Program-made: the position numbers and the translations under genes
Source of the DNA: Oceanospirillum maris DSM 6286
Lineage (GTDB): Bacteria > Pseudomonadota > Gammaproteobacteria > Pseudomonadales > Halomonadaceae
Direction of reading: 5' to 3'
Length of the DNA: 64,000 bases
NCBI RefSeq assembly: GCF_000422865.1
Contig: NZ_AUGW01000012.1
Span: 1 to 64,000 of the forward strand
The notes under the pieces: generated by a model
The model's database searches: none
Seen by the model: the letters and a program-made list of their open reading frames with translations, nothing else
Told to the model about the DNA's origin: nothing
Shown: piece after piece, positions 1-64,000 of the stretch
How positions within the stretch are numbered: position 1 is the first letter of the stretch
Layout: each line of letters begins with the position of its first letter

Positions 1-261
1 CGGTTCGAACGAGCCATTACGGTCACGGGGTGTGTCCAGCTCAAACGAGCCAGAGGCTGTTTTAACTGTTTTACGGGAGGTACCGTTTTTACGGTTGGGC
101 TGGTCATCCTGAGCCATATGCTCATCGAGTTCTGCGCCCAAGGCCGCTTCGGTAATCTGTTTAATCAGTGGTGTCAGAAGGCCATCTTTACCATTAAGTC
201 CCTGACCGGACTGAAGAGCCTTAGCGAAGGCCTGAATGTCGATTTCGTATTTATCGGACAT
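1..261 (-). CDS. IS256-family (Mutator) transposase, N-terminal 87 codons
   Basis: Reading the minus strand from the ATG at 261 gives an open frame to the window edge. It has the N-terminal pattern of IS256/Mutator-type DDE transposases: an early segment with GLNGKDGLLTPLIKQ, then EAALGAELDEHM, then NRKNGTSRKTVKT and a run through ELDTPRDRNGSF. These are the conserved pre-catalytic blocks of the family. The DDE catalytic residues lie outside the window. The start codon sits about 60 bp inside the terminal inverted repeat, as expected. The frame looks intact as far as it can be seen. Family assignment is firm; activity cannot be judged. Confidence 0.9.
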   Translation of the reverse strand, partial: MSDKYEIDIQAFAKALQSGQGLNGKDGLLTPLIKQITEAALGAELDEHMAQDDQPNRKNGTSRKTVKTASGSFELDTPRDRNGSFEP

Positions 262-321
262 AATGTGTCACTCCCTGTAGAGGGTTAACTATAGGGGTGA
301 CACAGACTTTTGAACACTACC
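1..321 (-). mobile_element. IS256-family insertion sequence, partial (one end visible)
   Basis: The transposase reads leftward out of the window. The visible end lies at about 321, where the minus strand reads GGTAGTGTTCAAAAGTCTGT before running toward the transposase start. That is the usual look of an IS256-family terminal repeat. The element sits just upstream of a phage antirepressor module, so it has inserted into prophage DNA. The other end and the target duplication are not visible. A degenerate copy of the same end is found at 36502. Confidence 0.8.
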
Positions 322-329
322 ACAAGGAG

Positions 330-378
330 CCTCCATGATGGAGGTTCCTGAATTACCAAAGCAGGAATTCCTGCTTTG
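330..378. repeat. Two palindromes between the IS256 end and the C4 leader
   Basis: The 15-mer CCTCCATGATGGAGG at 330-344 is a palindrome around a central base, and it recurs exactly at 839-853 inside the antirepressor gene. In the frame that reads GASMMEVP here, the same peptide appears in the antirepressor. This suggests the IS landed in or beside a fragment of an antirepressor gene. A perfect 22-bp palindrome centred on GGAATTCC follows at 357-378, with no T-run after it. No gene is visible between the IS and the C4 leader. Confidence 0.6.
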
Positions 379-409
379 CCAAATAGTTACCCTTGACACT
401 CGCCCCACC

Positions 410-435
410 TCAGCCCTATCCTTTGGGCTGAGGCG
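410..435 (+). promoter_or_regulatory. Leader hairpin upstream of the C4-like RNA
   Basis: CCTCAGCCC and GGGCTGAGG form a 9-bp hairpin in this interval. A TTGACA hexamer lies just upstream at about 393, which could be the -35 box of the transcript that carries the C4-like RNA and the antirepressor, but the matching -10 is poor. The second module at 19.0 kb keeps only part of this hairpin (CTGAGGCG and nearby bases). Role unproven. Confidence 0.35.
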
Positions 436-464
436 TCGAAACCTCTTTTCAACAGTCGGTAACT

Positions 465-515
465 CCCAACCCCGTAAGCGTTGGTTTTTTTGTGCCTGAA
501 ATTTGGCACACTCCC
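465..515 (+). repeat. 51-bp leader repeat, copy 1 (antirepressor module 1)
   Basis: This stretch matches 19038-19088 at 48 of 51 positions. It contains GTTGGTTTTTTTGTGCC and an inverted repeat, GTGCC-8 nt-GGCAC. In both places it lies about 30 nt upstream of a C4-like RNA and about 160 nt upstream of an antirepressor start. Strong conservation in non-coding DNA suggests a functional promoter, operator or processing signal. Confidence 0.7.
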
Positions 516-546
516 TAGCCTAGTTGCGCCAGAATTATGCGTTTAG

Positions 547-623
547 GCCGGGAGGGCAGCGAATAAAAGACCCGTAAGGGGAATAAGCTCGCGGTGACTG
601 TTGACCGTTTCGAACCTCCCGGC
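547..623 (+). ncRNA. c4: C4-type antisense RNA, module 1
   Basis: A 9-bp outer stem, GCCGGGAGG (547-555) with CCTCCCGGC (615-623), encloses a core CGAATAA..CCCGTAAGGGGAATAAG. To my knowledge this core is characteristic of the C4 antisense RNA that controls the ant gene of phages P1 and P7. Two antisense boxes lie inside the stem. CTGTTG (598-603) is complementary to CAACAG (658-663), which abuts the Shine-Dalgarno of the downstream antirepressor. TTTCGAA (608-614) is complementary to TTCGAAA (649-655). Pairing would hide the ribosome site. A second module at 19.1 kb has different boxes that pair with its own leader, so complementarity is conserved while sequence changes. Placement upstream on the same strand matches P1. 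Confidence 0.85.
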
Positions 624-672
624 ACCCACGTCGAAATGGGGCGATAACTTCGAAAAACAACAGGAGGCCACT

Positions 673-1578
673 ATGGCTGCTCAAATTAAAACCGTACCTT
701 TCCATGGTCAGGATCTGGCCGTTATTCCTCACGAAGACAAGCTTTTGGTCGCCATCAAACCGATTTGTGAAAACATTGGGGTTTTGTGGGAACCGCAACG
801 TAAGCGTATTCAGCGTAATGAAGTGCTTTCAGAGGGTGCCTCCATGATGGAGGTACCTTCAAAAGGTGGATATCAGGAAACCGTATGTCTACCGTTGGAG
901 TTGCTCAATGGCTGGCTGTTCGGTATCGATACCAGTCGTATCAAAAATCCTGAAGTTAAAGCCCGTGTTACTGAATACCAGCGTGAGTGCTATCAGGCGC
1001 TGTTCAATTACTGGACACAGGGTGAGGCGGTGAATCCCCGTAAACGCAAGAAGACTCAACAGCCGCCAAAGTTGGGCTGCCTGACCAAAGAGCAGCAAAC
1101 CGGCATTAAAGAGATGGTTCACTATCGGGTAGATGCTTTACCGCAGGAAAAACGGGCAAAAGCGGCGATCACTTGCTGGTCAGCGTTAAAGAGTAAGTTT
1201 GGCTGCTCTTACAAAGAGATTGCCACTGAACACTATACCGAAGCCGTTTCACTGGTAGCACGGCTACCGCTGGAAGGGGATTATCTGCCTGCTAGCGAAT
1301 CAAAACCAAAGCCAACCCCGCAAGCAGTGTTTAAGGCGAAACGTACCCCGTCAGACTTTGACCGCCGTCATGGCCTGCTGTCACCGGAGCAGATGTTTGA
1401 TTGTGGTTGGCGGGTTGATTTGCTCTGGGCGGTTAAGTGGCTTAAAGAGCATGAAGGCCAGACCGTTAAGTTGGAGTCGGGTCTTACCGACCAGTTGACG
1501 TTGGAGCTGAACTCGATCCTGCACTGGTATGAAAGCTACCGGAATAAACTGATGGATATTCGTCGTTTGGCTGTGTAG
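673..1578 (+). CDS. Phage antirepressor, P22_AR_N-type N-terminus (module 1)
   Basis: A 301-aa protein. The start at 673 is chosen because AGGAGG lies 5 nt upstream, it is the site targeted by the C4 boxes, and the neighbouring antirepressor at 19246 starts with the same MAAQ residues; a TTG at 601 would lie inside the RNA. The N-terminal ~120 residues (GASMMEVPSKGGYQ, then LNGWLFGID, then VKARVTEYQRECYQ) are typical of the phage antirepressor N-terminal domain. Such proteins inactivate prophage repressors and trigger induction. The last ~75 residues are nearly identical to those of the antirepressor at 19246, although the N-terminal halves differ. A Rho-independent terminator follows, so the module is self-contained between the IS and the capsid gene. 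Confidence 0.85.
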   Translation: MAAQIKTVPFHGQDLAVIPHEDKLLVAIKPICENIGVLWEPQRKRIQRNEVLSEGASMMEVPSKGGYQETVCLPLELLNGWLFGIDTSRIKNPEVKARVTEYQRECYQALFNYWTQGEAVNPRKRKKTQQPPKLGCLTKEQQTGIKEMVHYRVDALPQEKRAKAAITCWSALKSKFGCSYKEIATEHYTEAVSLVARLPLEGDYLPASESKPKPTPQAVFKAKRTPSDFDRRHGLLSPEQMFDCGWRVDLLWAVKWLKEHEGQTVKLESGLTDQLTLELNSILHWYESYRNKLMDIRRLAV

Positions 1579-1596
1579 CTGAAATAATGATGTAAA

Positions 1597-1617
1597 CCCG
1601 CTCCGGCGGGTTTTTTT
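1597..1617 (+). terminator. Rho-independent terminator after antirepressor 1
   Basis: CCCGC-TCCG-GCGGG followed by seven T. The same hairpin and tail recur at 24476, just before the portal gene. In both places the hairpin separates an inserted gene or cassette from the next structural gene. Confidence 0.85.
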
Positions 1618-1645
1618 ATGTCTTCAAAAAAGTAAGGGGGTAGGT

Positions 1646-3859
1646 ATGAATCAACCGTTTATGCGGCCTTTGGCCTCTGCGGTACAGCGTAATCCTGCGG
1701 TTTTAGCTGAGGCTGCTGCGGTGATGGACCTTAAAACCACTGAGGGTGGCCGTAGTTGGTATCAGTTCACAGCGCAGGCCGCTGCTAATTCAAACGTGGC
1801 AGATCTGCTGATTGTTGGGGATATCGGTGGTTGGGGTATCAGTGCCCAGCAGTTTGCCCGTGATCTGGTAGAGAACGCCAAAAACGTGAGCACGATCCGG
1901 GTGCTGCTGCACTCGCTGGGTGGCGACATTATGGAAGGCCTTGCCATCTATAACATGCTGCTTAAGCACTCGGCTCGGGTTGAGATCTATATCGCGGGTA
2001 TTGCGGCTTCTATGGGGTCGGTTATCGCGATGGCGGGGGATGTGGTCTATATCCCGGAAAACGGCTGGATGATGGTGCATAAGCCGTGGGGCGGTCAGTT
2101 GGGTGATGCCAACGATATGCGTCGTTATGCGGATCTGCTGGATCAGTGGGAGGCTGGCCTTATGTTGGCCTATGAGAAGAAAACCGGCAAAAGTCGGGAT
2201 GAGTTAACGCCGTTGTTAACGGATGAAACCTGGATGATGGGGCAGGCAGCGGTAGATGCTGGTTTTGCTGATCAATTAACCGAGGCGGTCGAAATGAGCG
2301 CCCATGCAAATAACAGAGCGTTGGATTTTATGAGTATTCCAGAACAAGTTAAGCCTTTGATTGACCCGCGTGCTCAGGGTAGCGCGCCACCTAAGCCATC
2401 CGGTGATGCGGGTGGTAAGCCTGCTTCAGATCCGGCTCCGCAGCCTGTTCCTTCTGGTGAGGGTGCGGCTCCTGCGACACCACCTCAGCCCGCTCCGGCA
2501 CAACCTGATCCTCAGGCTGGCTTTGCTCAGTGGCAGCAGCTTGAGCAATCCCGCCGTGATGAGATTAACCTGGTGTTTACCGGCTTTAGTGCCCATGCAG
2601 AGCTGCAGCGTCAGTGTCTGGATGATATGGCGTGCACGGCTCAGGCGGCTAAAGATCGTTTGCTGGCGGCACTTAATCCTGTCCCGCAAGGCGGTTCAGG
2701 TCAGGGGGCGGGCCAACAGGGTATTAACCCGAACCCTGCACCTGCCGGTGTCGGCTCTATGGCGCATATTCATGCGGGTAATGGTGATTTTGTCCGTCAG
2801 GGCCTGGCAAATGCGCTGGCGTCCCGTGCCGGTATTGAGCCACTGGAAAAGGATAACAGCTATCGCGGTATGGCGCTGATTGAGATGGCGCGTATGGCGC
2901 TGTCTGAAAAAGGCATCTCTGCCTACGGTATGGACCGTATGGAGATGATCGGCATGGCGTTTACCCATTCCAGTTCTGATTTCGGCAATATCATGATGGA
3001 TGTGGCCCATAAGGCCCTGCTGACGGGTGTTGAGGCTGCGGCAGAGACTTTCCAGCTGTGGACTAAGAAGGGTTCGCTGTCTGACTTTAAGATTAGTAAC
3101 CGTGTGGCGCTGGATAGTTTCCCGACCTTGGATGAAATCCCGGATGGCGGTAAGTATCAGCAAGCCACCATTAATGATCGCTCTGAGCAGATCAAGCTGG
3201 CCACCTATGGTAAGGGCTTTGGTATCAGTCGTCAGACCATTATCAATGATGATCTGGGTGCCTTTACTGAGATCCCGTCTTTAATGGGCCGTGCGGCCAT
3301 GCGTACCATCGGTAATCTGGTTTATGCGTTGCTGATGTCGAACCCTAAGATGAAGGATGGCAAACCCCTGTTCCATGCAGATCACGGAAACTTAGGCGAT
3401 GCTTCTGCGCTTTCTATGGCGGCGCTGGATGCGGCGGATGTGGCTATGGCGATGCATGAAGACAGCGCCGAAACGCCTTTGAATATCGAGCCGAAATTCC
3501 TGATTACCGGACGTACTAATAAGGCGCGGGCTAACACCCTGATGACCGCTCAGTATGATCCTGATGAACAGGGTTCTACAGCACCGAACACAGCACAGGG
3601 TATGTGTCAGGTAATTACGGATGCCCGTATCGATAAAGCGGCGAAAAAAGCCAATGCTCAGGTGCCTTGGTTCCTGGCAGCAGATGCGGCACAAGGTACG
3701 ATTGAAGTCGCTTATCTGGATGGTAATGAGCAGCCGTACCTTGAGCAGAAAGAAAACTGGTCAGTGGATGGTACCCAGTTCAAAGTGCGCCATGATGCAG
3801 GCGTTGCAGCGCTGTCTCACCGTACCCTGTACAAAAATCCGGGCGCAGCCCCTGCGTAA
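1646..3859 (+). CDS. ClpP-like prohead protease / major capsid fusion protein
   Basis: A 737-aa fusion. The first ~220 residues are a ClpP/SppA-like serine protease: the GIAASMGSVIAMAG block at about residue 117-130 carries the nucleophile Ser, MMVHKPWG at about 141-148 the catalytic His, and a DQWEAG helix follows. A Pro/Ala/Gln-rich linker at about 240-300 and a scaffold-like helical stretch lead into a capsid domain from about residue 390. That domain includes FTHSSSDFGN, YGKGFGISRQTIINDD and MSNPKMKDGKPLFHADHGN, typical of HK97-like capsids of this class. The polyprotein is expected to cleave its own scaffold and release the capsid subunit during prohead maturation. ATG with GGGGGTAGG upstream. 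It opens the late head-tail operon; no portal gene precedes it here. Confidence 0.93.
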   Translation: MNQPFMRPLASAVQRNPAVLAEAAAVMDLKTTEGGRSWYQFTAQAAANSNVADLLIVGDIGGWGISAQQFARDLVENAKNVSTIRVLLHSLGGDIMEGLAIYNMLLKHSARVEIYIAGIAASMGSVIAMAGDVVYIPENGWMMVHKPWGGQLGDANDMRRYADLLDQWEAGLMLAYEKKTGKSRDELTPLLTDETWMMGQAAVDAGFADQLTEAVEMSAHANNRALDFMSIPEQVKPLIDPRAQGSAPPKPSGDAGGKPASDPAPQPVPSGEGAAPATPPQPAPAQPDPQAGFAQWQQLEQSRRDEINLVFTGFSAHAELQRQCLDDMACTAQAAKDRLLAALNPVPQGGSGQGAGQQGINPNPAPAGVGSMAHIHAGNGDFVRQGLANALASRAGIEPLEKDNSYRGMALIEMARMALSEKGISAYGMDRMEMIGMAFTHSSSDFGNIMMDVAHKALLTGVEAAAETFQLWTKKGSLSDFKISNRVALDSFPTLDEIPDGGKYQQATINDRSEQIKLATYGKGFGISRQTIINDDLGAFTEIPSLMGRAAMRTIGNLVYALLMSNPKMKDGKPLFHADHGNLGDASALSMAALDAADVAMAMHEDSAETPLNIEPKFLITGRTNKARANTLMTAQYDPDEQGSTAPNTAQGMCQVITDARIDKAAKKANAQVPWFLAADAAQGTIEVAYLDGNEQPYLEQKENWSVDGTQFKVRHDAGVAALSHRTLYKNPGAAPA

Positions 3860-3962
3860 TCCTTCCTGGTTGATCTGATCTCTTTTTAGTTTTCCCTTTT
3901 TTAATTGAAGCGCACACGGCTATCGCGGTGGGCTTTGCCGTGGGCGCAATTTGGGTGGTGGT

Positions 3963-4313
3963 ATGAAAAATTACAAATCAGAAGAATCCGGCGTTGTTAA
4001 TTTCACAGCTCCGGCCGGTGGTGTGATGGGTGGTTCGCCTGAGTTGATCGGTGATCTGCTGATTGTTCCTCATCATGATGCGGCAGAGGGTGAGCTGGCA
4101 TCCGGTATGTATCGCGGTGAGTTTGAGCTGGCTAAAGCAGCGGCTGACGCACCGGGGCAGTTTGAAGCGGCTTACTGGAATGACGGGGCCAGTGAGATCA
4201 CAACAGCCGCCGATGATGGTGGTGAGCCTAATAAGCCAGTGGGTTTCTTTACATATCCGGCTATTGATGGCGATACAACCGCCTGCGTCATGCTCACTGG
4301 GCAGATTGGCTAA
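3963..4313 (+). CDS. Head decoration / capsid cement protein (DUF2190)
   Basis: A 116-aa protein starting MKNYKSEESGVVNFTAP, with internal IGDLLIVPHHDAAEGELA and a C-terminal VMLTGQIG. This is the small all-beta layout of DUF2190 capsid cement proteins, which bind the outside of the expanded capsid. I chose the ATG at 3963 rather than the upstream TTG because GGTGGT lies at ribosome-site distance and homologues start near MKNY. The stop overlaps the next start (TAATG), so the two genes are translationally coupled. Position right after the capsid gene supports the call. Confidence 0.85.
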   Translation: MKNYKSEESGVVNFTAPAGGVMGGSPELIGDLLIVPHHDAAEGELASGMYRGEFELAKAAADAPGQFEAAYWNDGASEITTAADDGGEPNKPVGFFTYPAIDGDTTACVMLTGQIG

Positions 4314-4636
4314 TGGTGGGCTTTAATGATGCTTGGGCTGAGTGTGAGCACGGGTTAATGAATGCGTTTGGTGAATCTGCTGTGTTCTGGACACCGGGAC
4401 TGGATGCCTCAACAGATCCACCATCAGGTGAGTGTCTGGCGGATTTGATCGAGAACTATCAGGCGATGGACGGCGAGGGCTATCCCCGAGTGCTTACCGT
4501 GATTGATCTGCCTGATTTGCTGATGGCGGGCGTTAAGCCTGAACGTGATCTGCGGGTAAAAGTCTCCGGTCGTGTTTATCGGCTGCTGCAGCTTGTTAAG
4601 CGGGATCGGGGCTTAGAAAGTTGGGAGGTGGTGTGA
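4313..4636 (+). CDS. Head-tail attachment / connector protein (gpFII-like)
   Basis: A 107-aa protein: MVGFNDAWAECEHGLMNAFG at the N-terminus, then a beta-rich half with ERDLRVKVSGRVYRLLQL. Size, position between the decoration protein and the minor tail protein, and the beta-barrel-like C-terminus fit the phage head-tail attachment family (lambda FII type), which closes the head and presents the surface for the tail. Both ends overlap their neighbours by 1-2 bases, the tight coupling usual for morphogenesis genes. Family assignment rests on pattern and synteny. Confidence 0.7.
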   Translation: MVGFNDAWAECEHGLMNAFGESAVFWTPGLDASTDPPSGECLADLIENYQAMDGEGYPRVLTVIDLPDLLMAGVKPERDLRVKVSGRVYRLLQLVKRDRGLESWEVV

Positions 4637-5223
4637 TGTCGATAAGTTTGCGTTATTCAAGTTTGCAGGCACTTAGTCAGGCTTATGACCCTGAAATGGT
4701 AGAAAAAGCCTTTCAGGCCGCGTTGTCCCGTACCACATCAAAAGCAGCCACCTTAATCAGCAAAGATGTGCGCAAGGTTTTTGCGGTTAAAGCAGGTGAT
4801 ATTCGTGGGGCTTTGCAGATCAAGCGGGCGCGGCGGGATCGGCATCGGGTTTTGCTTTATGCCGGTGGTCATCTGCCGATGGAAAAATTTAAGCCATCAA
4901 GCCGCATCATTAAAACCACTATCAATAATCATCCGGTTAACGGTAGCTATCGGGCCAGACGTCAGCGGGTGACTGCACGGGTTCGAAAAGACAAAGGGCG
5001 TCAGGTTCTTAAAGGGGCGTGGATCGCCAAAGGGCAGGTTATGCGCCGGTCTGATCAGGCAGACAACAAGAGTGACCCTTGGGTTCAGTATGGGCCAGCG
5101 ATTGCCCAGATGGTGGATAATCCTAAGTTGCTGGATCGGGTGCAGGACTTTGTTCGTGAAGATCTGCCGAACCAGTTTATCAACCGTATGGAAAATGAAA
5201 TCTGGAAGGCGGCCAATAGATGA
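4636..5223 (+). CDS. Minor tail protein Z-like
   Basis: A 195-aa basic protein, with ATG at 4636 overlapping the TGA of the previous gene; the upstream in-frame GTG/TTG would extend into that gene. The pattern AFQAALSRTTSKAATLISKDV near the N-terminus, a central Arg-rich YRARRQRVTARVRKDKGRQ, and the C-terminal MENEIWKAA match the lambda gpZ/minor tail Z family. These proteins join the tail to the head-completion complex. It overlaps the following gene by 4 bp (ATGA). Confidence 0.8.
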   Translation: MSISLRYSSLQALSQAYDPEMVEKAFQAALSRTTSKAATLISKDVRKVFAVKAGDIRGALQIKRARRDRHRVLLYAGGHLPMEKFKPSSRIIKTTINNHPVNGSYRARRQRVTARVRKDKGRQVLKGAWIAKGQVMRRSDQADNKSDPWVQYGPAIAQMVDNPKLLDRVQDFVREDLPNQFINRMENEIWKAANR

Positions 5224-5618
5224 TTGATCGATCAAATGAGTTAATCGGCATGATTGAGTCGCAATGCCCTGCTTTTGTCACCGTTGATTGTCCTTGGTTT
5301 ATGGACGCTCTGGATGAGCTGGACAAAGAGCTGCCAGCAGCACTGGTCTGGTTGTCTGGTGATGGGGCTGTTGCTGATGAGCCTGCCTCATTGGTAACAA
5401 CCCAGCAGGTGATGCAAACCTATGGGGTTTGGGTCATAGCCTCTAGGAATCACCTCGATCAATCTCGAACAGAGTTGCGAAAGACGCTGTTGGGATGGGT
5501 TCCGGATGAAATGTCTGGGGACGTTCGCTATGTGAAAGGTGGGGCAGAGAACATCTCTGGAGACATTGTTTGGTGGCGTGAGTATTGGGCGCTACCAGTT
5601 TGGATTCGTCAGGGTTAG
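5220..5618 (+). CDS. Tail terminator / completion protein (gpU-like)
   Basis: A 132-aa protein, beta-alpha-beta in appearance (TYGVWVIASRNHLDQSRTEL, then WWREYWALPVWIRQG at the C-terminus). It sits between the Z-like protein and the tail-tube gene, where long-tailed phages place the tail terminator. Terminators cap the growing tube and set up head joining. Sequence similarity to a named family is weak by eye, so the call leans on order and size. Its ATG overlaps the stop of the Z-like gene by 4 bp. Confidence 0.65.
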   Translation: MIDRSNELIGMIESQCPAFVTVDCPWFMDALDELDKELPAALVWLSGDGAVADEPASLVTTQQVMQTYGVWVIASRNHLDQSRTELRKTLLGWVPDEMSGDVRYVKGGAENISGDIVWWREYWALPVWIRQG

Positions 5619-5637
5619 GTAAAAATAAGAGGTATTT

Positions 5638-5775
5638 ATGGCCAACAAAGGTGGTCAGTACGTGATGTCGAGCGGTAAGCGCATCCCCCGTGCTGAATTT
5701 GAAAAGATCGAAAAGCCGCAGCCAAAAAAAGCTGCTGCTAAAACAGAATCGGAGGTAAACGATGCTGTTAGCTAA
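5638..5775 (+). CDS. 45-aa phage protein, unknown
   Basis: A short frame starting MANKGGQYVMSSGKRIPRAE, followed by a Lys/Ala-rich tail (KPQPKKAAAKTESEV). AAGAGG lies 7 nt upstream of the ATG. The last 14 bases overlap the start of the tail-tube gene, so it is probably translated and coupled to it. Similar tiny basic proteins are common just before tail-tube genes. No function can be read from the sequence. Confidence 0.6.
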   Translation: MANKGGQYVMSSGKRIPRAEFEKIEKPQPKKAAAKTESEVNDAVS

Positions 5776-6697
5776 AAAGAAAATTCTGTTGGCGAAGATT
5801 CAGCCGGATCTTGATGTTGATCCGGTACCGGATGGCGGTAACGCGGTTGTCACTAAAAATCTGACCGTGTCGCCTTACGAGGGTAATACGGTTCAGCGTG
5901 ATATTGACCGTGATGCCCTAGGCAATGATATTGAATTTAATACCGCGCCCTATGTAAAAGTGACGTTCAGTGTTGAGTTAGCCGCCTCCGGTGTTGCGGG
6001 TACAGCACCTGGCTGGGGGGCGATCATTCGCGCCTGCGGCTTTTCGGAAACGGTTGCACCGGATACGGATGTAGTCTATCAGCCGGTGTCTGAGGGTTTC
6101 GAGGCTGTAGCCCTGTATATCCCCCATAACGGTCAGCTGCACAAAGCAACCGCTGCCCGTGGCACGGTTAAATTTGGTCTGAGTTCTGGCGGTATGCCGG
6201 AGATGAGCTTTGAGTTTACGGCTAAGTGGCATCAGCCCGTGGTAGCTCCTGCGCCCACTGGTCTGGATACCAGCGCCTTTGTTACGCCGCTGCCGGTTAA
6301 CTCGGTCAATACAGCGCTTGAAATTGCGGGTTACGCTGCCAATGCGGAGAGTGTTGATATTGATATCGCTAACTCCGTGGTATTCCGTGATGTGATTAAC
6401 TCGCAGCAGGTGCTGATTACCGATCGTGCCCCAGCAGGTTCCATGACCATTGAAGCCCCGGAGTTGGCGACTAAAGATTTCTTTGCGGCGTCGGCCAGCC
6501 ACAGTGGTGTCACGTTGCATCCGTTGAGCGTAACCCACGGCAAAACGCCGGGGCAGATCGTGGAATTGTCGGCACCTAAAGTGCAGCTCTCCGGTATTAG
6601 CATGGGGGATTCCGACGGTATTCTCACGTACAGCATGAATACGCGCCTGATTCCATCCGATGCGGGTGATGATGAGTTTGTGCTAACCCTGAAGTAG
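5762..6697 (+). CDS. Major tail tube protein
   Basis: A 311-aa, almost entirely beta-rich protein with no membrane segment. N-terminal VSPYEGNTVQRDIDRDALG and YVKVTFSVELAASG, then a second half from about residue 180 (LEIAGYAANAESVDIDIANS). The two-part layout fits a tube domain followed by an extra domain on the outside of the tube. It lies directly upstream of the tail-assembly chaperone pair, the invariant place of the major tail protein in siphophages. A strong terminator follows 18 bp after the stop, as often seen after highly expressed tube genes. Confidence 0.82.
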   Translation: MLLAKKKILLAKIQPDLDVDPVPDGGNAVVTKNLTVSPYEGNTVQRDIDRDALGNDIEFNTAPYVKVTFSVELAASGVAGTAPGWGAIIRACGFSETVAPDTDVVYQPVSEGFEAVALYIPHNGQLHKATAARGTVKFGLSSGGMPEMSFEFTAKWHQPVVAPAPTGLDTSAFVTPLPVNSVNTALEIAGYAANAESVDIDIANSVVFRDVINSQQVLITDRAPAGSMTIEAPELATKDFFAASASHSGVTLHPLSVTHGKTPGQIVELSAPKVQLSGISMGDSDGILTYSMNTRLIPSDAGDDEFVLTLK

Positions 6698-6714
6698 TCT
6701 GTACCCGTTTTATA

Positions 6715-6737
6715 GCCCGCCCCGTGCGGGCTTTTTT
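6715..6737 (+). terminator. Terminator after the tail-tube gene
   Basis: GCCCGC-5 nt-GCGGGC followed by six T and then GTGCCTG. An identical hairpin and tail lies at 7499-7521, after the tail chaperones. Confidence 0.88.
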
Positions 6738-6786
6738 GTGCCTGTTTTTTGTACTGATTCTATTTTTTGCATTATTGGAGCGCGTT

Positions 6787-7149
6787 ATGTCCTTTGTATT
6801 AGCCCCTAAAGAAATTGTTAAAACGGTTGTTAAAGCGGTGGAGCCGCTGGATTTCGGCAAGAAGCAAACTCACACCCTAGAAGTGCATTGGAAGGTGCTC
6901 TCGGTTGCAGAAATCCGCGACTATCAGGAGCGTCTAAAAGATGGCGGGACTACGGATGAAGAGCTGATTCAGGAGCTGGTGGTTGATATCCCAGGCGTGA
7001 AAGATCCCTCCGGTGCCGAGATCCCGTTCGGCAAGGATCTGGTGCATCAGCTAATGAATGTCGAATATGTGCGTAAAGCCTTTACTGAAGAGCTGACCAA
7101 TATGCTATTTGGCAAAGACTTTATGAAGCGGGTGCGCGAAAAAAACTAA
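6787..7149 (+). CDS. Tail assembly chaperone, short form (gpG-like)
   Basis: A 120-aa protein. The ATG at 6787 is preceded by GGAG, and the product starts MSFVLAPKEIVKTVVKAVEP; an upstream in-frame start would lie in the terminator. It is the in-frame product of an overlapping pair between the tail-tube and tape-measure genes, as in lambda G/GT. The 0-frame ends ...GAA AAA AAC TAA, and the last codons contain the slippery heptamer A AAA AAC. The short form is expected to be the major product. It coats the tape measure during tail assembly and is absent from the virion. Confidence 0.88.
   Translation: MSFVLAPKEIVKTVVKAVEPLDFGKKQTHTLEVHWKVLSVAEIRDYQERLKDGGTTDEELIQELVVDIPGVKDPSGAEIPFGKDLVHQLMNVEYVRKAFTEELTNMLFGKDFMKRVREKN
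7140..7146 (+). promoter_or_regulatory. Programmed -1 ribosomal frameshift site (A AAA AAC)
   Basis: The heptamer A AAA AAC is in the correct phase relative to the chaperone frame (GAA AAA AAC TAA) and directly precedes its stop. A -1 slip continues into an open frame that stays open to 7499 and carries the expected downstream domain. X XXY YYZ heptamers of this type are classical -1 frameshift signals. Confidence 0.88.
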
Positions 7150-7499
7150 TCGAGGCCGGAGCCTATTGGGTCTCTCTGACCCGGGGTGGTTCCGGCAAAG
7201 ATGAAGTTGATGAAGATGCGGCTTGGCTGGGTATTCAGGCTCCTGAATCCTCAGAGCCGGAGCACTTTGAGGTATTGCCGGATTGCTGGTCCGCGCTGGA
7301 GTTATTTCTGGCGTTGCAGGGGCAGTGGCGCATAGTCGCCGGGTTCGGTGGTGTCTTTTATCAAGGGCTGGATTATCCCGCTGTTGAATCGTTGTTGCGG
7401 TTGAAGATCAGCAGTAAGAAAAAACGGCACCGGTTGTTCGATCAGATCCGGCTGATTGAACACGGTGCCCTAAAAACAATGAATGAACAGAAGCAATAG
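7146..7499 (+). CDS. Tail assembly chaperone extension (GT-like, made by -1 frameshift)
   Basis: After slipping at 7140-7146 the ribosome reads 117 more codons: LIEAGAYWVSLTRGGSGKDE, then VLPDCWSALELFLALQGQW, GFGGVFYQGLDYPAV and a basic C-terminus. This has the look of the DUF1799-type protein found after tail chaperones. The fusion would be 237 aa (6787-7146 joined to 7146-7499). The frame has no good start of its own before a TTG at 7275, which supports expression by frameshift. The extension is expected to recruit tail-tube subunits to the tape measure. Confidence 0.82.
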   Translation, partial: LIEAGAYWVSLTRGGSGKDEVDEDAAWLGIQAPESSEPEHFEVLPDCWSALELFLALQGQWRIVAGFGGVFYQGLDYPAVESLLRLKISSKKKRHRLFDQIRLIEHGALKTMNEQKQ

Positions 7500-7521
7500 C
7501 CCGCCCCGTGCGGGCTTTTTT
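7499..7521 (+). terminator. Terminator between tail chaperones and tape measure
   Basis: Same hairpin, T-run and GTGCCTG tail as at 6715-6737. The chaperone unit is therefore bracketed by two identical terminators. Confidence 0.87.
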
Positions 7522-7548
7522 GTGCCTGTAGTGATGTTGGGGTGATTT

Positions 7549-10500
7549 ATGGCGGGACGTCAATTTAGAACAGACCTAGTAATCGGTGGTGATGCCAGCG
7601 GTGCCGTAGGTGCTACGCGCGCTACTCATGATGAGCTGGGCCGTTTGATTCGTCAGCAAGGCACCGCAGAAAGCAGCACCAGACGTTATGGATCTGCAGT
7701 CGCTGACGCCAGTCGCCATCAGCAGCGGATGTCAGATACGTCAGATACTGCAACCAGCAGCCTGATGGGCTGGGCCAGCGTGGCGGCGGGTGCTGCCGTT
7801 GCTGCTGCATCAGCGCTGGCGATCTCTCAGGCGCAGGCCGCGAAAGAAACCCAGATCATGGCGGATGCTCTGGGTATGAGTGCCGGTCAGATGTCAGAGT
7901 TTGCCTACGCCGCCAAATATCAAGGTGTCGAGGCCGGTGAGTCAATGGCGATGCTAAAGGATCTTGCAGAGAAAGTCGGTGAAGCCGTGAAGTTTGATAG
8001 CGGTGAAGGTAAAGAGGCGCTAGAAGAGCTTGGGCTGTCTGCTGAGAAATTGGTAAAAAAATCACCGGTTGATATGTTGCTGGATATTAGTGCAGCTATT
8101 GATCAAATGGATACCGAAGCGGAAAAATCGGCTGTATTGGAGATGTTGGCCAGTGATCTAACGGTGCTATTGCCACTGCTAAGGGACGGCGCCGCAGGTT
8201 ATCGTGAGCTTGTCCAGCAGGGCCATGACCTGAATGTTATTTTGTCTGATACGGATATCAGCGGCATGGCTGAGATGGCGGACTCGTTTGAGCGGCTCGG
8301 TGATGCTGTAACCGGTCAGATTAATATGCATATTGCTCCGGCGCTGTCAGCGATGGCTAACGCGGTGGTAGATAATATGGGGTCTATTGTTAGCGCTATT
8401 GAGATTGCGAAATATGGCGTTGTCGGTTTTGCGACGGTTTATATCGCTCAAAGCGTTGCTGCGAGGATTGAAGATGGGAAATCGGTTCTAGCCCGCCGTG
8501 CAGCGGTTGTTGCAGAGCTGCGATTAGCCAGCGCTAGGGATGCGTCAGCAGCAACCGCTGCCCGTGCCAGTGCCCAGACTGCAGTGGCGGAGGTTCAGTC
8601 ATATAGGCTGGTCGTTGAGTCAACTCGGGCAGAGATAGCTCGCGAGCAAGTACGCCTTCGCGCCCAGATTAGCGCAGAGGGTCGTCGTCAGGCGGTTAAC
8701 CGCTTGGCAGCGGCGCGGGGGCAGTTAGCCGCCGCTACCGCCGCGTTAACTCGTGTTGAGGCGCAGCATACGGCTGCGGTTGCAAGCTCAACGGTTGCTC
8801 AAAATGCCGCAGCGGCATCCAGCTTGCGCCTAGCCAGCGCAACAACTGTGGCAGGTTTGGCATCTCGGGGCTTGCGTGGCGTGCTGGCTCTGTTTGGCGG
8901 CCCTTGGGGGCTTGCGGCGGTGGTGGGTATTGCTGCTATTGCAGGGGCTTTTTACCTGCTGAAGCAGCGGGCAGAGGCCACGGCTAATGAGTTGGAGCGT
9001 GTTACCGCGCTGGCCGATGCGGCTAAAGCTAAGGCTGCAGAGCCAGAAACCATGCAGTTAAATCTGGAATCTGAGGAAAAAGCCCTGGCAGCGCTGCAGG
9101 CGAAAGTCGCTGAAACCGAACGCAGTATGGCACGCATTCGTACGCAGTTGGATGCGGGCGGTCTGCCAACCGCTACCGTGGTAGCGCTTTCAGAAACCTA
9201 TGCTACGTTGCAAACTGCAGTGGCCGGTGCTGGCGACCAGATTAAATCTCATCATGAAGAGATTGCCCGCCTTAAATCTGGTCTGCAAGCCGCAGGTGTG
9301 GAGGTCGAAGGGACTGTCGGTCGAACCGATGAGCAAGCTGCTGCTGTTGCTAAGCTCATTGCGCAGCTTAAAGACCAAGAGCGTCAGCTCGATCTAACCG
9401 GCCAGCAGATGTTGGCGTACAAACTTAGTCAGCAGAACGCAACCGATGACGAAATCGCCCGCGCGATGGCGATTTATAAAAGCATCGAAGCGATTAAAGC
9501 TCGTAAGAAAGCAGAAGCCGAAGCAGAAAAGGCAGCCAAATCCGCTGCAGCGGAAGCTGAGCGCGCAGCAGAAGCCTATCAGACGTGGCTTGAAAAAGTA
9601 AAAGACGCAGCGGATCCGGCCCGCAAACTCTCAGAAGAGATCGAGAAGATCAACGCCGCTGTTACGTCCGGAGATCTGACTGAAGCTCAGGGCGAAGCCT
9701 ATATTAAAAAACTGAAAGAGGGCTTTAAGAAATCTGCTGAGGCCGGTGAAGAATTCGGAAAATCTTTCGTTGATGCAGCAGACCTTGGCGGCGCACTGGC
9801 TGAGTCTATTATGAGCGGTGATTTCTCGGCGCTGGGAAATGTCTTGGGATCGTCACTTGGTGGCGCAGCATCTGATGCAATATCTGGCTCGCTTTCTGGG
9901 GCCATCGGCAGTACAGCCGGAGGTATTTTAGGCGGAGTAGGCGGCTCGCTTGTCGGTAGCTTGGTCTCAGGTGTATTTGCTGGCTCAACAACTGAGATGA
10001 CCGGTGAAGGCTACCGGCTTGGCATCGAGTCCGGCGCGCTGTTTTCTGCTGAGTTCAGTAAGTCATTCAAGAAATCCTCGATGTTTAGCTCTAAAAGCTG
10101 GACTTCCTACAGCGACATGCTTCTTTCTGAGTTTGATGTCGTCAGCAACTCGCTAGACAGGTCGGCATCGTCTGTGGGTAACGATGCCAGCGCGCTTGGT
10201 ATAGCAATAGATGAGTACACAGGAGTCATCGAGGATAAGAATGGTGATCTGGCGGGCGCAGGCGAAAAGCTTGCAGACGAAATGGCAAGGTCTGGGCTAG
10301 CAGCAATAGAAAAGTATCAATTGCTGGGAGAGTCTGCGGCTGATACGTTCGGCAGTCTCGCAGACACTGCTGAAAGTCTCACGGAAAGTTTTAAGACTAC
10401 AGGTGTCTCGCTGTCGAATAAAAGTTCAGGCTGGATCGACGAAGAGTCCTCTAGGCTTGCCGATGCGTACAGCGCGGATTTAGCAGCATCTCAGGAAAAA

Positions 10501-12363
10501 CTGAAGCAAGTTCAGATAAATATCATTGGGCAGGCCCTCACAGGACATAAGAGCGGCGGCTGGAGAGACGAGGAGTTAAGAGCCAGCATTGCTGAACAAA
10601 TGTCAGGTCTCGGCGGGTTCAGCGATGCATATCAGCAGATAATTACTGAGGCATTTGAAGACAGCCTGCTTGATCAAGCTGCTACCATCAAGCGAACCGA
10701 GGGTAGAATTGAAACGTATATCGACCCAATACTTGCGAATATTAGCGAACTTAATAGTCGGATCGACGATGTATACAACGATGCCGTCGTAGCTTTTAAT
10801 CAGGGCATCGTCTCATCAATTGCTGATATTAAAAATATTGACACTGGAGAAGCCGAGGAGGCATTTGGCGCGCTTGCAAGTTCATACGCTGAAAACTACC
10901 TAACTGAGGTCGAGCAGTTAGCAAGCACCGCTAAGTTTGCTAAACAAGAGTTCTTATCTCTGGGGTTCTCTGAGCAAGATCTCGACGCTTCAACCGAAGC
11001 GGTGAAGGCTTTTTACGAAGCCGCTAGCTCACCAGAAGAGATTGCTAACGCCTTAGTCGCCGCTGATGCCCTTGCTCGATACAACAATGCGATTGAAGCA
11101 TCGAGCACCGCAGCAGAACAAGCCGCTGCAGCAGAGCGAGAGCGCCTGCAAGATATGCTGTCGCCTTACCTGCAAAACCTCGCTGACTGGTCATCCGAAG
11201 AACTGTCCCGTATCGAGTCTGATTACCAAGAACGTATCGCGCTTGCTGAAGAGCAGTACCGCATCGGTCGGGAGCTGCGCCAATATGTTGAGCAGTTAAA
11301 AATCAGTGAGCTATCGCCCTACGACCCATCCGAAAAACTCGAACTAGCAACAGAACAGTTTGCTGCATTGCTGGTGAAAGCTGAATCCGGTGATATGGAT
11401 GCTGCTGGCCAGTTGCAAAGTGCTGCTAATGCGTACCTGCAAAATGCAGATAGCTACTACGGGCGGTCTGATCCGTATACGTCAATTTTTGAAGAAGTCA
11501 CCCAAAGCCTTGATCGAATGGGGCTGGATATTATGGGTGGTCTTGATGAAGACTCAGTTGAAAAGCTCACTGCGCAAATGCTCTCAGAGCAGCAGCGTAT
11601 CCGTGATTACGCTAGCGAGCAGCTAACGTGGACAGTGTCACAATACAGCGCTCTAACGTCTATAGAGCAGTTGCTTGGGGTGCTGCCAGAGTCTTTAGCG
11701 TCTCAGCTGAATACTGTTACAGGTACTGCGGCATCATCATCAGCGACCGAGTCGCTGATTTTGTCGCAATGGGATCAGATGGGCGGAGGCACGTATTCGG
11801 ATAGCGATCTAAGTCGATATGCCAGCCAAGTAGATAGTGGCGCTACAGATATGGGCCAGATCAATCAAGAATTAGCGTACTACCAAAGCAACAACTCAAA
11901 GATCATGGATCAGGTGCTGGATGCTTGGAATGCATCTGGTGGGGGTGATTATAACGATGCTGACTTAGCGCGTTATGCAGCAGATATTGCCGCTGGAAAA
12001 GGTGAGTTGTCAGCTGCGGATCTTGAGCATTACCGAGCAACCCACGGCTCACACGCTGCTGGTTTAAATTCTGTGCCGTTTGATGGCTACAAAGCAGAGC
12101 TGCATAAAAACGAGATGGTGCTCACTGCGGACGTAGCAAATCACATCCGTGAGTCTATGAGCGCTGGCTCTAAGTCGTCTCAGGTCATCGTGCAAACAGA
12201 TCCGGCCCTGCTGGCGGAGATTCAGCAGCTACGTGCTGAAGTTGCTCAGTTTCGATCTGAGCGCGCTCAATCTGCAAGTAAAGCGGAGCAGCAGCGCAGT
12301 GATCAGCAGCGAGCCACGGAGTCTGTCGCCCGTGCCGCAAAAACACCTGTGGGGGTACTCTGA
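7549..12363 (+). CDS. Tape measure protein
   Basis: At 1604 aa this is the longest gene of the prophage. Hydrophobic segments occur at about residues 75-95, 443-470 (FGGPWGLAAVVGIAAIAGAF) and 775-830 (Gly/Ser-rich, GGILGGVGGSLVGSLVSG). Ala/Glu-rich coiled coils fill about 300-430 and 650-690. The C-terminus carries LNSVPFDGYKAELHKNEMVL, the usual ending of tape-measure proteins. It sets tail length and is thought to be delivered into the host envelope. A pair of diverged repeats, GGGTYSDSDLSRYAS and GGGDYNDADLARYAA, sits near residues 1410 and 1470. It follows the chaperone pair, as in lambda-like tails. Confidence 0.93.
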   Translation: MAGRQFRTDLVIGGDASGAVGATRATHDELGRLIRQQGTAESSTRRYGSAVADASRHQQRMSDTSDTATSSLMGWASVAAGAAVAAASALAISQAQAAKETQIMADALGMSAGQMSEFAYAAKYQGVEAGESMAMLKDLAEKVGEAVKFDSGEGKEALEELGLSAEKLVKKSPVDMLLDISAAIDQMDTEAEKSAVLEMLASDLTVLLPLLRDGAAGYRELVQQGHDLNVILSDTDISGMAEMADSFERLGDAVTGQINMHIAPALSAMANAVVDNMGSIVSAIEIAKYGVVGFATVYIAQSVAARIEDGKSVLARRAAVVAELRLASARDASAATAARASAQTAVAEVQSYRLVVESTRAEIAREQVRLRAQISAEGRRQAVNRLAAARGQLAAATAALTRVEAQHTAAVASSTVAQNAAAASSLRLASATTVAGLASRGLRGVLALFGGPWGLAAVVGIAAIAGAFYLLKQRAEATANELERVTALADAAKAKAAEPETMQLNLESEEKALAALQAKVAETERSMARIRTQLDAGGLPTATVVALSETYATLQTAVAGAGDQIKSHHEEIARLKSGLQAAGVEVEGTVGRTDEQAAAVAKLIAQLKDQERQLDLTGQQMLAYKLSQQNATDDEIARAMAIYKSIEAIKARKKAEAEAEKAAKSAAAEAERAAEAYQTWLEKVKDAADPARKLSEEIEKINAAVTSGDLTEAQGEAYIKKLKEGFKKSAEAGEEFGKSFVDAADLGGALAESIMSGDFSALGNVLGSSLGGAASDAISGSLSGAIGSTAGGILGGVGGSLVGSLVSGVFAGSTTEMTGEGYRLGIESGALFSAEFSKSFKKSSMFSSKSWTSYSDMLLSEFDVVSNSLDRSASSVGNDASALGIAIDEYTGVIEDKNGDLAGAGEKLADEMARSGLAAIEKYQLLGESAADTFGSLADTAESLTESFKTTGVSLSNKSSGWIDEESSRLADAYSADLAASQEKLKQVQINIIGQALTGHKSGGWRDEELRASIAEQMSGLGGFSDAYQQIITEAFEDSLLDQAATIKRTEGRIETYIDPILANISELNSRIDDVYNDAVVAFNQGIVSSIADIKNIDTGEAEEAFGALASSYAENYLTEVEQLASTAKFAKQEFLSLGFSEQDLDASTEAVKAFYEAASSPEEIANALVAADALARYNNAIEASSTAAEQAAAAERERLQDMLSPYLQNLADWSSEELSRIESDYQERIALAEEQYRIGRELRQYVEQLKISELSPYDPSEKLELATEQFAALLVKAESGDMDAAGQLQSAANAYLQNADSYYGRSDPYTSIFEEVTQSLDRMGLDIMGGLDEDSVEKLTAQMLSEQQRIRDYASEQLTWTVSQYSALTSIEQLLGVLPESLASQLNTVTGTAASSSATESLILSQWDQMGGGTYSDSDLSRYASQVDSGATDMGQINQELAYYQSNNSKIMDQVLDAWNASGGGDYNDADLARYAADIAAGKGELSAADLEHYRATHGSHAAGLNSVPFDGYKAELHKNEMVLTADVANHIRESMSAGSKSSQVIVQTDPALLAEIQQLRAEVAQFRSERAQSASKAEQQRSDQQRATESVARAAKTPVGVL

Positions 12364-13724
12364 TGCCTATTGCAGATCAGCAGTACCAGCAATGGCTGTC
12401 GCAGCCCAATCAGCCCCGCGTGGTGCTTGCAGAATTGGAGCACAGCGCGGGCACTGAGTACGTCAGCAGCCGCCCGTATATCAGTCAGCCAACCGATAGT
12501 GCCCCTAATCGTATCTATGATGATCTGCTGCAGGGCGAGCTGGAGATCAGTGCCCGCCTTGATTCTCAGCTGGAGCTGGGGGCGCTGGATTTGGTGGATG
12601 ATGGCAGCATCACGCACTGGGTTAACCGGCGTTGGCGGGGCTATACGGTAGTGCTCAAACTCGGAGATCCGTCGTGGTCGCTGGATGATTTTCGGATCAT
12701 CGCCCGTCAGATCAATAGCGGTATTCTGGATGCCCGGCGCGGTAAAATTCAGCTGGGTATCTATGATGCAGCGGCACAGCTGCAGCAGGAGATTCAGCGG
12801 CCAGAGCTGCCCAGCGGGCAACCCGTGCCGCTGATTCTGGGGCGGGTTTTTTGCGCCCCAGCCACTCGCATCAGCACCAGTACGCTCACCTACCGCGTGA
12901 GCTGGCTGCCGGTGACATCGCTGGTGGTTCGGGATGGCAACGGCCCTGTCATCAGTCACACAGCGGACTACAGCAGCGGGCAGTTTGTCGCGTCCAGCTA
13001 CAGCCCGCGCACCCTAATGTGTGAGGTGGTCGAGCCGCACCAAACACCGCTGCAAATCGTCCATTGGGTGGCGGATCAATACAGCATCCCGCTGGCCAGT
13101 GGGCTCAACCTGCCCGGTTATACGCTGGGTCTGCGTTATGACGGGGCGGTTACCGGTGCTCAGGTGCTGGATGATGTCTGCACTGCCATCGGCGGCCACT
13201 GGAAGATTAACGCCCTGGGGGAGCTGACGGTCAGCGTGTTTGAGCTGCCCGGTGCCGAGCCGGATCTGATCATCGATGCCGATGATATTGAGTTCGGTCA
13301 GATCGCGCTGACAGAGACTCAGGAACCGCTAAAAACCCTCACGCTCAATTACGCTCGCAACCACAACCTCATCAGCGAAGTGGCTGGCAGCATCACCGCC
13401 ACCGATGCTGAGCGACTAATGAGCGAGTGGCTGGCGGTTTCTGGCAGCAACTCGGCTGCAGATTATCCGTTAGCGCCGGATCAATCACTGGACACCGCCC
13501 TGCAAACACAGGCTCACGCCCTCACTGAGCGTAACCGACGCCTGCAGATTAAAAGCACGCGGCATGATGTGTATCGCATCACCGTGCTGCGCCCCGGCTT
13601 GCAGGACATTGTAGGGCAGGTCGTGCGGATGGATCATCCGCGCACAGCAGGCCGCATCGGACGTGTCATCAGCAGTCGCAGCAACCCGCTGCGAGATAAA
13701 ACTGAACTGGAGATCTGGTACTGA
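12363..13724 (+). CDS. Tail tip / baseplate hub protein, probable
   Basis: A 453-aa protein whose ATG overlaps the tape-measure stop (TGATG). It is beta-rich throughout, with RPYISQPTDSAPNRIYDDLL near the start, a central ILGRVFCAPATRIS, and a C-terminal VRMDHPRTAGRIGRVISSRS. Its place right after the tape measure is that of distal tail or hub proteins, which form the tip that carries fibres. Residues ~220-330 (EPHQTPLQIVHWVADQY, GGHWKINALGELTVSVF) resemble hub domains of the gp27/gp44 type, but this is a weak impression. Confidence 0.65.
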   Translation: MPIADQQYQQWLSQPNQPRVVLAELEHSAGTEYVSSRPYISQPTDSAPNRIYDDLLQGELEISARLDSQLELGALDLVDDGSITHWVNRRWRGYTVVLKLGDPSWSLDDFRIIARQINSGILDARRGKIQLGIYDAAAQLQQEIQRPELPSGQPVPLILGRVFCAPATRISTSTLTYRVSWLPVTSLVVRDGNGPVISHTADYSSGQFVASSYSPRTLMCEVVEPHQTPLQIVHWVADQYSIPLASGLNLPGYTLGLRYDGAVTGAQVLDDVCTAIGGHWKINALGELTVSVFELPGAEPDLIIDADDIEFGQIALTETQEPLKTLTLNYARNHNLISEVAGSITATDAERLMSEWLAVSGSNSAADYPLAPDQSLDTALQTQAHALTERNRRLQIKSTRHDVYRITVLRPGLQDIVGQVVRMDHPRTAGRIGRVISSRSNPLRDKTELEIWY

Positions 13725-14551
13725 TGAGCAAAACACTCCGACTGCTGGCCACCAATCTACACGACACGGCAACGCTAACCGCTACCAGTGAGGTGCTGCC
13801 AATCAGCAATACCCAACGCAGCGAACGGTCTCGGGTCTGGCGTTCAGCAGATCTGCAAACCCAGCAAATCACAGCGACGTTACCGGATGGTGGTTTTGTC
13901 GATTGCATTGCGCTGGCACGACATAATCTGGCGGGTGCCGGCATCCTGAAAATTGAGTTTTTTAATGCCGGTTCCCAGGTTGGTGAGACGATTACAGCGC
14001 CAACCGCTCTGCTGGTTCCTGCGGGCGTGTGGCGCGCCGGTATTGATGGGTGGGCGGCATCCTATAACGACGAAATGCCCGCGGGCTCCCCCTTGGGGAT
14101 TCACTGGCTGGATCAACCCATTGCCATCGACAGCTACAAAATCACGCTGGATAGCGGTGGGCCTGATAGTTACATGGAAATTGGCCGGATCTTTATCGGC
14201 CTCAGTATTTCACCCAGCGTTAATTTCAACTGGGGTGTTGGTGTGGAGTGGCAGGAGTCTGGCGAGCATATCCCGACAGAGGCAGGATCACTGCGTACCG
14301 TGGGCGGTGGTGATCTGCGTCGAAGCTTTGCACTGCAACTGGACTGGCTGACCGATGCGGATCGTGTGCAGCTCGTGACTCAGCTCGTTCGAGTCGGTCT
14401 GGGTGCGGATCTGCTGGTTGCGCTCTATCCCGAGGGTAACGAGCTGCTGCAACTGGAACACACGATGGTCTGCCGCCGCGAAGCCTCCTTTGGTCACACT
14501 CATAGTCACTATCAAAACTGGAAAGCACCCTTAGCATTTTTGGAGGTTTAA
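13724..14551 (+). CDS. Tail protein of unknown function
   Basis: A 275-aa beta-rich protein: N-terminal ATNLHDTATLTATSEVLP and VWRSADLQTQQITATLPDGG, ending with a C-terminal HSHYQNWKAPLAFLEV. The N-terminal half looks like a galactose-binding-type jelly roll (discoidin-like), which would suit a virion surface protein. It overlaps the previous gene by one base and lies 2 bp from the fibre gene, so it belongs to the tip operon. No named family recognised. Confidence 0.55.
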   Translation: MSKTLRLLATNLHDTATLTATSEVLPISNTQRSERSRVWRSADLQTQQITATLPDGGFVDCIALARHNLAGAGILKIEFFNAGSQVGETITAPTALLVPAGVWRAGIDGWAASYNDEMPAGSPLGIHWLDQPIAIDSYKITLDSGGPDSYMEIGRIFIGLSISPSVNFNWGVGVEWQESGEHIPTEAGSLRTVGGGDLRRSFALQLDWLTDADRVQLVTQLVRVGLGADLLVALYPEGNELLQLEHTMVCRREASFGHTHSHYQNWKAPLAFLEV

Positions 14552-14553
14552 TT

Positions 14554-15627
14554 ATGTCTGAAGAGACAGTCAATATCCGCGTCCCCGGTGTCGTCGATCT
14601 TACGCAATACCGCGTCGCAGTGGGCGACACTGTAGCGTTTATCGAAAAGATTAACGGTACACAGTCTGATCTGGAAAACTGGGCGCAACAGCTCACATGG
14701 TGCGCCACAGACCTGCAATCCGTAGCGGATCAAATCGGCACCCGTCACGCTGAAATTGTGCAGACGGGCACGCAGGTTGCTGAAGATAAAGCCGCTGTTC
14801 AGCAGTTGAAGTCTGATGTCATTGCCCAGAAAGAGCAGGCGGAAGCATCGGCGAGTACATCTACAGAGCAAGCAGGTATTTCTACGTCAGCAGCACAAAC
14901 CGCCGCTGAGCAAGCGGGTATTTCTACGTCAGCCGCGCAAACTTCAACCGAGCAGTCAGGTATTGCAGGTGATCGAGCGTTGGCAGCGGATCAGTCTCGG
15001 CAACTGGCAGAGGCAGCCGCCGAAGAAGCTCAGTTGGCGGCGTCGCTCGCGTATGTCGTGCCCATCGGCATGATTATGATCTGGTCGGGTCAGGTCTCCA
15101 CAATACCTGCTGGTTGGGCGTTGTGTGATGGGCAAGATGGCAGGGTTGATCTACGTGATCGGTTTGTTTTGGGCGCGGTTGATGATGATGGTGTTGGTGT
15201 TAAAGGTGGTAGCCGTGATGCTGTTGTCGTGGCTCATTCGCATACAGGTAGTGCGTCATCCGCTGGATCGCATACGCATACAGGTACGGTAAGCTCTAGT
15301 GGGTCTCATAGTCATGCAGGTACAGCGACTACGGCAGGTGAGCACAGTCATAGTACGGCGGCCTCGCCTTCGGATTACTGGAAAAACTCTACTGGCGGCG
15401 GCGGAGCAGCCAGTCCGTATTATGATGCTAATGCTGTAACAGGTTCGTCTGGCAGTCATTCTCATAGTGTAAGCATCGATGCGGCAGGAGCACATACACA
15501 TACGGTCTCTGTTGGGTCGAGTGGTAGCCACAGTCACTCGGTAACTGTCAATGAAGCGGGCCAGAGTGCAGCCAATGCAAATTTGCCGCCCTATTACACA
15601 CTCTGCTACGTGCAGAAAATCGCTTAA
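14554..15627 (+). CDS. Tail fibre with collar domain and His-rich tip
   Basis: A 357-aa protein. Residues 1-60 form a virion-anchor-like start, and 60-165 an Ala/Gln/Glu-rich coiled coil with an approximate repeat (EQAGISTSAAQT twice). A phage tail-collar segment follows at about 168-215 (VPIGMIMIWSGQ, IPAGWALCDGQDGRVDLRDR). The last 130 residues hold seven H-x-H motifs spaced by Gly/Ser/Thr/Val runs and end ANLPPYYTLCYVQKIA. H-x-H ladders in fibre tips coordinate metal ions in known trimeric fibres and probably do so here. GGAGG lies upstream of the ATG. This is the likely receptor-binding protein. Confidence 0.85.
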   Translation: MSEETVNIRVPGVVDLTQYRVAVGDTVAFIEKINGTQSDLENWAQQLTWCATDLQSVADQIGTRHAEIVQTGTQVAEDKAAVQQLKSDVIAQKEQAEASASTSTEQAGISTSAAQTAAEQAGISTSAAQTSTEQSGIAGDRALAADQSRQLAEAAAEEAQLAASLAYVVPIGMIMIWSGQVSTIPAGWALCDGQDGRVDLRDRFVLGAVDDDGVGVKGGSRDAVVVAHSHTGSASSAGSHTHTGTVSSSGSHSHAGTATTAGEHSHSTAASPSDYWKNSTGGGGAASPYYDANAVTGSSGSHSHSVSIDAAGAHTHTVSVGSSGSHSHSVTVNEAGQSAANANLPPYYTLCYVQKIA

Positions 15628-15636
15628 GGGGATTTT

Positions 15637-16023
15637 ATGATTGTTTACTACTTTGATGAAGCGGGTCGGTACTCCGGCTATGGTGAAAGCGCGACATTAC
15701 CGGCAGGTGCCACAGATAAAGGGCCAGCTAACGAAACCGATATTTTTGATGGAGAGACGTGGGTTAGTGATGGTTCGGCTATCCCGCAAAAACTCTCCCG
15801 TGCGCAGGCTCGTGGCGCACTGATCTTGGCAGGGCTGATTGATCAGGTTCAGCCCTCTATTGATGCGATCAGTGACCCACTGCAGCGGGCTTTAGCTCAA
15901 AACGACTGGGACAACCGGCTAGAGTTTGAGCGTGACCACCCGCAGCTGTTGGCAATGGCCGCTGCACTGGGTCTCACGGATGAAGGTCTGGATCAATTGT
16001 TTATCGAAGGAGCCAAGTTATGA
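15637..16023 (+). CDS. Tail-fibre-associated protein
   Basis: A 128-aa protein with N-terminal MIVYYFDEAGRYSGYGESA, resembling the short surface or assembly proteins that follow fibre genes, and a helical C-terminal half (LQRALAQNDWDNRLEFERD). AGGGG lies upstream of the ATG, 9 bp after the fibre stop, and it overlaps the next gene by 4 bp. Role in fibre assembly or as part of the tip is inferred from position only. Confidence 0.6.
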   Translation: MIVYYFDEAGRYSGYGESATLPAGATDKGPANETDIFDGETWVSDGSAIPQKLSRAQARGALILAGLIDQVQPSIDAISDPLQRALAQNDWDNRLEFERDHPQLLAMAAALGLTDEGLDQLFIEGAKL

Positions 16024-16289
16024 AAGACAAGCGCCCCTACTTAGTTCGTGTTGGCGATCTGGCCAGTCAGGCGCTTAATACAATCCTACTTGGCGGAACC
16101 CCCGATGAATCCACATCAGGCCGCTCCTATCGAGAAGGGGTGCTGGGAGGTCACAAAGGCTGGTCGCAGATGCGTAAAATTGTGGATTGGCTGTTCAGCG
16201 TGTATGAAGAAGACCACTGCAAAAAAGCATATCACGCGGATCTTGAAAGGGCGCGGGCAAGGATTAGTCGCTCAGAGCTGGCAGAGTAG
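16020..16289 (+). CDS. Small phage protein, last gene of the tail operon
   Basis: An 89-aa soluble protein: RPYLVRVGDLASQALNTILL, then GWSQMRKIVDWLFSVYEEDH and a basic Arg-rich C-terminus. It overlaps the previous gene by 4 bp and is followed by a terminator. Proteins of this sort close the late operon in several Oceanospirillales and Pseudomonas-type prophages; the function is unknown to me. No signal peptide or membrane segment is seen, so it is not an obvious holin or endolysin. No lysis gene is visible anywhere in this prophage segment. Confidence 0.55.
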   Translation: MKDKRPYLVRVGDLASQALNTILLGGTPDESTSGRSYREGVLGGHKGWSQMRKIVDWLFSVYEEDHCKKAYHADLERARARISRSELAE

Positions 16290-16321
16290 CAAAAGGAGTA
16301 GGCCATGAACCTTATCACCCG

Positions 16322-16343
16322 AGCGGCATTAGTCGCTTTTTTT
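16322..16343 (+). terminator. Terminator of the tail operon
   Basis: AGCGGC-ATTA-GTCGCT (one G-T pair) followed by seven T. Confidence 0.75.
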
Positions 16344-16468
16344 GTGTCTGGGGATTGGCCTATTGGTGAGGTGTTGCGCTAAGTCTTAATATGCTAATGT
16401 TTTGCTCTTTTGGATGGTGCATCACCTTGCACTATTTAGGTATTAACAGTCGTTGATGGAGTAAAGAA

Positions 16469-17149
16469 ATGAAGGGACTTCGTGTTCGGGATATTGTTAA
16501 TTTTGATGGTAATGGCCACAAAGCCGGAATCATTATAGATGATGTATTGATAGGGCTGGATCAACACAAACTGGACTCAGTTGATGAGCTCGTTAGCCTA
16601 ATGCAGAGGCTTAACGGTGCTGAATGTACGATTACCTTAGCCCGCAAAGGTGAGTTGAAGAAAGTGACTCTTCCGTCTGGATCTCTGGGCTTGTCGCTGT
16701 TACCGGTTGACGTTGAAAATACCTTCTTTGAAGTTGATCCAGATGCTGAAGAGTTTAAAGGCCGTTTTGACTTTGTTGATGATCAGTTCAACCAGTTGAA
16801 AAACCTAGAAAACATCGTGCTGACAACCACACCAGAAGTAGACGGCTACCGTGCTGTAAAAAACTTAGGCATTATCGGTGCAGAGTGTGCTTTTGGTATG
16901 AATATCTTCAAAGACTGGTTTGCTTCTGTAACGGATGTTACCGGTGGTCGTAGCGGCGCAATTCAAAGCACCTTGCGTGATGCCCGTACCGCCAGCCTGA
17001 CCGATCTAAGGCGAGAGGCTTATCAGAAAGGAGCTAATGCTGTTATTGGTGTTAATCTTGATTACAGCGAGTTTTCCGGCGGCGGCAAGTCAATGTTGTT
17101 TGTTGCGGTAACAGGAACAGCTGTTGTTATTGAGCCGTTCCAAGAGTAA
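16469..17149 (+). CDS. PDZ-like domain fused to a YbjQ/UPF0145 domain
   Basis: A 226-aa cytosolic protein. Residues 1-75 look like a PDZ-type fold (HKAGIIIDDVLIGLDQHKL, then VDELVSLMQRLNGAECTITL). From about residue 110 comes a YbjQ/DUF74 domain: LENIVLTTTPEVDGYRAVKN, VTGGRSGAIQSTLRDART, then ANAVIGVNLDYSEF. UPF0145 proteins form beta-barrel pentamers of unknown function. It stands alone between two terminators, beyond the tail operon, so it is phage cargo rather than a virion gene. GGAG lies 9 nt upstream of the ATG. What the fusion does is not known to me. Confidence 0.75.
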   Translation: MKGLRVRDIVNFDGNGHKAGIIIDDVLIGLDQHKLDSVDELVSLMQRLNGAECTITLARKGELKKVTLPSGSLGLSLLPVDVENTFFEVDPDAEEFKGRFDFVDDQFNQLKNLENIVLTTTPEVDGYRAVKNLGIIGAECAFGMNIFKDWFASVTDVTGGRSGAIQSTLRDARTASLTDLRREAYQKGANAVIGVNLDYSEFSGGGKSMLFVAVTGTAVVIEPFQE

Positions 17150-17178
17150 GCCGTAGAGGTATTAGTCATTCTGGGGAA

Positions 17179-17203
17179 TGCCAGATTATAGTCTGGCATT
17201 TTC
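17179..17203 (+). terminator. Terminator after the PDZ-YbjQ gene
   Basis: TGCCAGA-6 nt-TCTGGCA followed by TTTTC. On the other strand it lies between the DUF3037 stop and the PDZ gene and may act weakly there too. Confidence 0.7.
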
Positions 17204-17234
17204 TCGCTAAAAGTCCTCGTAATAACTGATATTG

Positions 17235-18065
17235 TTACTGAAGCGTTATTATATCTCTGCGACCAACGGCTTTTTCAATCAGGCTGAAATAACGTGCTTC
17301 ATCTTCTTTTGAATCGAGATTGAAGATCTCATCGCTATATTCTTCAGCTAAGTTAATTTGCGGTAAAGCAAGGCGTTCATTGTTAGCTGTTGCTGAGTAA
17401 ACAAAATAACTAGCCATTGTATCGTCTAGGGCGCGTTTTCCTTCAGCAAATGTCATTAGTTTTAATGAGGTTTCTTTAAACTTTCCTTTAGTATCGGAAA
17501 CGTTATAGTCAATGGCCTCAGTTAAATGATATATGCTGTTCTTTAAAAGGAAGTCAGCGGTCATTCCTGTTTGTTCATTTAGAACAAAGTTTGGAACAAC
17601 CTTATGCTCACTAAGCTCACTTTTGTTTTCCGCTAAAATTTCAATAGCTCTAAATCGTTCTTTAATTTTTGTGGTGATTCTTGTTGGGTTTTTGCGTCCG
17701 CTTTCCTTGGCAGGATAAGGAAGGACTAGAGTTTTAAATAAACTTTCCACCTTGTCATTGTATTCACCTTTGTTGCTAAGGGTGAAGCTACCTAGGCTAG
17801 AAAAGCTGATGCCAGAATTGCCTTTCCCAAACATGCTGAGAATAAGGTTTGTATTTTCAATTTTCTGACTTAAATTCTCTAGAGACTCCCCAAATCGGAT
17901 AATATCTGAAATGGATGAATCATTATCTAAGATTCTTAGCTTGGACGCAGATTTCAACAGCCGAATATCCAGCTTATCGTTAAGCACAATAATGCCAACA
18001 TTGACTGTCTCTTGACGAATAGCACTAGGCGTATATCTAACAGTAACGTAGTCAAATTTCAGCAT
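17235..18065 (-). CDS. DUF3037-like protein, partner of the HipA-like kinase
   Basis: A 276-aa protein. The N-terminus FDYVTVRYTPSAIRQETVNV is typical of DUF3037. The C-terminal half is predicted mixed alpha/beta and ends EKAVGRRDIITLQ. Its start codon is immediately next to the stop of the HipA-like gene, so the two are a single operon. DUF3037 genes are very often found beside HipA-like kinase genes, which supports a functional pair. Which member restrains the other is unknown. The pair is more AT-rich than the structural genes around it. Confidence 0.72.
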   Translation of the reverse strand: MLKFDYVTVRYTPSAIRQETVNVGIIVLNDKLDIRLLKSASKLRILDNDSSISDIIRFGESLENLSQKIENTNLILSMFGKGNSGISFSSLGSFTLSNKGEYNDKVESLFKTLVLPYPAKESGRKNPTRITTKIKERFRAIEILAENKSELSEHKVVPNFVLNEQTGMTADFLLKNSIYHLTEAIDYNVSDTKGKFKETSLKLMTFAEGKRALDDTMASYFVYSATANNERLALPQINLAEEYSDEIFNLDSKEDEARYFSLIEKAVGRRDIITLQ

Positions 18066-18869
18066 TTATACAGCCCCCTTCATCCGGTTAATTCGGTCGT
18101 GAAATTCTTGTCCACCCCACCAGTCTGTAATCATTTTCTTCTGAGTGTCGGTCATCCACGTATCGTGCATTTGTTCGAGAATAGATGATATGTCATCAAC
18201 ATGAATCTTCGATATTTCGTCTAAAATATTTATAGCTGCTAGGTGGTCAAATGTACCAAGGCTTCTTAACGCTTGATTGCAGGCGTGGGTATTTGAATCA
18301 GGGTGCAGGCAATGATTCCCGTGAGGGTCGTTTGCCATCCACGCACGGCTAAAATCGAAAGCCAATCCGATTTTGCTATTGTTAAAGCTCTCTCTGAAAA
18401 TATAGTTCCCAAAGTGGCGGTCATCATTGTTAATAAAGAGATCCAGCCCATAAACTTTGCCGAAAAATTCTCGGGCCTCTGGGAACTCATCCCCAGAGAT
18501 TATGGCCATAAGGCTAGCTTCAGATGCGAGGTGGTCTTCTACTCCCCCTTCCCAAACTGAGCCGAAAGCGATTTCGTTCTGATGTTCAACATGATCAAAG
18601 TCAGGGGTTGGAATGTTTAATAACCGACATAAGTGATAGCAAAACAGCTCGCTGGCGGGAATCATGCCATTGTTTTCGTAAATTGTTTTGATCGCGTAAT
18701 GCTTGCTGTTAGCGCCTTTGCCAATAGTCTTTAAGTCAGCAGTTTCTTGGTTACTTGGATAAACTTCTATAATCTCAATGGGAAACAGCGTGACTTGGTA
18801 AGCGCCTGATGTTGTCTTAGACTTGGGTTGCACAGCCTTAGTGGCCGCTTTGTTTTTGTCAGCAGGCAT
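18066..18869 (-). CDS. HipA-like kinase domain protein (HipA_2 type)
   Basis: A 267-aa protein much shorter than classical HipA (~440 aa). It keeps a glycine-rich ATP loop region (TIGKGANSKHYAIKT, residues ~50-64, with a candidate Lys), the catalytic block NNDDRHFGNYIF (~155-166) and the metal-binding block AFDFSRAW (~178-185). HipA itself phosphorylates GltX and causes growth arrest. Here the N-terminal HipA domain and the HTH antitoxin HipB are absent, and a DUF3037 gene follows instead. It opens a minus-strand operon within phage cargo. A role in host arrest or exclusion of other phages is a guess from context. Confidence 0.72.
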   Translation of the reverse strand: MPADKNKAATKAVQPKSKTTSGAYQVTLFPIEIIEVYPSNQETADLKTIGKGANSKHYAIKTIYENNGMIPASELFCYHLCRLLNIPTPDFDHVEHQNEIAFGSVWEGGVEDHLASEASLMAIISGDEFPEAREFFGKVYGLDLFINNDDRHFGNYIFRESFNNSKIGLAFDFSRAWMANDPHGNHCLHPDSNTHACNQALRSLGTFDHLAAINILDEISKIHVDDISSILEQMHDTWMTDTQKKMITDWWGGQEFHDRINRMKGAV

Positions 18870-19037
18870 AATCAGTCCCTTGAAATGTCTTTATTGTGTG
18901 GGTTCGCAATCTACCATAGCCTGCTGATTTTATGTATAGGTTGAAGGGCTAATAGTTGTAAATGTTATTGCAATATCCTACGGAATCCTCCAACATTATC
19001 CCCTGAGGCGTGAGAACCTCATCAAACAGCGGATAGA

Positions 19038-19088
19038 CCCAGCCCCGAAAGTGTTGGTTTTTTTGTGCCTGAAATTTGGCACACTCCC
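19038..19088 (+). repeat. 51-bp leader repeat, copy 2 (antirepressor module 2)
   Basis: Matches 465-515 at 48 of 51 positions, with the same inverted repeat GTGCC/GGCAC. It occupies part of the 376-bp gap between the HipA-like gene and antirepressor 2; that gap otherwise holds the C4-like RNA and no gene. Confidence 0.7.
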
Positions 19089-19120
19089 CACCCGAATTGC
19101 GCCTATGGTGCGCCCTTTAG

Positions 19121-19197
19121 GTCGGGAGGGCGACGAATAAAATACCCGTAAGGGGAATAAGTCCGCGGCTCTGTTTGGCCGTTCTCAACCTCCCGAC
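19121..19197 (+). ncRNA. c4: C4-type antisense RNA, module 2
   Basis: Same plan as the RNA at 547. The outer stem is GTCGGGAGG (19121-19129) with CCTCCCGAC (19189-19197), a compensatory C-to-T/G-to-A change against module 1. The core CGAATAAAATACCCGTAAGG differs from module 1 at one position. CTGTTTG (19171-19177) is complementary to CAAACAG (19230-19236), next to the antirepressor Shine-Dalgarno. TCTCAA (19183-19188) is complementary to TTGAGA (19220-19225). In module 1 these boxes are CTGTTG/CAACAG and TTTCGAA/TTCGAAA. Both sides have changed together, so each RNA should act on its own gene only. Confidence 0.85.
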
Positions 19198-19245
19198 ACC
19201 CATTCGGCAAATGGGCAATTTGAGAGAAACAAACAGGAGGCCATT

Positions 19246-20100
19246 ATGGCTGCTCAAGTAATTCCTTTCGCGTTTGAGAACCGTGAAATCCGTACTCTTC
19301 TGATCGATGACCAACCTTGGTTTGTAGCCAGTGATATTGCAAAATCACTTGAATACAAAACAGCCAAGGATATGACTCGTAATCTTGATGCTGATGAACG
19401 GGGTAGGCACATTATGCCCACCCTATCGGGCAATCAAGAAATGACGATCATTAACGAATCCGGCATGTACTCTGCTATCCTTCGCAGCCGTAAGCCCGAA
19501 GCCAAGCGCTTCAAAAAGTGGGTCACGGCTGAAGTGCTGCCATCGATCCGTAAGCATGGCTTTTACGGTAACGCACCCAAACCCCAACAGGTGATCGGCT
19601 CTGAAGGCATGCGCTGCCTGTCCGCCCTGATCAAGGGTAAAACCTCACACCTGAAAGGCCGCGATCAACAATCCGCTTCAACCCGTCTCTGGAACCAACT
19701 GCACACCGCCTTTGATGTCTGCTCCGGTATGGATATTCCAGAAGACCAATTTAACGATGCCCGTACTTTTATCGCCAGCTACACCATCGAGGGCGAATAC
19801 CTAGCGGCTGAAAAACAGCCTGAAAGCTTGCCGGTATTCAAAGCCAAACGCACCCCCTCTGGATTTGATAAGCGCCACGGCCTTTTGTCACCGGAGCAGA
19901 TGTTTGATTGTGGTTGGCGGGTAGATCTGCTGTGGGCGGTTAAGTGGCTCAAAGAGCATGAAGGCCAAACCGTTAAGCTGGAGTCTGGTGTCACCGAACA
20001 GCTCGCACTGGAGCTGAACTCACTCCTGCACTGGTATGAAAGCTACCGGAATAAACTGACGGATATTCACCGCATGGCCAATATGGGGCCAGCGCGTTAG
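19246..20100 (+). CDS. Phage antirepressor, BRO-N type N-terminus (module 2)
   Basis: A 284-aa protein. Residues 1-110 are a BRO-N domain: FENREIRTLLIDDQPWFVAS, then AKSLEYKTAKDMTRNLD, INESGMYSAILRSRKPEAK and VLPSIRKHGFYG. BRO-N domains bind DNA and occur in many phage Ant proteins. The middle is variable, and the C-terminal ~75 residues (LSPEQMFDCGWRVDLLWAVK, LHWYESYRNKL) almost match the P22_AR_N-type antirepressor at 673. AGGAGG lies 6 nt upstream of the ATG and is covered by the C4 target. Terminator downstream. Together with its leader it forms a self-contained immunity-control module. Confidence 0.87.
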   Translation: MAAQVIPFAFENREIRTLLIDDQPWFVASDIAKSLEYKTAKDMTRNLDADERGRHIMPTLSGNQEMTIINESGMYSAILRSRKPEAKRFKKWVTAEVLPSIRKHGFYGNAPKPQQVIGSEGMRCLSALIKGKTSHLKGRDQQSASTRLWNQLHTAFDVCSGMDIPEDQFNDARTFIASYTIEGEYLAAEKQPESLPVFKAKRTPSGFDKRHGLLSPEQMFDCGWRVDLLWAVKWLKEHEGQTVKLESGVTEQLALELNSLLHWYESYRNKLTDIHRMANMGPAR

Positions 20101-20110
20101 ATTACGATTA

Positions 20111-20133
20111 AGCCCGCCGAAAAGCGGGTTTTG
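20111..20133 (+). terminator. Terminator after antirepressor 2
   Basis: CCCGC-6 nt-GCGGG followed by TTTTG. Confidence 0.75.
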
Positions 20134-20150
20134 TTTTCAGAGTAAAGCGA

Positions 20151-20459
20151 TTACTGTGCTTTTACAGCACCCTCATCACTCAACGCTTTTATAACGTGTA
20201 TCGGGTCATTACGCAGGGCGCGCAGCAGAGACTTAGCTGGGCCGGTGGGTTCGCGACGACCTTGTTCCCAGTTGCGTAGTGTGCCAATCTGAACATCAAT
20301 CAGGTTGGCAAAACGTGCCTGAGTTAATCCGGTTGCCTTGCGGATCTCTTTGACCTGAAGCGCATCAACAGTGAACTCACGGGACGGTGTACGTTCACCG
20401 CGCTGGATCTCATCCATCTGTTGAACGCTTTCCATCAGGTCGTCAAAAAAAGTGCTCAT
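20151..20459 (-). CDS. HTH antitoxin, HigA/NadS type
   Basis: A 102-aa protein with a C-terminal Xre-type helix-turn-helix: VKEIRKATGLTQARFANLID, then TLRNWEQGRREPTGPAKSLL. Antitoxins of this type follow their toxin gene, bind it and repress the operon. ATG at 20459 is preferred over a GTG four codons earlier because GGAG lies 6 nt upstream; it starts 2 bp after the toxin stop. The pair is placed just inside the attachment-site scar, a usual spot for prophage-stabilising modules. Confidence 0.83.
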   Translation of the reverse strand: MSTFFDDLMESVQQMDEIQRGERTPSREFTVDALQVKEIRKATGLTQARFANLIDVQIGTLRNWEQGRREPTGPAKSLLRALRNDPIHVIKALSDEGAVKAQ

Positions 20460-20461
20460 GG

Positions 20462-20776
20462 TTATCTCCACTGTTCAATCAGTTGTTTCAGGGCTTTGCG
20501 CTCACCGGAACTCAGATCATCTTTTTCATTTTTTGGGTAGATCAGTAAAAGCGCAATGTGAGACTTGGATACAAAGTGATAATAAATCACCCGAGAACCG
20601 CCACGTTTGCCTCGTCCACTGGATGCCACACGCACTTTACGCAAACCGCCAGTGCCTTCAATAACATCGCCTTGCTCAGGATGCTGAGCTAATTCACGCT
20701 GAAAATCAGCATAGCTATCATCATCCAGCAGGCCGCGTAGGCGTTTGGTAAACATCGGGGTTTCAATAAAAATCAT
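20462..20776 (-). CDS. RelE/HigB-type toxin
   Basis: A 104-aa protein of the RelE superfamily: IETPMFTKRLRGLLDD at the start, GGLRKVRVASSGRGKRGGSR in the middle and YYHFVSKSHIALLLIYPKNE, then a C-terminal helix EQWR. This is the subfamily paired with NadS-type antitoxins; such toxins are mRNA interferases acting at the ribosome. I chose the ATG at 20776 because a minus-strand TATAAT at 20788-20783 would start transcription at about this position, implying a leaderless message. An upstream start at 20794 would lie inside the promoter. Confidence 0.82.
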   Translation of the reverse strand: MIFIETPMFTKRLRGLLDDDSYADFQRELAQHPEQGDVIEGTGGLRKVRVASSGRGKRGGSRVIYYHFVSKSHIALLLIYPKNEKDDLSSGERKALKQLIEQWR

Positions 20777-20782
20777 AGTGTC

Positions 20783-20803
20783 ATTATACGCCAATGGCGC
20801 ATA
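20783..20803 (-). promoter_or_regulatory. Promoter -10 and operator-like palindrome of the toxin-antitoxin pair
   Basis: Minus-strand TATAAT (20788-20783) overlaps a 9-bp-arm palindrome, TATACGCCA-A-TGGCGCATA (one mismatch) at 20785-20803. Overlap with the -10 box is what autorepression by the antitoxin would need. The -35 is weak (TTGTAT at 19-bp spacing). Confidence 0.6.
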
Positions 20804-21027
20804 TAAAATACAACCCTATTGGGTTTTTTAAGCTTTTAGAATAAATGAATACTAAGGCTGGCCTCTGCAAATGTGAGGTAAAACAGGAGGGGAGTTTGGT
20901 GGGAATCTATTTGCAAAAAGGAGTCATAACTCCTTGATTTATATAGAGCACAAATCACTGTTTTTACATACAGCTTAAAGGAATAAAGTTGTTTAATTAC
21001 AATAGGATACTTTGATAAAGGCGTATT

Positions 21028-21073
21028 CTTGACATGGTAGGGGTCGCTGGTTCGAGTCCAGTCATGTCTACCA
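21028..21073 (+). tRNA. tRNA-Val(GAC) 3' fragment, attachment-site scar
   Basis: The sequence runs from the anticodon loop (TTGACAT, anticodon GAC) through the 3' anticodon strand, the variable loop and the T-arm (GCTGG-TTCGAGT-CCAGT) to the acceptor strand CATGTCT and ACCA. The layout matches the 3' half of E. coli tRNA-Val(GAC). The D-arm and 5' acceptor strand are missing upstream, so this is not a functional tRNA. Partial 3' tRNA copies are left at the far end of elements that integrate into tRNA genes. It should mark the right end of the element to its left; an intact tRNA-Val would lie left of the window. Confidence 0.82.
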
Positions 21074-21092
21074 GAATAAGTTAATAAAAACA

Positions 21093-21125
21093 GCCGCTTA
21101 GCAGAGATGTTAAGCGGCTTTTTTA
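21093..21125 (+). terminator. Terminator following the tRNA fragment
   Basis: GCCGCTTA-10 nt-TAAGCGGC followed by TTTTTTTATTTT. Probably the native terminator of the tRNA gene or carried along with it. Confidence 0.8.
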
Positions 21126-21168
21126 TTTTCTTGATTTTTTCGATTTTAAAAAGTAGCCACGGTAACAT

Positions 21169-21441
21169 CTAAACCGCTTGGCGCTCTTTCTCTTTAAGCC
21201 AGTTATCCAGTGACTCTCTCAGAAAAACAGCACATCCGGTGCTGTAATATATTTTCTTCGGGAACGTGGGGTCTTTTTCGCAAATCGAATAAAGCTGCCT
21301 GCGGCTGACGTTTATATATTTAGCGGCTTCTTCGATGCGTAATGCGACGGGATATACAGCGTCTTGCATCTTATTTTGGTGGCGTTTTGGGCTGAGCGCA
21401 GAAATATTGCTTATAGCGAGAGTGGTATTAGGTTCGTTCAT
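21169..21441 (-). CDS. AlpA-like excisionase/regulator
   Basis: A 90-aa protein with an AlpA-type helix-turn-helix: ALRIEEAAKYINVSRRQLYS, then a beta-wing region and AVFLRESLDNWLKEKE. AlpA proteins activate integrase or excisionase functions of cryptic prophages. ATG at 21441 is chosen because AGGA lies 7 nt upstream and the family starts near here; a longer frame overlaps the next gene. It lies ~100 bp from the tRNA scar, as expected for the first gene of a second element integrated next to the first, although no integrase is visible. Confidence 0.78.
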   Translation of the reverse strand: MNEPNTTLAISNISALSPKRHQNKMQDAVYPVALRIEEAAKYINVSRRQLYSICEKDPTFPKKIYYSTGCAVFLRESLDNWLKEKERQAV

Positions 21442-21457
21442 TATATTATCCTGATTT

Positions 21458-21940
21458 CTAATCTGCTGTATGTCTCTTGCCTTCAGGCCCACAACCTTGG
21501 CCGTTGCGCCATTCTCGTTCTTGCCGGGCAATGGCGTCGTCTTGGGCATCTTTTAATAATTGCTGTACGTCTGATCGATTAACGATCCCGCGCAGCTGCC
21601 TGAACTGCCGGTGAATCTCCGCCAGCGCGATGGCAGTTTCCCGGCAGTTTGCAAGAGGTTCACCTGAGTGATTGACCCAGCCGCTACCGAAACAAGTAGG
21701 ACAGGGTTTGACTGGTCGGGCCGGATCTTTGGCTGTGCCGGTGCAGGCTGGACACTCCAGCTTGTGCAGCGGTTGGTACATCTGCTGTTGCCATTGATCT
21801 GCAAGCATGAGTTGCTTGTTAGCTGGGTCAGATGCTGGCGCGTATTCAACCAGCTTGATGTCTGATCCGGTGACGACAATGCCGGAGCGGATCAGATATA
21901 CCTGCTCGCGGGTATCTTTGTTTGTGTATAGATTGGACAT
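21458..21940 (-). CDS. Phage protein with a DnaJ-type zinc ribbon
   Basis: A 160-aa protein with a central CPACTGTAKDPARPVKPCPT block followed by CFGSGW, a DnaJ-like CxxC..CxxCxGxG zinc-binding pattern. It lies upstream of the AlpA-like gene on the same strand, 16 bp away. Small zinc-ribbon proteins are common in the early regions of prophages; function unknown. Flanking C-terminal sequence is Gln/Arg-rich. Confidence 0.6.
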   Translation of the reverse strand: MSNLYTNKDTREQVYLIRSGIVVTGSDIKLVEYAPASDPANKQLMLADQWQQQMYQPLHKLECPACTGTAKDPARPVKPCPTCFGSGWVNHSGEPLANCRETAIALAEIHRQFRQLRGIVNRSDVQQLLKDAQDDAIARQEREWRNGQGCGPEGKRHTAD

Positions 21941-22205
21941 GGTTTTCTCTGAGCAATAAAAAACCGGCTCAGGGCCGGGTTTGGGGTGGGATATTACTCT
22001 TATGCTGTGTTTAAAATTTTAGTGCTGACTATCTTGAAGGTCTTATGATTGCGTTTAGTCTTCGTTTTTTGGCCATCTGATGTCGAAGCTAATATTCGCG
22101 TCTGGATCTCCAAAACGCTGTAACGCAAAGGGCTAAGCAAGCTTATACAAATCAAGCCTTGAATAGTCTTTACCAAGATTAGCGCCCGCTTCAATCAGGG
22201 AGTCT

Positions 22206-22807
22206 TCAATCGTCGCTGCCAAGCACAGTAGAAGGTCTTGTAGTGTTGATGGCACTGAGCTGTTGCTCCAGCTGGTGCTGTTCTGCAATCAGGTCGCTCT
22301 GCTGCCGGGCCAGCTGCTCCTGTTGGCGGATCAGGTGGCGTTGGCGTTCGCTGAGTTTGTCCAGTTCGTACCAGCGGTGCCGGGCGACGCGGCTGAACAT
22401 ATCAATATTGATCGCGGCTTTGCGTTTGTTTTCTTCCGTGGCGGCCAGTACCGGGGCGGTGTCTTGTGCGGGCAGGTATTCGCCTTCGATGGCTTTCTGC
22501 ACAAAGGTCAGGCCTGTTGCACCTGGGCGGTGGTGGCGTCGCTGATGGATTCAACACCCAGATACCCGTGGACGATGGGCCAGACTCCGGCAAAGTCGGC
22601 CTGTTTGCCGTGTTCTGCCCGGGCGTTGGCCAGTGAGCGCACAGCGATGTTCAGGGCTTTACGGTCGGCAACGTCTGAGGGCTGGCTGCGCGGGTTTACC
22701 GCTTCGCCTTGTGTCCAGTATTGGAACAGTGCCTGATAGCATTCGCGCTGGTATTCGATGACGCGGGCTTTTACGTCCGGGTCTTTGATGAGGTTGGTGT
22801 CGATACC
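22206..22807 (-). pseudogene. Third antirepressor gene, truncated and frameshifted
   Basis: Minus-strand reading from about 22807 gives GIDTNLIKDPDVKARVIEYQ then ECYQALFQYWTQGEAVNPR, clearly related to the antirepressor at 673 (GIDTSRIKNPEVKARVTEYQ). The frame breaks at about 22520 and resumes as GLTFVQKAIEGEYLPAQDT, then a Gln-rich coiled coil to the stop at 22206. The first ~100 codons are missing because the gene is joined head-on to a terminase fragment. Its C-terminus differs from those of the other two antirepressors. No C4-like RNA remains, since the 5' side was lost. Confidence 0.8.
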
Positions 22808-23368
22808 GACCGATTAGCCGTCATCATGCACGCCTTTAAAGACGTTCGGGCAGATTACTTCGACCAAATGCTAGGCGAAAGCAAAATCCCCGATCGCAAA
22901 CGAGGAGGCCGCAAGAAATGGACGAAAAAATCCGGCGCACGGGTAGAAGCCTTAGACTGTGAAAACTACGCCCTGCACGCCGCACGAGTCGAACGGATAC
23001 ACCTATGGGGGCCAGATGCTTGGGAAGCCTACCAAGCCAGACTGATGCAGACCGACCTACTCAGTAGCGACGAACAGCCCGTCATCACCGAGATCCACAC
23101 AGACCGCACCGTGGATGCAGACGATCTGGAATTGCCACAGGCCGAACCGGAACCGAATCAAGCCGATAGACAACAACCGGCACCCGCTAAGCCTTTACAA
23201 CCAACACCGGAACAGCCACAGCCCAAACCAAGAGCGCTAAAACCCCGCAGCCTGAAACCCAGAACCCGCAGTCAAACAGAGCCGACACAGGCGCAACCGA
23301 AACAAGAAACAGAACACAGCAAACCCAAAACCCTAGCGGATATCGCCCGAATGATGCGGGATGACTAA
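22796..23368 (+). pseudogene. Terminase large subunit, C-terminal remnant
   Basis: An open frame of about 190 codons: VRADYFDQMLGESKIPDRKR, then KKWTKKSGARVEALDCENYA, matching the end of GpA-type terminase large subunits (the xWVKKxGxRNEALDC pattern). A long Pro/Gln/Lys-rich tail with repeats such as KPRALKPRSLKPRT follows and ends ADIARMMRDD. The ATPase domain and most of the nuclease domain are gone; upstream the frame is merely the antisense of the broken antirepressor. gpW follows 17 bp after the stop, so the original order terL-gpW is kept. Confidence 0.8.
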
Positions 23369-23385
23369 CCAGAACGGAGGCCCGC

Positions 23386-23586
23386 ATGGCCACAACGCAA
23401 CAACTGCAGGAAGCCAAAGCCGCCCTGCACAACCTGATGACCGGCAAAGCCGTCGTCAGCCTGCAACGGGATGGCAGAAAAGTAGAATACACCCCAGCCA
23501 ACAAAGCCCAACTGCAGAACTACATCAACCAGTTAGAAAGCGAACTCAACGCCCGGTCAGTAAGACGGGCGTTTCGGTTTTATTAG
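23386..23586 (+). CDS. Head-to-tail joining protein gpW
   Basis: A 66-aa protein: MATTQQLQEAKAALHNLMTG, then VSLQRDGRKVEYTPANKAQL and a C-terminal helix. Length and pattern match lambda gpW, which binds the portal after packaging so that the tail can attach. GGAGG lies 8 nt upstream of the ATG. It sits between the terminase and the portal as in lambda, although a two-gene cassette now separates it from the portal. Appears intact. Confidence 0.88.
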   Translation: MATTQQLQEAKAALHNLMTGKAVVSLQRDGRKVEYTPANKAQLQNYINQLESELNARSVRRAFRFY

Positions 23587-23672
23587 CAGGCTGTCTAAAC
23601 TGTAAAAGAAATTGAAAATGCGCGATCAGATCAGGTATGTTGAAGTATACAGCATGACTGGATCAGGGCTTA

Positions 23673-23695
23673 ATGCTATCCTATACGGATAGCAT
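23673..23695. promoter_or_regulatory. Inverted repeat before the gpW-portal cargo cassette
   Basis: ATGCTATCC-5 nt-GGATAGCAT, a perfect 9-bp-arm inverted repeat about 55 bp upstream of the first cargo gene. No T-run follows on the + strand, so an operator or a leader hairpin is more likely than a terminator. Confidence 0.5.
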
Positions 23696-23749
23696 CTCTT
23701 CGTTTTATGAGAAGGGGTGCATAGCTTAAATTTAGGTAGGTGGCACATC

Positions 23750-23941
23750 ATGAAAAAATATCTGAAATTCCAGACAACGGCAGTGCTCAGAGCTGCTCAA
23801 GGTGTGTTGGACTCTCATCCGTCATCAGCTCCAAAATCGTCTTACAGTTTTAGCAACCATGCGTTGCAACTATCTGGTGATGATTTAAAAGTTGCTTGGA
23901 AAGATGCATCAATTGCAACAAAACAGCATGCCAGAGGCTAA
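23750..23941 (+). CDS. 63-aa protein, first gene of the gpW-portal cassette
   Basis: A short protein, MKKYLKFQTTAVLRAAQGVL then HPSSAPKSSYSFSNHALQLS. AGGTGG lies 7 nt upstream of the ATG; an earlier in-frame start lacks a ribosome site. It is followed at 6 bp by the membrane-protein gene, forming a two-gene unit between the inverted repeat and a terminator. Not recognised. It is less GC-rich than the flanking structural genes, as expected for cargo. Confidence 0.55.
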   Translation: MKKYLKFQTTAVLRAAQGVLDSHPSSAPKSSYSFSNHALQLSGDDLKVAWKDASIATKQHARG

Positions 23942-23947
23942 AAGCAA

Positions 23948-24448
23948 TTGACTCAGTATAACTATATTTATGACAAGCTTGTCGATTCGGAGGATGACAT
24001 TCATGGCATCATTTCCTACTCGGTCTATAAGCGTCAAAAAATACAGTTTATAAAAGATTTTGAAAGCAAGCATGGCCGCATGCCAAATGATGATGAGCTG
24101 CAGCCATTTACTGATTTATCGACCTCTGACGCGCAGCTGGAATTTTACAAAAGTGAAGCCACTGTATTGACACAGAGATTTTTGTCTAACGTACTTGATG
24201 AAGATCTTAGGGAGCGAGATGAGCATTTTTCAGCTTTACTGCATTCAAAGCTTAGCAGCCACCTTGACTCGATAAAGCCCCGTCATTTTCTGGATATTGT
24301 CAAAGGTGCTGCAGGTTCGCTCTTATTTGTGATGCTGACAGGGGTTCTCTACTTTGCTGTATGGTCCTTGTCAGCTTCTCCGAAAGGTGTGATTGAGCAA
24401 ATTTTTGAAGTTAAAATTATCTCTGCAGATGATTCTTCAGGCAAATAG
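23948..24448 (+). CDS. Single-pass membrane protein, second gene of the cassette
   Basis: A 166-aa protein from a TTG start. The N-terminal ~120 residues are charged and helical (KHGRMPNDDELQPFTDLSTS). One hydrophobic segment lies near residues 127-147 (SLLFVMLTGVLYFAVWSL), with a short C-terminal tail. A soluble domain anchored by one C-terminal helix suits proteins that act at the inner membrane. Cargo of this build within late operons is often involved in superinfection exclusion, but no family is recognised here. Terminator downstream, then the portal. Confidence 0.6.
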   Translation: MTQYNYIYDKLVDSEDDIHGIISYSVYKRQKIQFIKDFESKHGRMPNDDELQPFTDLSTSDAQLEFYKSEATVLTQRFLSNVLDEDLRERDEHFSALLHSKLSSHLDSIKPRHFLDIVKGAAGSLLFVMLTGVLYFAVWSLSASPKGVIEQIFEVKIISADDSSGK

Positions 24449-24472
24449 CTGGCATTTTTTCAGTTTTCGACA

Positions 24473-24498
24473 AAACCCGCTCCGGCGGGTTTTTTTTA
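24473..24498 (+). terminator. Terminator before the portal gene
   Basis: CCCGC-TCCG-GCGGG followed by nine T and ATGAC. Core identical to the terminator at 1597. Confidence 0.85.
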
Positions 24499-24528
24499 TG
24501 ACTATAGAAAACCCAACAGGACTCAACC

Positions 24529-26121
24529 ATGCCCAACCAAAGCCCAGAAGCCCCAGCCATTCTTGATCTGGCCGGTAACCCTCTGCGTCAATCCATGAGT
24601 TATCAGGGGGCGGGTAATGGCTTTGGTGGTCAGTTGCGAGACTGGCATCCCGGTCTTAAAACCGCTGACGCAGCGCTATTGCCCAACCTGAACTTAGGTA
24701 ACGCCCGTGCAGAAGATGTAGTGCGTAACAACGCCTTTGCCAGTAACGGCGTACAGCTACACGTTGATAATATCGTGGGAGACCTGTTCCGCCTGTGCTA
24801 CAAACCCGATCACAAAGCACTGGGTATCTCACAGGAAGATGCCGCCGCCTTCGCCCGAGACGTGGAAGCCGCTTGGCATGAAATTGCAGAAGACCCCACA
24901 GGCTGCTATCTGGATGCAGAGCGCAAACGCACCTTCACCATGATGATCCGCGAAGGCATCGCCCAACATACCCGACTGGGTGAAGATATGTTTGCCGCAG
25001 AGTGGATCGACCGCAGCGGCTCCCTAATCAGCACCGCTATCAAGTCGATCACACCCAAACGGGTCTGTAACCCCAGCGGTATGCTCAACACCAGCCGCCT
25101 TAAAGCAGGCGTTGCAATAAACCGACACGGGGCCGCCGTGGGTTATCACGTTCGCAGCGGGTCAGACACCTACGGCCTAGGCAACGGCCTTGGAAACAGT
25201 TGGCAATACGTTAGCCGAGAAACCCGCCACCGGCGACCCAAGTTCGTGCATATCTTTGAACCCACCGAAGACGGCCAAACACGGGGCGCAAACCAGTTCC
25301 TCACCGTACTGGAACAGATGCAGATGCTGCCCAAAATGCAGCACACCAAACTGCAGAACGCCATCGTCAGCGCCATGTTCGCCGCCACCGTAGAAAGCGA
25401 CCTACCCTCTGATGTGCTGGGCGAAGTCCTAATGGGCGACGGCGATCAGGGCATGAGCAAAGTCATGAACTACATGCAGCAGGTGAACGGCTACCACAAA
25501 GAAAACGGCATCAAAATGAATGGCGTACGGGTACCGCATCTGGTGGCCGGTGAACGCTTTAACCTGCAAACCGCCGCCAATGCCGATAACGGCTACACAG
25601 AATTAGAAGGCAGCGTACTGCGCTGGCTGGCCGCAGGGCTAAACCTGCCCTATGAGACACTGGCCAAAGACTTTAAACAGATCAGCTACAGCGCCGCCCG
25701 TGCCAGCCTAGGGGAGAACTGGCGTTACTTTATGGGCCGCCGCAAGATCATTGCCGCCCGTAAAGCCACCGTCATCTTCCGCTTAGTGCTGGAAGAACTG
25801 CTGTTCAGGGGCTTAGTCACCTTGCCCAAAGGCGCAACCCGAGACTTCTACCAAGCCACCAACGCCTGGACCCGCTGCCGTTGGATCGGCTCAGGCCGGT
25901 TAGCCATTGATGGTCTTAAAGAGACCAAAGAAGCCATCCTGCGGATTGAAGCAGGCCTCAGCACCTATGAGGATGAACTGGCCCTGATGGGCAAGGATTA
26001 TCAGGAAGTGTTCGACCAACAAGCGCGGGAGATCGCAGAGCGGGAAGCCAGAGGGCTACCGACAGATCTACCCACACTGAATGCCATGAAAGTGATGGGG
26101 CAGGGGGAGGAGGTAAACTAA
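24529..26121 (+). CDS. Portal protein (lambda gpB family)
   Basis: A 530-aa protein of the lambda-type portal family: WHPGLKTADAALLPNLNLGN and RAEDVVRNNAFASNGVQLHV near the N-terminus, a central LPYETLAKDFKQISYSAARA, and YFMGRRKIIAARKA, as in typical family members. It forms the dodecameric DNA channel at one capsid vertex and docks the terminase. The frame looks intact. AGGA lies about 10 nt upstream of the ATG. No protease-capsid gene follows; the late operon is broken off by the HicB-like gene and an IS. Confidence 0.9.
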   Translation: MPNQSPEAPAILDLAGNPLRQSMSYQGAGNGFGGQLRDWHPGLKTADAALLPNLNLGNARAEDVVRNNAFASNGVQLHVDNIVGDLFRLCYKPDHKALGISQEDAAAFARDVEAAWHEIAEDPTGCYLDAERKRTFTMMIREGIAQHTRLGEDMFAAEWIDRSGSLISTAIKSITPKRVCNPSGMLNTSRLKAGVAINRHGAAVGYHVRSGSDTYGLGNGLGNSWQYVSRETRHRRPKFVHIFEPTEDGQTRGANQFLTVLEQMQMLPKMQHTKLQNAIVSAMFAATVESDLPSDVLGEVLMGDGDQGMSKVMNYMQQVNGYHKENGIKMNGVRVPHLVAGERFNLQTAANADNGYTELEGSVLRWLAAGLNLPYETLAKDFKQISYSAARASLGENWRYFMGRRKIIAARKATVIFRLVLEELLFRGLVTLPKGATRDFYQATNAWTRCRWIGSGRLAIDGLKETKEAILRIEAGLSTYEDELALMGKDYQEVFDQQAREIAEREARGLPTDLPTLNAMKVMGQGEEVN

Positions 26122-26207
26122 TCTGAAACCCTTGATGCTTTTGCCAGCAAATTGCCTGCTTGAATCTTTTAAATCTCTTACAACTGAATTTTGGTTGCTG
26201 GATTTAT

Positions 26208-26226
26208 GCAACTATTATATAGTTGC
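26208..26226. promoter_or_regulatory. Operator-like inverted repeat upstream of hicB
   Basis: GCAACTAT-TAT-ATAGTTGC, a perfect inverted repeat with 8-bp arms. A TTATAT -10-like hexamer lies within it, and TTGGTT at 18-bp spacing could be the -35. This suits autoregulation by the ribbon-helix-helix domain of the downstream protein. Confidence 0.55.
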
Positions 26227-26268
26227 AATTGGTTTGATGATTACATGAATGAGCAATGGAGAAATTTC

Positions 26269-26838
26269 GTGGCAGGAATGATGAAGCATAAAGGGTATTT
26301 GGGGTCCGTAGAGTTTGATCTCAACCAACAACTTCTACATGGCAAGATTGAGGCAGTGAACGACCTGGTCACTTATGAGGCCAAAGATATTGCGGGATTG
26401 AAAGCTGCATTCGAAGAAGCCGTAGATGATTATCTTGCAACCTGTGAAGAACAGGGCAAAGCCCCAGATAAGTCAATGAATGGCAGCTTTAATATCCGTA
26501 TAGGTGAAGAGTTGCACAAGAAGGCGTGTCTGAGGTCTTTAGAAAAGGGTTGCTCGATCAATGATGTGATTAAACAGTCGGTAGCTTATTACTTGGGAGA
26601 TAACGTCAAGTCAGAGCAGCTGAAGATTAGTGACGATTATTTGCTAAATATGGCCACTATCAACACGGTTGAGACTGGCTCAGATGCCATGCGGATCAGT
26701 ATGACTGGTGGATACGAGTTTATTTGGGTCTACATTGGTACAGGGGTTTCTGACGGTCAGCATATTTATGTTGAAGTTAATGAGTTTCATCGAATTAAGC
26801 GTCAGATTGGTGAATACCTAGATCGGAAAGGACGTTAG
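26269..26838 (+). CDS. HicB-like protein with C-terminal extension, no HicA partner
   Basis: A 189-aa protein. Residues ~4-65 are a HicB domain (KHKGYLGSVEFDLNQQLLHG, LVTYEAKDIAGLKAAFEEAV, DDYLATCEEQGKAPDK), followed by a ribbon-helix-helix part (GSFNIRIGEELHKKACLRSL) to about residue 105. Another ~85 residues of unrecognised sequence follow (MATINTVETGSDAMRISMTG). GTG at 26269 is chosen because GGAG lies 7 nt upstream. HicB normally neutralises HicA, an mRNA-cleaving toxin encoded just upstream, but there is no HicA here. It could be cargo of the prophage or a leftover of a larger module. Confidence 0.75.
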   Translation: MAGMMKHKGYLGSVEFDLNQQLLHGKIEAVNDLVTYEAKDIAGLKAAFEEAVDDYLATCEEQGKAPDKSMNGSFNIRIGEELHKKACLRSLEKGCSINDVIKQSVAYYLGDNVKSEQLKISDDYLLNMATINTVETGSDAMRISMTGGYEFIWVYIGTGVSDGQHIYVEVNEFHRIKRQIGEYLDRKGR

Positions 26839-27524
26839 GGAGTCTCTGAAAAAGTCCCAAATTGAGGGATAATATCCACTTCAACAGCGCGGGGCTAAAT
26901 CATGGATCAAATGTCATTTTCAGAAGCTGAGTTTCAGCATAAAAAGCGTAAGACACGTCGGGAGAAATTCCTCGAACGTATGGACGCTTTGATTCCATGG
27001 TCAAAACTGGAGGCGTGCATCACTCCCTCTTACCCCAAAGGTAAGGGTGGCAGACCTTCTTATCCCATGTCCGCTATGTTGCGGGTTCACTGCATGCAGC
27101 TTTTCTACAATCTGAGCGATCCGGCCATGGAAGATGCCCTTTATGAAATTGAATCCATGCGCCGCTTTGCCGGATTACGGCTTTCTGGCCCATTACCGGA
27201 TGAAACAACGATTCTGAACTTCCGCTGCCTATTAGAAAATAATGACCTCTGCGAAGTCATTTTCCAGACGATTAATCAGCACTTAGCGGAACAAGGATTC
27301 TTTCTGAAAGAAGGCACGATTGTTGATGCCTCTATTATTGAGGCCCTCTCTTCGACCAAGAATAAAACAGGGAAACGAGACCCTGAGATGCACCAAACCA
27401 AGAAGGGCAATCAGTGGTATTTTGGCATGAAAATGCACATTGGGGTTGATGATGTATCAGGTGCCATCCATAGTCTGGAAACGACAGCGGCGAATGTCCA
27501 CGACATCACCCAGACGGATAAGCT
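26839..27524 (+). mobile_element. IS5-family insertion sequence, 3'-truncated
   Basis: The left end begins near 26839 with GGAGTCTCTGAAAAAGTCCC, an IS5-type terminal repeat. The reverse complement of this end is not found before 28.1 kb. At about 27524 the IS frame stops matching a transposase and a McrB-like frame takes over. A deletion therefore removed the right part of the IS together with most of the neighbouring gene. Confidence 0.78.
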
Positions 27525-27588
27525 ACGGCCAACCATGATGAAACAACGAATGAGTTGGCTGATAAAACCTATGATCGCTCTCACGTAA
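26902..27588 (+). pseudogene. IS5-family transposase, C-terminally truncated
   Basis: The product begins [20 protein letters not shown]. It has [20 protein letters not shown], the first catalytic block [13 protein letters not shown], then [12 protein letters not shown] and [12 protein letters not shown]. These are hallmarks of IS5-subgroup DDE transposases. The C-terminal part with the last acidic residue is missing. The last ~22 codons of the frame, from about 27524, are out-of-frame McrB-gene DNA, so the nominal stop at 27588 is accidental. Inactive. Confidence 0.87.
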
Positions 27589-28049
27589 TGACGTTGCCAA
27601 AGCAAGACCACAGGTTCGAGATTAAGGATTGCCAGCCTGTGAGCTATTCTTTTCGGTCGCTGTAAGAGGCTTTCGGTAAGGCGTGTAAGGATCACTCAGG
27701 GCCTGTTCAAAACCTGCTTGAAGAGCTAACAGCAGATGGTTTCACAGCTCAACTTGAGAGTGATTTTGGTCTTGGCTGGGGTAACCGTTTTGAAAAACAG
27801 GCGTTACGTTTTATCTCGGTGATGTTGGCTATAGGGGCCTCTAAAGGCGAAGCGCTGGACCATCTGCTTATGAGCAGGGTAATGCGCCAGGGAAAGGTAA
27901 CTGGACGTTTTGATGTCAGCGCAGATGCTATCCGTAACTTGATGGGCGCACTTGAGACATTCTGGGACAAGTCGAGCCTTGAAGGCTTGCCCGAGAAGTC
28001 GCTGGAGCTGATGGAGAAAGACATCAAGCGCAAAGAGGTTGGCTTTTGA
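27525..28049 (+). pseudogene. McrB-like AAA+ restriction subunit, C-terminal remnant
   Basis: The frame reads [20 protein letters not shown], the AAA+ sensor-1 and arginine-finger region typical of McrB-type NTPases. An in-frame TAA at 27663 interrupts it. It then continues EELTADGFTAQLESDFGLGW, KQALRFISVMLAIGASKGEA and a helical C-terminus to the TGA at 28047-28049. Walker A and B motifs are gone, replaced by IS5 sequence. The stop overlaps the next start by one base, the usual coupling of McrB- and McrC-type genes. Non-functional. Confidence 0.75.
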
Positions 28050-29846
28050 TGTGGATAGATCGACTGACCGGTGAGCAGATAAATCGATTACCAGACGTTA
28101 TTGAGCCTGGGCGATATCTGGACACAGAGCCTTCCTCCGGCCGACAAATCCTGGACTCAGGGGACAGTGGCCTTTTGGTTAGCGATGGCACGGAGTCCGT
28201 TGTCATTCGCGGTCAACGCCATATATTCGCTTCTGCCCCAAAGTCTCTGGATCAAAAGGTGGATTTGTTTGAGCGAATACTTGAGACAATTGATTCCGTC
28301 CCCGAGGACGATGGTGATTTGGTTTCACCACTTATGCCTGAGGGGGTGGTTAATGATAACAGTCATTTAAACGCTTTCGAGCTTAAATTGCTGGAGGCTC
28401 TGGATGCTGGACACCTCCATCAAATATCCGTGAGGCCAAGGCTTGATCTGCACTATGAAGACGAAGTGACTGATGTTGCTAGGGCTAAAAAGTTGGCGAA
28501 AGGTGCCTTGGTTCATCTCGCCTCACACTCTGAATGCTGGCAGCGTCAGACCTTGTCAGGAGTGATTCCCAAGCGAGTCAAAGCGCGCTTCAGTGAAGAT
28601 GACTTCAACATTTATGAAAACCGAGTTTACGCCCGGTTACTGGATAAGATTGAGCTGTATTTGATTTGGCGAGTCGGTACGCTTCTACAGCTGCAGTCGG
28701 CAGTTACTGAGGCTTTGGAGTTTTACGGTGCTAAGGACTTGCATCATCGCCTCACGGAGGAAATCTGCAAGCTCTGGGGGAAAGCGTTTACACAGGACTC
28801 CACCAGCAAAGCTTCTGAGCAGCTGGCGGCAACACTCGAGCATCTTGAAAAAGCACTGGGAACAATTCGGGGGCTAAAGCAAAGCGGGCTTTATCTTTTA
28901 GTAAGCCGCTCTGCACAGATAGGTAATGGCCTCCATCTCACAAATATTCTTAGTCACGATCAGCACTACCGTCACTTGGCGGTTCTATGGAATGAATTGA
29001 AGAGCATCGTGGGAGGCAAGCAAGCAACACCTGAGGAACGGAAGGAGAAAAATGTGATACTAAACCATGCTTATTCACGATATGCAGGTTTAGTTCTTCG
29101 TCATGCGCTGCTTCCTTACCTTGGAAACAAACTGTCTTCCAAGTGGGCTCGATTGGCAGTTAGTTTTATCAGCATCCGATGCAGGTAGCGTTGAACGAGT
29201 TCTACTTGAGGTGATTCCATGGATGTGCATGGGCAACCGATTGCATGATTTATCTTGTGCGCTGCAGGAGAAGGAGCGGCCAGTAAGGATGATTGCATGG
29301 CCGAATCTTGATGATAAATCGTTGTGCTCAGATGTCGCAGCGACCGAGGGCGTTTGGATAAAGCTTTCACCATTCGACCTGTACTGTGTGGAGAGATTTG
29401 GACTGTTGGTCGACCAACTTTTGCAAAGCGAGCTGGTTGTCGGATACGGCACTTTAATCACTAAAGTTCCGACCAAAACGCTCAAGGCGATGCCTTTCGA
29501 TGAAGGGATTGAGGTGAATGAACAGAAGCATCAGATCAGGATTCTCAAAGCTCTGTCTAGTGAGCATCTTTCCAAATTAGAAAGCTCTTTGGTGCATGAA
29601 AATGCTTTAGAGCAAGCCAAAGACCTGAAGAGAAGGCATGAAGAGATAGTCGAACTGCAGAAATGTCCGGTTTGTTCCGGTCCAGTTGAAGTTGTTCATC
29701 AGGCTCCGAACGGGTTTATTGCCACTTGTTCGTCTTGTAAGACAAATCGATATCTTAGAGGAAAGGAATATGAGCAGCGTCTTGATAGTGAAGTGAATTT
29801 TTTAACTATTGGTAGACGCAGGTTTAAGGTTTTGCTTCGTAATTAA
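28049..29846 (+). pseudogene. DUF2357/McrC-type partner gene, frameshifted
   Basis: Two overlapping frames make one gene. 28049-29188 encodes about 380 residues (N-terminal IDRLTGEQINRLPDVIEPGR; a helical centre with FNIYENRVYARLLDKIELYL, the signature-like block of DUF2357 proteins). From about 29130 the sense continues one frame over as GLDWQLVLSASDAGSVERVL and WIKLSPFDLYCVERFGLLVD, ending with a CPVCSG..CSSC zinc ribbon. One extra base near 29140 would explain this. DUF2357 proteins accompany McrB-like AAA+ subunits in type IV-like restriction systems. With its AAA+ partner destroyed, the system is dead here. Two separate proteins with an 86-bp overlap is the less likely alternative. Confidence 0.68.
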
Positions 29847-30076
29847 ATACGTTTGGCGGCACTTGTATTATCAAAAATCTGGAATAGTTTGAGCAAAATG
29901 ACAAAACTGTATAAATAAAGAAGATATTAATAATAGCAACAAAAACAGCCTATCTTCATATCTGCAGTTTCTAAAAATCACAGTCTTGCAACAAGTTATG
30001 ACGCAGTGCTATGTTCTGATGAGGATATCGCTTTTATTGGTAACTTCCGGGTATAAACCGCTACCGAGGTGTTCAG

Positions 30077-33000
30077 ATGGAACCTGATTCGCAAGAAATT
30101 ACGGATAAATTTAGCTATAAGCCAAAAAAAATCACTCCTGCACTTAAACAAGAGATCGATCAGGCCCGAGCTGAGGCTGGTCTTTTCTACCGCTTTGATG
30201 AAAGTGAGGTGCCATTACTGATTCAGTCTCAGGACGGTACCGCTAGTGGAAAGACCTACAGCGTTTTCAAACAGTATCTTGATGCAGTAAATCCTGCAGT
30301 ACATGCAGGCGAGGGACACCGTAATCTGGTTTTTATTACCCCTCTGAAATCTCAAATTGATCTGCCAGCAGAGTTACTGGCGCTGGCAGCAGAGAAGCAG
30401 GTAAGGGTACTGCCTTTTCTCTCTATTGCAGATCTTGAATTTATTCCCTGGGGGCAGGAACCTCAGGGTGAAAAGAGCAACAATACAAACCGTTATCGTC
30501 GCTGGATAACACAGGGAAAACGGTTGTTTGGCGCAACAAGCTCTGTATATATCGCATTTTCCCGCCTTGATGCTCTGCTCACCGGACAGTTGGGCATTGA
30601 GCAACAGATAAAAGCTGAGTATGCAGCGGGAGCACTCGACTCTCAGGATCAGCTGAAGGATAAGCTGCGCGACAGCAGGCTGAGTTTAGTCAATCAGTTA
30701 CGTAATACCTGCCTTGAACTTCTAGATGCCCAGGGAGAAGAGGTCGATCAATTGGTAGACCTGGTGGAGAAGGGTAAAAGCCAAAAGGGGCAACTGGCTT
30801 TGGAGATGCTGGAGCATCTGTTCCCGTTCCAGATAGCCCTTTACCGCCGCTGTATATTGCTGGCCACCACAAAAAAATTTGATGGCAATGTGACTTTGCT
30901 GAGGTGTAATCAGGAAGGGCACTTCACCCGATCTGAACGACCGCTGGATCATCTGATTGGCCAGAAAAAAACACTTAAAGAGAATCCTTTAGGAGAGATT
31001 GCTCAGCTGCCTCATACTGAACGTCTTAAGGCTTTGAAAGAAGAGTACTTCCCATCAGATGTGAGCTCACCATTTTTACAGCGGGATATCCGTTTCACTC
31101 TGGTTTTGGATGAAGAGCATGACGCTTATCAGATTTTCCAGGAGAGTGTGACCAAGGTTCTATTATCGGAAAATGTACAATTGCCATCCCTGTTTGCCGC
31201 GTTGCACCGGGTATTGGAGTTTGTTGATGGATGCGCAGAAGACGCCCGTGCCCTTAGCTATACACCGCTGAAAGAGTACGTAGATGCAATCCATGCGGCG
31301 CTTAAAAAATGTGACCTGAGAACAGACTTTGAACTGAAAAAATTGACTCGGCTGTTTCAGAACTCACTGGCAGATATTGTGGTAGACGGACGTAACAGCG
31401 AACAGGTGATCGCTTTGATCGGTCATGTGTTCAGTTATCAGATACAGCGTTTTTATCGGGAAGCAGACCTGAAACGTATTCGTCTTCGCAGCCATGGGCG
31501 AAGTTCTTACACTGAAATTTATGTCGCTGATGAAGATTCTGAAGCTTATCAGGACGATAACTTCAGCCTGTATGAAGTGTACCAGACGACAACAGCTGTC
31601 CTTGCCGCATCAGCGCAGCTCACCAAGCCTGGCCCTATACAAAATATGCTCTCTCAGCAGGAGCATTCCAATCATAACAACCCGCTATCCGTTTTTATTG
31701 GCACGGCGCAGGCGATAAAAGGTGAGGCCCGTTATCTGTTAGCCGGTAAAGGGGATCACGACCAGCTGATTGATGATTTTTTCACCTACTTCCAGCCCAA
31801 AACTCTGTTTGCACTATCCCCGCGGGATAGAGTCAAAATTCAGGCCAAGGAGTTGAAAGGATGGATTTTGCTGAAATTCCGCATGGAGCTGATTAAGGAG
31901 TTGCCGGAAATTGCACTGTTGCGAATGCTTTATCAAACAAAGAACACTGTGATGCTTTTATCCGCCACATCGGGCTTTCCGGGAACCTATAACGGTCAGT
32001 ACAGTCGGCCGTTTCTGCAAGCCTATAGCCATGATCTGGGGGTCGCAGTTCGACGTCGCGATACAGAGTCTGCAAGCCAACTGGCCCATATCCGAAAACT
32101 TCGGACAAGCTTCCGCCCGGTTGATATCAGTATTTTTAATGACGAGCAGTTACAGCTCAGCCCCCAGATATCAGAACCGGACTTTAAGTCGGTCTATGAG
32201 TACTGGCTACGGCTTTTAAGCCCCTACCTGACGGATATTCGTCGTAATCGTTATCACAACCGAGAGTTTATCCGGCACCTGCAGGCAATTTTGCTGGCCG
32301 CATATAACCAGCAACATACCCTAAGCATCGGTCTTAGCAGTCGTGTTTTTAGTGTGCTGGGCCGTTTTGTAAGAGACCAACTGAACAGTGCCACACCTTT
32401 GAAAAATATCCGGCAACTGGATCATCGTCAGCAGGATGAACCGCCACGGGTCTTTGAGATAAAACCATTTAAAGGTAAAAACCACATACGGGTCGTGCTG
32501 TTTGATTCCATGCTGAACCGAGAAGATGATGTACGCGAATATCTCAAGGTGGATGATACTGACGTGACACTTTGCATGGTGTCTCATTTTAAAGGAGCCG
32601 GAACGGGGCTGAACTATTATGTGACCTATCCGGATCCCCTTCAGCCTTTCCAGGTGGACTTCCAGAATATGTCCATGGTTTGCGGCAGCTATTGGAGCCA
32701 GGTTAATCAACAGACCAATCATGGTTGCAGCCGGAATACACTGGCCAATTATATCACCCTGCTTAAACATTATGCCCATAGCGGTATTATCCGCAGCATT
32801 GATGATTTTGATACCGATCTGCTGGATTCTGATTCTGCTCAGCTATTGGAACGTGAGCACTGCGTAGAAGTATTTAAAACTGCGATGCAAACTATTGGCC
32901 GTACAGAACGCCGTGACGCCATAATGCAGAGCCAGATCCGATTGCCCTATGATGTCCATCTGAATGCGATGCGTGTATTTCGTGATCTTGAACAATATCC

Positions 33001-34117
33001 GGATGCCGAGACGCTTCGGGTCTCTTTAAGCCTGCATAACGATAATTGGCGGTGCCGTGCGCTCTCAGATCTGGAAAAAGCCAGCTTTATGACTGATGAT
33101 AAGCGTAAAGCATTTGAACAGCAGGTACAGGAAGCCTGCGAGCTTTACGATGAATTTGATCAGACCTTTCAACAGCATATTTTACAAGCGGCCCGCCAAG
33201 GTAACCCCGATGCATTGGCCTTCAATGAGGCTTTCAGACACCCGGACTCCTTTACCAACCCGAGTTCTTATATCAAACGTTTACTTAAAAACGCCATCGT
33301 TAAAAACGATGTTTTACTCCAAGCTTGCATTAAGAACTTTTATCTTCAGCGGGATGACAGCTGGAAAAATGTAATTCTTGCTCAAGAACCCCATGAGCCT
33401 TTTGGGTTGACCGATTTGGCCAATGGAACAAGACCTTATTTACCGGAGCTGATACTCCCGCAGCATCATCAGGATATGACTGAAGTGCTGCCAGATCTGG
33501 AGCAGAAGCTATTTAAACAGATACTCAATACAAAACCTGATGTTTTACAGAAGTGGATTCCTATTCCCAAGCTTAGGCCTATGTTAATCGGGAATATTGG
33601 TGAGTGGCAGTTCAGCCTGCTTTTGCAAAGGCTTGGTATTAGCCCTTTAAGTCCTGATGAGGTATGTGAGCATCTTGGTGCAGCGTGCTATGAGAAGTTT
33701 GACTTTTACTTCCTTCGGGACGGACATCTATTGGCTGTTGATGTGAAAAACTGGCAGATGACGGGCAACAACCGAGAGCAAGGTCGGAATCTGTTCAGCT
33801 CAGCACATCAGAAACTATGCCAGGTTACTCAGGCTGTAGCTAAAAACCCGGCTATTTCAGATGTAAAAGCCGTCTATCTGAATACGCGATACAGTCGTAA
33901 CGCCCAAAATGATCGGTCAGAGCAGTGTGCTGACCAAGCGCTCTATTTTATGAACCTTTTTAAATCAGTGCCTTATTATCAGGATGCAGAGAAAAAACAT
34001 AAGACAAGGAATTACATCGCAGCGATCCATTATCAGTTGCGGGTGAATCCAGGGTTATTGGCCTTGTTGCCCAGGTTGGCTGATGACACAGAAACAGCAG
34101 TTCCACTTACCCATTAA
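30077..34117 (+). CDS. SF2 helicase with C-terminal PD-(D/E)XK nuclease, probable defence effector
   Basis: A 1346-aa protein. Walker A is DGTASGKT (53-60). Walker B is LVLDEEHDAY (around 345), a DExH-type box. Motif III is LLSATSGFPG (~627). Motif V-like FKGAGTGLN lies near 842 and motif VI-like IGRTERRD near 940. This order and spacing fit an SF2 helicase with a large insertion between motifs I and II. Near the C-terminus GEWQFSLLLQ (~1177), EKFDFYFL (~1210) and LLAVDVKNW (~1218-1226) supply the E, D and D-x-K of a PD-(D/E)XK nuclease. GAGGT lies 6 nt upstream of the ATG. It opens a two-gene operon, 27 bp from the next gene, inside an island of broken restriction genes and IS ends. I infer anti-phage or anti-plasmid function. 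It resembles no named defence helicase that I can place. Confidence 0.8.
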   Translation: MEPDSQEITDKFSYKPKKITPALKQEIDQARAEAGLFYRFDESEVPLLIQSQDGTASGKTYSVFKQYLDAVNPAVHAGEGHRNLVFITPLKSQIDLPAELLALAAEKQVRVLPFLSIADLEFIPWGQEPQGEKSNNTNRYRRWITQGKRLFGATSSVYIAFSRLDALLTGQLGIEQQIKAEYAAGALDSQDQLKDKLRDSRLSLVNQLRNTCLELLDAQGEEVDQLVDLVEKGKSQKGQLALEMLEHLFPFQIALYRRCILLATTKKFDGNVTLLRCNQEGHFTRSERPLDHLIGQKKTLKENPLGEIAQLPHTERLKALKEEYFPSDVSSPFLQRDIRFTLVLDEEHDAYQIFQESVTKVLLSENVQLPSLFAALHRVLEFVDGCAEDARALSYTPLKEYVDAIHAALKKCDLRTDFELKKLTRLFQNSLADIVVDGRNSEQVIALIGHVFSYQIQRFYREADLKRIRLRSHGRSSYTEIYVADEDSEAYQDDNFSLYEVYQTTTAVLAASAQLTKPGPIQNMLSQQEHSNHNNPLSVFIGTAQAIKGEARYLLAGKGDHDQLIDDFFTYFQPKTLFALSPRDRVKIQAKELKGWILLKFRMELIKELPEIALLRMLYQTKNTVMLLSATSGFPGTYNGQYSRPFLQAYSHDLGVAVRRRDTESASQLAHIRKLRTSFRPVDISIFNDEQLQLSPQISEPDFKSVYEYWLRLLSPYLTDIRRNRYHNREFIRHLQAILLAAYNQQHTLSIGLSSRVFSVLGRFVRDQLNSATPLKNIRQLDHRQQDEPPRVFEIKPFKGKNHIRVVLFDSMLNREDDVREYLKVDDTDVTLCMVSHFKGAGTGLNYYVTYPDPLQPFQVDFQNMSMVCGSYWSQVNQQTNHGCSRNTLANYITLLKHYAHSGIIRSIDDFDTDLLDSDSAQLLEREHCVEVFKTAMQTIGRTERRDAIMQSQIRLPYDVHLNAMRVFRDLEQYPDAETLRVSLSLHNDNWRCRALSDLEKASFMTDDKRKAFEQQVQEACELYDEFDQTFQQHILQAARQGNPDALAFNEAFRHPDSFTNPSSYIKRLLKNAIVKNDVLLQACIKNFYLQRDDSWKNVILAQEPHEPFGLTDLANGTRPYLPELILPQHHQDMTEVLPDLEQKLFKQILNTKPDVLQKWIPIPKLRPMLIGNIGEWQFSLLLQRLGISPLSPDEVCEHLGAACYEKFDFYFLRDGHLLAVDVKNWQMTGNNREQGRNLFSSAHQKLCQVTQAVAKNPAISDVKAVYLNTRYSRNAQNDRSEQCADQALYFMNLFKSVPYYQDAEKKHKTRNYIAAIHYQLRVNPGLLALLPRLADDTETAVPLTH

Positions 34118-34144
34118 ATTGTCAGTAACAGAGGATGTAACACT

Positions 34145-36259
34145 ATGACAGATTCAACTTTTGTACATCAGATTAGGATGGATGAAATGCAGTCATTTCT
34201 TCCCCTGGCAGAGGCCCCAAAAGCCCGGACTCAGCTGTTTGATCTGTCTGAACCGGTTGAATGTATGCTGGAAAAATTGCTGCAGCCAAAAGAGAGCAGC
34301 GAGTTGAGTATCGATATCTTGTTGCTCCCTTTTGCCAGAAAAGGCAGAGACTGGCCTGAATATATGAAACAGGCACATCAAACGATCCGAAAAGCAATAG
34401 GGTCTGCACTTGATACAAAGGTAAAGCCCAATTTTCAGTATCACACCCTGAGAATAAAAGAGTATTTTCTGGTGGTATATCTCTCACCCAAGCCTGATGT
34501 CACTCCGTCAAAGCTGCAGGAGTTTAAAGCCAAGGGCTTTGATCTTTACCGATTGGTTCAGGCCGTACTTGAGTTGCATCTGAAGCGCCGTCTGATTAAA
34601 GAAGCTGCAGATAATTTCGAGCTGGGTATTGTGGATTACAACAGCGAACTCTTTTTCGCAGCGGAAGTGCAGTCAGATAAAGCCAACAAAAGGGGGCATT
34701 TCTATGTAGATGCCCTTAGTTTTGAACTCTATTTTTCACCGGATTTTAAAGACCTGACCTTTGCGCTGCATGGTAAGTGTTTTCAGTCACAAACTCCGGG
34801 AGTGGGGCTGGTTTCCGGAGAGGATCGACTGCTGTTGACGAACAAAGAGACTCAGCAGATCTTAGAAATGGTCAGCACCACTCGCTTTGGGAAAAAACCT
34901 TATATGCGTTTTGCAACGCAAAGCTATTGGGGCTGCCGTAACCATGCTGAAAATCAGATTCAGCGCTATCTTTGCGATATTTTTGAAGAATATGAGATTG
35001 CCTTCTCACCCCGAATTTTTCAAGCAACACATCACTACAACCACTTTATTCAGAAGGCTAATACCCATTTAAAACGACCTCTGGTGCTGATTGATAACCT
35101 GGGGCATTACCCTTACGTCAATAGAGATGATGTTCTTGAAGAGCTTAAAAACAGTTTAGGTGCGACCGAAATTATCCAACCATTACCTATTGAGCAGCTG
35201 AACCCTAGCAGCAATTATCTGGTGCTCAACCACGAGATAAAATCTAACGGTTCTAGTGTAGTTATTACTGAAGCCTCAAAAAATAAAGGTGGAGCAGAGA
35301 GTAACAGTAAGAGCAAAATGGTTAATAGCTTTTGGCAAGCCTGGGAACATGTGGCAGGAAAAGGGAACGTGCATGACCTGGACTACTACAGCCAGCTGAA
35401 AGTACAGCGACTAAAAAAACCTAATTCGCATCTGCCATTGGTCCTTCAGGGTTGTAATCTTGGTTCTGATAAAAAGACAAACGCACTCAAGTCTCCAAAT
35501 ACTCACAAAACAGAAACTCTGGCAAACCAGTTATGGCTTAAAGAAGCAGTATTTTCCCATGGAAAAATTCACGGCTTTAAAGTTCCTGACAGTACCTACA
35601 TTTTGGTTTCTGTTCGCAAAACCAAACGTCAACGCGGTGGCCGTGAAAAAGTGCTTATCGCAGCCACCCGGGTTGAGTTTGCAGAGGGTATCCTGCATAT
35701 CGGTAGGCCCGATTATTTCGATTCTGAAGCAAAAGCAAGGGTTCACCTTAAGGCTTTTAAAGACAGTGTGGGAAAACTCTACAACGATAATTTCTACCTG
35801 ATTGATGAACAGCGTGAAGTTGTGATCTGCCGATATAACACCAATCGTGTGCCTGCGGTGATTGGCTCAGTAGATCGTTGTTCTATGGAAACAGCCAGGG
35901 GGGCCGACGGGCAGATCAGTAAGTCCATCAAACCGGATAAAAGCGTACTGCCATACTACTTAGCCCGCAAACCCAAAGAAAATAACCTTAACCAGTATCA
36001 ACAGCTTTTCATTCAGAAAAATGGCAATGAGGCTCTGGTGTTCTGTACACCAAAAAATCAGATCAAGCAGATGCCTGGCAAAAGAATTCTGACATATAAC
36101 TTTATTGGGCGTCGTTTTGATGGTCAGGAGGTTGACGTACTTCAGGAGCCGGCCGCGCAGCTGTTACTTTGTACCTATACTATGGATTTATTGAAACAGA
36201 AAGAGATCACGCAAAGCTCTCTGTTAGAAAAAATCTCGAAAATGATGCTGGAAAACTAA
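34145..36259 (+). CDS. 704-aa partner of the helicase-nuclease, family unknown
   Basis: A large soluble protein without P-loop, zinc motif or membrane segment. The N-terminal ~200 residues are mixed alpha/beta (IDILLLPFARKGRDWPEYMK, HTLRIKEYFLVVYLSPKPD). A central part has strand-like runs (PLVLIDNLGHYPYV, SSNYLVLNHEIKSNGSSVVI). The C-terminal third is beta-rich with a basic patch (TKRQRGGREKVLIAATRVEF) and ends with helices. AGAGGA lies 9 nt upstream of the ATG. It is co-transcribed with the helicase-nuclease. Helicase, REase and a ~700-1000-aa protein together recall the pPIWI-RE islands, so a divergent PIWI/RNase H fold is possible, but I see no motif that proves it. Function unassigned. 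Confidence 0.6.
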   Translation: MTDSTFVHQIRMDEMQSFLPLAEAPKARTQLFDLSEPVECMLEKLLQPKESSELSIDILLLPFARKGRDWPEYMKQAHQTIRKAIGSALDTKVKPNFQYHTLRIKEYFLVVYLSPKPDVTPSKLQEFKAKGFDLYRLVQAVLELHLKRRLIKEAADNFELGIVDYNSELFFAAEVQSDKANKRGHFYVDALSFELYFSPDFKDLTFALHGKCFQSQTPGVGLVSGEDRLLLTNKETQQILEMVSTTRFGKKPYMRFATQSYWGCRNHAENQIQRYLCDIFEEYEIAFSPRIFQATHHYNHFIQKANTHLKRPLVLIDNLGHYPYVNRDDVLEELKNSLGATEIIQPLPIEQLNPSSNYLVLNHEIKSNGSSVVITEASKNKGGAESNSKSKMVNSFWQAWEHVAGKGNVHDLDYYSQLKVQRLKKPNSHLPLVLQGCNLGSDKKTNALKSPNTHKTETLANQLWLKEAVFSHGKIHGFKVPDSTYILVSVRKTKRQRGGREKVLIAATRVEFAEGILHIGRPDYFDSEAKARVHLKAFKDSVGKLYNDNFYLIDEQREVVICRYNTNRVPAVIGSVDRCSMETARGADGQISKSIKPDKSVLPYYLARKPKENNLNQYQQLFIQKNGNEALVFCTPKNQIKQMPGKRILTYNFIGRRFDGQEVDVLQEPAAQLLLCTYTMDLLKQKEITQSSLLEKISKMMLEN

Positions 36260-36598
36260 TATTTTATCCTTACAAAGAATAATTTGAAATATTTAACTGT
36301 TCTAATGGAAAACAAAGAAATGGAATCAATCATTAACTATTTTATAAAAACCATTGAACCAGATGTTTTTCAGAGTTGTGACTTGCCGTACAAAAATGGG
36401 CAGAACTGCCAAGAGTGCTTTCAGCAGGGGGGTATGAAGATGGCTGGACTGAGTATATGTGCCACAACAAGAGCGCCTTGTACATCACAAAACTCTTCCC
36501 GGGTAGTGTTCAAAATTCTGTGCTTCCATACTGGCGATACTCTGATTTTTTGCCTTAAATTTCGGAACCCCAGTTACCAAATAGGTGTATTGACGTTT
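36260..36598. other. Gap after the helicase operon, with an IS256-type end
   Basis: 339 bp with no convincing gene. A frame at 36284-36655 starts with TTG, has no ribosome site and runs antisense into the next gene. The right part, from 36502, carries a degenerate IS256-family end (separate entry). The rest is AT-rich with nothing recognisable. Confidence 0.5.
36502..36527 (+). repeat. Orphan IS256-family terminal repeat
   Basis: GGTAGTGTTCAAAA followed by TTCTGTG matches the end of the IS256-family element at the left edge of the window (GGTAGTGTTCAAAAGTCTGTG on its minus strand): the first 14 bases are identical, then one difference, then six more matches. No transposase follows; the next gene begins about 70 bp on. 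It is either the remnant of a deleted IS copy or a mini-element end. Confidence 0.65.
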
Positions 36599-37288
36599 TT
36601 AATCTTTCGGTTGAGCAAGTCGCCATTTTTTCCCAGTTTTACTTACCCGAATTAGAGTGCCGTTTTTTATTAATGGGTTGGTGACTTCTTGAATCTCACG
36701 GAAGGTGATTTCGAGCAAACGGGCTAGCTCTTTTATCGTAATTGGCTGTTTTTTCAGTACTTTTTTGACTTCCTCTTGCCATTCATTTATCTGCTCAGCG
36801 CTAACTTTTGTAGATTGTTTTATCGCAGGTAAGGGGGTATTTTTTAGCGTTGTCGTCTGCTGATCTTGCTGAGAATAATCTGACAAATTCAAGGCTTTAA
36901 CCCCTGCCTCGATGGCAATTTTCGGGTCTGGCAGCTGAGGTAGTTCTAGGCAAACTAAAAGTGTTAACACGACTTGATGTCGATTACAGAGGCTTTTAAA
37001 CGCTTGAATGAGCTCTTGATCCTTGGTCAACAGAATAATGCGTTTGGTTGGGCCAAGTTCGGTCATCAATACCTGTGTCAGTACTGAGATCATATAAAAA
37101 TCGGCCTGATTTTTACCCACATCATAATCATCAAACAGCTGGGCATGTAACGGATAGCGGGAACACCATTTTCGAGCATTACTGCTGCGAGAGAAGACCA
37201 TAAAACAATTGCGCTGACCGCAACCCATCGGAAGTTGATTCAGTAGAAAACAGCCCACATTCTCTACATCAATAAACCAAATATCCAT
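36599..37288 (-). CDS. NYN/PIN-like domain protein with C-terminal winged helix
   Basis: A 229-aa protein. MDIWFIDVENVG gives the first acidic cluster of a PIN/NYN nuclease fold. QADFYMISVLTQVL and IILLTKDQELIQAFKSLC are at the places of the later acidic residues. A linker rich in Gln/Thr (~140-165) leads to a winged-helix-like C-terminus (VLKKQPITIKELARLLEITF, then NGTLIRVSKTGKKWRL). PIN/NYN domains cut RNA. The gene is convergent with the helicase operon; whether it works with it is unknown. No neighbour shares its strand closely, so it is probably monocistronic. Confidence 0.65.
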   Translation of the reverse strand: MDIWFIDVENVGCFLLNQLPMGCGQRNCFMVFSRSSNARKWCSRYPLHAQLFDDYDVGKNQADFYMISVLTQVLMTELGPTKRIILLTKDQELIQAFKSLCNRHQVVLTLLVCLELPQLPDPKIAIEAGVKALNLSDYSQQDQQTTTLKNTPLPAIKQSTKVSAEQINEWQEEVKKVLKKQPITIKELARLLEITFREIQEVTNPLIKNGTLIRVSKTGKKWRLAQPKD

Positions 37289-37589
37289 CGTTCCTCTTCC
37301 TTGTGGGTATTTTTGGCATTACTTTGAAATGCCTTGGTTAATCTTGTACGTTTAATTGAGATTTTAACAAAAACCTGACTATTGAAGCCAATTAAAAACA
37401 CTGTTTACCAGGAAAACAGATCACCATCTGTATTTTTCAGTCTTTTTTTACGCCATTCTTTCTGGCTGTTTTTTTATACAGTACTTTTGCTGAATATGAA
37501 TTTAGGTCATTTTTTTAGTTAAAAGGCCGTAAAAATCGGTTTTATCTTATATTTTGAGCGGTGAATCATTGTCTTAACCAATGGCCTGC

Positions 37590-37621
37590 CATAAAAAAAC
37601 CCCATGAAGTTACATGGGGTT
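37590..37621 (-). terminator. Terminator of the ArsR-family gene
   Basis: On the minus strand, AACCCCATG-6 nt-CATGGGGTT followed by TTTTT, 20 bp after the stop. The remaining sequence of the 352-bp gap (37289-37640) is AT-rich with no gene seen; it should hold the promoter of the NYN/PIN gene. Confidence 0.82.
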
Positions 37622-37640
37622 CCTTGTTTCTGATTCAAGA

Positions 37641-37970
37641 TCAGGGTCGGCAGTACATCTGGTGCAACATACGAATAATGCTACTCGCACGGTCGCCGTT
37701 GAGTGAGTAAAAAATAGTTTGAGACTCGCGACGAGTTTTTACTAACTCATCCCGGCGCAATACTGCTAAGTGCTGTGAAAGTGCAGACTGACTCAGATCC
37801 AATGATTCATTTAATTCGCTAACAGAAAGTTCTTTGCCTTCTAGGTAGCATAAAATCATTAGACGGTTTTCGTTGGCTAGGGCTTTTAGTAGTGCGGTAG
37901 CTTCCTTGGCATTATCTCGCATTGCCACTAGATCAACGTTTTCTTGGACTGATTCCTCGAACGTTGCCAT
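37641..37970 (-). CDS. ArsR-family regulator, YgaV/BigR-like
   Basis: A 109-aa winged-helix repressor: ATALLKALANENRLMILCYL, then VSELNESLDLSQSALSQHLA and VLRRDELVKTRRESQTIFYS. One Cys in the LMILCYL block and one in the C-terminal MYCRP match the two-cysteine arrangement of YgaV/BigR/SqrR proteins, which sense sulfide or persulfide by forming a Cys-Cys link. ArsR-type metal sites (CxCxxC) are absent. In those species the target is often a sulfur dioxygenase or rhodanese gene; here the nearest rhodanese gene is 6 kb away. Divergent from prpE across a 424-bp gap. Confidence 0.83.
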   Translation of the reverse strand: MATFEESVQENVDLVAMRDNAKEATALLKALANENRLMILCYLEGKELSVSELNESLDLSQSALSQHLAVLRRDELVKTRRESQTIFYSLNGDRASSIIRMLHQMYCRP

Positions 37971-38394
37971 CGTATATAACTCGCTAAACTAATTTAGTTG
38001 TAATTAATATTAGTATATTTTACGAAAATCAACAAATTATCAGTCTCATTTCTGTAAATGTAGGATTATAGAGTGTGTTACGCCTGCATGAAAGAAATCA
38101 TGCAGTTAAAATTTAATTGTCAACATATTATAGGGTCTGCTTTAGTATTAGTAAGGCCTTATGGTCAAGGTTGTCGACAGTGTAAACGACCGTAAACAGT
38201 TGTAAATAGGCTGTAAGGCTTGCTGTGTAAAGGTTTTTAGCCAAGTTCACCTTTTGTCTTAGTTTCAAAAGGGTCTTTATCCATTAGAGTTGTCGACGAT
38301 TTATGAGGGAAGGTGTCGACAATTGCTAATGCTTCTATCATTCGTGCCTTTCACTCGCTCATACACCCATAACAACTAAAAAGAGGTCTGCCAC
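37971..38394. promoter_or_regulatory. Divergent regulatory region of the ArsR gene and prpE
   Basis: Three TGTCGAC boxes lie here: TTGTCGACAG (38171-38180), TTGTCGACGA (38290-38299) and TGTCGACAAT (38314-38323). All carry the palindrome core of GntR-type operators. Between the first two, TGTAAA-like units occur at 38181, 38191, 38201, 38212 and 38226, close to helical phasing. A GTTGTAATTAATATTAGTAT stretch next to the ArsR gene could be that gene's own operator or promoter. No coding region is seen. Confidence 0.55.
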
Positions 38395-40293
38395 ATGACC
38401 TATCAGGCGCAATACGAAAAGTCTATCCAGCAACCCGAACAATTTTGGGCTGAAAAAGCTGCAGATATACCTTGGTACAAAAAACCGACTCAGATTCTTG
38501 GTAAGGATGATTTTGGCACCGACCGCTGGTTTATTGATGGCGAAATGAATACTTGCTATGCCGCTGTTGATTACCATGTTGAAAACGGTCGCGGTGAGCA
38601 GATTGCTCTGTATTACGATTCACCAGTTACCGATATTAAGCGTTCGATTACCTATAAAGAACTTCAGACAGAAGTATCTACCTTTGCCGGTGCATTAGCT
38701 GCGAAAGGGGTTGGCAAAGGTGATCGGGTTATTGTTTATATGCCAATGGTGGCAGAAGCTGTTGTTGCGATGTTGGCCTGCGCCCGTCTTGGTGCGGTGC
38801 ACTCCGTTGTCTTTGGCGGCTTTGCTCCCCATGAACTGGCTGTTCGGATTGATGATGCGAAACCTAAGGCAATAATTTCAGCGTCCTGTGGTATCGAAAT
38901 CCAGAAAGTTATTCCTTATAAGGAAATGGTCGATAAGGCGATCGGGCTTGCTGAACATAAACCCGATTTTTGTGTGCTTCTTCAGCGCCCGCAGGCAATT
39001 GCAGAGCTAATTGAAGGTCGTGATTTTGATTGGCAGGCATTAATGAATGATGCCGATCCCGTGCCTTGTGTCTCGGTTAAAGCAACCGATCCGCTTTATA
39101 TTCTTTATACCTCCGGTACGACAGGCAAGCCAAAGGGTGTCGTGCGTGATAATGGCGGTCATGCTGTCGCGCTTAAATACAGCATGAAAGCTATTTACGA
39201 TATGAACCCCGGTGAAGTCTTTATGGCGGCATCTGATGTGGGTTGGGTTGTTGGTCATTCTTATATTGTGTATGCGCCGTTGTTAGCGGGCTGTACCAGT
39301 GTTGTTTACGAAGGAAAGCCTGTTAGAACGCCCGATTGTGGTGCTTTTTGGCGCTTGATTGAAGAATATCAGATCAAAGGCTTTTTCACTGCACCGACCG
39401 CTTTCCGTGCGATGAAAAAAGAAGATCCAAACGGCGAAGAACTGAAAAAGTATGATATCTCTTGCTTGAAAAACCTGTTCTTGGCGGGTGAGCGTTTAGA
39501 TCCACCAACCTTCTTCTGGCTTCAAGAGCTTGTTGGTGTACCGGTTGTTGACCACTGGTGGCAAACCGAAACAGGTTGGGCTATCGCCGCGAACCAAATG
39601 GGCATTGAACCCCGTACACCAAAAGCTGGCTCGGCTACGGTTCCAACCCCAGGTTTTAATGTTCAGATTCTGGACAATAAAGGCGGCCAAATGCCAAAAG
39701 GCGAGCAGGGTAGTGTTTGTATTCAGCTGCCGATGCCTCCGGGTTGTTTGACAACGGTTTACGGTGATCCTGAGCGCTTTAAAAGCTCTTATCTTAATAC
39801 CTTTGATGGCTATTATTTAACGGGTGATGGAGGCTACATTGACGAAGACGGTTATGTTTTCATCATGGGTCGTACCGATGATGTCATTAATGTCGCAGGC
39901 CACCGTCTTTCCACTGGCGAAATGGAAGAGATTATTGCTTCCCATGAAGGTGTCGCTGAATGTACCGTTATTGGTATTAATGACGAGCTAAAAGGTCAGC
40001 TACCGGTTGGGTTGGTTATCACTAAAGATGGCTATAACATTGATGAGGCTACCCTGGAAGCAGAATTAGCTGCGTTGGTTCGTAAAGAGATTGGTGCCAT
40101 CGCTTGTTATAAGCAAACGATGGTGGTTGATCGATTGCCTAAAACCCGTTCAGGTAAAATTCTGCGGGGGATTTTACGCTCAATTGCTGATGGTAAATCT
40201 TACCAAGTACCTTCAACCATTGATGATCCTGCAAGCTTACCTGAGATTGAATCCATTATGGCTGACCATAAAATTGGTGTGGCAGGTCAATAA
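38395..40293 (+). CDS. prpE: Propionyl-CoA synthetase (PrpE-type acyl-CoA ligase)
   Basis: A 632-aa AMP-forming acyl-CoA synthetase. ATP-binding loop YTSGTTGKPKGVVRDNGGH (~236-254), VGHSYIVYAPLLAG (~285), the adenylate site DHWWQTETGWAI (~388) and YYLTGDGGYIDEDGY (~475). The C-terminal PKTRSGKILRG carries the Lys that is acetylated in the Acs/PrpE family. The RDNGG and GHSYIVY signatures favour propionate (PrpE/ACSS3) over acetate, but acetate use is possible. It converts the acid, ATP and CoA to acyl-CoA and AMP. No other prp genes are adjacent. The TTGTCGACAA-type boxes upstream suggest GntR-family control. The gene for the acetyltransferase that could silence it lies 11 kb downstream. Confidence 0.92.
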   Translation: MTYQAQYEKSIQQPEQFWAEKAADIPWYKKPTQILGKDDFGTDRWFIDGEMNTCYAAVDYHVENGRGEQIALYYDSPVTDIKRSITYKELQTEVSTFAGALAAKGVGKGDRVIVYMPMVAEAVVAMLACARLGAVHSVVFGGFAPHELAVRIDDAKPKAIISASCGIEIQKVIPYKEMVDKAIGLAEHKPDFCVLLQRPQAIAELIEGRDFDWQALMNDADPVPCVSVKATDPLYILYTSGTTGKPKGVVRDNGGHAVALKYSMKAIYDMNPGEVFMAASDVGWVVGHSYIVYAPLLAGCTSVVYEGKPVRTPDCGAFWRLIEEYQIKGFFTAPTAFRAMKKEDPNGEELKKYDISCLKNLFLAGERLDPPTFFWLQELVGVPVVDHWWQTETGWAIAANQMGIEPRTPKAGSATVPTPGFNVQILDNKGGQMPKGEQGSVCIQLPMPPGCLTTVYGDPERFKSSYLNTFDGYYLTGDGGYIDEDGYVFIMGRTDDVINVAGHRLSTGEMEEIIASHEGVAECTVIGINDELKGQLPVGLVITKDGYNIDEATLEAELAALVRKEIGAIACYKQTMVVDRLPKTRSGKILRGILRSIADGKSYQVPSTIDDPASLPEIESIMADHKIGVAGQ

Positions 40294-40330
40294 AAAGATC
40301 TGATCATTTCAGATAAAATGGCCTCATCAG

Positions 40331-40357
40331 AAAAACCGATCCTAGTGATCGGTTTTT
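40331..40357 (+). terminator. Terminator between prpE and gor
   Basis: AAAAACCGATC-5 nt-GATCGGTTTTT, able to work in both directions. Confidence 0.85.
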
Positions 40358-40422
40358 CTATTTGTTAGTGCTTAAATACCCTGTGATACACTGCATAAAA
40401 TGTAAATGATTAGGAATGTAAT

Positions 40423-41784
40423 ATGAGTCAATATGATTTTGATCTTTTTGTCATTGGTGCGGGTTCTGGTGGTGTACGTGCAGCGAGAACCACCGCAGGA
40501 TTAGGCAAAAAAGTAGCCGTCGCAGAAGGCCGCTTTTTAGGCGGCACCTGCGTTAATATCGGTTGTGTGCCTAAGAAGCTATTTTCTTATGGCTCCCATT
40601 TTCATGAAGAGTTTGCTCAGGCCGCAGGGTTTGGCTGGACCGTGGGTGCTTCAGCGTTTGATTGGCCAACGCTAAGGGATAATAAAAATAAAGAAATTGA
40701 ACGCTTAAATGGCATCTATCACAATCTATTGGTTGATTCTGGTGTAGAGCTTATCGAGGGGTATGCCAGCCTAAAAGGACCAAATGAAGTGGTTGTTGGT
40801 GATAAAACCTATACCGCAGAACGAATTTTAATCGCAACAGGCAGTGTACCTTTTATGCCTGAATTTCCCGGTAGTGAATATGCGGTTAGTTCAGACGCTG
40901 TTTTTTACCTAGAAACCTTTCCTAAACGCAGCCTTGTCTTGGGTGGCGGCTATATCGCTGTTGAATTTGCGGGGATTTTTCAAGGTTTAGGTGCTGAAAG
41001 TCATCTTGTTTACCGTGGTGATCAGCCTTTAAAAGGGTTTGATGAAGAAGTCCGCCAGTTTGCCCTTGATGAGATGCAAAAGAAAGGGGTTCAATTCCAC
41101 CTTAATGCCAATATTGAACGCATTGAAAAAGTCGATACTGGCTTGAAAGTCACCTTAACCAATCAAGAAACGCTAGAGGTTGATCTGGTACTTTGCGCGA
41201 CCGGTCGTATTCCCAAAGTTGATGGTTTAAACTTAGAGCAAGTGGGTGTTACGCAAGGCAAAACAGGTGAAGTGGTGGTTGATGAGCAATTTCAATCCTC
41301 GGTGCCGTCTATTTATGCTTTAGGGGATGTTATTAACCGCCTGCAACTGACCCCTGTTGCACTGGCCGAAGCGATGACACTGGTTAACAATTTGTATCAG
41401 CCAGAGCTGCCCTCTAAACAGATGGATTACTCCAATATTCCGACCGCTGTATTCTGTCACCCGAATATTGCAACCGTCGGTATGAGCGAGGAAACTGCAA
41501 GAGATACTTTTGAACGCGTTGAAATTTATAGCTCTGCATTCCGGCCAATGAAGCATACGTTATCGGGTTCGGATGAGCGTCATTTGATGAAGCTCATTGT
41601 GGATGCTGCATCTCGTAAAGTCGTTGGTGCCCATATGGTTGGTACGGATGCCGGTGAAGTGATGCAGGGAATCGCTATTGCGATTAAGGCGGGGGCCACA
41701 AAAGAGGTTTTCGATAGCACGGTTGGCATTCACCCTACGGGAGCGGAAGAGTTTGTTACCATGCGCACTCTTACTCGTAATTAA
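40423..41784 (+). CDS. gor: Glutathione reductase
   Basis: A 453-aa flavoprotein disulfide reductase. FAD loop VIGAGSGGVRAARTTA (~9-24), redox disulfide LGGTCVNIGCVPKKLF (~41-56, the two Cys five residues apart), NADPH loop VLGGGYIAVEFAG (~173-185), GDV FAD block YALGDVINRLQLTPVA, and the C-terminal HPTGAEEFVTMR with the catalytic His-Glu pair. FAD first residues and the GCVPKK form are those of glutathione reductase rather than lipoamide or mercuric reductase. Length is as expected (~450). It keeps cytosolic glutathione reduced using NADPH. Confidence 0.95.
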   Translation: MSQYDFDLFVIGAGSGGVRAARTTAGLGKKVAVAEGRFLGGTCVNIGCVPKKLFSYGSHFHEEFAQAAGFGWTVGASAFDWPTLRDNKNKEIERLNGIYHNLLVDSGVELIEGYASLKGPNEVVVGDKTYTAERILIATGSVPFMPEFPGSEYAVSSDAVFYLETFPKRSLVLGGGYIAVEFAGIFQGLGAESHLVYRGDQPLKGFDEEVRQFALDEMQKKGVQFHLNANIERIEKVDTGLKVTLTNQETLEVDLVLCATGRIPKVDGLNLEQVGVTQGKTGEVVVDEQFQSSVPSIYALGDVINRLQLTPVALAEAMTLVNNLYQPELPSKQMDYSNIPTAVFCHPNIATVGMSEETARDTFERVEIYSSAFRPMKHTLSGSDERHLMKLIVDAASRKVVGAHMVGTDAGEVMQGIAIAIKAGATKEVFDSTVGIHPTGAEEFVTMRTLTRN

Positions 41785-41810
41785 TCTAACAACATCATTT
41801 AGATAGACTA

Positions 41811-41851
41811 AAAAAGGCTTTCAGCCATAAAACATGCTGAAAGCCTTTTTT
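41811..41851. terminator. Bidirectional terminator, gor / SCP2 gene
   Basis: AAGGCTTTCAGC-10 nt-GCTGAAAGCCTT with A- and T-runs on the two sides. It serves the converging gor and SCP2 genes. Confidence 0.88.
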
Positions 41852-41904
41852 GGGCGAGATAAGTTGCGAGGTTCTATCATAAACCCCGCAACGTTTTCTT
41901 ATCG

Positions 41905-42219
41905 TTAGATAGAAAACAGGCTGTTTAACTTCGTCGCTAACATCATATTACCTTGTGCCTTGATTTTGCCGGTCATAAACGCCGTCATACCGTTTACTTC
42001 ACCGCTTAGCACGCCCTTCAGGGTTGCTTTGTTCATGATTAAGGTAACAGAAGGGTCGTCATGCTCACCCGTACCTACGGTGCAGGTGCCATCTTTAATT
42101 TCAATAAAATATTCACCGTCGTCTTTCACTTCAAACTGAAAAACTTCATTCATGTCTTTAGCCGCATCAGGGTTAAAGCCTTTTTGTAACTCTTCAATTG
42201 CTTTGCCAACATCAGTCAT
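41905..42219 (-). CDS. SCP2 sterol-binding-type lipid carrier protein
   Basis: A 104-aa protein: FQFEVKDDGEYFIEIKDGTC, then DDPSVTLIMNKATLKGVLSG and FMTGKIKAQGNMMLATKLNS, the single SCP2 fold with its hydrophobic tunnel. ATG at 42219 is chosen because AAGGT lies 8 nt upstream and homologues begin with MTDVGKAI-like starts; a longer frame exists without ribosome site. In bacteria SCP2 proteins are thought to bind fatty-acyl compounds; here the partner is unknown. Confidence 0.87.
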   Translation of the reverse strand: MTDVGKAIEELQKGFNPDAAKDMNEVFQFEVKDDGEYFIEIKDGTCTVGTGEHDDPSVTLIMNKATLKGVLSGEVNGMTAFMTGKIKAQGNMMLATKLNSLFSI

Positions 42220-42402
42220 AGTCAGTACCTTTTTATTATCTTTTGCAGTTATGCAGGGTCTTGTGGTTAACGTTTTAATGAGCATATTTCAAACGGATGT
42301 TTGAATCAAGCCTGAAAACAAGTTAATTGTCAGGAAAGAATACACAGCCTGAAATGCATCCTGTATGCTTCAGTCGCTTAAATAGAAGAGTTGGAGTGAT
42401 TC

Positions 42403-43467
42403 GTGTACGAATTTTTTTCAGAATATGGTCTGTTCTTCGCTAAGACAATAACCTTGGCGATCATCTTTGTGGGTTCTATTTTACTACTGATAGTTGCGGC
42501 TGCTCAAAGTAAGCGCAAATCAGGTGAGGGCGAGTTCGAGATCGAACATCTTAACGAAAAGCTGTCAGAAACGACTAAATCCGTTAAAGAGGCTATTTGT
42601 GATAAAGATGCCTTTGAGCAGGAATTAAAGGCAGAAAAGAAAGCAGAAAAAGCTAAAAAGAAAGCGGCTAAAAATAACAAACTAGAAGAATCTGATGACG
42701 AAGCCCGTAAGCGCGTTTTTGTGCTGGATTTTGATGGTGATATTCGTGCCTCTGACGTTGAGTCTCTAAGGGAAACGATCAGTGCGGTTTTAACCATTGC
42801 ACGCCCTGAAAAAGATGAAGTGGTGCTTAAGCTAGAAAGTGGTGGTGGCATGGTTCACAGCTATGGCTTTGCTTCATCTCAGCTACAGCGCATCACTAAC
42901 AAGAAGATCCCTCTGACCGTTTGCGTTGATGCTGTTGCCGCCAGTGGCGGTTATATGATGGCGTGTACTGCCAATAAGATTCTTGCAGCCCCATTTTCAA
43001 TTATTGGCTCAATTGGCGTGGTTGCCCAGATTCCGAACTTCAATAAATTGCTTAAAAAACATGATATTGATTATGAAGTACTAACGGCTGGCGAATACAA
43101 GCGCACCATGACCGTATTTGGCGAAAATACGGATGAAGGTCGCAAAAAGTTTGTTCAGGACTTGGAAGAAACCCATGTGCTGTTCAAAGACTTTATTCAT
43201 GAGCAGCGCCCAGAGTTGGATTTGAGCAAAGTTGCCAATGGTGATGTTTGGTACGGTAAACAGGCCCTAGATTTAGGGCTCATTGATGGCCTTAAAACCA
43301 GTGATGAATACCTGATAGAAAGCTGTGATACTGCAGATGTGTATGAGGTTAGCTATGAGTTTAAATCAAGCCTTGTTGACCGGTTAGGTGATATGGTCTC
43401 CATGAGTATTAGTAAAACCGCTGATCGGTTTTTAACCCGTGCCCGTCAGGCAGAAATTGAGCGTTAA
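42403..43467 (+). CDS. sohB: SohB-type signal peptide peptidase (S49)
   Basis: A 354-aa membrane-anchored serine protease. One N-terminal transmembrane segment (TLAIIFVGSILLLIVAAAQ, ~14-32), a Lys-rich linker (~60-95), and an SppA-type protease core: VDAVAASGGYMMACTAN with the nucleophile Ser (~183), IIGSIGVVAQIPN and AGEYKRTMTVFGE with the catalytic Lys (~227). GTG start with GGAG 6 nt upstream. SohB acts in the periplasm on leftover signal peptides and small proteins. Flanked by the divergent SCP2 gene and a convergent rhodanese gene. Confidence 0.9.
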   Translation: MYEFFSEYGLFFAKTITLAIIFVGSILLLIVAAAQSKRKSGEGEFEIEHLNEKLSETTKSVKEAICDKDAFEQELKAEKKAEKAKKKAAKNNKLEESDDEARKRVFVLDFDGDIRASDVESLRETISAVLTIARPEKDEVVLKLESGGGMVHSYGFASSQLQRITNKKIPLTVCVDAVAASGGYMMACTANKILAAPFSIIGSIGVVAQIPNFNKLLKKHDIDYEVLTAGEYKRTMTVFGENTDEGRKKFVQDLEETHVLFKDFIHEQRPELDLSKVANGDVWYGKQALDLGLIDGLKTSDEYLIESCDTADVYEVSYEFKSSLVDRLGDMVSMSISKTADRFLTRARQAEIER

Positions 43468-43530
43468 ACAGAATGTTTTTTTCGCTAGCTTAAATTGCCG
43501 ATAGCTAAGCTCTAAATGTTATAAAAAAAT

Positions 43531-43590
43531 AAGCCGTTCAACTCAACGAAATTATCTTTGATTCTGTCGCTGAGGTTGAACGGTTTTTTA
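43531..43590. terminator. Long-stem terminator, sohB / rhodanese gene
   Basis: CCGTTCAACTCA pairs with TGAGGTTGAACGG (one bulge) across a ~26-nt loop; TTTTTT follows on the + strand and a long A/T run precedes it, so it can end both converging genes. Confidence 0.75.
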
Positions 43591-43607
43591 TGTTGAGCAA
43601 CGTGTGA

Positions 43608-43988
43608 TTAGCGCCATTCCGCAGGATCTTTTTCCTGTTCTAAACCTGCTTCAGCCCATGCCGCGTAGCCTCCCAGCATATTCGTAACATTGGTAAAGCC
43701 CATCTCTTGCAATGTTTTTGCCGCAAGAGCACCACGCCCCCCTGCCTGACAGTACACAATAATTTCCCGTGTTTTATCCTGCAGATTTGGATGAGCATCT
43801 ACCCGAAACTCGATAACACCACGGGGAATTTCAACGGCACCGGGTAGGTGGCCTTGCATAAACTCCTGTGGTTCCCGCACATCCAGAACTAAAGCGTCTT
43901 GTTTCAATCGTTCCGCAGCAACGTGAATATCACACTCATTGATTTGTGATTTTGCTACAGTCACAAAATCCTGTGTTGTTAAAGCCAT
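43608..43988 (-). CDS. Rhodanese-like sulfurtransferase
   Basis: A 126-aa single-domain rhodanese: LVLDVREPQEFMQGHLPGAV, then the active-site loop IIVYCQAGGRGALAAKTLQE with Cys in CQAGGRG, and MLGGYAAWAEAGL. The six-residue active loop is of the sulfurtransferase type rather than the phosphatase type. Ribosome site AGAGGTAATT upstream. It moves sulfane sulfur between carriers; the true partner is not evident from the neighbours. Confidence 0.9.
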   Translation of the reverse strand: MALTTQDFVTVAKSQINECDIHVAAERLKQDALVLDVREPQEFMQGHLPGAVEIPRGVIEFRVDAHPNLQDKTREIIVYCQAGGRGALAAKTLQEMGFTNVTNMLGGYAAWAEAGLEQEKDPAEWR

Positions 43989-44177
43989 AATTACCTCTGT
44001 TTATAAATAGAATAATCGCTAGATGATTCAGTGGGTTTACAGATAGTCTACTGCTTAAGAGGTTGCTAATAAATAATAAATTACGATCTATAAACAAGGT
44101 GGCCGAGAGAAGACTACACCGAATGGGCTGGCTGAGGTAGAATGCGCCAGTTTTTACATCTGCTTCCGAGGTCTTGA

Positions 44178-45500
44178 ATGTCCACAGAAAATCCTAAAGT
44201 CGGCTTTGTCAGTCTGGGTTGCCCTAAAGCGCTCGTTGACTCAGAACGTATCCTGACACAATTACGCACTGAAGGTTATGAAATATCGCCATCCTATGAA
44301 GGTGCTGGACTTGTGGTGGTGAACACCTGTGGCTTTATTGACGCGGCAAAAGCTGAATCACTGCAAGCCATTGGTGAAGCGCTTCAGGAAAATGGCAAAG
44401 TTATCGTTACAGGATGTATGGGGGCCGATGGCGATCAAATTTTAGACGCTTATCCGCAAGTGCTCAGTGTCTCTGGGCCGCAACAATACGAGCAAGTGGT
44501 TAGCGCGGTACACGAACATCTACCCCCTAATAAAGATCACGATCCCTTTATTGATCTTGTTCCGCCCCAGGGTATCAAACTAACACCCCGTCATTATTCT
44601 TACCTGAAAATATCAGAAGGTTGTAACCACCGTTGTACCTTCTGCATTATTCCAGCCCTGCGGGGGGATCTTGATAGTCGGCCCGTGGGTAGCGTATTAG
44701 ACGAAGCCCAACGTTTAGTTGATGCCGGTGTGAAAGAGCTGCTTGTCGTTTCTCAAGATACCAGCGCTTACGGTGTTGATCAGAAATATAAGCTAGGCTT
44801 CTGGCAAGGTCGTCCAACCAAAACTCGCTTAAAAGAACTTTGCCAAGCATTAGGTTCACTAGGGGTTTGGGTTCGGCTGCATTATGTTTACCCGTATCCA
44901 AGTGTCGATGATGTTATCCCACTGATGGCCGAGGGTGCCGTTGTACCTTATCTGGATATTCCGCTGCAACACGCCCATCCAGACGTGTTGAAAATGATGA
45001 AGCGCCCAGCCGCTTCTGAAAAGACGATGGAACGCATCAAAAAATGGCGTGAAATCTGTCCTGAAATTGTTATTCGTAGCACCTTTATCGTTGGCTTCCC
45101 TGGTGAAACGGAAGAGCATTTCCAATACCTATTGGATTTCTTAAAAGAAGCCCGTCTTGACCGTGTCGGTTGTTTCACTTATTCGGCGGTCGATGGCGCA
45201 CCGGCGAATGCCCTTGAAAACCCCGTGCCAGAAGATGTCAAAGAAGCGCGTTTGGCACGCTTTATGAATGTTCAAGCACAAATTAGTGCTGAGAAACTAC
45301 AAGATAAGGTTGGCCAAGAGATGGATATTCTGATCGACCATGCAGGCCCTGATGGTGCGATCGGTCGAACAAAAGGGGATGCGCCTGAGATTGACGGTGA
45401 AGTACACCTGCTTGATGTAACCGGCTTAGAGCCTGGGCAGATTGTACGGGGCCGTATTATTGAGGCGGATGACCATGACTTGTGGGCGGAGCTTGTTTAA
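44178..45500 (+). CDS. rimO: Ribosomal protein uS12 methylthiotransferase
   Basis: A 440-aa radical-SAM enzyme. The N-terminal MTTase domain starts [19 protein letters not shown], with iron-sulfur Cys at GC (~16), NTCGFI (~52) and GCMGAD (~81). The radical-SAM motif is [16 protein letters not shown] (~150). TRAM-like C-terminus with [17 protein letters not shown]. Cys distribution and the [11 protein letters not shown] start are specific to RimO, which adds a methylthio group to Asp89 of ribosomal protein uS12, against MiaB. GAGG lies 6 nt upstream of the ATG. Monocistronic, followed by a shared terminator. Confidence 0.95.
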
Positions 45501-45540
45501 CGCGGATTATTAATAAGCGATAGACTAAATAATGACCATA

Positions 45541-45568
45541 AAAATGCCGGTATAAAACCGGCATTTTT
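45541..45568. terminator. Bidirectional terminator, rimO / 57-aa gene
   Basis: ATGCCGGT-ATAAA-ACCGGCAT with AAA before and TTTTT after. Confidence 0.87.
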
Positions 45569-45609
45569 AATGGCTTCTTTTTTTATAATGGCGGATTAGG
45601 CCCGCTAGC

Positions 45610-45783
45610 TTACAAGCTTGGGCGCTCGACAGCGGCTTGCCATAAAACGAACACTAACGCCAAGCCCGGAGCAAGAGCTACCGCCGGCAGAACAACCTCA
45701 GAAGCGATTGAAGCAACGCCAGCAATCGCTGCAACGCCTACTGTCATTGCGATATTAATACCAAGATTTGAAAAATCACCCAT
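45610..45783 (-). CDS. 57-aa hydrophobic small protein
   Basis: Minus-strand ATG at 45783 with GAGGAAG 6 nt upstream. The product starts MGDFSNLGINIAMTVGVAAI and is rich in Ala, Val, Leu and Gly throughout, ending WQAAVERPSL. It could span the membrane once or twice, or form an amphipathic helix. It has its own space between rimO and rarD and a terminator 40 bp after the stop, so it is likely a real gene. No family recognised. Small holin-like, bacteriocin-like or membrane-stress peptides look similar. Confidence 0.62.
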   Translation of the reverse strand: MGDFSNLGINIAMTVGVAAIAGVASIASEVVLPAVALAPGLALVFVLWQAAVERPSL

Positions 45784-45918
45784 GATTTCTTCCTCAGCAA
45801 CTATATTTGCTATTAATCTAAGATAAATGAAAAGTGTTACCTAATTTCCCAATGGTAACACTAGTTACGCGCGCGCACCTATCTTAAATGGCTAAAAAGT
45901 TGATATAGGCCGTACTTT

Positions 45919-46836
45919 CTAAGCTTTTGATGTCAGATTATATTTACGCTGGGCTTGATACAAATCGTAGCAGAAGATCAAAATGGCGAGCCAAATTAAA
46001 GAAAAAGTTACAAGTTGTCCCTTAGAGAAAGGCTCATCAAAGATAAAAATAGCCGTCAGAAACTGCATAAAAGGGTTGATATACATAATAAATCCAATAA
46101 CCGCTAAAGGAAGCTGCCGAGCCGCAGCGGAGAACAGCAATAAGGGTATCGCAGTAACAATTCCCGATAACATCAGATAAAAGCCGGTAAAATCTGTTGT
46201 CTCTGCTGTGCCTGCTGTTACGGTACTCGTAACGGGCATTGGGTTTAGGCCGACACCACTTAAGACTAAAATAAAGCCAACCGCAGGTATTACCAGCCAG
46301 CCTGTTTCTAGAAATAAACCGTTTAGAGCTTCGAAAGGAGCTTGTTTGCGAACGAGTCCATAGAGACCAAAGCTCATGGCCAGTACCAGCGAGATCCACG
46401 GCAAACTTCCAACGCGATAGATTTCACCAAGTACGGCAATAGAGGCGAGGACAATGGATACCACTTGAATCGGGCGAATCTGTTCTTTAAGAATAAATCG
46501 AGCCAAAAATACGCTGACTAAAGGTGTTAAAAAGTAACCTAAACTCGACTGTATGACTTGGCCGATGCTCACTGCGTAGATAAATACCAGCCAGTTAATC
46601 GATATCAATACTGCGGCAATAGCTGACCAAAGTAGCGCTTTTTTAGTCACAGCTTGTTTTAATAATTGCCACTTACCTAATAACGTAATGAGAATAAGGC
46701 AGAAGGCAAATGACCAAAAAATGCGCGCAGAAATGACATCTAATGGTTCAATATGCGCCAGCAGAGAGAAAAATAGAGGAAAGCAGCCCCAAAGAAAATA
46801 GGCCAGCAAGCCTATGCCAAATTTTTGCATATTCAT
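45919..46836 (-). CDS. rarD: RarD-type EamA-family transporter
   Basis: A 305-aa integral membrane protein with about ten hydrophobic segments, in two EamA repeats. The N-terminal block LLAYFLWGCFPLFFSLLAHI and the following LDVISARIFWSFAFCLIL are typical of RarD, as is SSLGYFLTPLVSVFLARFIL. RarD is a predicted permease of the drug/metabolite superfamily; the substrate is not established. Length is as expected (~300). Divergent from the DUF599 gene. Confidence 0.88.
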   Translation of the reverse strand: MNMQKFGIGLLAYFLWGCFPLFFSLLAHIEPLDVISARIFWSFAFCLILITLLGKWQLLKQAVTKKALLWSAIAAVLISINWLVFIYAVSIGQVIQSSLGYFLTPLVSVFLARFILKEQIRPIQVVSIVLASIAVLGEIYRVGSLPWISLVLAMSFGLYGLVRKQAPFEALNGLFLETGWLVIPAVGFILVLSGVGLNPMPVTSTVTAGTAETTDFTGFYLMLSGIVTAIPLLLFSAAARQLPLAVIGFIMYINPFMQFLTAIFIFDEPFSKGQLVTFSLIWLAILIFCYDLYQAQRKYNLTSKA

Positions 46837-46985
46837 AACGTCATCCTGTTGATGGTCAAACCGTTCATCGGTCTAGTTTTTGGCAAGGAGATTCCCCCTT
46901 AAAATGTGTATCATACGACTTTGGACGTATGCCTAAATAAGGTTGCGAAAAAGGCCGTTTGCCATTTTGACGTAATGAGGTTCTT

Positions 46986-47729
46986 GTGCAAGCATTTCAA
47001 ACACCTATTAACCTAACACTCCCTGATGTTATGGCTTTGATATGGTTTATTCTTTTGTGGACGCTCTATTATTTTTTCTCTAAAAGTGCAATGAACAAGA
47101 AGCCATGCTTGGCCAAGGTTATGCACGGCTATCGCGTAGACTGGATGACGAAATTACTTGAACGGGAAGTCCGTATTGCCGATACCACTATCATGACCCA
47201 CTTGGAGCGCAATGGCTCTTTCTTCGCCTCTAGCAGTTTGTTAATTATTGCAGCACTCTTCACTATGTTAGGTGCTACGGAAAAGGCACTTGGTATCTTG
47301 TCTGAATTGCCGTTTTCATCATCGAATACTCGTTTTGAATGGGAATTAAAGGTTCTACTGCTGATTGGTATTTTTGTTTATGCGTTTTTTACTTTTACAT
47401 GGTCTATGCGTCAATATAATTTCTGCGCCATTCTCATCGGTTCTGCCCCTCATCCAAACGACAGTAGCGTTAGTCCTCAAGGACGAAAAGCCTATGCAAG
47501 ACATGCCGCAAATTTGATTGATCTCGCGGCGAACCAATTCAATTACGGGTTACGGTCTTACTATTTTGCGTTATCTGTATTGTGCTGGTTTTGGCATCCT
47601 TACGTTTTTATGTTTGCAACAGTTCTGGTGGTTTTGGTGCTTTATCGACGTGAGTTTTATTCTAAATCCCTACAGGCCTTAATTGCTGCAGGTGATTCTA
47701 ATATTCAATTTACAGGAATTATCCGTTAA
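46986..47729 (+). CDS. DUF599 membrane protein
   Basis: A 247-aa protein with about four membrane segments (near 15-33, 80-100, 125-143 and 200-220). RVDWMTKLLEREVRIADTTI in the first loop and MRQYNFCAILIGSAPHPN in the middle are the typical blocks of DUF599. The start is TTG or GTG-like at 46986; CAAGCATTTC follows. Function unknown in the family. Stands alone between rarD and the PAS gene; the ~270 bp downstream are AT-rich and hold no gene that I can see apart from the inverted repeat at 48005. Confidence 0.85.
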   Translation: MQAFQTPINLTLPDVMALIWFILLWTLYYFFSKSAMNKKPCLAKVMHGYRVDWMTKLLEREVRIADTTIMTHLERNGSFFASSSLLIIAALFTMLGATEKALGILSELPFSSSNTRFEWELKVLLLIGIFVYAFFTFTWSMRQYNFCAILIGSAPHPNDSSVSPQGRKAYARHAANLIDLAANQFNYGLRSYYFALSVLCWFWHPYVFMFATVLVVLVLYRREFYSKSLQALIAAGDSNIQFTGIIR

Positions 47730-48004
47730 TCATTCCTTCTATTGCCTGCTTATATTAGCTTCTATTTATTTGATGCAGTTCACGAATCTTTGATTTGCTT
47801 CAATAATAGGTTCTTTTATTTTATTTTGATCCGGCAGGCTTTTAAAACAACATGCTTATTAATAACTAATGATATTAGCTGATATATTTTAGTTTTATAG
47901 TTAATCATTCTGTCTTAATAGCTGTTTACCCTTGAGCGCTAAGTTACGGTCTATCTTGGTAGTTGACTTAGATCATTCAAAAAATCCTTTTTAAGCGCAT
48001 TATG

Positions 48005-48033
48005 TTCGAACCTTTTCGTATTAAAGGTTCGAA
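48005..48033. promoter_or_regulatory. Perfect inverted repeat before the PAS gene
   Basis: TTCGAACCTTT-7 nt-AAAGGTTCGAA, 11-bp arms with no mismatch, ending 28 bp before the preferred start codon of the PAS gene. It may be an operator or a 5' leader hairpin. Confidence 0.55.
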
Positions 48034-48061
48034 TAATAAGCTGAGATTAAGAGGCAAGGGT

Positions 48062-48589
48062 ATGCTCGCATCTAAAATTTTACATGACGATGAAGTTTTT
48101 TTAGGCTCGGATGAGTTGATTATTTCAAAGACCGATCTACAAGGGCGTATCACTTATGCTAACCGGACTTTTATTCGGCTTGCAGGGTATGACGAAGAAG
48201 CCTTGTTAGATAAACCTCATAATATGATTAGACACCCAGATATGCCTAAGGGGGTTTTCAAATTCCTATGGCAAGAATTACAACAAGGGCATGAGTTTTT
48301 TGGCTTTATTAAAAATGCGACGATTGGCCAGGGGTTTTATTGGGTTTTTGCTAACATCACTCCAGACTTTGACAGTAAGGGCCGGGTGCAAGGGTATTTC
48401 TCTGTACGAAGAAGCCCTAGTGCGGAGGCTATCAAAGTGATTGAGCCTATCTATAAAAATATGATTGAGATTGAGCGTAGGCACTCAAAGCCCGATGCTC
48501 CACATCATTCTTTTTCCTATTTGAATCAAGTATTGGACAGTAAACGCGTGTCTTATGAGCGTTTTGTTATGCAGCTGCAAGCTTTGTAA
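48062..48589 (+). CDS. PAS sensor protein, Aer N-terminal type
   Basis: A 175-aa soluble protein with one PAS domain: ISKTDLQGRITYANRTFIRL, then DKPHNMIRHPDMPKGVFKFL and GFYWVFANITPDFDSKGRVQ. The NMIRHPDMP block is typical of Aer-like aerotaxis PAS domains, which bind FAD. No membrane anchor or signalling domain is attached. ATG at 48062 is preferred to 48002 because GAGG lies 7 nt upstream and the upstream stretch is an inverted repeat. The signalling protein is encoded 29 bp downstream, so the pair appears to be an Aer receptor divided into two genes. Confidence 0.83.
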   Translation: MLASKILHDDEVFLGSDELIISKTDLQGRITYANRTFIRLAGYDEEALLDKPHNMIRHPDMPKGVFKFLWQELQQGHEFFGFIKNATIGQGFYWVFANITPDFDSKGRVQGYFSVRRSPSAEAIKVIEPIYKNMIEIERRHSKPDAPHHSFSYLNQVLDSKRVSYERFVMQLQAL

Positions 48590-48618
48590 GCTTTATTAAC
48601 TGTGGTTAAGGCGTTGAT

Positions 48619-49929
48619 ATGAAACGACTGATTGTTTTCTCTTTTGTGGTTGTGCCCGCAGCACTACTTCTCCTGTCGTGGTATCGCTCAACACTATCTT
48701 TAGAGCTAGCTATATTATCATCGCAAGTTTATGCAGGGTTAGGATTTTACCTCTACCTTAACTCTCGGTCTAAACAGCGATATCAAGAGCTTAGTAAGGT
48801 CTTGAACCAAGCGGCCCAAGGTGAGCTACATCATCGTGTGACCCATATAAAGGGCTATGGTGCTACATCAAACGTTGCGTGGGCGATTAACGAGCTATTG
48901 GACTTTGTTGAAACCTATTTCAAAGAGGTAAAGCTGTGTTTCCAACGGGTTAATAAGCAGGATTTTAGCCGAGAGGCTAAGACAACAGGGCTGCCTGGGG
49001 ATTTTTCTGAGTCATTAAAATCAATTAATATTGCGATTCAAGCGATTAAGGAAAATGCCGTCTTTACCGAAAGAAATGACCTTACAAGCCAGATTCATGA
49101 GTTAAACCTACAGTATTTACGCAGAGATCTACAGCAGAGTGAGTCGGATGTTCAGTCGATACAGCTCGATATCGCAGATGTTGATTTAATTGCGAAAGAA
49201 AATAATATCATCGCTCAAGAAAGTAGTCAGTCGATTAATAAGATGAGCGATAATTTGCACCAATCAACAGAAAATATCGCCCAGCTTCAGCAACAAGCAG
49301 AAGCTTTAAGTAAGGCCAGTGGTGCCGTTTCAAAAGCATTAAAGTTAATCACTGATATTGCAGATCAAACAAACTTATTAGCGTTAAATGCCTCGGTGGA
49401 GGCCGCACGAGCAGGAGAAACAGGGAGAGGGTTTGCCGTGGTGGCCGATGAGGTAAAAAATCTTTCTAACCGCACGAAGAATACGGCTACAGAAGTGCAC
49501 GATGTTCTAAATTCTTTGAATGCCCAGGTTGAAATCATTAAAACGGCAACCCAAACAAGCAATACCCTAAGCCTTCAAGTGACTCAACAGCTTGATAGCT
49601 TTCTCCAGCTATTCTCTTCCCTTGAGAATAGCGCTCTAGCAACTTCAACCAAAGTGGCGACTGTTGCAGAACATGCCAGTTCCGCGGTAAGTCGTATCGC
49701 TCAGGTTATCTATAAACAAAATTTATACGCATTGCTTGAAGAAGAAATCACTCATCGTTCCGACGATTACTTTGATCAAGAGTGTACACCATTAGAGCAT
49801 TTGCGAGAAAAGACGCGACATACTGCACCAAGCTGTCAGAAGATGTTCGATCTTGTAGAAAGATACTGTAACAGGGAAGAAGATGCCGACTCTCTGATCA
49901 AGCAGCTAAAACAGATCGAAGCCGATTAA
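48619..49929 (+). CDS. Methyl-accepting chemotaxis signalling protein without sensor domain
   Basis: A 436-aa protein with two close N-terminal membrane segments (~3-20 and ~28-48), a HAMP-like stretch ([20 protein letters not shown]), a long coiled coil, and the conserved kinase-control hairpin at ~250-290 ([37 protein letters not shown]). No periplasmic ligand domain. The C-terminal ~70 residues contain two Cys and several His ([19 protein letters not shown]) and could bind a metal. AAGG lies 8 nt upstream of the ATG. Presumably receives the signal from the upstream PAS protein and passes it to CheW/CheA. Confidence 0.85.
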
Positions 49930-49955
49930 AACTACCGAATTGAAAAGATATAAAG

Positions 49956-49991
49956 AAGCAAGAGAGCAGTGCCGCCCCCTCCTGCTTGCTT
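49956..49991. terminator. Weak bidirectional terminator, MCP / deacetylase genes
   Basis: AAGCAAG-22 nt-CTTGCTT with a short T-run; placed between two converging genes. Confidence 0.4.
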
Positions 49992-50005
49992 TAAGCTATT
50001 TTATG

Positions 50006-50935
50006 TTATAAGCCTTTCAACGCCTCTATATGCTTATGGGCAGCACTGCCTAAAGCACTAAGGTTATACCCACCTTCAAGAACTGAAACGATACGGCCAT
50101 CGGAGTATGTTTTAGCGACATCCATAATCATTTTGGTAACCCAAAAAAAATCATCATCTACAAGATTAACTTCGCCCATAGGATCATCTTTGTGGGCATC
50201 AAAGCCCGCAGAGATAAAAATCATTTCGGGGCGGTGCATCTGTAGCGCAGGCAACCAGCTATCTTCGACTAATTTCCGAAATTCAGGGCCGTTACAGCCA
50301 GCGTTAAGCGGAGTGTTTACGATATTATCCCATTCTGATTCCGCAAAGCGCCATGGAAAATAAGGGTGCTGAAAACTGGAACATACCAGTACATCAGGAT
50401 CATTTTTGTATATATCAACAGTACCGTTGCCGTGGTGGACGTCAAAGTCAATAATGGCAATGCGCTTCAGGCCAAAGTTTTGTCGAGCATGTTCAACGCC
50501 AATCGCGACGTTATTAAGAAAGCAGAAGCCTAAGCTCTCAACGCGCTCCGCATGATGACCCGGAGGCCTAACGGCACAAAAGACATTATCAGCTTGGTTT
50601 TTTAAAACTTGCTCTGTGCCCCGAACTACAGCACCGGCCGCCATAACAGCAGCATGCATTGTTTGTGAGCACATTAGCGTGTCATCATCAATCTGAACAA
50701 GAGGCGCACCTTCTGCCGGTTGACTCAGCTCAAGGGAAAGAACATGGGCCTTGGGATGTACGCGAATTATTTGTTCTTCAGTCGCTGGTCGCGCATTATA
50801 ATGCTGCAATTCTTGCGCAAGTGCACTACGTTCAAGTTGTTGATTTATTGAAGAGATTCTATGCGGACTCTCTGGGTGCCAAGGCCCCATGTCGTGCAGC
50901 ATACACTCTGAATGACTGATATAAGATGTAATCAT
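50006..50935 (-). CDS. Histone-deacetylase-family protein
   Basis: A 309-aa zinc-dependent deacetylase. MITSYISHSECMLHDMGPWH start, AVRPPGHHAERVESLGFCFL (His pair ~135), IIDFDVHHGNGTVDIY with zinc-binding Asp/His (~170) and FISAGFDAHKDDPMG with the last Asp (~255). ATG at 50935 is chosen because GGGAGAG lies 6 nt upstream and the family begins there; a longer frame runs over the divergent gene. Bacterial members remove acetyl groups from lysines or from small amines. Divergent from a PatZ-type acetyltransferase gene, so protein deacetylation is a sensible guess. Confidence 0.88.
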   Translation of the reverse strand: MITSYISHSECMLHDMGPWHPESPHRISSINQQLERSALAQELQHYNARPATEEQIIRVHPKAHVLSLELSQPAEGAPLVQIDDDTLMCSQTMHAAVMAAGAVVRGTEQVLKNQADNVFCAVRPPGHHAERVESLGFCFLNNVAIGVEHARQNFGLKRIAIIDFDVHHGNGTVDIYKNDPDVLVCSSFQHPYFPWRFAESEWDNIVNTPLNAGCNGPEFRKLVEDSWLPALQMHRPEMIFISAGFDAHKDDPMGEVNLVDDDFFWVTKMIMDVAKTYSDGRIVSVLEGGYNLSALGSAAHKHIEALKGL

Positions 50936-51044
50936 TAAAACTCTCCCTCTTGATACTAGTTTAATGAAGTGGGCTAATGAGGGATACTGGCATATAGTCG
51001 ATATATGCAGTGCAATATTCGTTAAGACTTCGGAGTAATTATTT

Positions 51045-53804
51045 GTGGGTACTCGTTTTTTAAAATACTTTTTTGAACCTAAGTCTATTGCAGTTTTTGG
51101 TGCTTCAGAAAAAGAATTCAGCATGGGTGGTCAGGTTATCCGTAATCTGCAAGATGGGCAGTTCCCCGGAAAAATATTTGCCGTAAACACAAAAGGTTAC
51201 GATGAAGTTTTCGGTGAGAAATGCTACTCAAGCGCTGAAGCGCTGGAAGAAATTCCTGATCTTGCGATCGTCTGCTCGCCGCCAGAGGTTGTGCCTAGCC
51301 TAGTTGGCCGACTTGGTCACTTAGGCGTTAAGGCCGCGATGATACTGACAGGAGGTTTATCTCGTACAGACAGTGCCAAAGCCAAAGTAGACCCACGTCA
51401 CAAATCACTTAAAGATGACATGCTGACCGCTGCTCGGGAGTCGGGTATTCGTGTGATGGGGCCTGAGTGTCTTGGCGTTTTGGTGCCCGGTCGTAAACTT
51501 AATGCGAGCTATTCCTCCCGTAACATTAAACCCGGTAAAGTCGCTTATATTGGTCAGTCTGGCATGCTGGGTAATGCGATGATGGATTGGGCAAATGGCC
51601 GTGGCATTGGCTTTTCCCATGTTGTTACTTTAGGGGATAGTGCTGACGTTATGTTGGCGGACGTTATTGACTATATTAATCGTCACAGCCATGCCCAAGC
51701 GATTCTACTTCACCTTGAATACATTAGTGATGCTCGACACTTAATGACGGCGATTCGAGAGGCGTCGCGGAATAAGTTAGTACTTGCGATTAAAAGTGGG
51801 CGAGTGATCTCCTCATTAGAAGGGCCAACAGTAAAAACCCCTGGGTTAAACAATCGTGACCAAGTATACACCGCCGCCTTAAACCGAGCGGGTGTGGTTC
51901 GCGTTAACAATGTCGAAGAGCTATTTGATGCACTTGAATCATTATCACGCATTAAGCCGATATTAGGTGATCGGCTAGCCATTGTCAGTAATGGTATCGG
52001 CCCCAGTATTCTTGCTGCGGATAAATTGCTGATGTCTGGCGGGAAGCTTGCGAAACTTTCTGAGGAAACCCGCCATAAGTTGGATGAATGCTTACCCGCA
52101 GGTTGGTCGGATGCAAACCCTATTGATATTGGTGGTGATGCCATGCCTGAGCGTTTTGTTCAGGCTATAGAAGTACTATCTAACGCACCTGAAATTGATG
52201 CGGTGCTCGCCTTGCACGCCCCTACTCGATTAGCACCAAGCTTAGAGGCTGCCAATGCGGTTATCAATCAGCGAGGCAAGTTCCGAAGAAGCGTACTAAC
52301 CTGCTGGATGGGAATGGAAGAGGCGCGACCTGCTCGCAAAGAGTTTAACCTCGCGGGGATGCCCACTTATACATCGCCAGAACATGCTGTTCAGGCTTTT
52401 ATGCATATGGTGAATTACCGCCGCAGCCAAGCACTCCTGCAAGAAGCTCCGCCTAGTATTCCCCATGAAACACCCTATGAAGTTCGCCGTAGTGCTCGCA
52501 AACTGGTTGCGCGGGCTAAAAAAGAAGGCCGAGTAGCCCTAACTCACCAGGAAAGCACGCAGGTTCTAGCAGCTTATAACATACAAGTAGCGCCAAGCTG
52601 GTATGCAAAAGATGAAAATTCAGCTGCGATTATTGCCAGCCAACATGATCAACCCCTCGCAGTTAAAATCATCCATGAAACGAACTGCGTACCTTTCGTT
52701 TATCGTAAACATCCCCATAAAGTATCTGCAGGCTTGATTCAGGATATTATGACACCTGAAGCGATGCGGAGCGCGGTCATTCGCCTTAGGGATAAGGTAT
52801 GCGAGAAATTCCCAGAAAGCACTATTTATGAATATTGCATTCAGCCGATGCATCGTGGCAAACATTCTATGCTGCTGAATATGGGGATTACACGAGATCC
52901 TGTTTTTGGCCCGATCATTCTTTTTGGTGTCGGGGGCTATAAAGAAAATGTACTTGCGGATAGACATGTTGCATTACCGCCTTTGAATATGACACTTGCG
53001 GATGAACTTATTCGACGCTCCCATGCCTATCGGCTGATTAAAGAGCACAGTGATAACCCTGTGCATGATATTGAAGCGATCTCAGGGGTTCTTGTAAAAT
53101 TAAGTCAATTGGCTGCAGATATTCCAGAGCTGAACGGCCTTGAAATCAATCCGTTGATTATCAACCGTGAAGAGATGCTTGTCATTGATGTGAAGATTGA
53201 TTTAGGCGAGCCAAGCTATCACGCCATTATGCCTTACCCCGAAGAGTTACGAGAAACAGTGACGCTTAAAAAAGGTCGGCTGGTAGAGGTTAGACCGATA
53301 AGAGGTGAAGATGCGGCGGCTCTATCACAGTTCCATAATCGGCTAAGTGAACAGAGCATTCGTTTCCGTTATTTTCACAACAAAGCTGAGCTTAGTAAGC
53401 GTGACTTAGCTAATCTAACGATTATCAACTACGACCGTCAGATGGCCTTTATTGCTGAAGAAATTAAAGAGAATAATGAGCGGGAGATATTAGGTGTGGT
53501 TCGTGTCTGGACCGATCCTGATAATATCCGCACTGAGTTCTCTGTGCTTATTCGAGATGATTTGCAAGGTGAGGGTTTAGGGGCGCTATTGATGCGCAAA
53601 ATGATCAAATATTCCCGTAGTGTTGGTACCCTTGAAATGATAGGAAAGATTTTGATAGAAAATCATCCTATGCGAGGTTTGATGAAGTATTTAGGCTTTG
53701 AGTGCCACTACAATGCAGAGGAACAAGTCATTGATGCTGTAATGTCACTCAACGAGCCTCAGAGCGAATGGCAGAAGCACCGCTTAGGCAACAGCGGACT
53801 GTAA
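51045..53804 (+). CDS. PatZ/YfiQ-type protein lysine acetyltransferase
   Basis: A 919-aa protein. Order: CoA-binding domain (FEPKSIAVFGASEKEFSMGG, ~9-28), succinyl-CoA ligase-like domain (YIGQSGMLGNAMMDW ~165), ATP-grasp-like part (~490-715, LNGLEINPLIIN) and a C-terminal GNAT domain (~745-900; FRYFHNKAELSKRDLANLTI, DDLQGEGLGALLMRKMI with the acetyl-CoA loop). This is the layout of PatZ (YfiQ) and Pat, which acetylate and switch off Acs/PrpE-type synthetases. GTG start with GGAG 9 nt upstream. Divergent from the deacetylase gene across ~110 bp. Confidence 0.9.
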   Translation: MGTRFLKYFFEPKSIAVFGASEKEFSMGGQVIRNLQDGQFPGKIFAVNTKGYDEVFGEKCYSSAEALEEIPDLAIVCSPPEVVPSLVGRLGHLGVKAAMILTGGLSRTDSAKAKVDPRHKSLKDDMLTAARESGIRVMGPECLGVLVPGRKLNASYSSRNIKPGKVAYIGQSGMLGNAMMDWANGRGIGFSHVVTLGDSADVMLADVIDYINRHSHAQAILLHLEYISDARHLMTAIREASRNKLVLAIKSGRVISSLEGPTVKTPGLNNRDQVYTAALNRAGVVRVNNVEELFDALESLSRIKPILGDRLAIVSNGIGPSILAADKLLMSGGKLAKLSEETRHKLDECLPAGWSDANPIDIGGDAMPERFVQAIEVLSNAPEIDAVLALHAPTRLAPSLEAANAVINQRGKFRRSVLTCWMGMEEARPARKEFNLAGMPTYTSPEHAVQAFMHMVNYRRSQALLQEAPPSIPHETPYEVRRSARKLVARAKKEGRVALTHQESTQVLAAYNIQVAPSWYAKDENSAAIIASQHDQPLAVKIIHETNCVPFVYRKHPHKVSAGLIQDIMTPEAMRSAVIRLRDKVCEKFPESTIYEYCIQPMHRGKHSMLLNMGITRDPVFGPIILFGVGGYKENVLADRHVALPPLNMTLADELIRRSHAYRLIKEHSDNPVHDIEAISGVLVKLSQLAADIPELNGLEINPLIINREEMLVIDVKIDLGEPSYHAIMPYPEELRETVTLKKGRLVEVRPIRGEDAAALSQFHNRLSEQSIRFRYFHNKAELSKRDLANLTIINYDRQMAFIAEEIKENNEREILGVVRVWTDPDNIRTEFSVLIRDDLQGEGLGALLMRKMIKYSRSVGTLEMIGKILIENHPMRGLMKYLGFECHYNAEEQVIDAVMSLNEPQSEWQKHRLGNSGL

Positions 53805-53839
53805 CGGAACCTGACGCTGAGATTTGGTCTAAGAATAAG

Positions 53840-53862
53840 AAAGCCGACAATGCGTCGGCTTT
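53840..53862. terminator. Bidirectional terminator, PatZ gene / pdxH
   Basis: AAAGCCGAC-5 nt-GTCGGCTTT between converging genes. Confidence 0.85.
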
Positions 53863-53883
53863 ATAGAGAACCTTAGCAAACGC

Positions 53884-54528
53884 TTAAGGAGACAAACGCT
53901 CTATATTCCATTTACCACCCCCAATGGTATAGCGAAAACGGTCGTGTAGGCGGCTTGGCTGTCCTTGCCAGAATTCAAATAGGTCAGGCACAATACGGTA
54001 GCCGCCCCAATGAGGTGGTTTAGGAATAGAAGCATCCCCAGAGAACTGTTCACTAAACTGGTCACATCGCTGAGAGAGCCATTCACGATTTGGGATAACG
54101 GCACTTTGCTTTGATACCCATGCGCCAATTTGGCTGTCTTTAGGACGACTATGAAAATACTCTTCAGACTGTAATGGCGATATGCGTTCAACAACACCGT
54201 CAATTCTTACCTGACGTTGTTTTTCACCCCACCAGAATACAACGGATGCATGAGGATTTCCCGCAAGGTGCATTCCTTTTTCACTTTGGTAATTGGTATA
54301 AAAAACAAAACCTTGGGGATCAATACCTTTCAATAAAACAATTCGTGATGCTGGACGGTTCTCAGGAGAAACAGTTGATAACGTCATCGCATTAGGATCA
54401 AAAGGCTCATTCTTAACGGCATCGTCAAACCATTGTCGAAATTGATCAAACGGGTCACTCGCTAGATCCTGCTCTGTAACGGCCTCTTGGTCAAATACAC
54501 GGCGTAGCGAGGAAATATCCTGGTTCAT
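53884..54528 (-). CDS. pdxH: Pyridoxine/pyridoxamine 5'-phosphate oxidase
   Basis: A 214-aa flavoprotein: DPFDQFRQWFDDAVKNEPFD at the N-terminus, PASRIVLLKGIDPQGFVFYT, FWWGEKQRQVRIDGVVERIS, and the C-terminal FWQGQPSRLHDRFRYTIGGG with the substrate-binding Arg residues, ending WNIERLSP. Length and motifs are those of PdxH, the FMN enzyme making pyridoxal 5'-phosphate in the cytosol. The frame is complete with typical ends. Stands alone between two convergent or co-directional neighbours with terminators. Confidence 0.95.
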   Translation of the reverse strand: MNQDISSLRRVFDQEAVTEQDLASDPFDQFRQWFDDAVKNEPFDPNAMTLSTVSPENRPASRIVLLKGIDPQGFVFYTNYQSEKGMHLAGNPHASVVFWWGEKQRQVRIDGVVERISPLQSEEYFHSRPKDSQIGAWVSKQSAVIPNREWLSQRCDQFSEQFSGDASIPKPPHWGGYRIVPDLFEFWQGQPSRLHDRFRYTIGGGKWNIERLSP

Positions 54529-54656
54529 AGTATTAACGCCTCATTACTCATTTCTAAAGTTTGGTAGCTTGATTTTGATAGGTATCATAAACCTTACGAC
54601 AAAGCAGGGCCAACGAGAAAAGGCTGTGGCTGTCGAGAAACGTTTGATTTCATGAC

Positions 54657-55262
54657 TTAAAGCTGTAAAAAGTTTTTTATGCCAGAAAAAACAATCTGCG
54701 CGGCCATGGCACTAAGAATAAGTCCTGTCATTTTACTTAAAATATTTAAGCCTGTTTTCCCTAAAAGGCGCTCTATTTCGCTGGAAATATAAAGCAATCC
54801 ACCGAGAGAAAATAGAGCCACCATCAAAGCGCTAACACCAATTAAAGTCTCCGTCGTTGTTTTTAACTCCGCACCGTAAACCAGTGTCGCACCGATGGTT
54901 GCAGGGCCGACGATCGTGGGAATGGCGAGTGGCACAACGGATATATCGTCACCACTTTGTTCTGGTACGCCTGTTGCATGGTTACGAACACCATCTTTAA
55001 CCAAGCTAACGGCTGATAGAAACAGTAAACAGCCGGCGCCGATCCTAAAGGAGTCGAGGGTAATCCCTAGAACCTCAAACAAGGTGGTTCCAAAGAAAAA
55101 GAGCACAAGACAGATTAAAGCAGCGGATAGAACGGCGCGGTTAATGGTTGAGCGTTTTTGTTGCTTGGTTTCTCCTCGGGTTAGAGCAAGAAACATCGAA
55201 ACGACAAAAAAGGGAGCAAAAAGAAAGAAAAATTGAATAAACGTGGATATAAATAGAGCCAT
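54657..55262 (-). CDS. MarC-family membrane protein
   Basis: A 201-aa protein with six hydrophobic segments. FFLFAPFFVVSMFLALTRGE near the N-terminus, SFRIGAGCLLFLSAVSLVKD and the conserved VVPLAIPTIVGPATIGATLV loop are typical of the MarC family (YchE/YhgN type). The role of the family is unsettled; the once supposed link to antibiotic resistance was not confirmed. Monocistronic. Confidence 0.9.
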   Translation of the reverse strand: MALFISTFIQFFFLFAPFFVVSMFLALTRGETKQQKRSTINRAVLSAALICLVLFFFGTTLFEVLGITLDSFRIGAGCLLFLSAVSLVKDGVRNHATGVPEQSGDDISVVPLAIPTIVGPATIGATLVYGAELKTTTETLIGVSALMVALFSLGGLLYISSEIERLLGKTGLNILSKMTGLILSAMAAQIVFSGIKNFLQL

Positions 55263-55576
55263 CTTACTTTGTCGCCTCAGAAGTTGAATGTGACGGTATT
55301 ATAAAGGCGTTAAGGCTATTTTTATCTATATATAGTAAATGCATTTTATTTATGACTAAAAAAACTGTAAAAAATACTGATACACTAGTCAATAAGGTCA
55401 GGGGCTTTAAGAATGTGTGTCGTTGGATAAAGTATCCGCGCTAGCTGCCGATAACCCCTAAGCTACTGAAAAGTCAGTGTTACTCAAAAGTCAGTTATAA
55501 GGGCTACTAATCAAACATTCACTGGGTTATGCTTCCGTTTAACTTGGTTGAAAGTAGATATCATAAGGTTGGGTCA

Positions 55577-56350
55577 ATGGATTTCGCCACTCTTTTAGGG
55601 CTTATTACAGGTATTGCATTTGTTGGTTTGGGTATTGCACAAGGCGATGACCCCAGCATTTTTATTAATATTCCAGGGGTCTTAATTGTTGTCGGTGGCA
55701 CAATTTCGGTTACCTTGGTGAAATATCGCATTGCAAGCTTCTTCCTCGGTATTAAAGAAGGTTTTGCCGTTGCTTTCTTTGAAAGTAATGACAATCCTCG
55801 GGAAATAATTCAGCTTGCCAATCATCTTGCAAAAATTGCGCGTCGGAACGGTCTTTTAGGGCTAGAAGATGAGCCCATTGAGAATCCCTTTTTTGCCAAA
55901 GGTATTCAGCTTTGTGTTGACGGTCATCCCCCTGAGTTCATTCAGAAAGTTTTGATGAACGAAATGAGCATGTCCTTAGATCGCAAAGAACTGGGTGAGA
56001 AGGTTTTCCGTAATATGGCAGGGTCCGCACCTGCCTTCGGTATGATCGGTACCTTGGTTGGTCTGGTTCAAATGTTGAACAACCTTGATGACCCTGCATC
56101 GCTTGGGCCTGGTATGGCTGTCGCGCTGTTAACGACGCTATACGGTTCTTTAATCGCCCAGCTTGCAATGATGCCTTTAGCGGACAAGTTAGCTTTAAAA
56201 AGTAGCGAGCTTGAATCTAATATGGCGCTGATCACCGAGTCAGTATTGGGTATTCAGGAAGGCCTTAACCCTACGGTTATGGATGAATTGTTAGAGACTT
56301 ATCTGCCTGAGTATCTTCGTTCAGGTATGTCTATGACTGAAGAAATATAG
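55577..56350 (+). CDS. pomA: Flagellar motor stator protein PomA/MotA
   Basis: A 257-aa membrane protein with four hydrophobic segments. MDFATLLGLITGIAFVGLGI start, GVLIVVGGTISVTLVKY, and the third/fourth segment pair NMAGSAPAFGMIGTLVGLVQ and MAVALLTTLYGSLIAQLAMM. The Pro residues that pack against the MotB Asp are present in the third segment region. The DFATLLGL beginning is closer to sodium-type PomA than to E. coli MotA. ATG at 55577 is preferred to an upstream start because it aligns with PomA and AAGG lies ~8 nt upstream. Forms stator units with the next gene product. Confidence 0.9.
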   Translation: MDFATLLGLITGIAFVGLGIAQGDDPSIFINIPGVLIVVGGTISVTLVKYRIASFFLGIKEGFAVAFFESNDNPREIIQLANHLAKIARRNGLLGLEDEPIENPFFAKGIQLCVDGHPPEFIQKVLMNEMSMSLDRKELGEKVFRNMAGSAPAFGMIGTLVGLVQMLNNLDDPASLGPGMAVALLTTLYGSLIAQLAMMPLADKLALKSSELESNMALITESVLGIQEGLNPTVMDELLETYLPEYLRSGMSMTEEI

Positions 56351-56386
56351 CGTAGGATATCCAAGCAGCAAGCGAAGGATAGTAGG

Positions 56387-57193
56387 GTGATGAATATTAA
56401 TACTAAGAAACGTAAAAAGGCGAAGAACGAAGTGGTTCCCGAATGGATGGTAACCTTTGCGGACATGATGACGCTTCTGTTAACTTTCTTCGTTTTGATT
56501 TTATCTTTTTCTACAACGGATGTTGAGCGTTATAAGAGCATCGCCCAGGCCATGCAAAGCTCATTTGGTGTGCAAGACCTTAATCCTTTGAGTATTATCC
56601 CAGCGGATAATCCGCCAAAGAACGAGAATATCATTGAGCCGATTAAACCTCAGCCTTCTACCGAGGCTGAAGACGCTGATGTTGAAAATCAACTGGAAAG
56701 TATCGGTAACCGACTTGAAACTAACTTTACTGATGAGATTGAAAAAGGTGTCATTATTGTTGAGCGAGATGAAGATCATATTATCATCCGCTTTCCAGAT
56801 GAGTCTGCTTTCACCTCAGGTAGTGACTATTTAGAACCAGCCGTTGTACCTGTTTTGCAGAAAGTAGGTAAGCTAATCTCTGAATATGATATGTATACCA
56901 TTGTCGAGGGCCACACGGATGATCAACCGATCAATACCGATCGTTTCCGCTCGAACTGGGATTTATCAGCTGCCCGTGCAGTGTCTGTTGCCCATGAGCT
57001 AACTTGGCTAACAGATCTAGAAGAGAAGTTTCTCTATGTGGTTGGCAATGCTGATGCCCGCCCTCTGGTGCCAAACACTAACCAAGCGAATCGTATAAAA
57101 AACCGTCGTGTTGAAATTCTTTTAATTGAACGAGAAGAGAATAGTGAGCGCGATGTTTATCAGGGTATTCAACAAAGTCCACTGCTTCGGTAG
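56387..57193 (+). CDS. pomB: Flagellar motor stator protein PomB/MotB
   Basis: A 268-aa protein with one membrane segment, VTFADMMTLLLTFFVLILSF (~22-41), in which the Asp binds the driving cation. A plug-like and linker region follows. The C-terminal OmpA-like peptidoglycan-binding domain (~150-245) has YTIVEGHTDDQPINTDRFRS, SAARAVSVAHEL and ANRIKNRRVEILL. GTG at 56387 or ATG at 56390; GGA lies 7 nt before the GTG. Lies 36 bp after pomA. A terminator follows, so the operon is the two genes. Sodium use is inferred from likeness to PomAB. Confidence 0.92.
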   Translation: MMNINTKKRKKAKNEVVPEWMVTFADMMTLLLTFFVLILSFSTTDVERYKSIAQAMQSSFGVQDLNPLSIIPADNPPKNENIIEPIKPQPSTEAEDADVENQLESIGNRLETNFTDEIEKGVIIVERDEDHIIIRFPDESAFTSGSDYLEPAVVPVLQKVGKLISEYDMYTIVEGHTDDQPINTDRFRSNWDLSAARAVSVAHELTWLTDLEEKFLYVVGNADARPLVPNTNQANRIKNRRVEILLIEREENSERDVYQGIQQSPLLR

Positions 57194-57222
57194 TAAGATA
57201 GCTAACGATAAAAGAAGCAAAT

Positions 57223-57254
57223 AAAAAAAGAGATGCCACGGCATCTCTTTTTTT
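57223..57254. terminator. Bidirectional terminator, pomB / DUF934 gene
   Basis: AGAGATGCC-AC-GGCATCTCT with seven A before and seven T after. Confidence 0.9.
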
Positions 57255-57281
57255 ATGGGTGAAGATTGGGAGAGAAGCGCC

Positions 57282-57770
57282 TTAGCTCCAACGCTCAGCA
57301 AACAACGGTTGTGGTTTATCGAGGGCGGCTTGATAGGCATTTGAAAAAGGTTTAAGTGCCGTTAGCGCTTCTTCAATCGACTTGTCTTCACGAACTGCAA
57401 AGCTGTTAAATCCACAGCGCGTCATAAAGAATAATTGATCTTGAAGTACATCGCCGATAGCCCGTAGTTCACCTTGATAATCGAAGCGTTCACGCAATTG
57501 GCGAGCTAGGGTGTAGGCGCGACCGTCACTAAATACAGGAAAGTCAATGGCAACAACGCTAACCTGATTTAATTTATCCGCGGATGAATCAAACACAGTG
57601 TCATTCGGAATCCATACACCAACGGCCTCATAGCTAGAAGAATCAAACTCACCGGCTAACCATGTAGTATAAGGCAGAAGTACTTTACCTGATGTTGGCA
57701 GCTCTGCTTCAAGCTCAACCTTTAGCCAAGTATCCTCGACAATATCTTGGTTAAGAATAATCTTAGGCAT
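57282..57770 (-). CDS. DUF934 protein, sulfite-reduction partner
   Basis: A 162-aa protein starting MPKIILNQDIVEDTWLKVEL, with VSVVAIDFPVFSDGRAYTLA and RQLRERFDYQGELRAIGDVL then DQLFFMTRCGFNSFAV, the signature blocks of DUF934. The ATG at 57770 overlaps the end of the reductase gene by 8 bp, so the two are translationally coupled; a longer frame would lie inside that gene. DUF934 genes usually follow CysI-type genes in proteobacteria lacking a CysJ flavoprotein and may help deliver electrons or assemble the enzyme. Exact role unknown. Confidence 0.88.
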   Translation of the reverse strand: MPKIILNQDIVEDTWLKVELEAELPTSGKVLLPYTTWLAGEFDSSSYEAVGVWIPNDTVFDSSADKLNQVSVVAIDFPVFSDGRAYTLARQLRERFDYQGELRAIGDVLQDQLFFMTRCGFNSFAVREDKSIEEALTALKPFSNAYQAALDKPQPLFAERWS

Positions 57771-59409
57771 AGACGCGTTCCTTAAATGTAGCTTGACCAA
57801 GACGATGGTAAGCCTCAACAAACGACTCACCTTCTATCCGGTTTTCAACATAAACAGACATAATGCTTTCGATAACATCTGGTACCCGGTCTTGCTTAAC
57901 GGCGGGGCCTAATATTTTCCCGATACCTGCGGTGCTACCGGAGCGGCCACCAAGGGATATCTGATAGAACTCTTCGCCCTTACGATCAACACCCAAAAGG
58001 CCAATATTGCCAATATGGTGATGTCCGCAGGCATTCATGCAGCCAGAGAAGTTAAAGTCGATATCGCCAAGGTCATAGAGGTGATCTAAATCGTCGAAAC
58101 GGCGTTGGATCGCTTCAGCAACAGGGATCGATTTTGCGTTAGCTAGGGCGCAGAAGTCGCCACCGGGGCAGCAGATCATATCCGTCAGTTTACCGACATT
58201 AGGTGTCGCTAAGCTGTTGTCTTCTAAAATCTGCCATAGCTCAAATAGCGCTGATTTTTTAACATCGGACAGAATCAAATTTTGGTGATGACTCACGCGA
58301 AGTTCACCAAAGCTGTATTTGTCCGCCAGATCAGCGATCAAATCCATTTGGCTATCGGAAACATCTCCAGGAGCGACACCGGTTTTCTTCAAAGAAAGCG
58401 TGACCGCAATATAGCCTTCTTTTTGGTGTGCTTGAGTGTTATTGGTCACAAAGCGTGAAAATGCTTTATTTTGCTCACGTTGTCGTTCGAATTCACCTTC
58501 AGATGGCGCACTCTCATAGTCGGGATCAATAAAGAAACTGGCTGCCTTGGCAATAACATTGTCGTTAATGGTCGAAGGGCCATCAGCAACGTGATTCCAT
58601 TCGGATTCAACCCGTCGCGCGAATTCTTCTACACCTAACGCTTTCACTAAGATTTTAATACGCGCTTTATATTTATTGTCACGACGGCCAAACTGATTAT
58701 AAACACGCAAAATCGCTTCTAAGTAAGTCAATAAGTGCTTAGCGGGTAGGTTTTCACGAACCAAGTCACCAATCATTGGCGTACGACCTAAGCCGCCACC
58801 CACAAAGACATTGAATGCGATAGAGCCATCATCGGTTTTTACCAGTTGCAAGCCAACATCGTGCACCTTAATCGCCGCACGATCTTCTTCTGAGCCACTA
58901 ATAGCAATCTTGAATTTACGAGGTAAGAAGGCAAATTCAGGGTGAAATGTTGACCACTGGCGCACAATTTCACACCACGGACGAGGGTCTGAGATTTCAT
59001 CCAAGGCAATACCCGCAAATTGATCCGTCGTTGTATTACGGATGCAGTTACCACTGGTTTGAATGGCGTGCATCTCAACTTTCGCCAGTTCTTCTAAAAT
59101 ATCTGGGCAGCTTTCAAGTGTCGGCCAATTAAACTGAACATTTTGTCGCGTTGTAAAATGTGCATAACCTTTATCATAGGTACGAGCGACATGGGCCAGC
59201 TTACGTAGTTGCTCTGCATTGAGCATACCGTAAGGAATGGCAACCCGTAACATGGGAGCAAGGCGTTGGATATAGATGCCATTTTGCAAACGCAAAGGCA
59301 GATATTCTGCTTCTTCAAGTTTGCCATCAAGATAGCGCTGGGTTTGATCCCTGAACTGGATTACACGCTCATCAACTAATTTCTGATCGTAATCGTCGTA
59401 CTTATACAT
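57763..59409 (-). CDS. Sulfite/nitrite reductase hemoprotein (siroheme, 4Fe-4S)
   Basis: A 548-aa protein. Two ferredoxin-reductase-like halves: RLQNGIYIQRLAPMLRVAIP near the N-terminus with THFTTRQNVQFNW, and SFGELRVSHHQNLILSDV in the second half. The cluster/siroheme cysteines are CCPGGDFCALANAKS (~417) and FSGCMNACGHHHIGN (~461-475). GGGLGRTPMIGD lies in between. CysI-type function, six-electron reduction of sulfite to sulfide for cysteine synthesis, is favoured by the adjacent DUF934 gene; nitrite reduction cannot be excluded. The ~210 bp upstream, before the MATE gene stop, hold its promoter and no gene. Confidence 0.9.
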   Translation of the reverse strand: MYKYDDYDQKLVDERVIQFRDQTQRYLDGKLEEAEYLPLRLQNGIYIQRLAPMLRVAIPYGMLNAEQLRKLAHVARTYDKGYAHFTTRQNVQFNWPTLESCPDILEELAKVEMHAIQTSGNCIRNTTTDQFAGIALDEISDPRPWCEIVRQWSTFHPEFAFLPRKFKIAISGSEEDRAAIKVHDVGLQLVKTDDGSIAFNVFVGGGLGRTPMIGDLVRENLPAKHLLTYLEAILRVYNQFGRRDNKYKARIKILVKALGVEEFARRVESEWNHVADGPSTINDNVIAKAASFFIDPDYESAPSEGEFERQREQNKAFSRFVTNNTQAHQKEGYIAVTLSLKKTGVAPGDVSDSQMDLIADLADKYSFGELRVSHHQNLILSDVKKSALFELWQILEDNSLATPNVGKLTDMICCPGGDFCALANAKSIPVAEAIQRRFDDLDHLYDLGDIDFNFSGCMNACGHHHIGNIGLLGVDRKGEEFYQISLGGRSGSTAGIGKILGPAVKQDRVPDVIESIMSVYVENRIEGESFVEAYHRLGQATFKERVYA

Positions 59410-59619
59410 TTCATTTCCTACGACTGGTTAGCGTTTTTGTAGTTGTGGTGAAACATCACGGTAAAACGGGCTTAAATTATAGAGTAGCCGGTTTTTGATT
59501 ATATCATTTGCTGAACAATAGCAGTGTTCTCTTATTCTTAAAATGAATTTATATCTATATATTTATTTCATAATAGAATAAAGAGAATCTGAATTTGTCG
59601 GCTCTTTATTGGCCAACTT

Positions 59620-60978
59620 TTAGGTTTTTGGGCTATTGTCAGCGTGTACAAGCCACGCTTTTACATGCCACAGCCAGATAAAGACGCTAGCATTTAAGCA
59701 TCTATAGATAAGCTGCACACTCCAGATAGCGATAAGACCAAAGCCTAAGTAGACACCAAAGACAAAAGCGAGGGGAAGAAAGAGTCCCCATTGAAGCGTG
59801 ACTGAAACCTGCATGACCATTTTACTCGCACCTGCACCGAGTAGAGCCTGCGTTAGAACTATAGCAGAGGCGTCGATAACCATCATAAACGCAGTGAGTT
59901 GCAAAGGAACAATGCCAAGTTCAATCCCTTTGGGCTCAATAATGAATAGCCCTAGCACAGGTTCAGCCAAAAAAGCTAAAGGCAGTGCGATAAGCAATAA
60001 TAAAATGACGGCAACTTTAGCGACATCCCGTCCCCAATCTTGAGCGGCTTGATTGTCTTTTTCACCCAAAGAGCGACCCACTAAACTGGTGGCGGCCATA
60101 CCAAGCCCGACGGCTGGGAGAATCATCAAAAGAGATAAATTAACCAAAATATGGCCAACAGCAACAGAAAGCGCATCAATTTGGCCTATCATCCAAAAAA
60201 GAACCAAATAGCCAGAAGCGAACAAGGTTTGCTGGAGTGAATGAGGTAGTGTTCGACTAATCAGTATTTTCAATATATCGCTACGGGGTCTCAGCCAGAT
60301 AAACGCCTCGGCTCCTAGCTGCTTTAAGCTATAAATAAGCCAGACTAAAGTCCCCAAACACAGGGATAAAAAAGTGCCAAGCCCAGCACCTTCAACACCA
60401 AGGGCCGGTAGCCCCAGTAAACCGTAAATCAAAATATAGCTAATACCAATATTGCTAAGGTGAATCAGTACGATAATTTTGAGATAGATTTTAGAATGAT
60501 GCACCCCATTCCAATAGCCACGAAAAACAAGATTAAAACCTACAGCCAACAGACCGATGATACGCCAATCAAGATAAGGTTCGGCCAGTTCAATGACGGC
60601 ACCGTTTTGATTAATGCAGCCCAGAAGGTCATGAGAAAAAGGATAGATAAGTAATATTAATGGCGTACAAAGCACCATTGCTAGAATAAGCCCTGCATTT
60701 AGGGTGTTACGTTGGGAGCTGTTACATTGTGCGCCATAGTAAAAAGCAGTGGTTGATTGGACGGCAGAAGACAGGCCAAGAATAAGCGCTGTAATGACAA
60801 AAGCCGTATAGCCAGCGATGCCAATAGCCGCTAGAGCCGTGCTACCCAAAGCACCAACCATGGCGGAGTCGACAAGGTTGATTAAACTTTGGGAGAGCAT
60901 CCCGCCAATCAGTGGTAAAGCGAGCTGTAATATTTCTCGCTGCCGCTGAAAGGAAGGAAAATGTATCGGAAGACGCAA
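59620..60978 (-). CDS. MATE-family multidrug/toxin exporter (DinF-like)
   Basis: A 452-aa membrane protein with about 12 hydrophobic segments in two repeats. LALPLIGGMLSQSLINLVDS and VGALGSTALAAIGIAGYTAF at the start and GMAATSLVGRSLGEKDNQAA at the middle are MATE hallmarks; the DinF branch is suggested by the overall length. MATE proteins export cationic compounds in exchange for sodium ions or protons. It lies 16 bp downstream of metH and probably shares its transcript. Confidence 0.87.
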   Translation of the reverse strand: MRLPIHFPSFQRQREILQLALPLIGGMLSQSLINLVDSAMVGALGSTALAAIGIAGYTAFVITALILGLSSAVQSTTAFYYGAQCNSSQRNTLNAGLILAMVLCTPLILLIYPFSHDLLGCINQNGAVIELAEPYLDWRIIGLLAVGFNLVFRGYWNGVHHSKIYLKIIVLIHLSNIGISYILIYGLLGLPALGVEGAGLGTFLSLCLGTLVWLIYSLKQLGAEAFIWLRPRSDILKILISRTLPHSLQQTLFASGYLVLFWMIGQIDALSVAVGHILVNLSLLMILPAVGLGMAATSLVGRSLGEKDNQAAQDWGRDVAKVAVILLLLIALPLAFLAEPVLGLFIIEPKGIELGIVPLQLTAFMMVIDASAIVLTQALLGAGASKMVMQVSVTLQWGLFLPLAFVFGVYLGFGLIAIWSVQLIYRCLNASVFIWLWHVKAWLVHADNSPKT

Positions 60979-60994
60979 ACGACTGACTTAAAAA

Positions 60995-63900
60995 TTAAGA
61001 TGGGTCATAAGAAAGAACAGGCATTAACCAACGCTCCATCTCTGCTGTCGTGACACCTTTACGTTCAGCCAATTGCTCGACCTGATCGACATCGATCTTG
61101 CCCGTACCAAAATATTTGGCTTCTGGATGCCCAAAATACCAACCGCTGACCGCCGCAGCAGGTGTCATCGCAAAGCTTTCAGTTAGTTCCAGACCACTAT
61201 GCTCCGTTGCCTCTAGTAAACGAAACAATGTTTCCTTTTCCGTATGGTCAGGGCACGCTGGATAACCCGGTGCTGGGCGAATGCCTTGATATTGCTCTTT
61301 GATCAAGGCTGCATTATCCAAGTTTTCATCAGCCGCGTAACCCCAAAACTCTTTACGAACGCGCTCATGTAGATGCTCGGCAAAAGCTTCTGCTAAACGA
61401 TCCGCTAACGCCTTCACCATAATGGAATTGTAGTCATCACCATTGGCTTCATACTCTTTCGCAAGCTCATCGGCACCAATACCCGCATTAACCGCAAAAC
61501 CACCAATATAGTCACTTAAGCCAGTCTCTTTTGGTGCGATATAATCCGCAAGACTCAGGTTTGGCTTACCTTCTGGTTTTGGTGTCTGTTGGCGGATGTG
61601 TTGCAACAGAGCTTTAACGTCTGCACGAGACTCATCAGCATAGACTTCAATTTGATCCGCTTGAGTGGTATTGGCTGGCCAAAAGCCAATCACACCACGG
61701 GCTTGGATGAGTTTCTCATCTATAATTTTCTTCAGCATCTCTTGGGCGTCAGCAAATAGGTTTGTGGCCGCTTCACCAACGACTTCATCCGTCAGAATTT
61801 GAGGATATTTACCTGCCAAATCCCACGACATAAAGAACGGAGTCCAATCAATGAATGTGGCAATAGTCGCCAAATCATAATCATCAAAAGCCTTCACCCC
61901 AGTAAACGTAGGCTGCGTTGGGGTGAAATTATCCCAATCTAAGGCTAAACGGTTGTCGCAGGCTTTTGCATAGCTAATGCGATCAGCCTTAGCTCGACGA
62001 TTAGCATTACGAATACGGGTTTCTTCATACTCTTTACGGCGACCCGCAACAAAATCATCCCGTAGCTCATCGCTAAGCAGATTACTGGCAACGCCAACCG
62101 CTCGCGAAGCATCGGTCACATAAATAACAGGGCCACGTTTATATTGCGGCTCAATTTTAACCGCCGTATGTGCTTTAGATGTTGTTGCGCCACCAATCAT
62201 CAGAGGCAGATCAAAGCCTTGTCGCTCCATCTCTTTAGCAATATGCACCATCTCATCAAGGGATGGTGTAATTAGGCCTGATAAACCGATAATATCTGCA
62301 TTAACTTCTTTTGCCGTTCTCAGGATTTTCTCTGCCGGTACCATAACGCCTAGGTCAACGACCTCGTAGTTATTACACTGCAGAACAACACCGACAATAT
62401 TTTTTCCGATATCGTGAACGTCACCTTTAACGGTAGCCATCACAATTTTACCTTTGGCTTCTACCGCACCAGATTTCTCTGCTTCAATGAAGGGAATCAA
62501 GTGCGCAACGGCTTGCTTCATTACCCGGGCTGATTTCACAACTTGCGGTAGAAACATTTTGCCCGCACTAAAGAGATCCCCAACAACATTCATACCGTCC
62601 ATTAAAGGACCTTCAATAACCTGGATAGGGCGATCAGCTTCAAGTCGAGCGGATTCGGTATCTTCAATAATAAAGTTGGTAATACCTTTCACGAGCGCAT
62701 GTTCGATTCTTTTAATAACTGGCCATGAACGCCATTCAAGATCTTCTTTTTTCGCTTCAACACCATCGCCACGGTACTTCTCAGCCACATCCAATAGACG
62801 GTCAGTGCTGTCATCCCGACGATTAAGTACGACATCTTCAACGAGATCCCGCAGCTCTGCCGGCAGGTCATCATAAACCGCAAGCTGTCCGGCATTCACG
62901 ATGCCCATCGTCATGCCCTCTTTAATCGCATAATAAAGAAAGGCGGAGTGAATCGCTTCACGTACCGGATTATTGCCTCGGAAAGAAAACGATACGTTAG
63001 AGACACCACCGGAGATCATGGCGTGAGGTAGGTTATCCTTAATCCAGCGAGTGGCTTCAATAAAGTCCACGGCGTAATTATTATGCTCTTCGATACCGGT
63101 GGCGACGGCAAAGATATTTGGATCGAAGATAATATCTTCAGCTGGAAAACCTATATCATTAACCAAGACATCGTAGGAGCGTTTACAAATTTCCGTTTTG
63201 CGCTCATAAGTATCCGCCTGACCGTCTTCATCAAAGGCCATCACAATAACTGCAGCACCGTAACGCATACAGAGTTTAGCGTGATGGCGGAACGCCTCCT
63301 CGCCCTCTTTTAGTGAGATAGAGTTTACAATGGGTTTGCCCTGAACACATTTTAACCCAGCTTCGATAATTTCCCACTTAGATGAATCGATCATGATAGG
63401 AACTTTCGATATCTCAGGTTCAGAGGCAACTAGATTGAGAAAAGTTACCATAGCTCCCTGTGAATCCAGCATGCCTTCATCCATATTGATATCGATGACC
63501 TGGGCACCACTTTCAACTTGCTCTTGGGCTACTTCTAATGCTGTGTCGTAATCTTCTTCAACGATTAGGCGCTTAAAACGTGCCGATCCAGTAACGTTTG
63601 TACGCTCACCAACGTTAACAAATAGACTATCAGCATTGATATTAAAAGGCTCAAGGCCGCTGAGACGACAGGCTTTAGGCAGCTCTGGGATAGGGCGTGG
63701 CGGATATTGGGCGACAGCATTGGCTATGGCAGAGATATGCTCCGGCGTTGTACCGCAGCAGCCACCAATAATATTCAGAAAACCGCTGGCTGCAAACTCT
63801 TCAATAATAACAGCCATCTCTTTGCCAGATTGGTCATACTCACCAAACTCATTGGGTAGACCTGCATTAGGGTGGGCAGAAACATGGGTTTCAGCTTTAT

Positions 63901-64000
63901 TAGAAAGTTCTTCTAAGTAAGGCCGTAGTTCCGTTGCACCTAATGCACAGTTTAGGCCAACGGATATAGGCTTAGCGTGGCGAATTGAGTTCCAGAATGC
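60995..64000 (-). CDS. metH: Cobalamin-dependent methionine synthase, 5' end beyond the window
   Basis: At least 1001 codons are visible. From the right edge: the end of the homocysteine domain with zinc Cys ([16 protein letters not shown]), the pterin/folate domain ([38 protein letters not shown]), the B12 cap, the B12-binding domain with [15 protein letters not shown] carrying the cobalt-ligand His, and the C-terminal SAM-binding activation domain ([16 protein letters not shown], then [13 protein letters not shown]). Complete order of a canonical MetH of ~1230 residues, with no break. It methylates homocysteine using methyl-folate. Upstream signals are outside the window. Confidence 0.97.

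What the first reader, a model, noticed from the sequence alone, without database searches (positions are those of the whole stretch)
30077..36259. Intact two-gene operon: helicase-nuclease plus an unrecognised 704-aa protein, candidate new defence system
The first gene joins an SF2 helicase (GTASGKT, DEEH, SAT, GRTER) to a C-terminal PD-(D/E)XK nuclease (GEWQF..KFDFY..VDVKNW). The second, 27 bp on, is a large soluble protein with no motif that I can name. They are the only undamaged genes among broken restriction genes and IS ends, between a prophage and core DNA. I cannot match the pair to DISARM, Zorya, Hachiman, Mokosh, BREX or McrBC from the sequence. The nearest parallel is the pPIWI-RE island (PIWI-like protein, helicase, REase), here with helicase and REase fused.
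Basis: partly seen in the sequence, partly recalled or inferred. Interest (0 to 1): 0.82.

Follow-up and report, generated by a model that had tools for sequence, protein, structure and literature searches.

The report
ApsAB-like antiplasmid operon
These two genes are a member of a bacterial defence system already described in E. [quoted passage not shown] they are not a new kind of system.

Summary
Two intact genes 27 bp apart encode a 1346-aa SF2 helicase with a C-terminal PD-(D/E)XK nuclease and a 704-aa partner, beside a broken AAA-ATPase/DUF2357 module and a transposase remnant. "New system" does not hold. The pair is homologous over its whole length to E. coli ApsAB, a published antiplasmid system (Zongo et al. 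2024, PMC11096173). An E. coli homologue (L005) carries the ApsA and ApsB residues named in that paper's section 11 at the paper's numbers. All 18 positions checked are kept in the window, including the four whose mutation reduced or abolished activity. The closest relative found is a second E. coli type (ATCC 8739; 54% and 43% identical), about as far from ApsAB as the distant variant that the authors cloned and found active. The 704-aa protein has the Argonaute MID motif Y-x3-K..QG..K and the invariant C-terminal Asn; it matches no pPIWI-RE, pAgo or DdmE profile significantly. Most likely mechanism: the ApsB-like protein holds a guide, finds plasmid DNA and brings in the ApsA-like helicase-nuclease. 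This is inferred from ApsAB mutants and from DdmDE; no guide has been shown, and no fold could be predicted here. New member of a known kind.

The parts
30077..34117 (+). apsA-like gene, 1346 aa: SF2 helicase with C-terminal PD-(D/E)XK nuclease
   Evidence: ORF; 32.9% identity over 1294 aa to E. coli ApsA (L005) and 54.3% over 1296 aa to the ATCC 8739 homologue
30236..30256 (+). Walker A GTASGKT, aa 54-60; K59 = ApsA K221
31109..31120 (+). motif II DEEH, aa 345-348; E346 = ApsA E533
31961..31969 (+). motif III SAT, aa 629-631
32888..32911 (+). motif VI QTIGRTER, aa 938-945
33599..33748 (+). nuclease core: GE aa 1175-1176, D1209 (= D1420), D1222-V-K1224 (= D1433, K1435)
34145..36259 (+). apsB-like gene, 704 aa, Argonaute-like partner
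   Evidence: ORF; 27.7% over 653 aa to E. coli ApsB (L005), 43.4% over 664 aa to the ATCC 8739 homologue
35387..35401 (+). MID-like motif Y415-x3-K419 (= ApsB Y409, K413)
   Evidence: invariant in 11 of 11 aligned ApsB-like rows
35447..35452 (+). MID-like motif Q435-G436 (= ApsB Q431, G432)
   Evidence: 11 of 11 rows
35540..35542 (+). MID-like motif K466 (= ApsB K489)
   Evidence: 11 of 11 rows
36254..36256 (+). C-terminal N704 (= ApsB N743)
   Evidence: 11 of 11 rows

Best explanation
The pair is an ApsAB-like antiplasmid system. The ApsB-like 704-aa protein is an Argonaute-like sensor that holds the 5' end of a guide nucleic acid in a MID-type pocket (Y415, K419, Q435, K466, C-terminal carboxylate) and recognises complementary plasmid DNA. 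It recruits the ApsA-like protein, which uses ATP to load onto and translocate along the DNA, and whose PD-(D/E)XK domain cuts it, so that the plasmid is lost. Shown here: gene integrity, homology of both proteins to ApsAB, and conservation of every residue reported as mutated in ApsAB. Shown by others for ApsAB: plasmid elimination and the need for ATPase residues and the MID lysine. Inferred: a guide exists in this protein, ApsB recruits ApsA as DdmE recruits DdmD, and this copy is active.
For: Whole-length homology of both genes in the same order to the E. coli pair. L005 carries GFGKS 218, DELH 532, SAT 823, QAVGRVER 1140, D1420, DVK 1433-1435 in the first protein and Y409, K413, Q431, K489, N743 in the second, as numbered for ApsA and ApsB. 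In the window, K221, E533, K1435 (ApsA) and K413 (ApsB) correspond to K59, E346, K1224 and K419. The window groups with the ATCC 8739 type with support 100/100 in both the ApsA and the ApsB tree. That type is 29.4%/28.3% identical to L005 (local alignments), close to the 28%/25% variant that the authors cloned and found active. In 11 of 11 loci with a full-length open apsA-like ORF the apsB-like ORF follows directly, 8 bp of overlap to 31 bp apart. Defence setting in relatives: the pair lies directly downstream of the Shango genes SngABC in L007 and L023; the paper reports Shango in some of the same kind of E. coli islands. MID quartet among 40 invariant ApsB columns: 3 of 200000 and 14 of 200000 shuffles.
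Against: No experiment on this copy. No significant profile match of the ApsB-like family to pAgos or pPIWI-RE, to any PDB chain (only two chance-level Rab5a rows), or to Pfam and PADLOC. The fold was not predicted. The shuffles used a motif known from Argonautes, but I set the spacing limits after seeing the residues, and the pPIWI-RE alignment does not show the pattern. No sigma-70 promoter-like site was found upstream. The published nuclease mutant K1435A had only a partial effect, so the nuclease step is the weakest link. The two loci brought in by apsB hits alone (L003, L004) show no apsA gene beside their apsB pieces.
Confidence: 0.85

Rival explanations
1. It is a DdmDE system: DNA-guided inactive pAgo (DdmE) plus DdmD helicase-nuclease.
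For: Same two-protein logic and domain order. The ApsA profile hits the nuclease domain of a DdmD homologue (L021) at E 1.5e-6, and L021 matches solved DdmD (E 1.4e-83) and DdmE (E 2.4e-21). Zongo et al. join ApsA and DdmD in one wide family.
Against: The ApsB-like profile finds no DdmE chain at E up to 10, and the A4 profile finds no DdmD chain. The window P2 carries the MID quartet that the paper says DdmE lacks. In pairwise comparison the window ApsA aligns to L021 over only 121 aa, against 1294 aa to ApsA.
Confidence: 0.05
2. A pPIWI-RE restriction island with helicase and REase fused.
For: Helicase, nuclease and PIWI-like protein together. The best, non-significant, hhalign stretch lies at a comparable place near the C-terminus.
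Against: E 0.21; no pPIWI-RE Pfam hit in 8 members. Real triads fetched here have a separate ~345-aa REase gene first and pPIWI-RE last. The significant homology is to ApsAB.
Confidence: 0.03
3. An antiphage system in this host rather than an antiplasmid one.
For: It lies beside a prophage and a broken AAA + DUF2357 module. Two relatives sit directly behind Shango genes.
Against: ApsAB showed no activity against the E. coli phages tested, but did destabilise plasmids; so did a distant variant.
Confidence: 0.1
4. A decayed, inactive copy left in a graveyard of mobile elements.
For: Its upstream neighbours are broken. It lacks the N-terminal ~160 residues of E. coli ApsA.
Against: Both frames are open. 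All 18 catalytic or motif positions checked are kept. The ATCC 8739 and Acidovorax homologues lack the same N-terminal part (53 and 40 residues before the Walker A lysine, 58 in the window), and no significant remnant of it is found in the window (best E 0.56).
Confidence: 0.07

Closest known systems
E. coli ATCC 8739-type ApsAB-like pair (L048; WP_001190348.1, WP_000133029.1; annotated hypothetical)
   Same: 54.3% and 43.4% identical; the same short N-terminus of ApsA; the same gene order; joined with the window in both trees
   Different: Genes overlap by 8 bp (27-bp gap in the window); it lies between a sugar-phosphate gene cluster and an rhs gene
ApsAB of E. coli ST38 (Zongo et al. 2024)
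   Same: Helicase-nuclease plus Argonaute-like protein; 18 of 18 positions checked conserved
   Different: About 33% and 28% identical (L005 as stand-in); the window ApsA lacks about 160 N-terminal residues
DdmDE (Vibrio cholerae; structures 9bf1, 8u3k and others)
   Same: Two-gene helicase-nuclease and pAgo-type sensor; antiplasmid (review passages)
   Different: Sequence link only through the nuclease of L021; DdmE not detected
pPIWI-RE triad (Burroughs et al. 2013, PMC3702460, abstract and passages)
   Same: PIWI-like protein with helicase and REase
   Different: Three genes, DinG helicase with a cysteine-rich region, conserved R and E in the PIWI module; no significant profile match
Long-B pAgo with associated nuclease (RsAgo-like, L026)
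   Same: MID Y-x3-K..Q..K and a uniform C-terminus (FL/FM in 11 of 11 pAgos, EN in 9 of 9 ApsB-like)
   Different: No significant profile match

Membership tests
ApsAB | Two adjacent genes, helicase-nuclease then Argonaute-like protein | tested here: met
ApsAB | Whole-length homology of both proteins to ApsA and ApsB | tested here: met
   32.9% over 1294 aa and 27.7% over 653 aa; tblastn 97% coverage each, E 2e-128 for ApsA and 2e-41 for ApsB
ApsAB | ApsA helicase and nuclease residues (K221, DELH, SAT, QAVGRVER, D1420, D1433, K1435) | tested here: met
   K59, DEEH, SAT, QTIGRTER, D1209, D1222, K1224; 12 of 12 positions checked identical, other motif letters vary
ApsAB | ApsB motif Y[X]3K[X]nQG[X]nK and C-terminal N | tested here: met
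   Y415, K419, Q435-G436, K466, N704
ApsAB | N-terminal extension of E. coli ST38-type ApsA | tested here: not met
   58 residues before the Walker A Lys against 220; also short in L048 and L017, so I do not count it as defining for the wider family
ApsAB | Eliminates plasmids | not testable with these tools
   needs an experiment
DdmDE | DdmE-type partner | tested here: not met
   No PDB DdmE hit with the ApsB-like profile at E up to 10, whereas L021's partner hits it at 2.4e-21
DdmDE | DdmD-type helicase-nuclease | tested here: inconclusive
   Only a nuclease-domain link to L021, E 1.5e-6; no PDB DdmD hit with A4
pPIWI-RE | pPIWI-RE RNase H domain (PF13032) | tested here: not met
   0 of 8 members hit; hhalign E 0.21
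pPIWI-RE | Three-gene order REase, DinG helicase, pPIWI-RE | tested here: not met
   Two genes, nuclease fused to the helicase; real triads
Prokaryotic Argonaute (long-B) | Significant match to a Piwi/pAgo profile | tested here: not met
Prokaryotic Argonaute (long-B) | MID quartet Y-K-Q-K | tested here: met
Prokaryotic Argonaute (long-B) | MID and PIWI fold | not tested
Prokaryotic Argonaute (long-B) | Bound guide nucleic acid | not testable with these tools
   needs purification and sequencing

The most novel reading that the evidence does not exclude
The window belongs to a compact second clade of ApsAB (window, E. coli ATCC 8739 type) in which ApsA lacks the N-terminal extension. In the family as a whole ApsB would be a true but catalytically dead MID-PIWI Argonaute: an invariant Arg (R491) may stand where the first catalytic Asp of the RNase H fold would be, and the invariant C-terminal carboxylate sits in the guide pocket. 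ApsAB and DdmDE would then be two branches of one guide-directed plasmid-elimination superfamily, which also share a divergent WYL-domain regulator in some loci (L019, L020 and the DdmDE locus L021).
Probability: 0.3. Interest if true: 0.45.

Novelty: new member of a known kind. Interest (0 to 1): 0.25.

Why it matters
The clade with the window gives a compact natural variant that could show which parts of ApsA are needed and what guide ApsB carries, a question the authors of ApsAB left open (discussion passage). It is not a new system.

Tried and rejected
Family libraries: Pfam, PADLOC and NCBIfam give nothing for either protein at E up to 1; Pfam (only a Tna_leader match in 2 of 8) and PADLOC (none) give nothing useful for 8 ApsB-like members at E up to 10. 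PADLOC-DB is of 2023 and the ApsAB paper of 2024, so its silence meant little.

Collections: peptide-pattern scans of genome contigs and viral contigs found no relative; tblastn of phages with ApsA gave none (ApsB was not run there). Rarity: own genome only among 97 and among 369 of the class (ApsB profile). With the ApsA profile, 5 of 398 of the phylum matched, own genome and one DdmDE included, 4 of 148 around G776 (three of them already) and 3 of 246 of the family of G733 (one already). PF13032 gave 0 of 97, 0 of 249, 2 of 25 and 4 of 99; PF02171 gave 3 of 249.

Argonaute idea by profile: not significant. P2 v. pPIWI-RE E 0.21, v. pAgo 0.45, P1 v. DinG helicase 0.011; the known relatives pPIWI-RE v. 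pAgo reach only 0.0015 with these shallow alignments. In hmmsearch the best PIWI protein ranks eighth, behind seven of 138 unrelated decoys. My reading of R491 and D554 as RNase H positions is by eye, from recalled Argonaute motifs. Zongo et al. say that the PIWI RNase H fold is not conserved in ApsB, which speaks against it.

Rows dropped: A5 leaves out L021 (DdmDE, aligned badly in A3), the near-duplicates L006 and L007, and the partial L003 and L004. L004 was left out of the invariance count and put back. L024's partial ApsA is absent from A4 and from the ApsA tree; L006 and L022 were in no tree. In one search, L017 shows K at E533 and E at D532; the alignment there may be wrong. The trees carry warnings: very long branch of L017, long-branch joins possible for L020; the join of window and L048 rests also on 54%/43% identity.

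Not counted as full pairs: L002 (apsA in three ORFs), L049 (apsA in two ORFs), L024 (apsA cut by the contig end).

Considered: that the pair is an accessory of Shango. Rejected because in L005, L006, L019, L020, L048 and the window the gene directly upstream is something else.

Recalled, from no call: the hAGO2 MID residue numbers, the general Argonaute and XPD motif layout, McrBC as the likeness of AAA + DUF2357, and the acetyl-CoA synthetase reading at 38395.


Full report
What is there. Two open genes on the + strand, 30077-34117 (1346 aa) and 34145-36259 (704 aa), are separated by 27 bp. The first protein has SF2 helicase motifs and a C-terminal PD-(D/E)XK site. About 285 residues separate DEEH (345) from SAT (629); from recalled motif layouts this is unlike a plain DEAD-box enzyme. 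Neither protein matches a Pfam, PADLOC or NCBIfam model at E up to 1. The second gene has a single match in its own genome (the first was not searched there alone, but the ApsA profile also gave one place).

Setting. To the left lies a lambda-type prophage with head protease, tape measure, tail fibre, terminase-like and portal genes, then a transposase ORF with a truncated DDE domain match. Next come a 127-aa fragment (27666-28049) and a DUF2357 gene split between two frames (28031-29188, 29103-29846). On a Rhodoferax antarcticus plasmid the DUF2357 protein is one 608-aa ORF overlapping an upstream 788-aa AAA ATPase by 4 bp. The window fragment is 47% identical to the last 124 residues of that ATPase (E 9e-33), and the two DUF2357 pieces match residues 4-374 (41%, E 5e-82) and 397-572 (24%, E 2e-12) of the one homologue. 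So the neighbour is a broken AAA + DUF2357 module. The N-terminal part of E. coli ApsA has left no significant trace in the window (best E 0.56).

Relatives. tblastn of plasmid records found the same two genes in order in an E. coli record, at 30% and 24% identity with 97% coverage each. By DNA similarity that E. coli pair is in 147 of 5426 complete E. coli genomes, with 142 covering at least 80% of the query, all 152 places on chromosomes. Examples lie near tRNA-Phe (L005, L007) and near fim (L006). Partial second genes are in Comamonas (L004) and Oceanisphaera (L003). A second E. coli type appears when the window DNA itself is searched: 42 of 5426 genomes have a match at about 65% identity, none covering 80% of the query. 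Its ATCC 8739 copy (L048) is 54.3% and 43.4% identical to the window pair. In 11 of 11 loci with a full-length open apsA-like ORF the apsB-like ORF follows directly; most of these loci were found through apsA, so they say how often apsB accompanies apsA, not the reverse.

Identification. A paper found by searching for Shango, defence island, Escherichia coli and Argonaute describes ApsAB, an antiplasmid system of E. coli ST38 (Zongo et al. 2024, PMC11096173). I saw the abstract and passages, and section 11 in full. L005 has GFGKS at 218, DELH at 532, SAT at 823, QAVGRVER at 1140, D1420 and DVK at 1433-1435 in a 1569-aa protein, and Y409, K413, Q431, K489 and a final N743 in the second protein, each at the number printed for ApsA and ApsB. 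In the window 18 of 18 positions checked are identical; the mutated residues K221, E533, K1435 and K413 correspond to K59, E346, K1224 and K419. The ApsB motif and the C-terminal Asn are invariant in 11 of 11 aligned proteins. In both the ApsA and the ApsB tree the window joins L048 with support 100/100. L048 is 29.4%/28.3% identical to L005 by local alignment. The paper reports that a distant E. coli variant, 28%/25% identical, also destabilised a ColE1 plasmid. That this variant is the L048 type is likely but not proven; ATCC 8739 is not named in the main text. No paper of the library holds the five E. coli accession numbers that I searched; the ApsAB paper uses its own gene names.

I reached the MID reading on my own before finding the paper (note). 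The 40 invariant columns of eight ApsB-like proteins contain Y-x3-K, Q and K in the Argonaute order. Shuffles reproduce this in 3 of 200000 (positions and letters) or 14 of 200000 (letters only), with limits set after seeing the residues. The pAgo alignment shows the same pattern; the pPIWI-RE, DinG-helicase, REase and ApsA alignments do not. Profile comparisons do not reach significance for pAgo or pPIWI-RE. The paper's AlphaFold model shows only loose similarity to pAgos and no conserved PIWI RNase H fold.

How it most likely works. Shown by the authors for ApsAB: plasmid elimination within hours of induction; loss of activity in K221A, E533A and ApsB K413A; a partial effect of K1435A; no activity against the E. 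coli phages tested (passages). For DdmDE, a review (PMC12409362, passages) states that DdmE uses DNA guides to find plasmid DNA and recruits the autoinhibited DdmD dimer, which then translocates on the non-target strand and cuts. The ApsA profile touches a DdmD homologue in the nuclease domain (L021, E 1.5e-6; identity of L021). By analogy, the ApsB-like protein is the guide-bearing sensor and the ApsA-like protein the motor and nuclease. The guide, the recruitment step and the activity of this copy are inferred.

What differs. The window ApsA has 58 residues before the Walker A lysine, as in L048 (53) and L017 (40), against 213-232 in the six others aligned. Two ApsAB-like loci (L019, L020) and the DdmDE locus L021 have a divergent WYL-domain gene upstream; the review names a WYL-domain gene, VC1772, as a possible regulator of ddmDE. 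By annotation or ORF reading I saw no WYL gene directly upstream in the window, L005, L006, L007, L017, L018, L023 or L048; L022 and L024 end too soon to tell. In L007 and L023 the pair follows Shango SngABC directly; the paper reports Shango in some of the E. coli islands.

Verdict. Observation confirmed. The claim of a new system is refuted by homology to ApsAB. New member of a known kind; modest interest.

Noticed in passing
window 27666-29846: Broken AAA ATPase + DUF2357 module: C-terminal fragment of the ATPase (47% to a Rhodoferax homologue) and a DUF2357 gene split between two frames; the intact homologue (L050) is one 608-aa ORF.
   Followed up: yes
window 36599-37288 (-): Convergent 229-aa ORF with a weak PIN7-like N-terminus (E 0.023) and weak HTH-type matches at its C-terminus; weak match to PADLOC PsyrA (E 0.0016).
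   Followed up: no
L019 12825-13775, L020 13088-13960, L021 4073-4939: Divergent WYL-domain genes beside two ApsAB-like loci and one DdmDE locus.
   Followed up: partly
   Followed up: partly
L017 3745-5409 and 5643-7334: Two ~560-aa proteins, each with a weak Glyoxalase_8 stretch, directly upstream of a diverged ApsAB-like pair on an Acidovorax plasmid; the second overlaps the pair's first gene by 4 bp, so it may be a third component.
   Followed up: no
L004 9572-10816: Comamonas plasmid with only the C-terminal part of an ApsB-like protein beside IS91-type sequence: a likely decayed copy on a plasmid.
   Followed up: no
window 1646-26838: Lambda-type prophage structural genes with a HicB-like gene at 26191-26838.
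   Followed up: no
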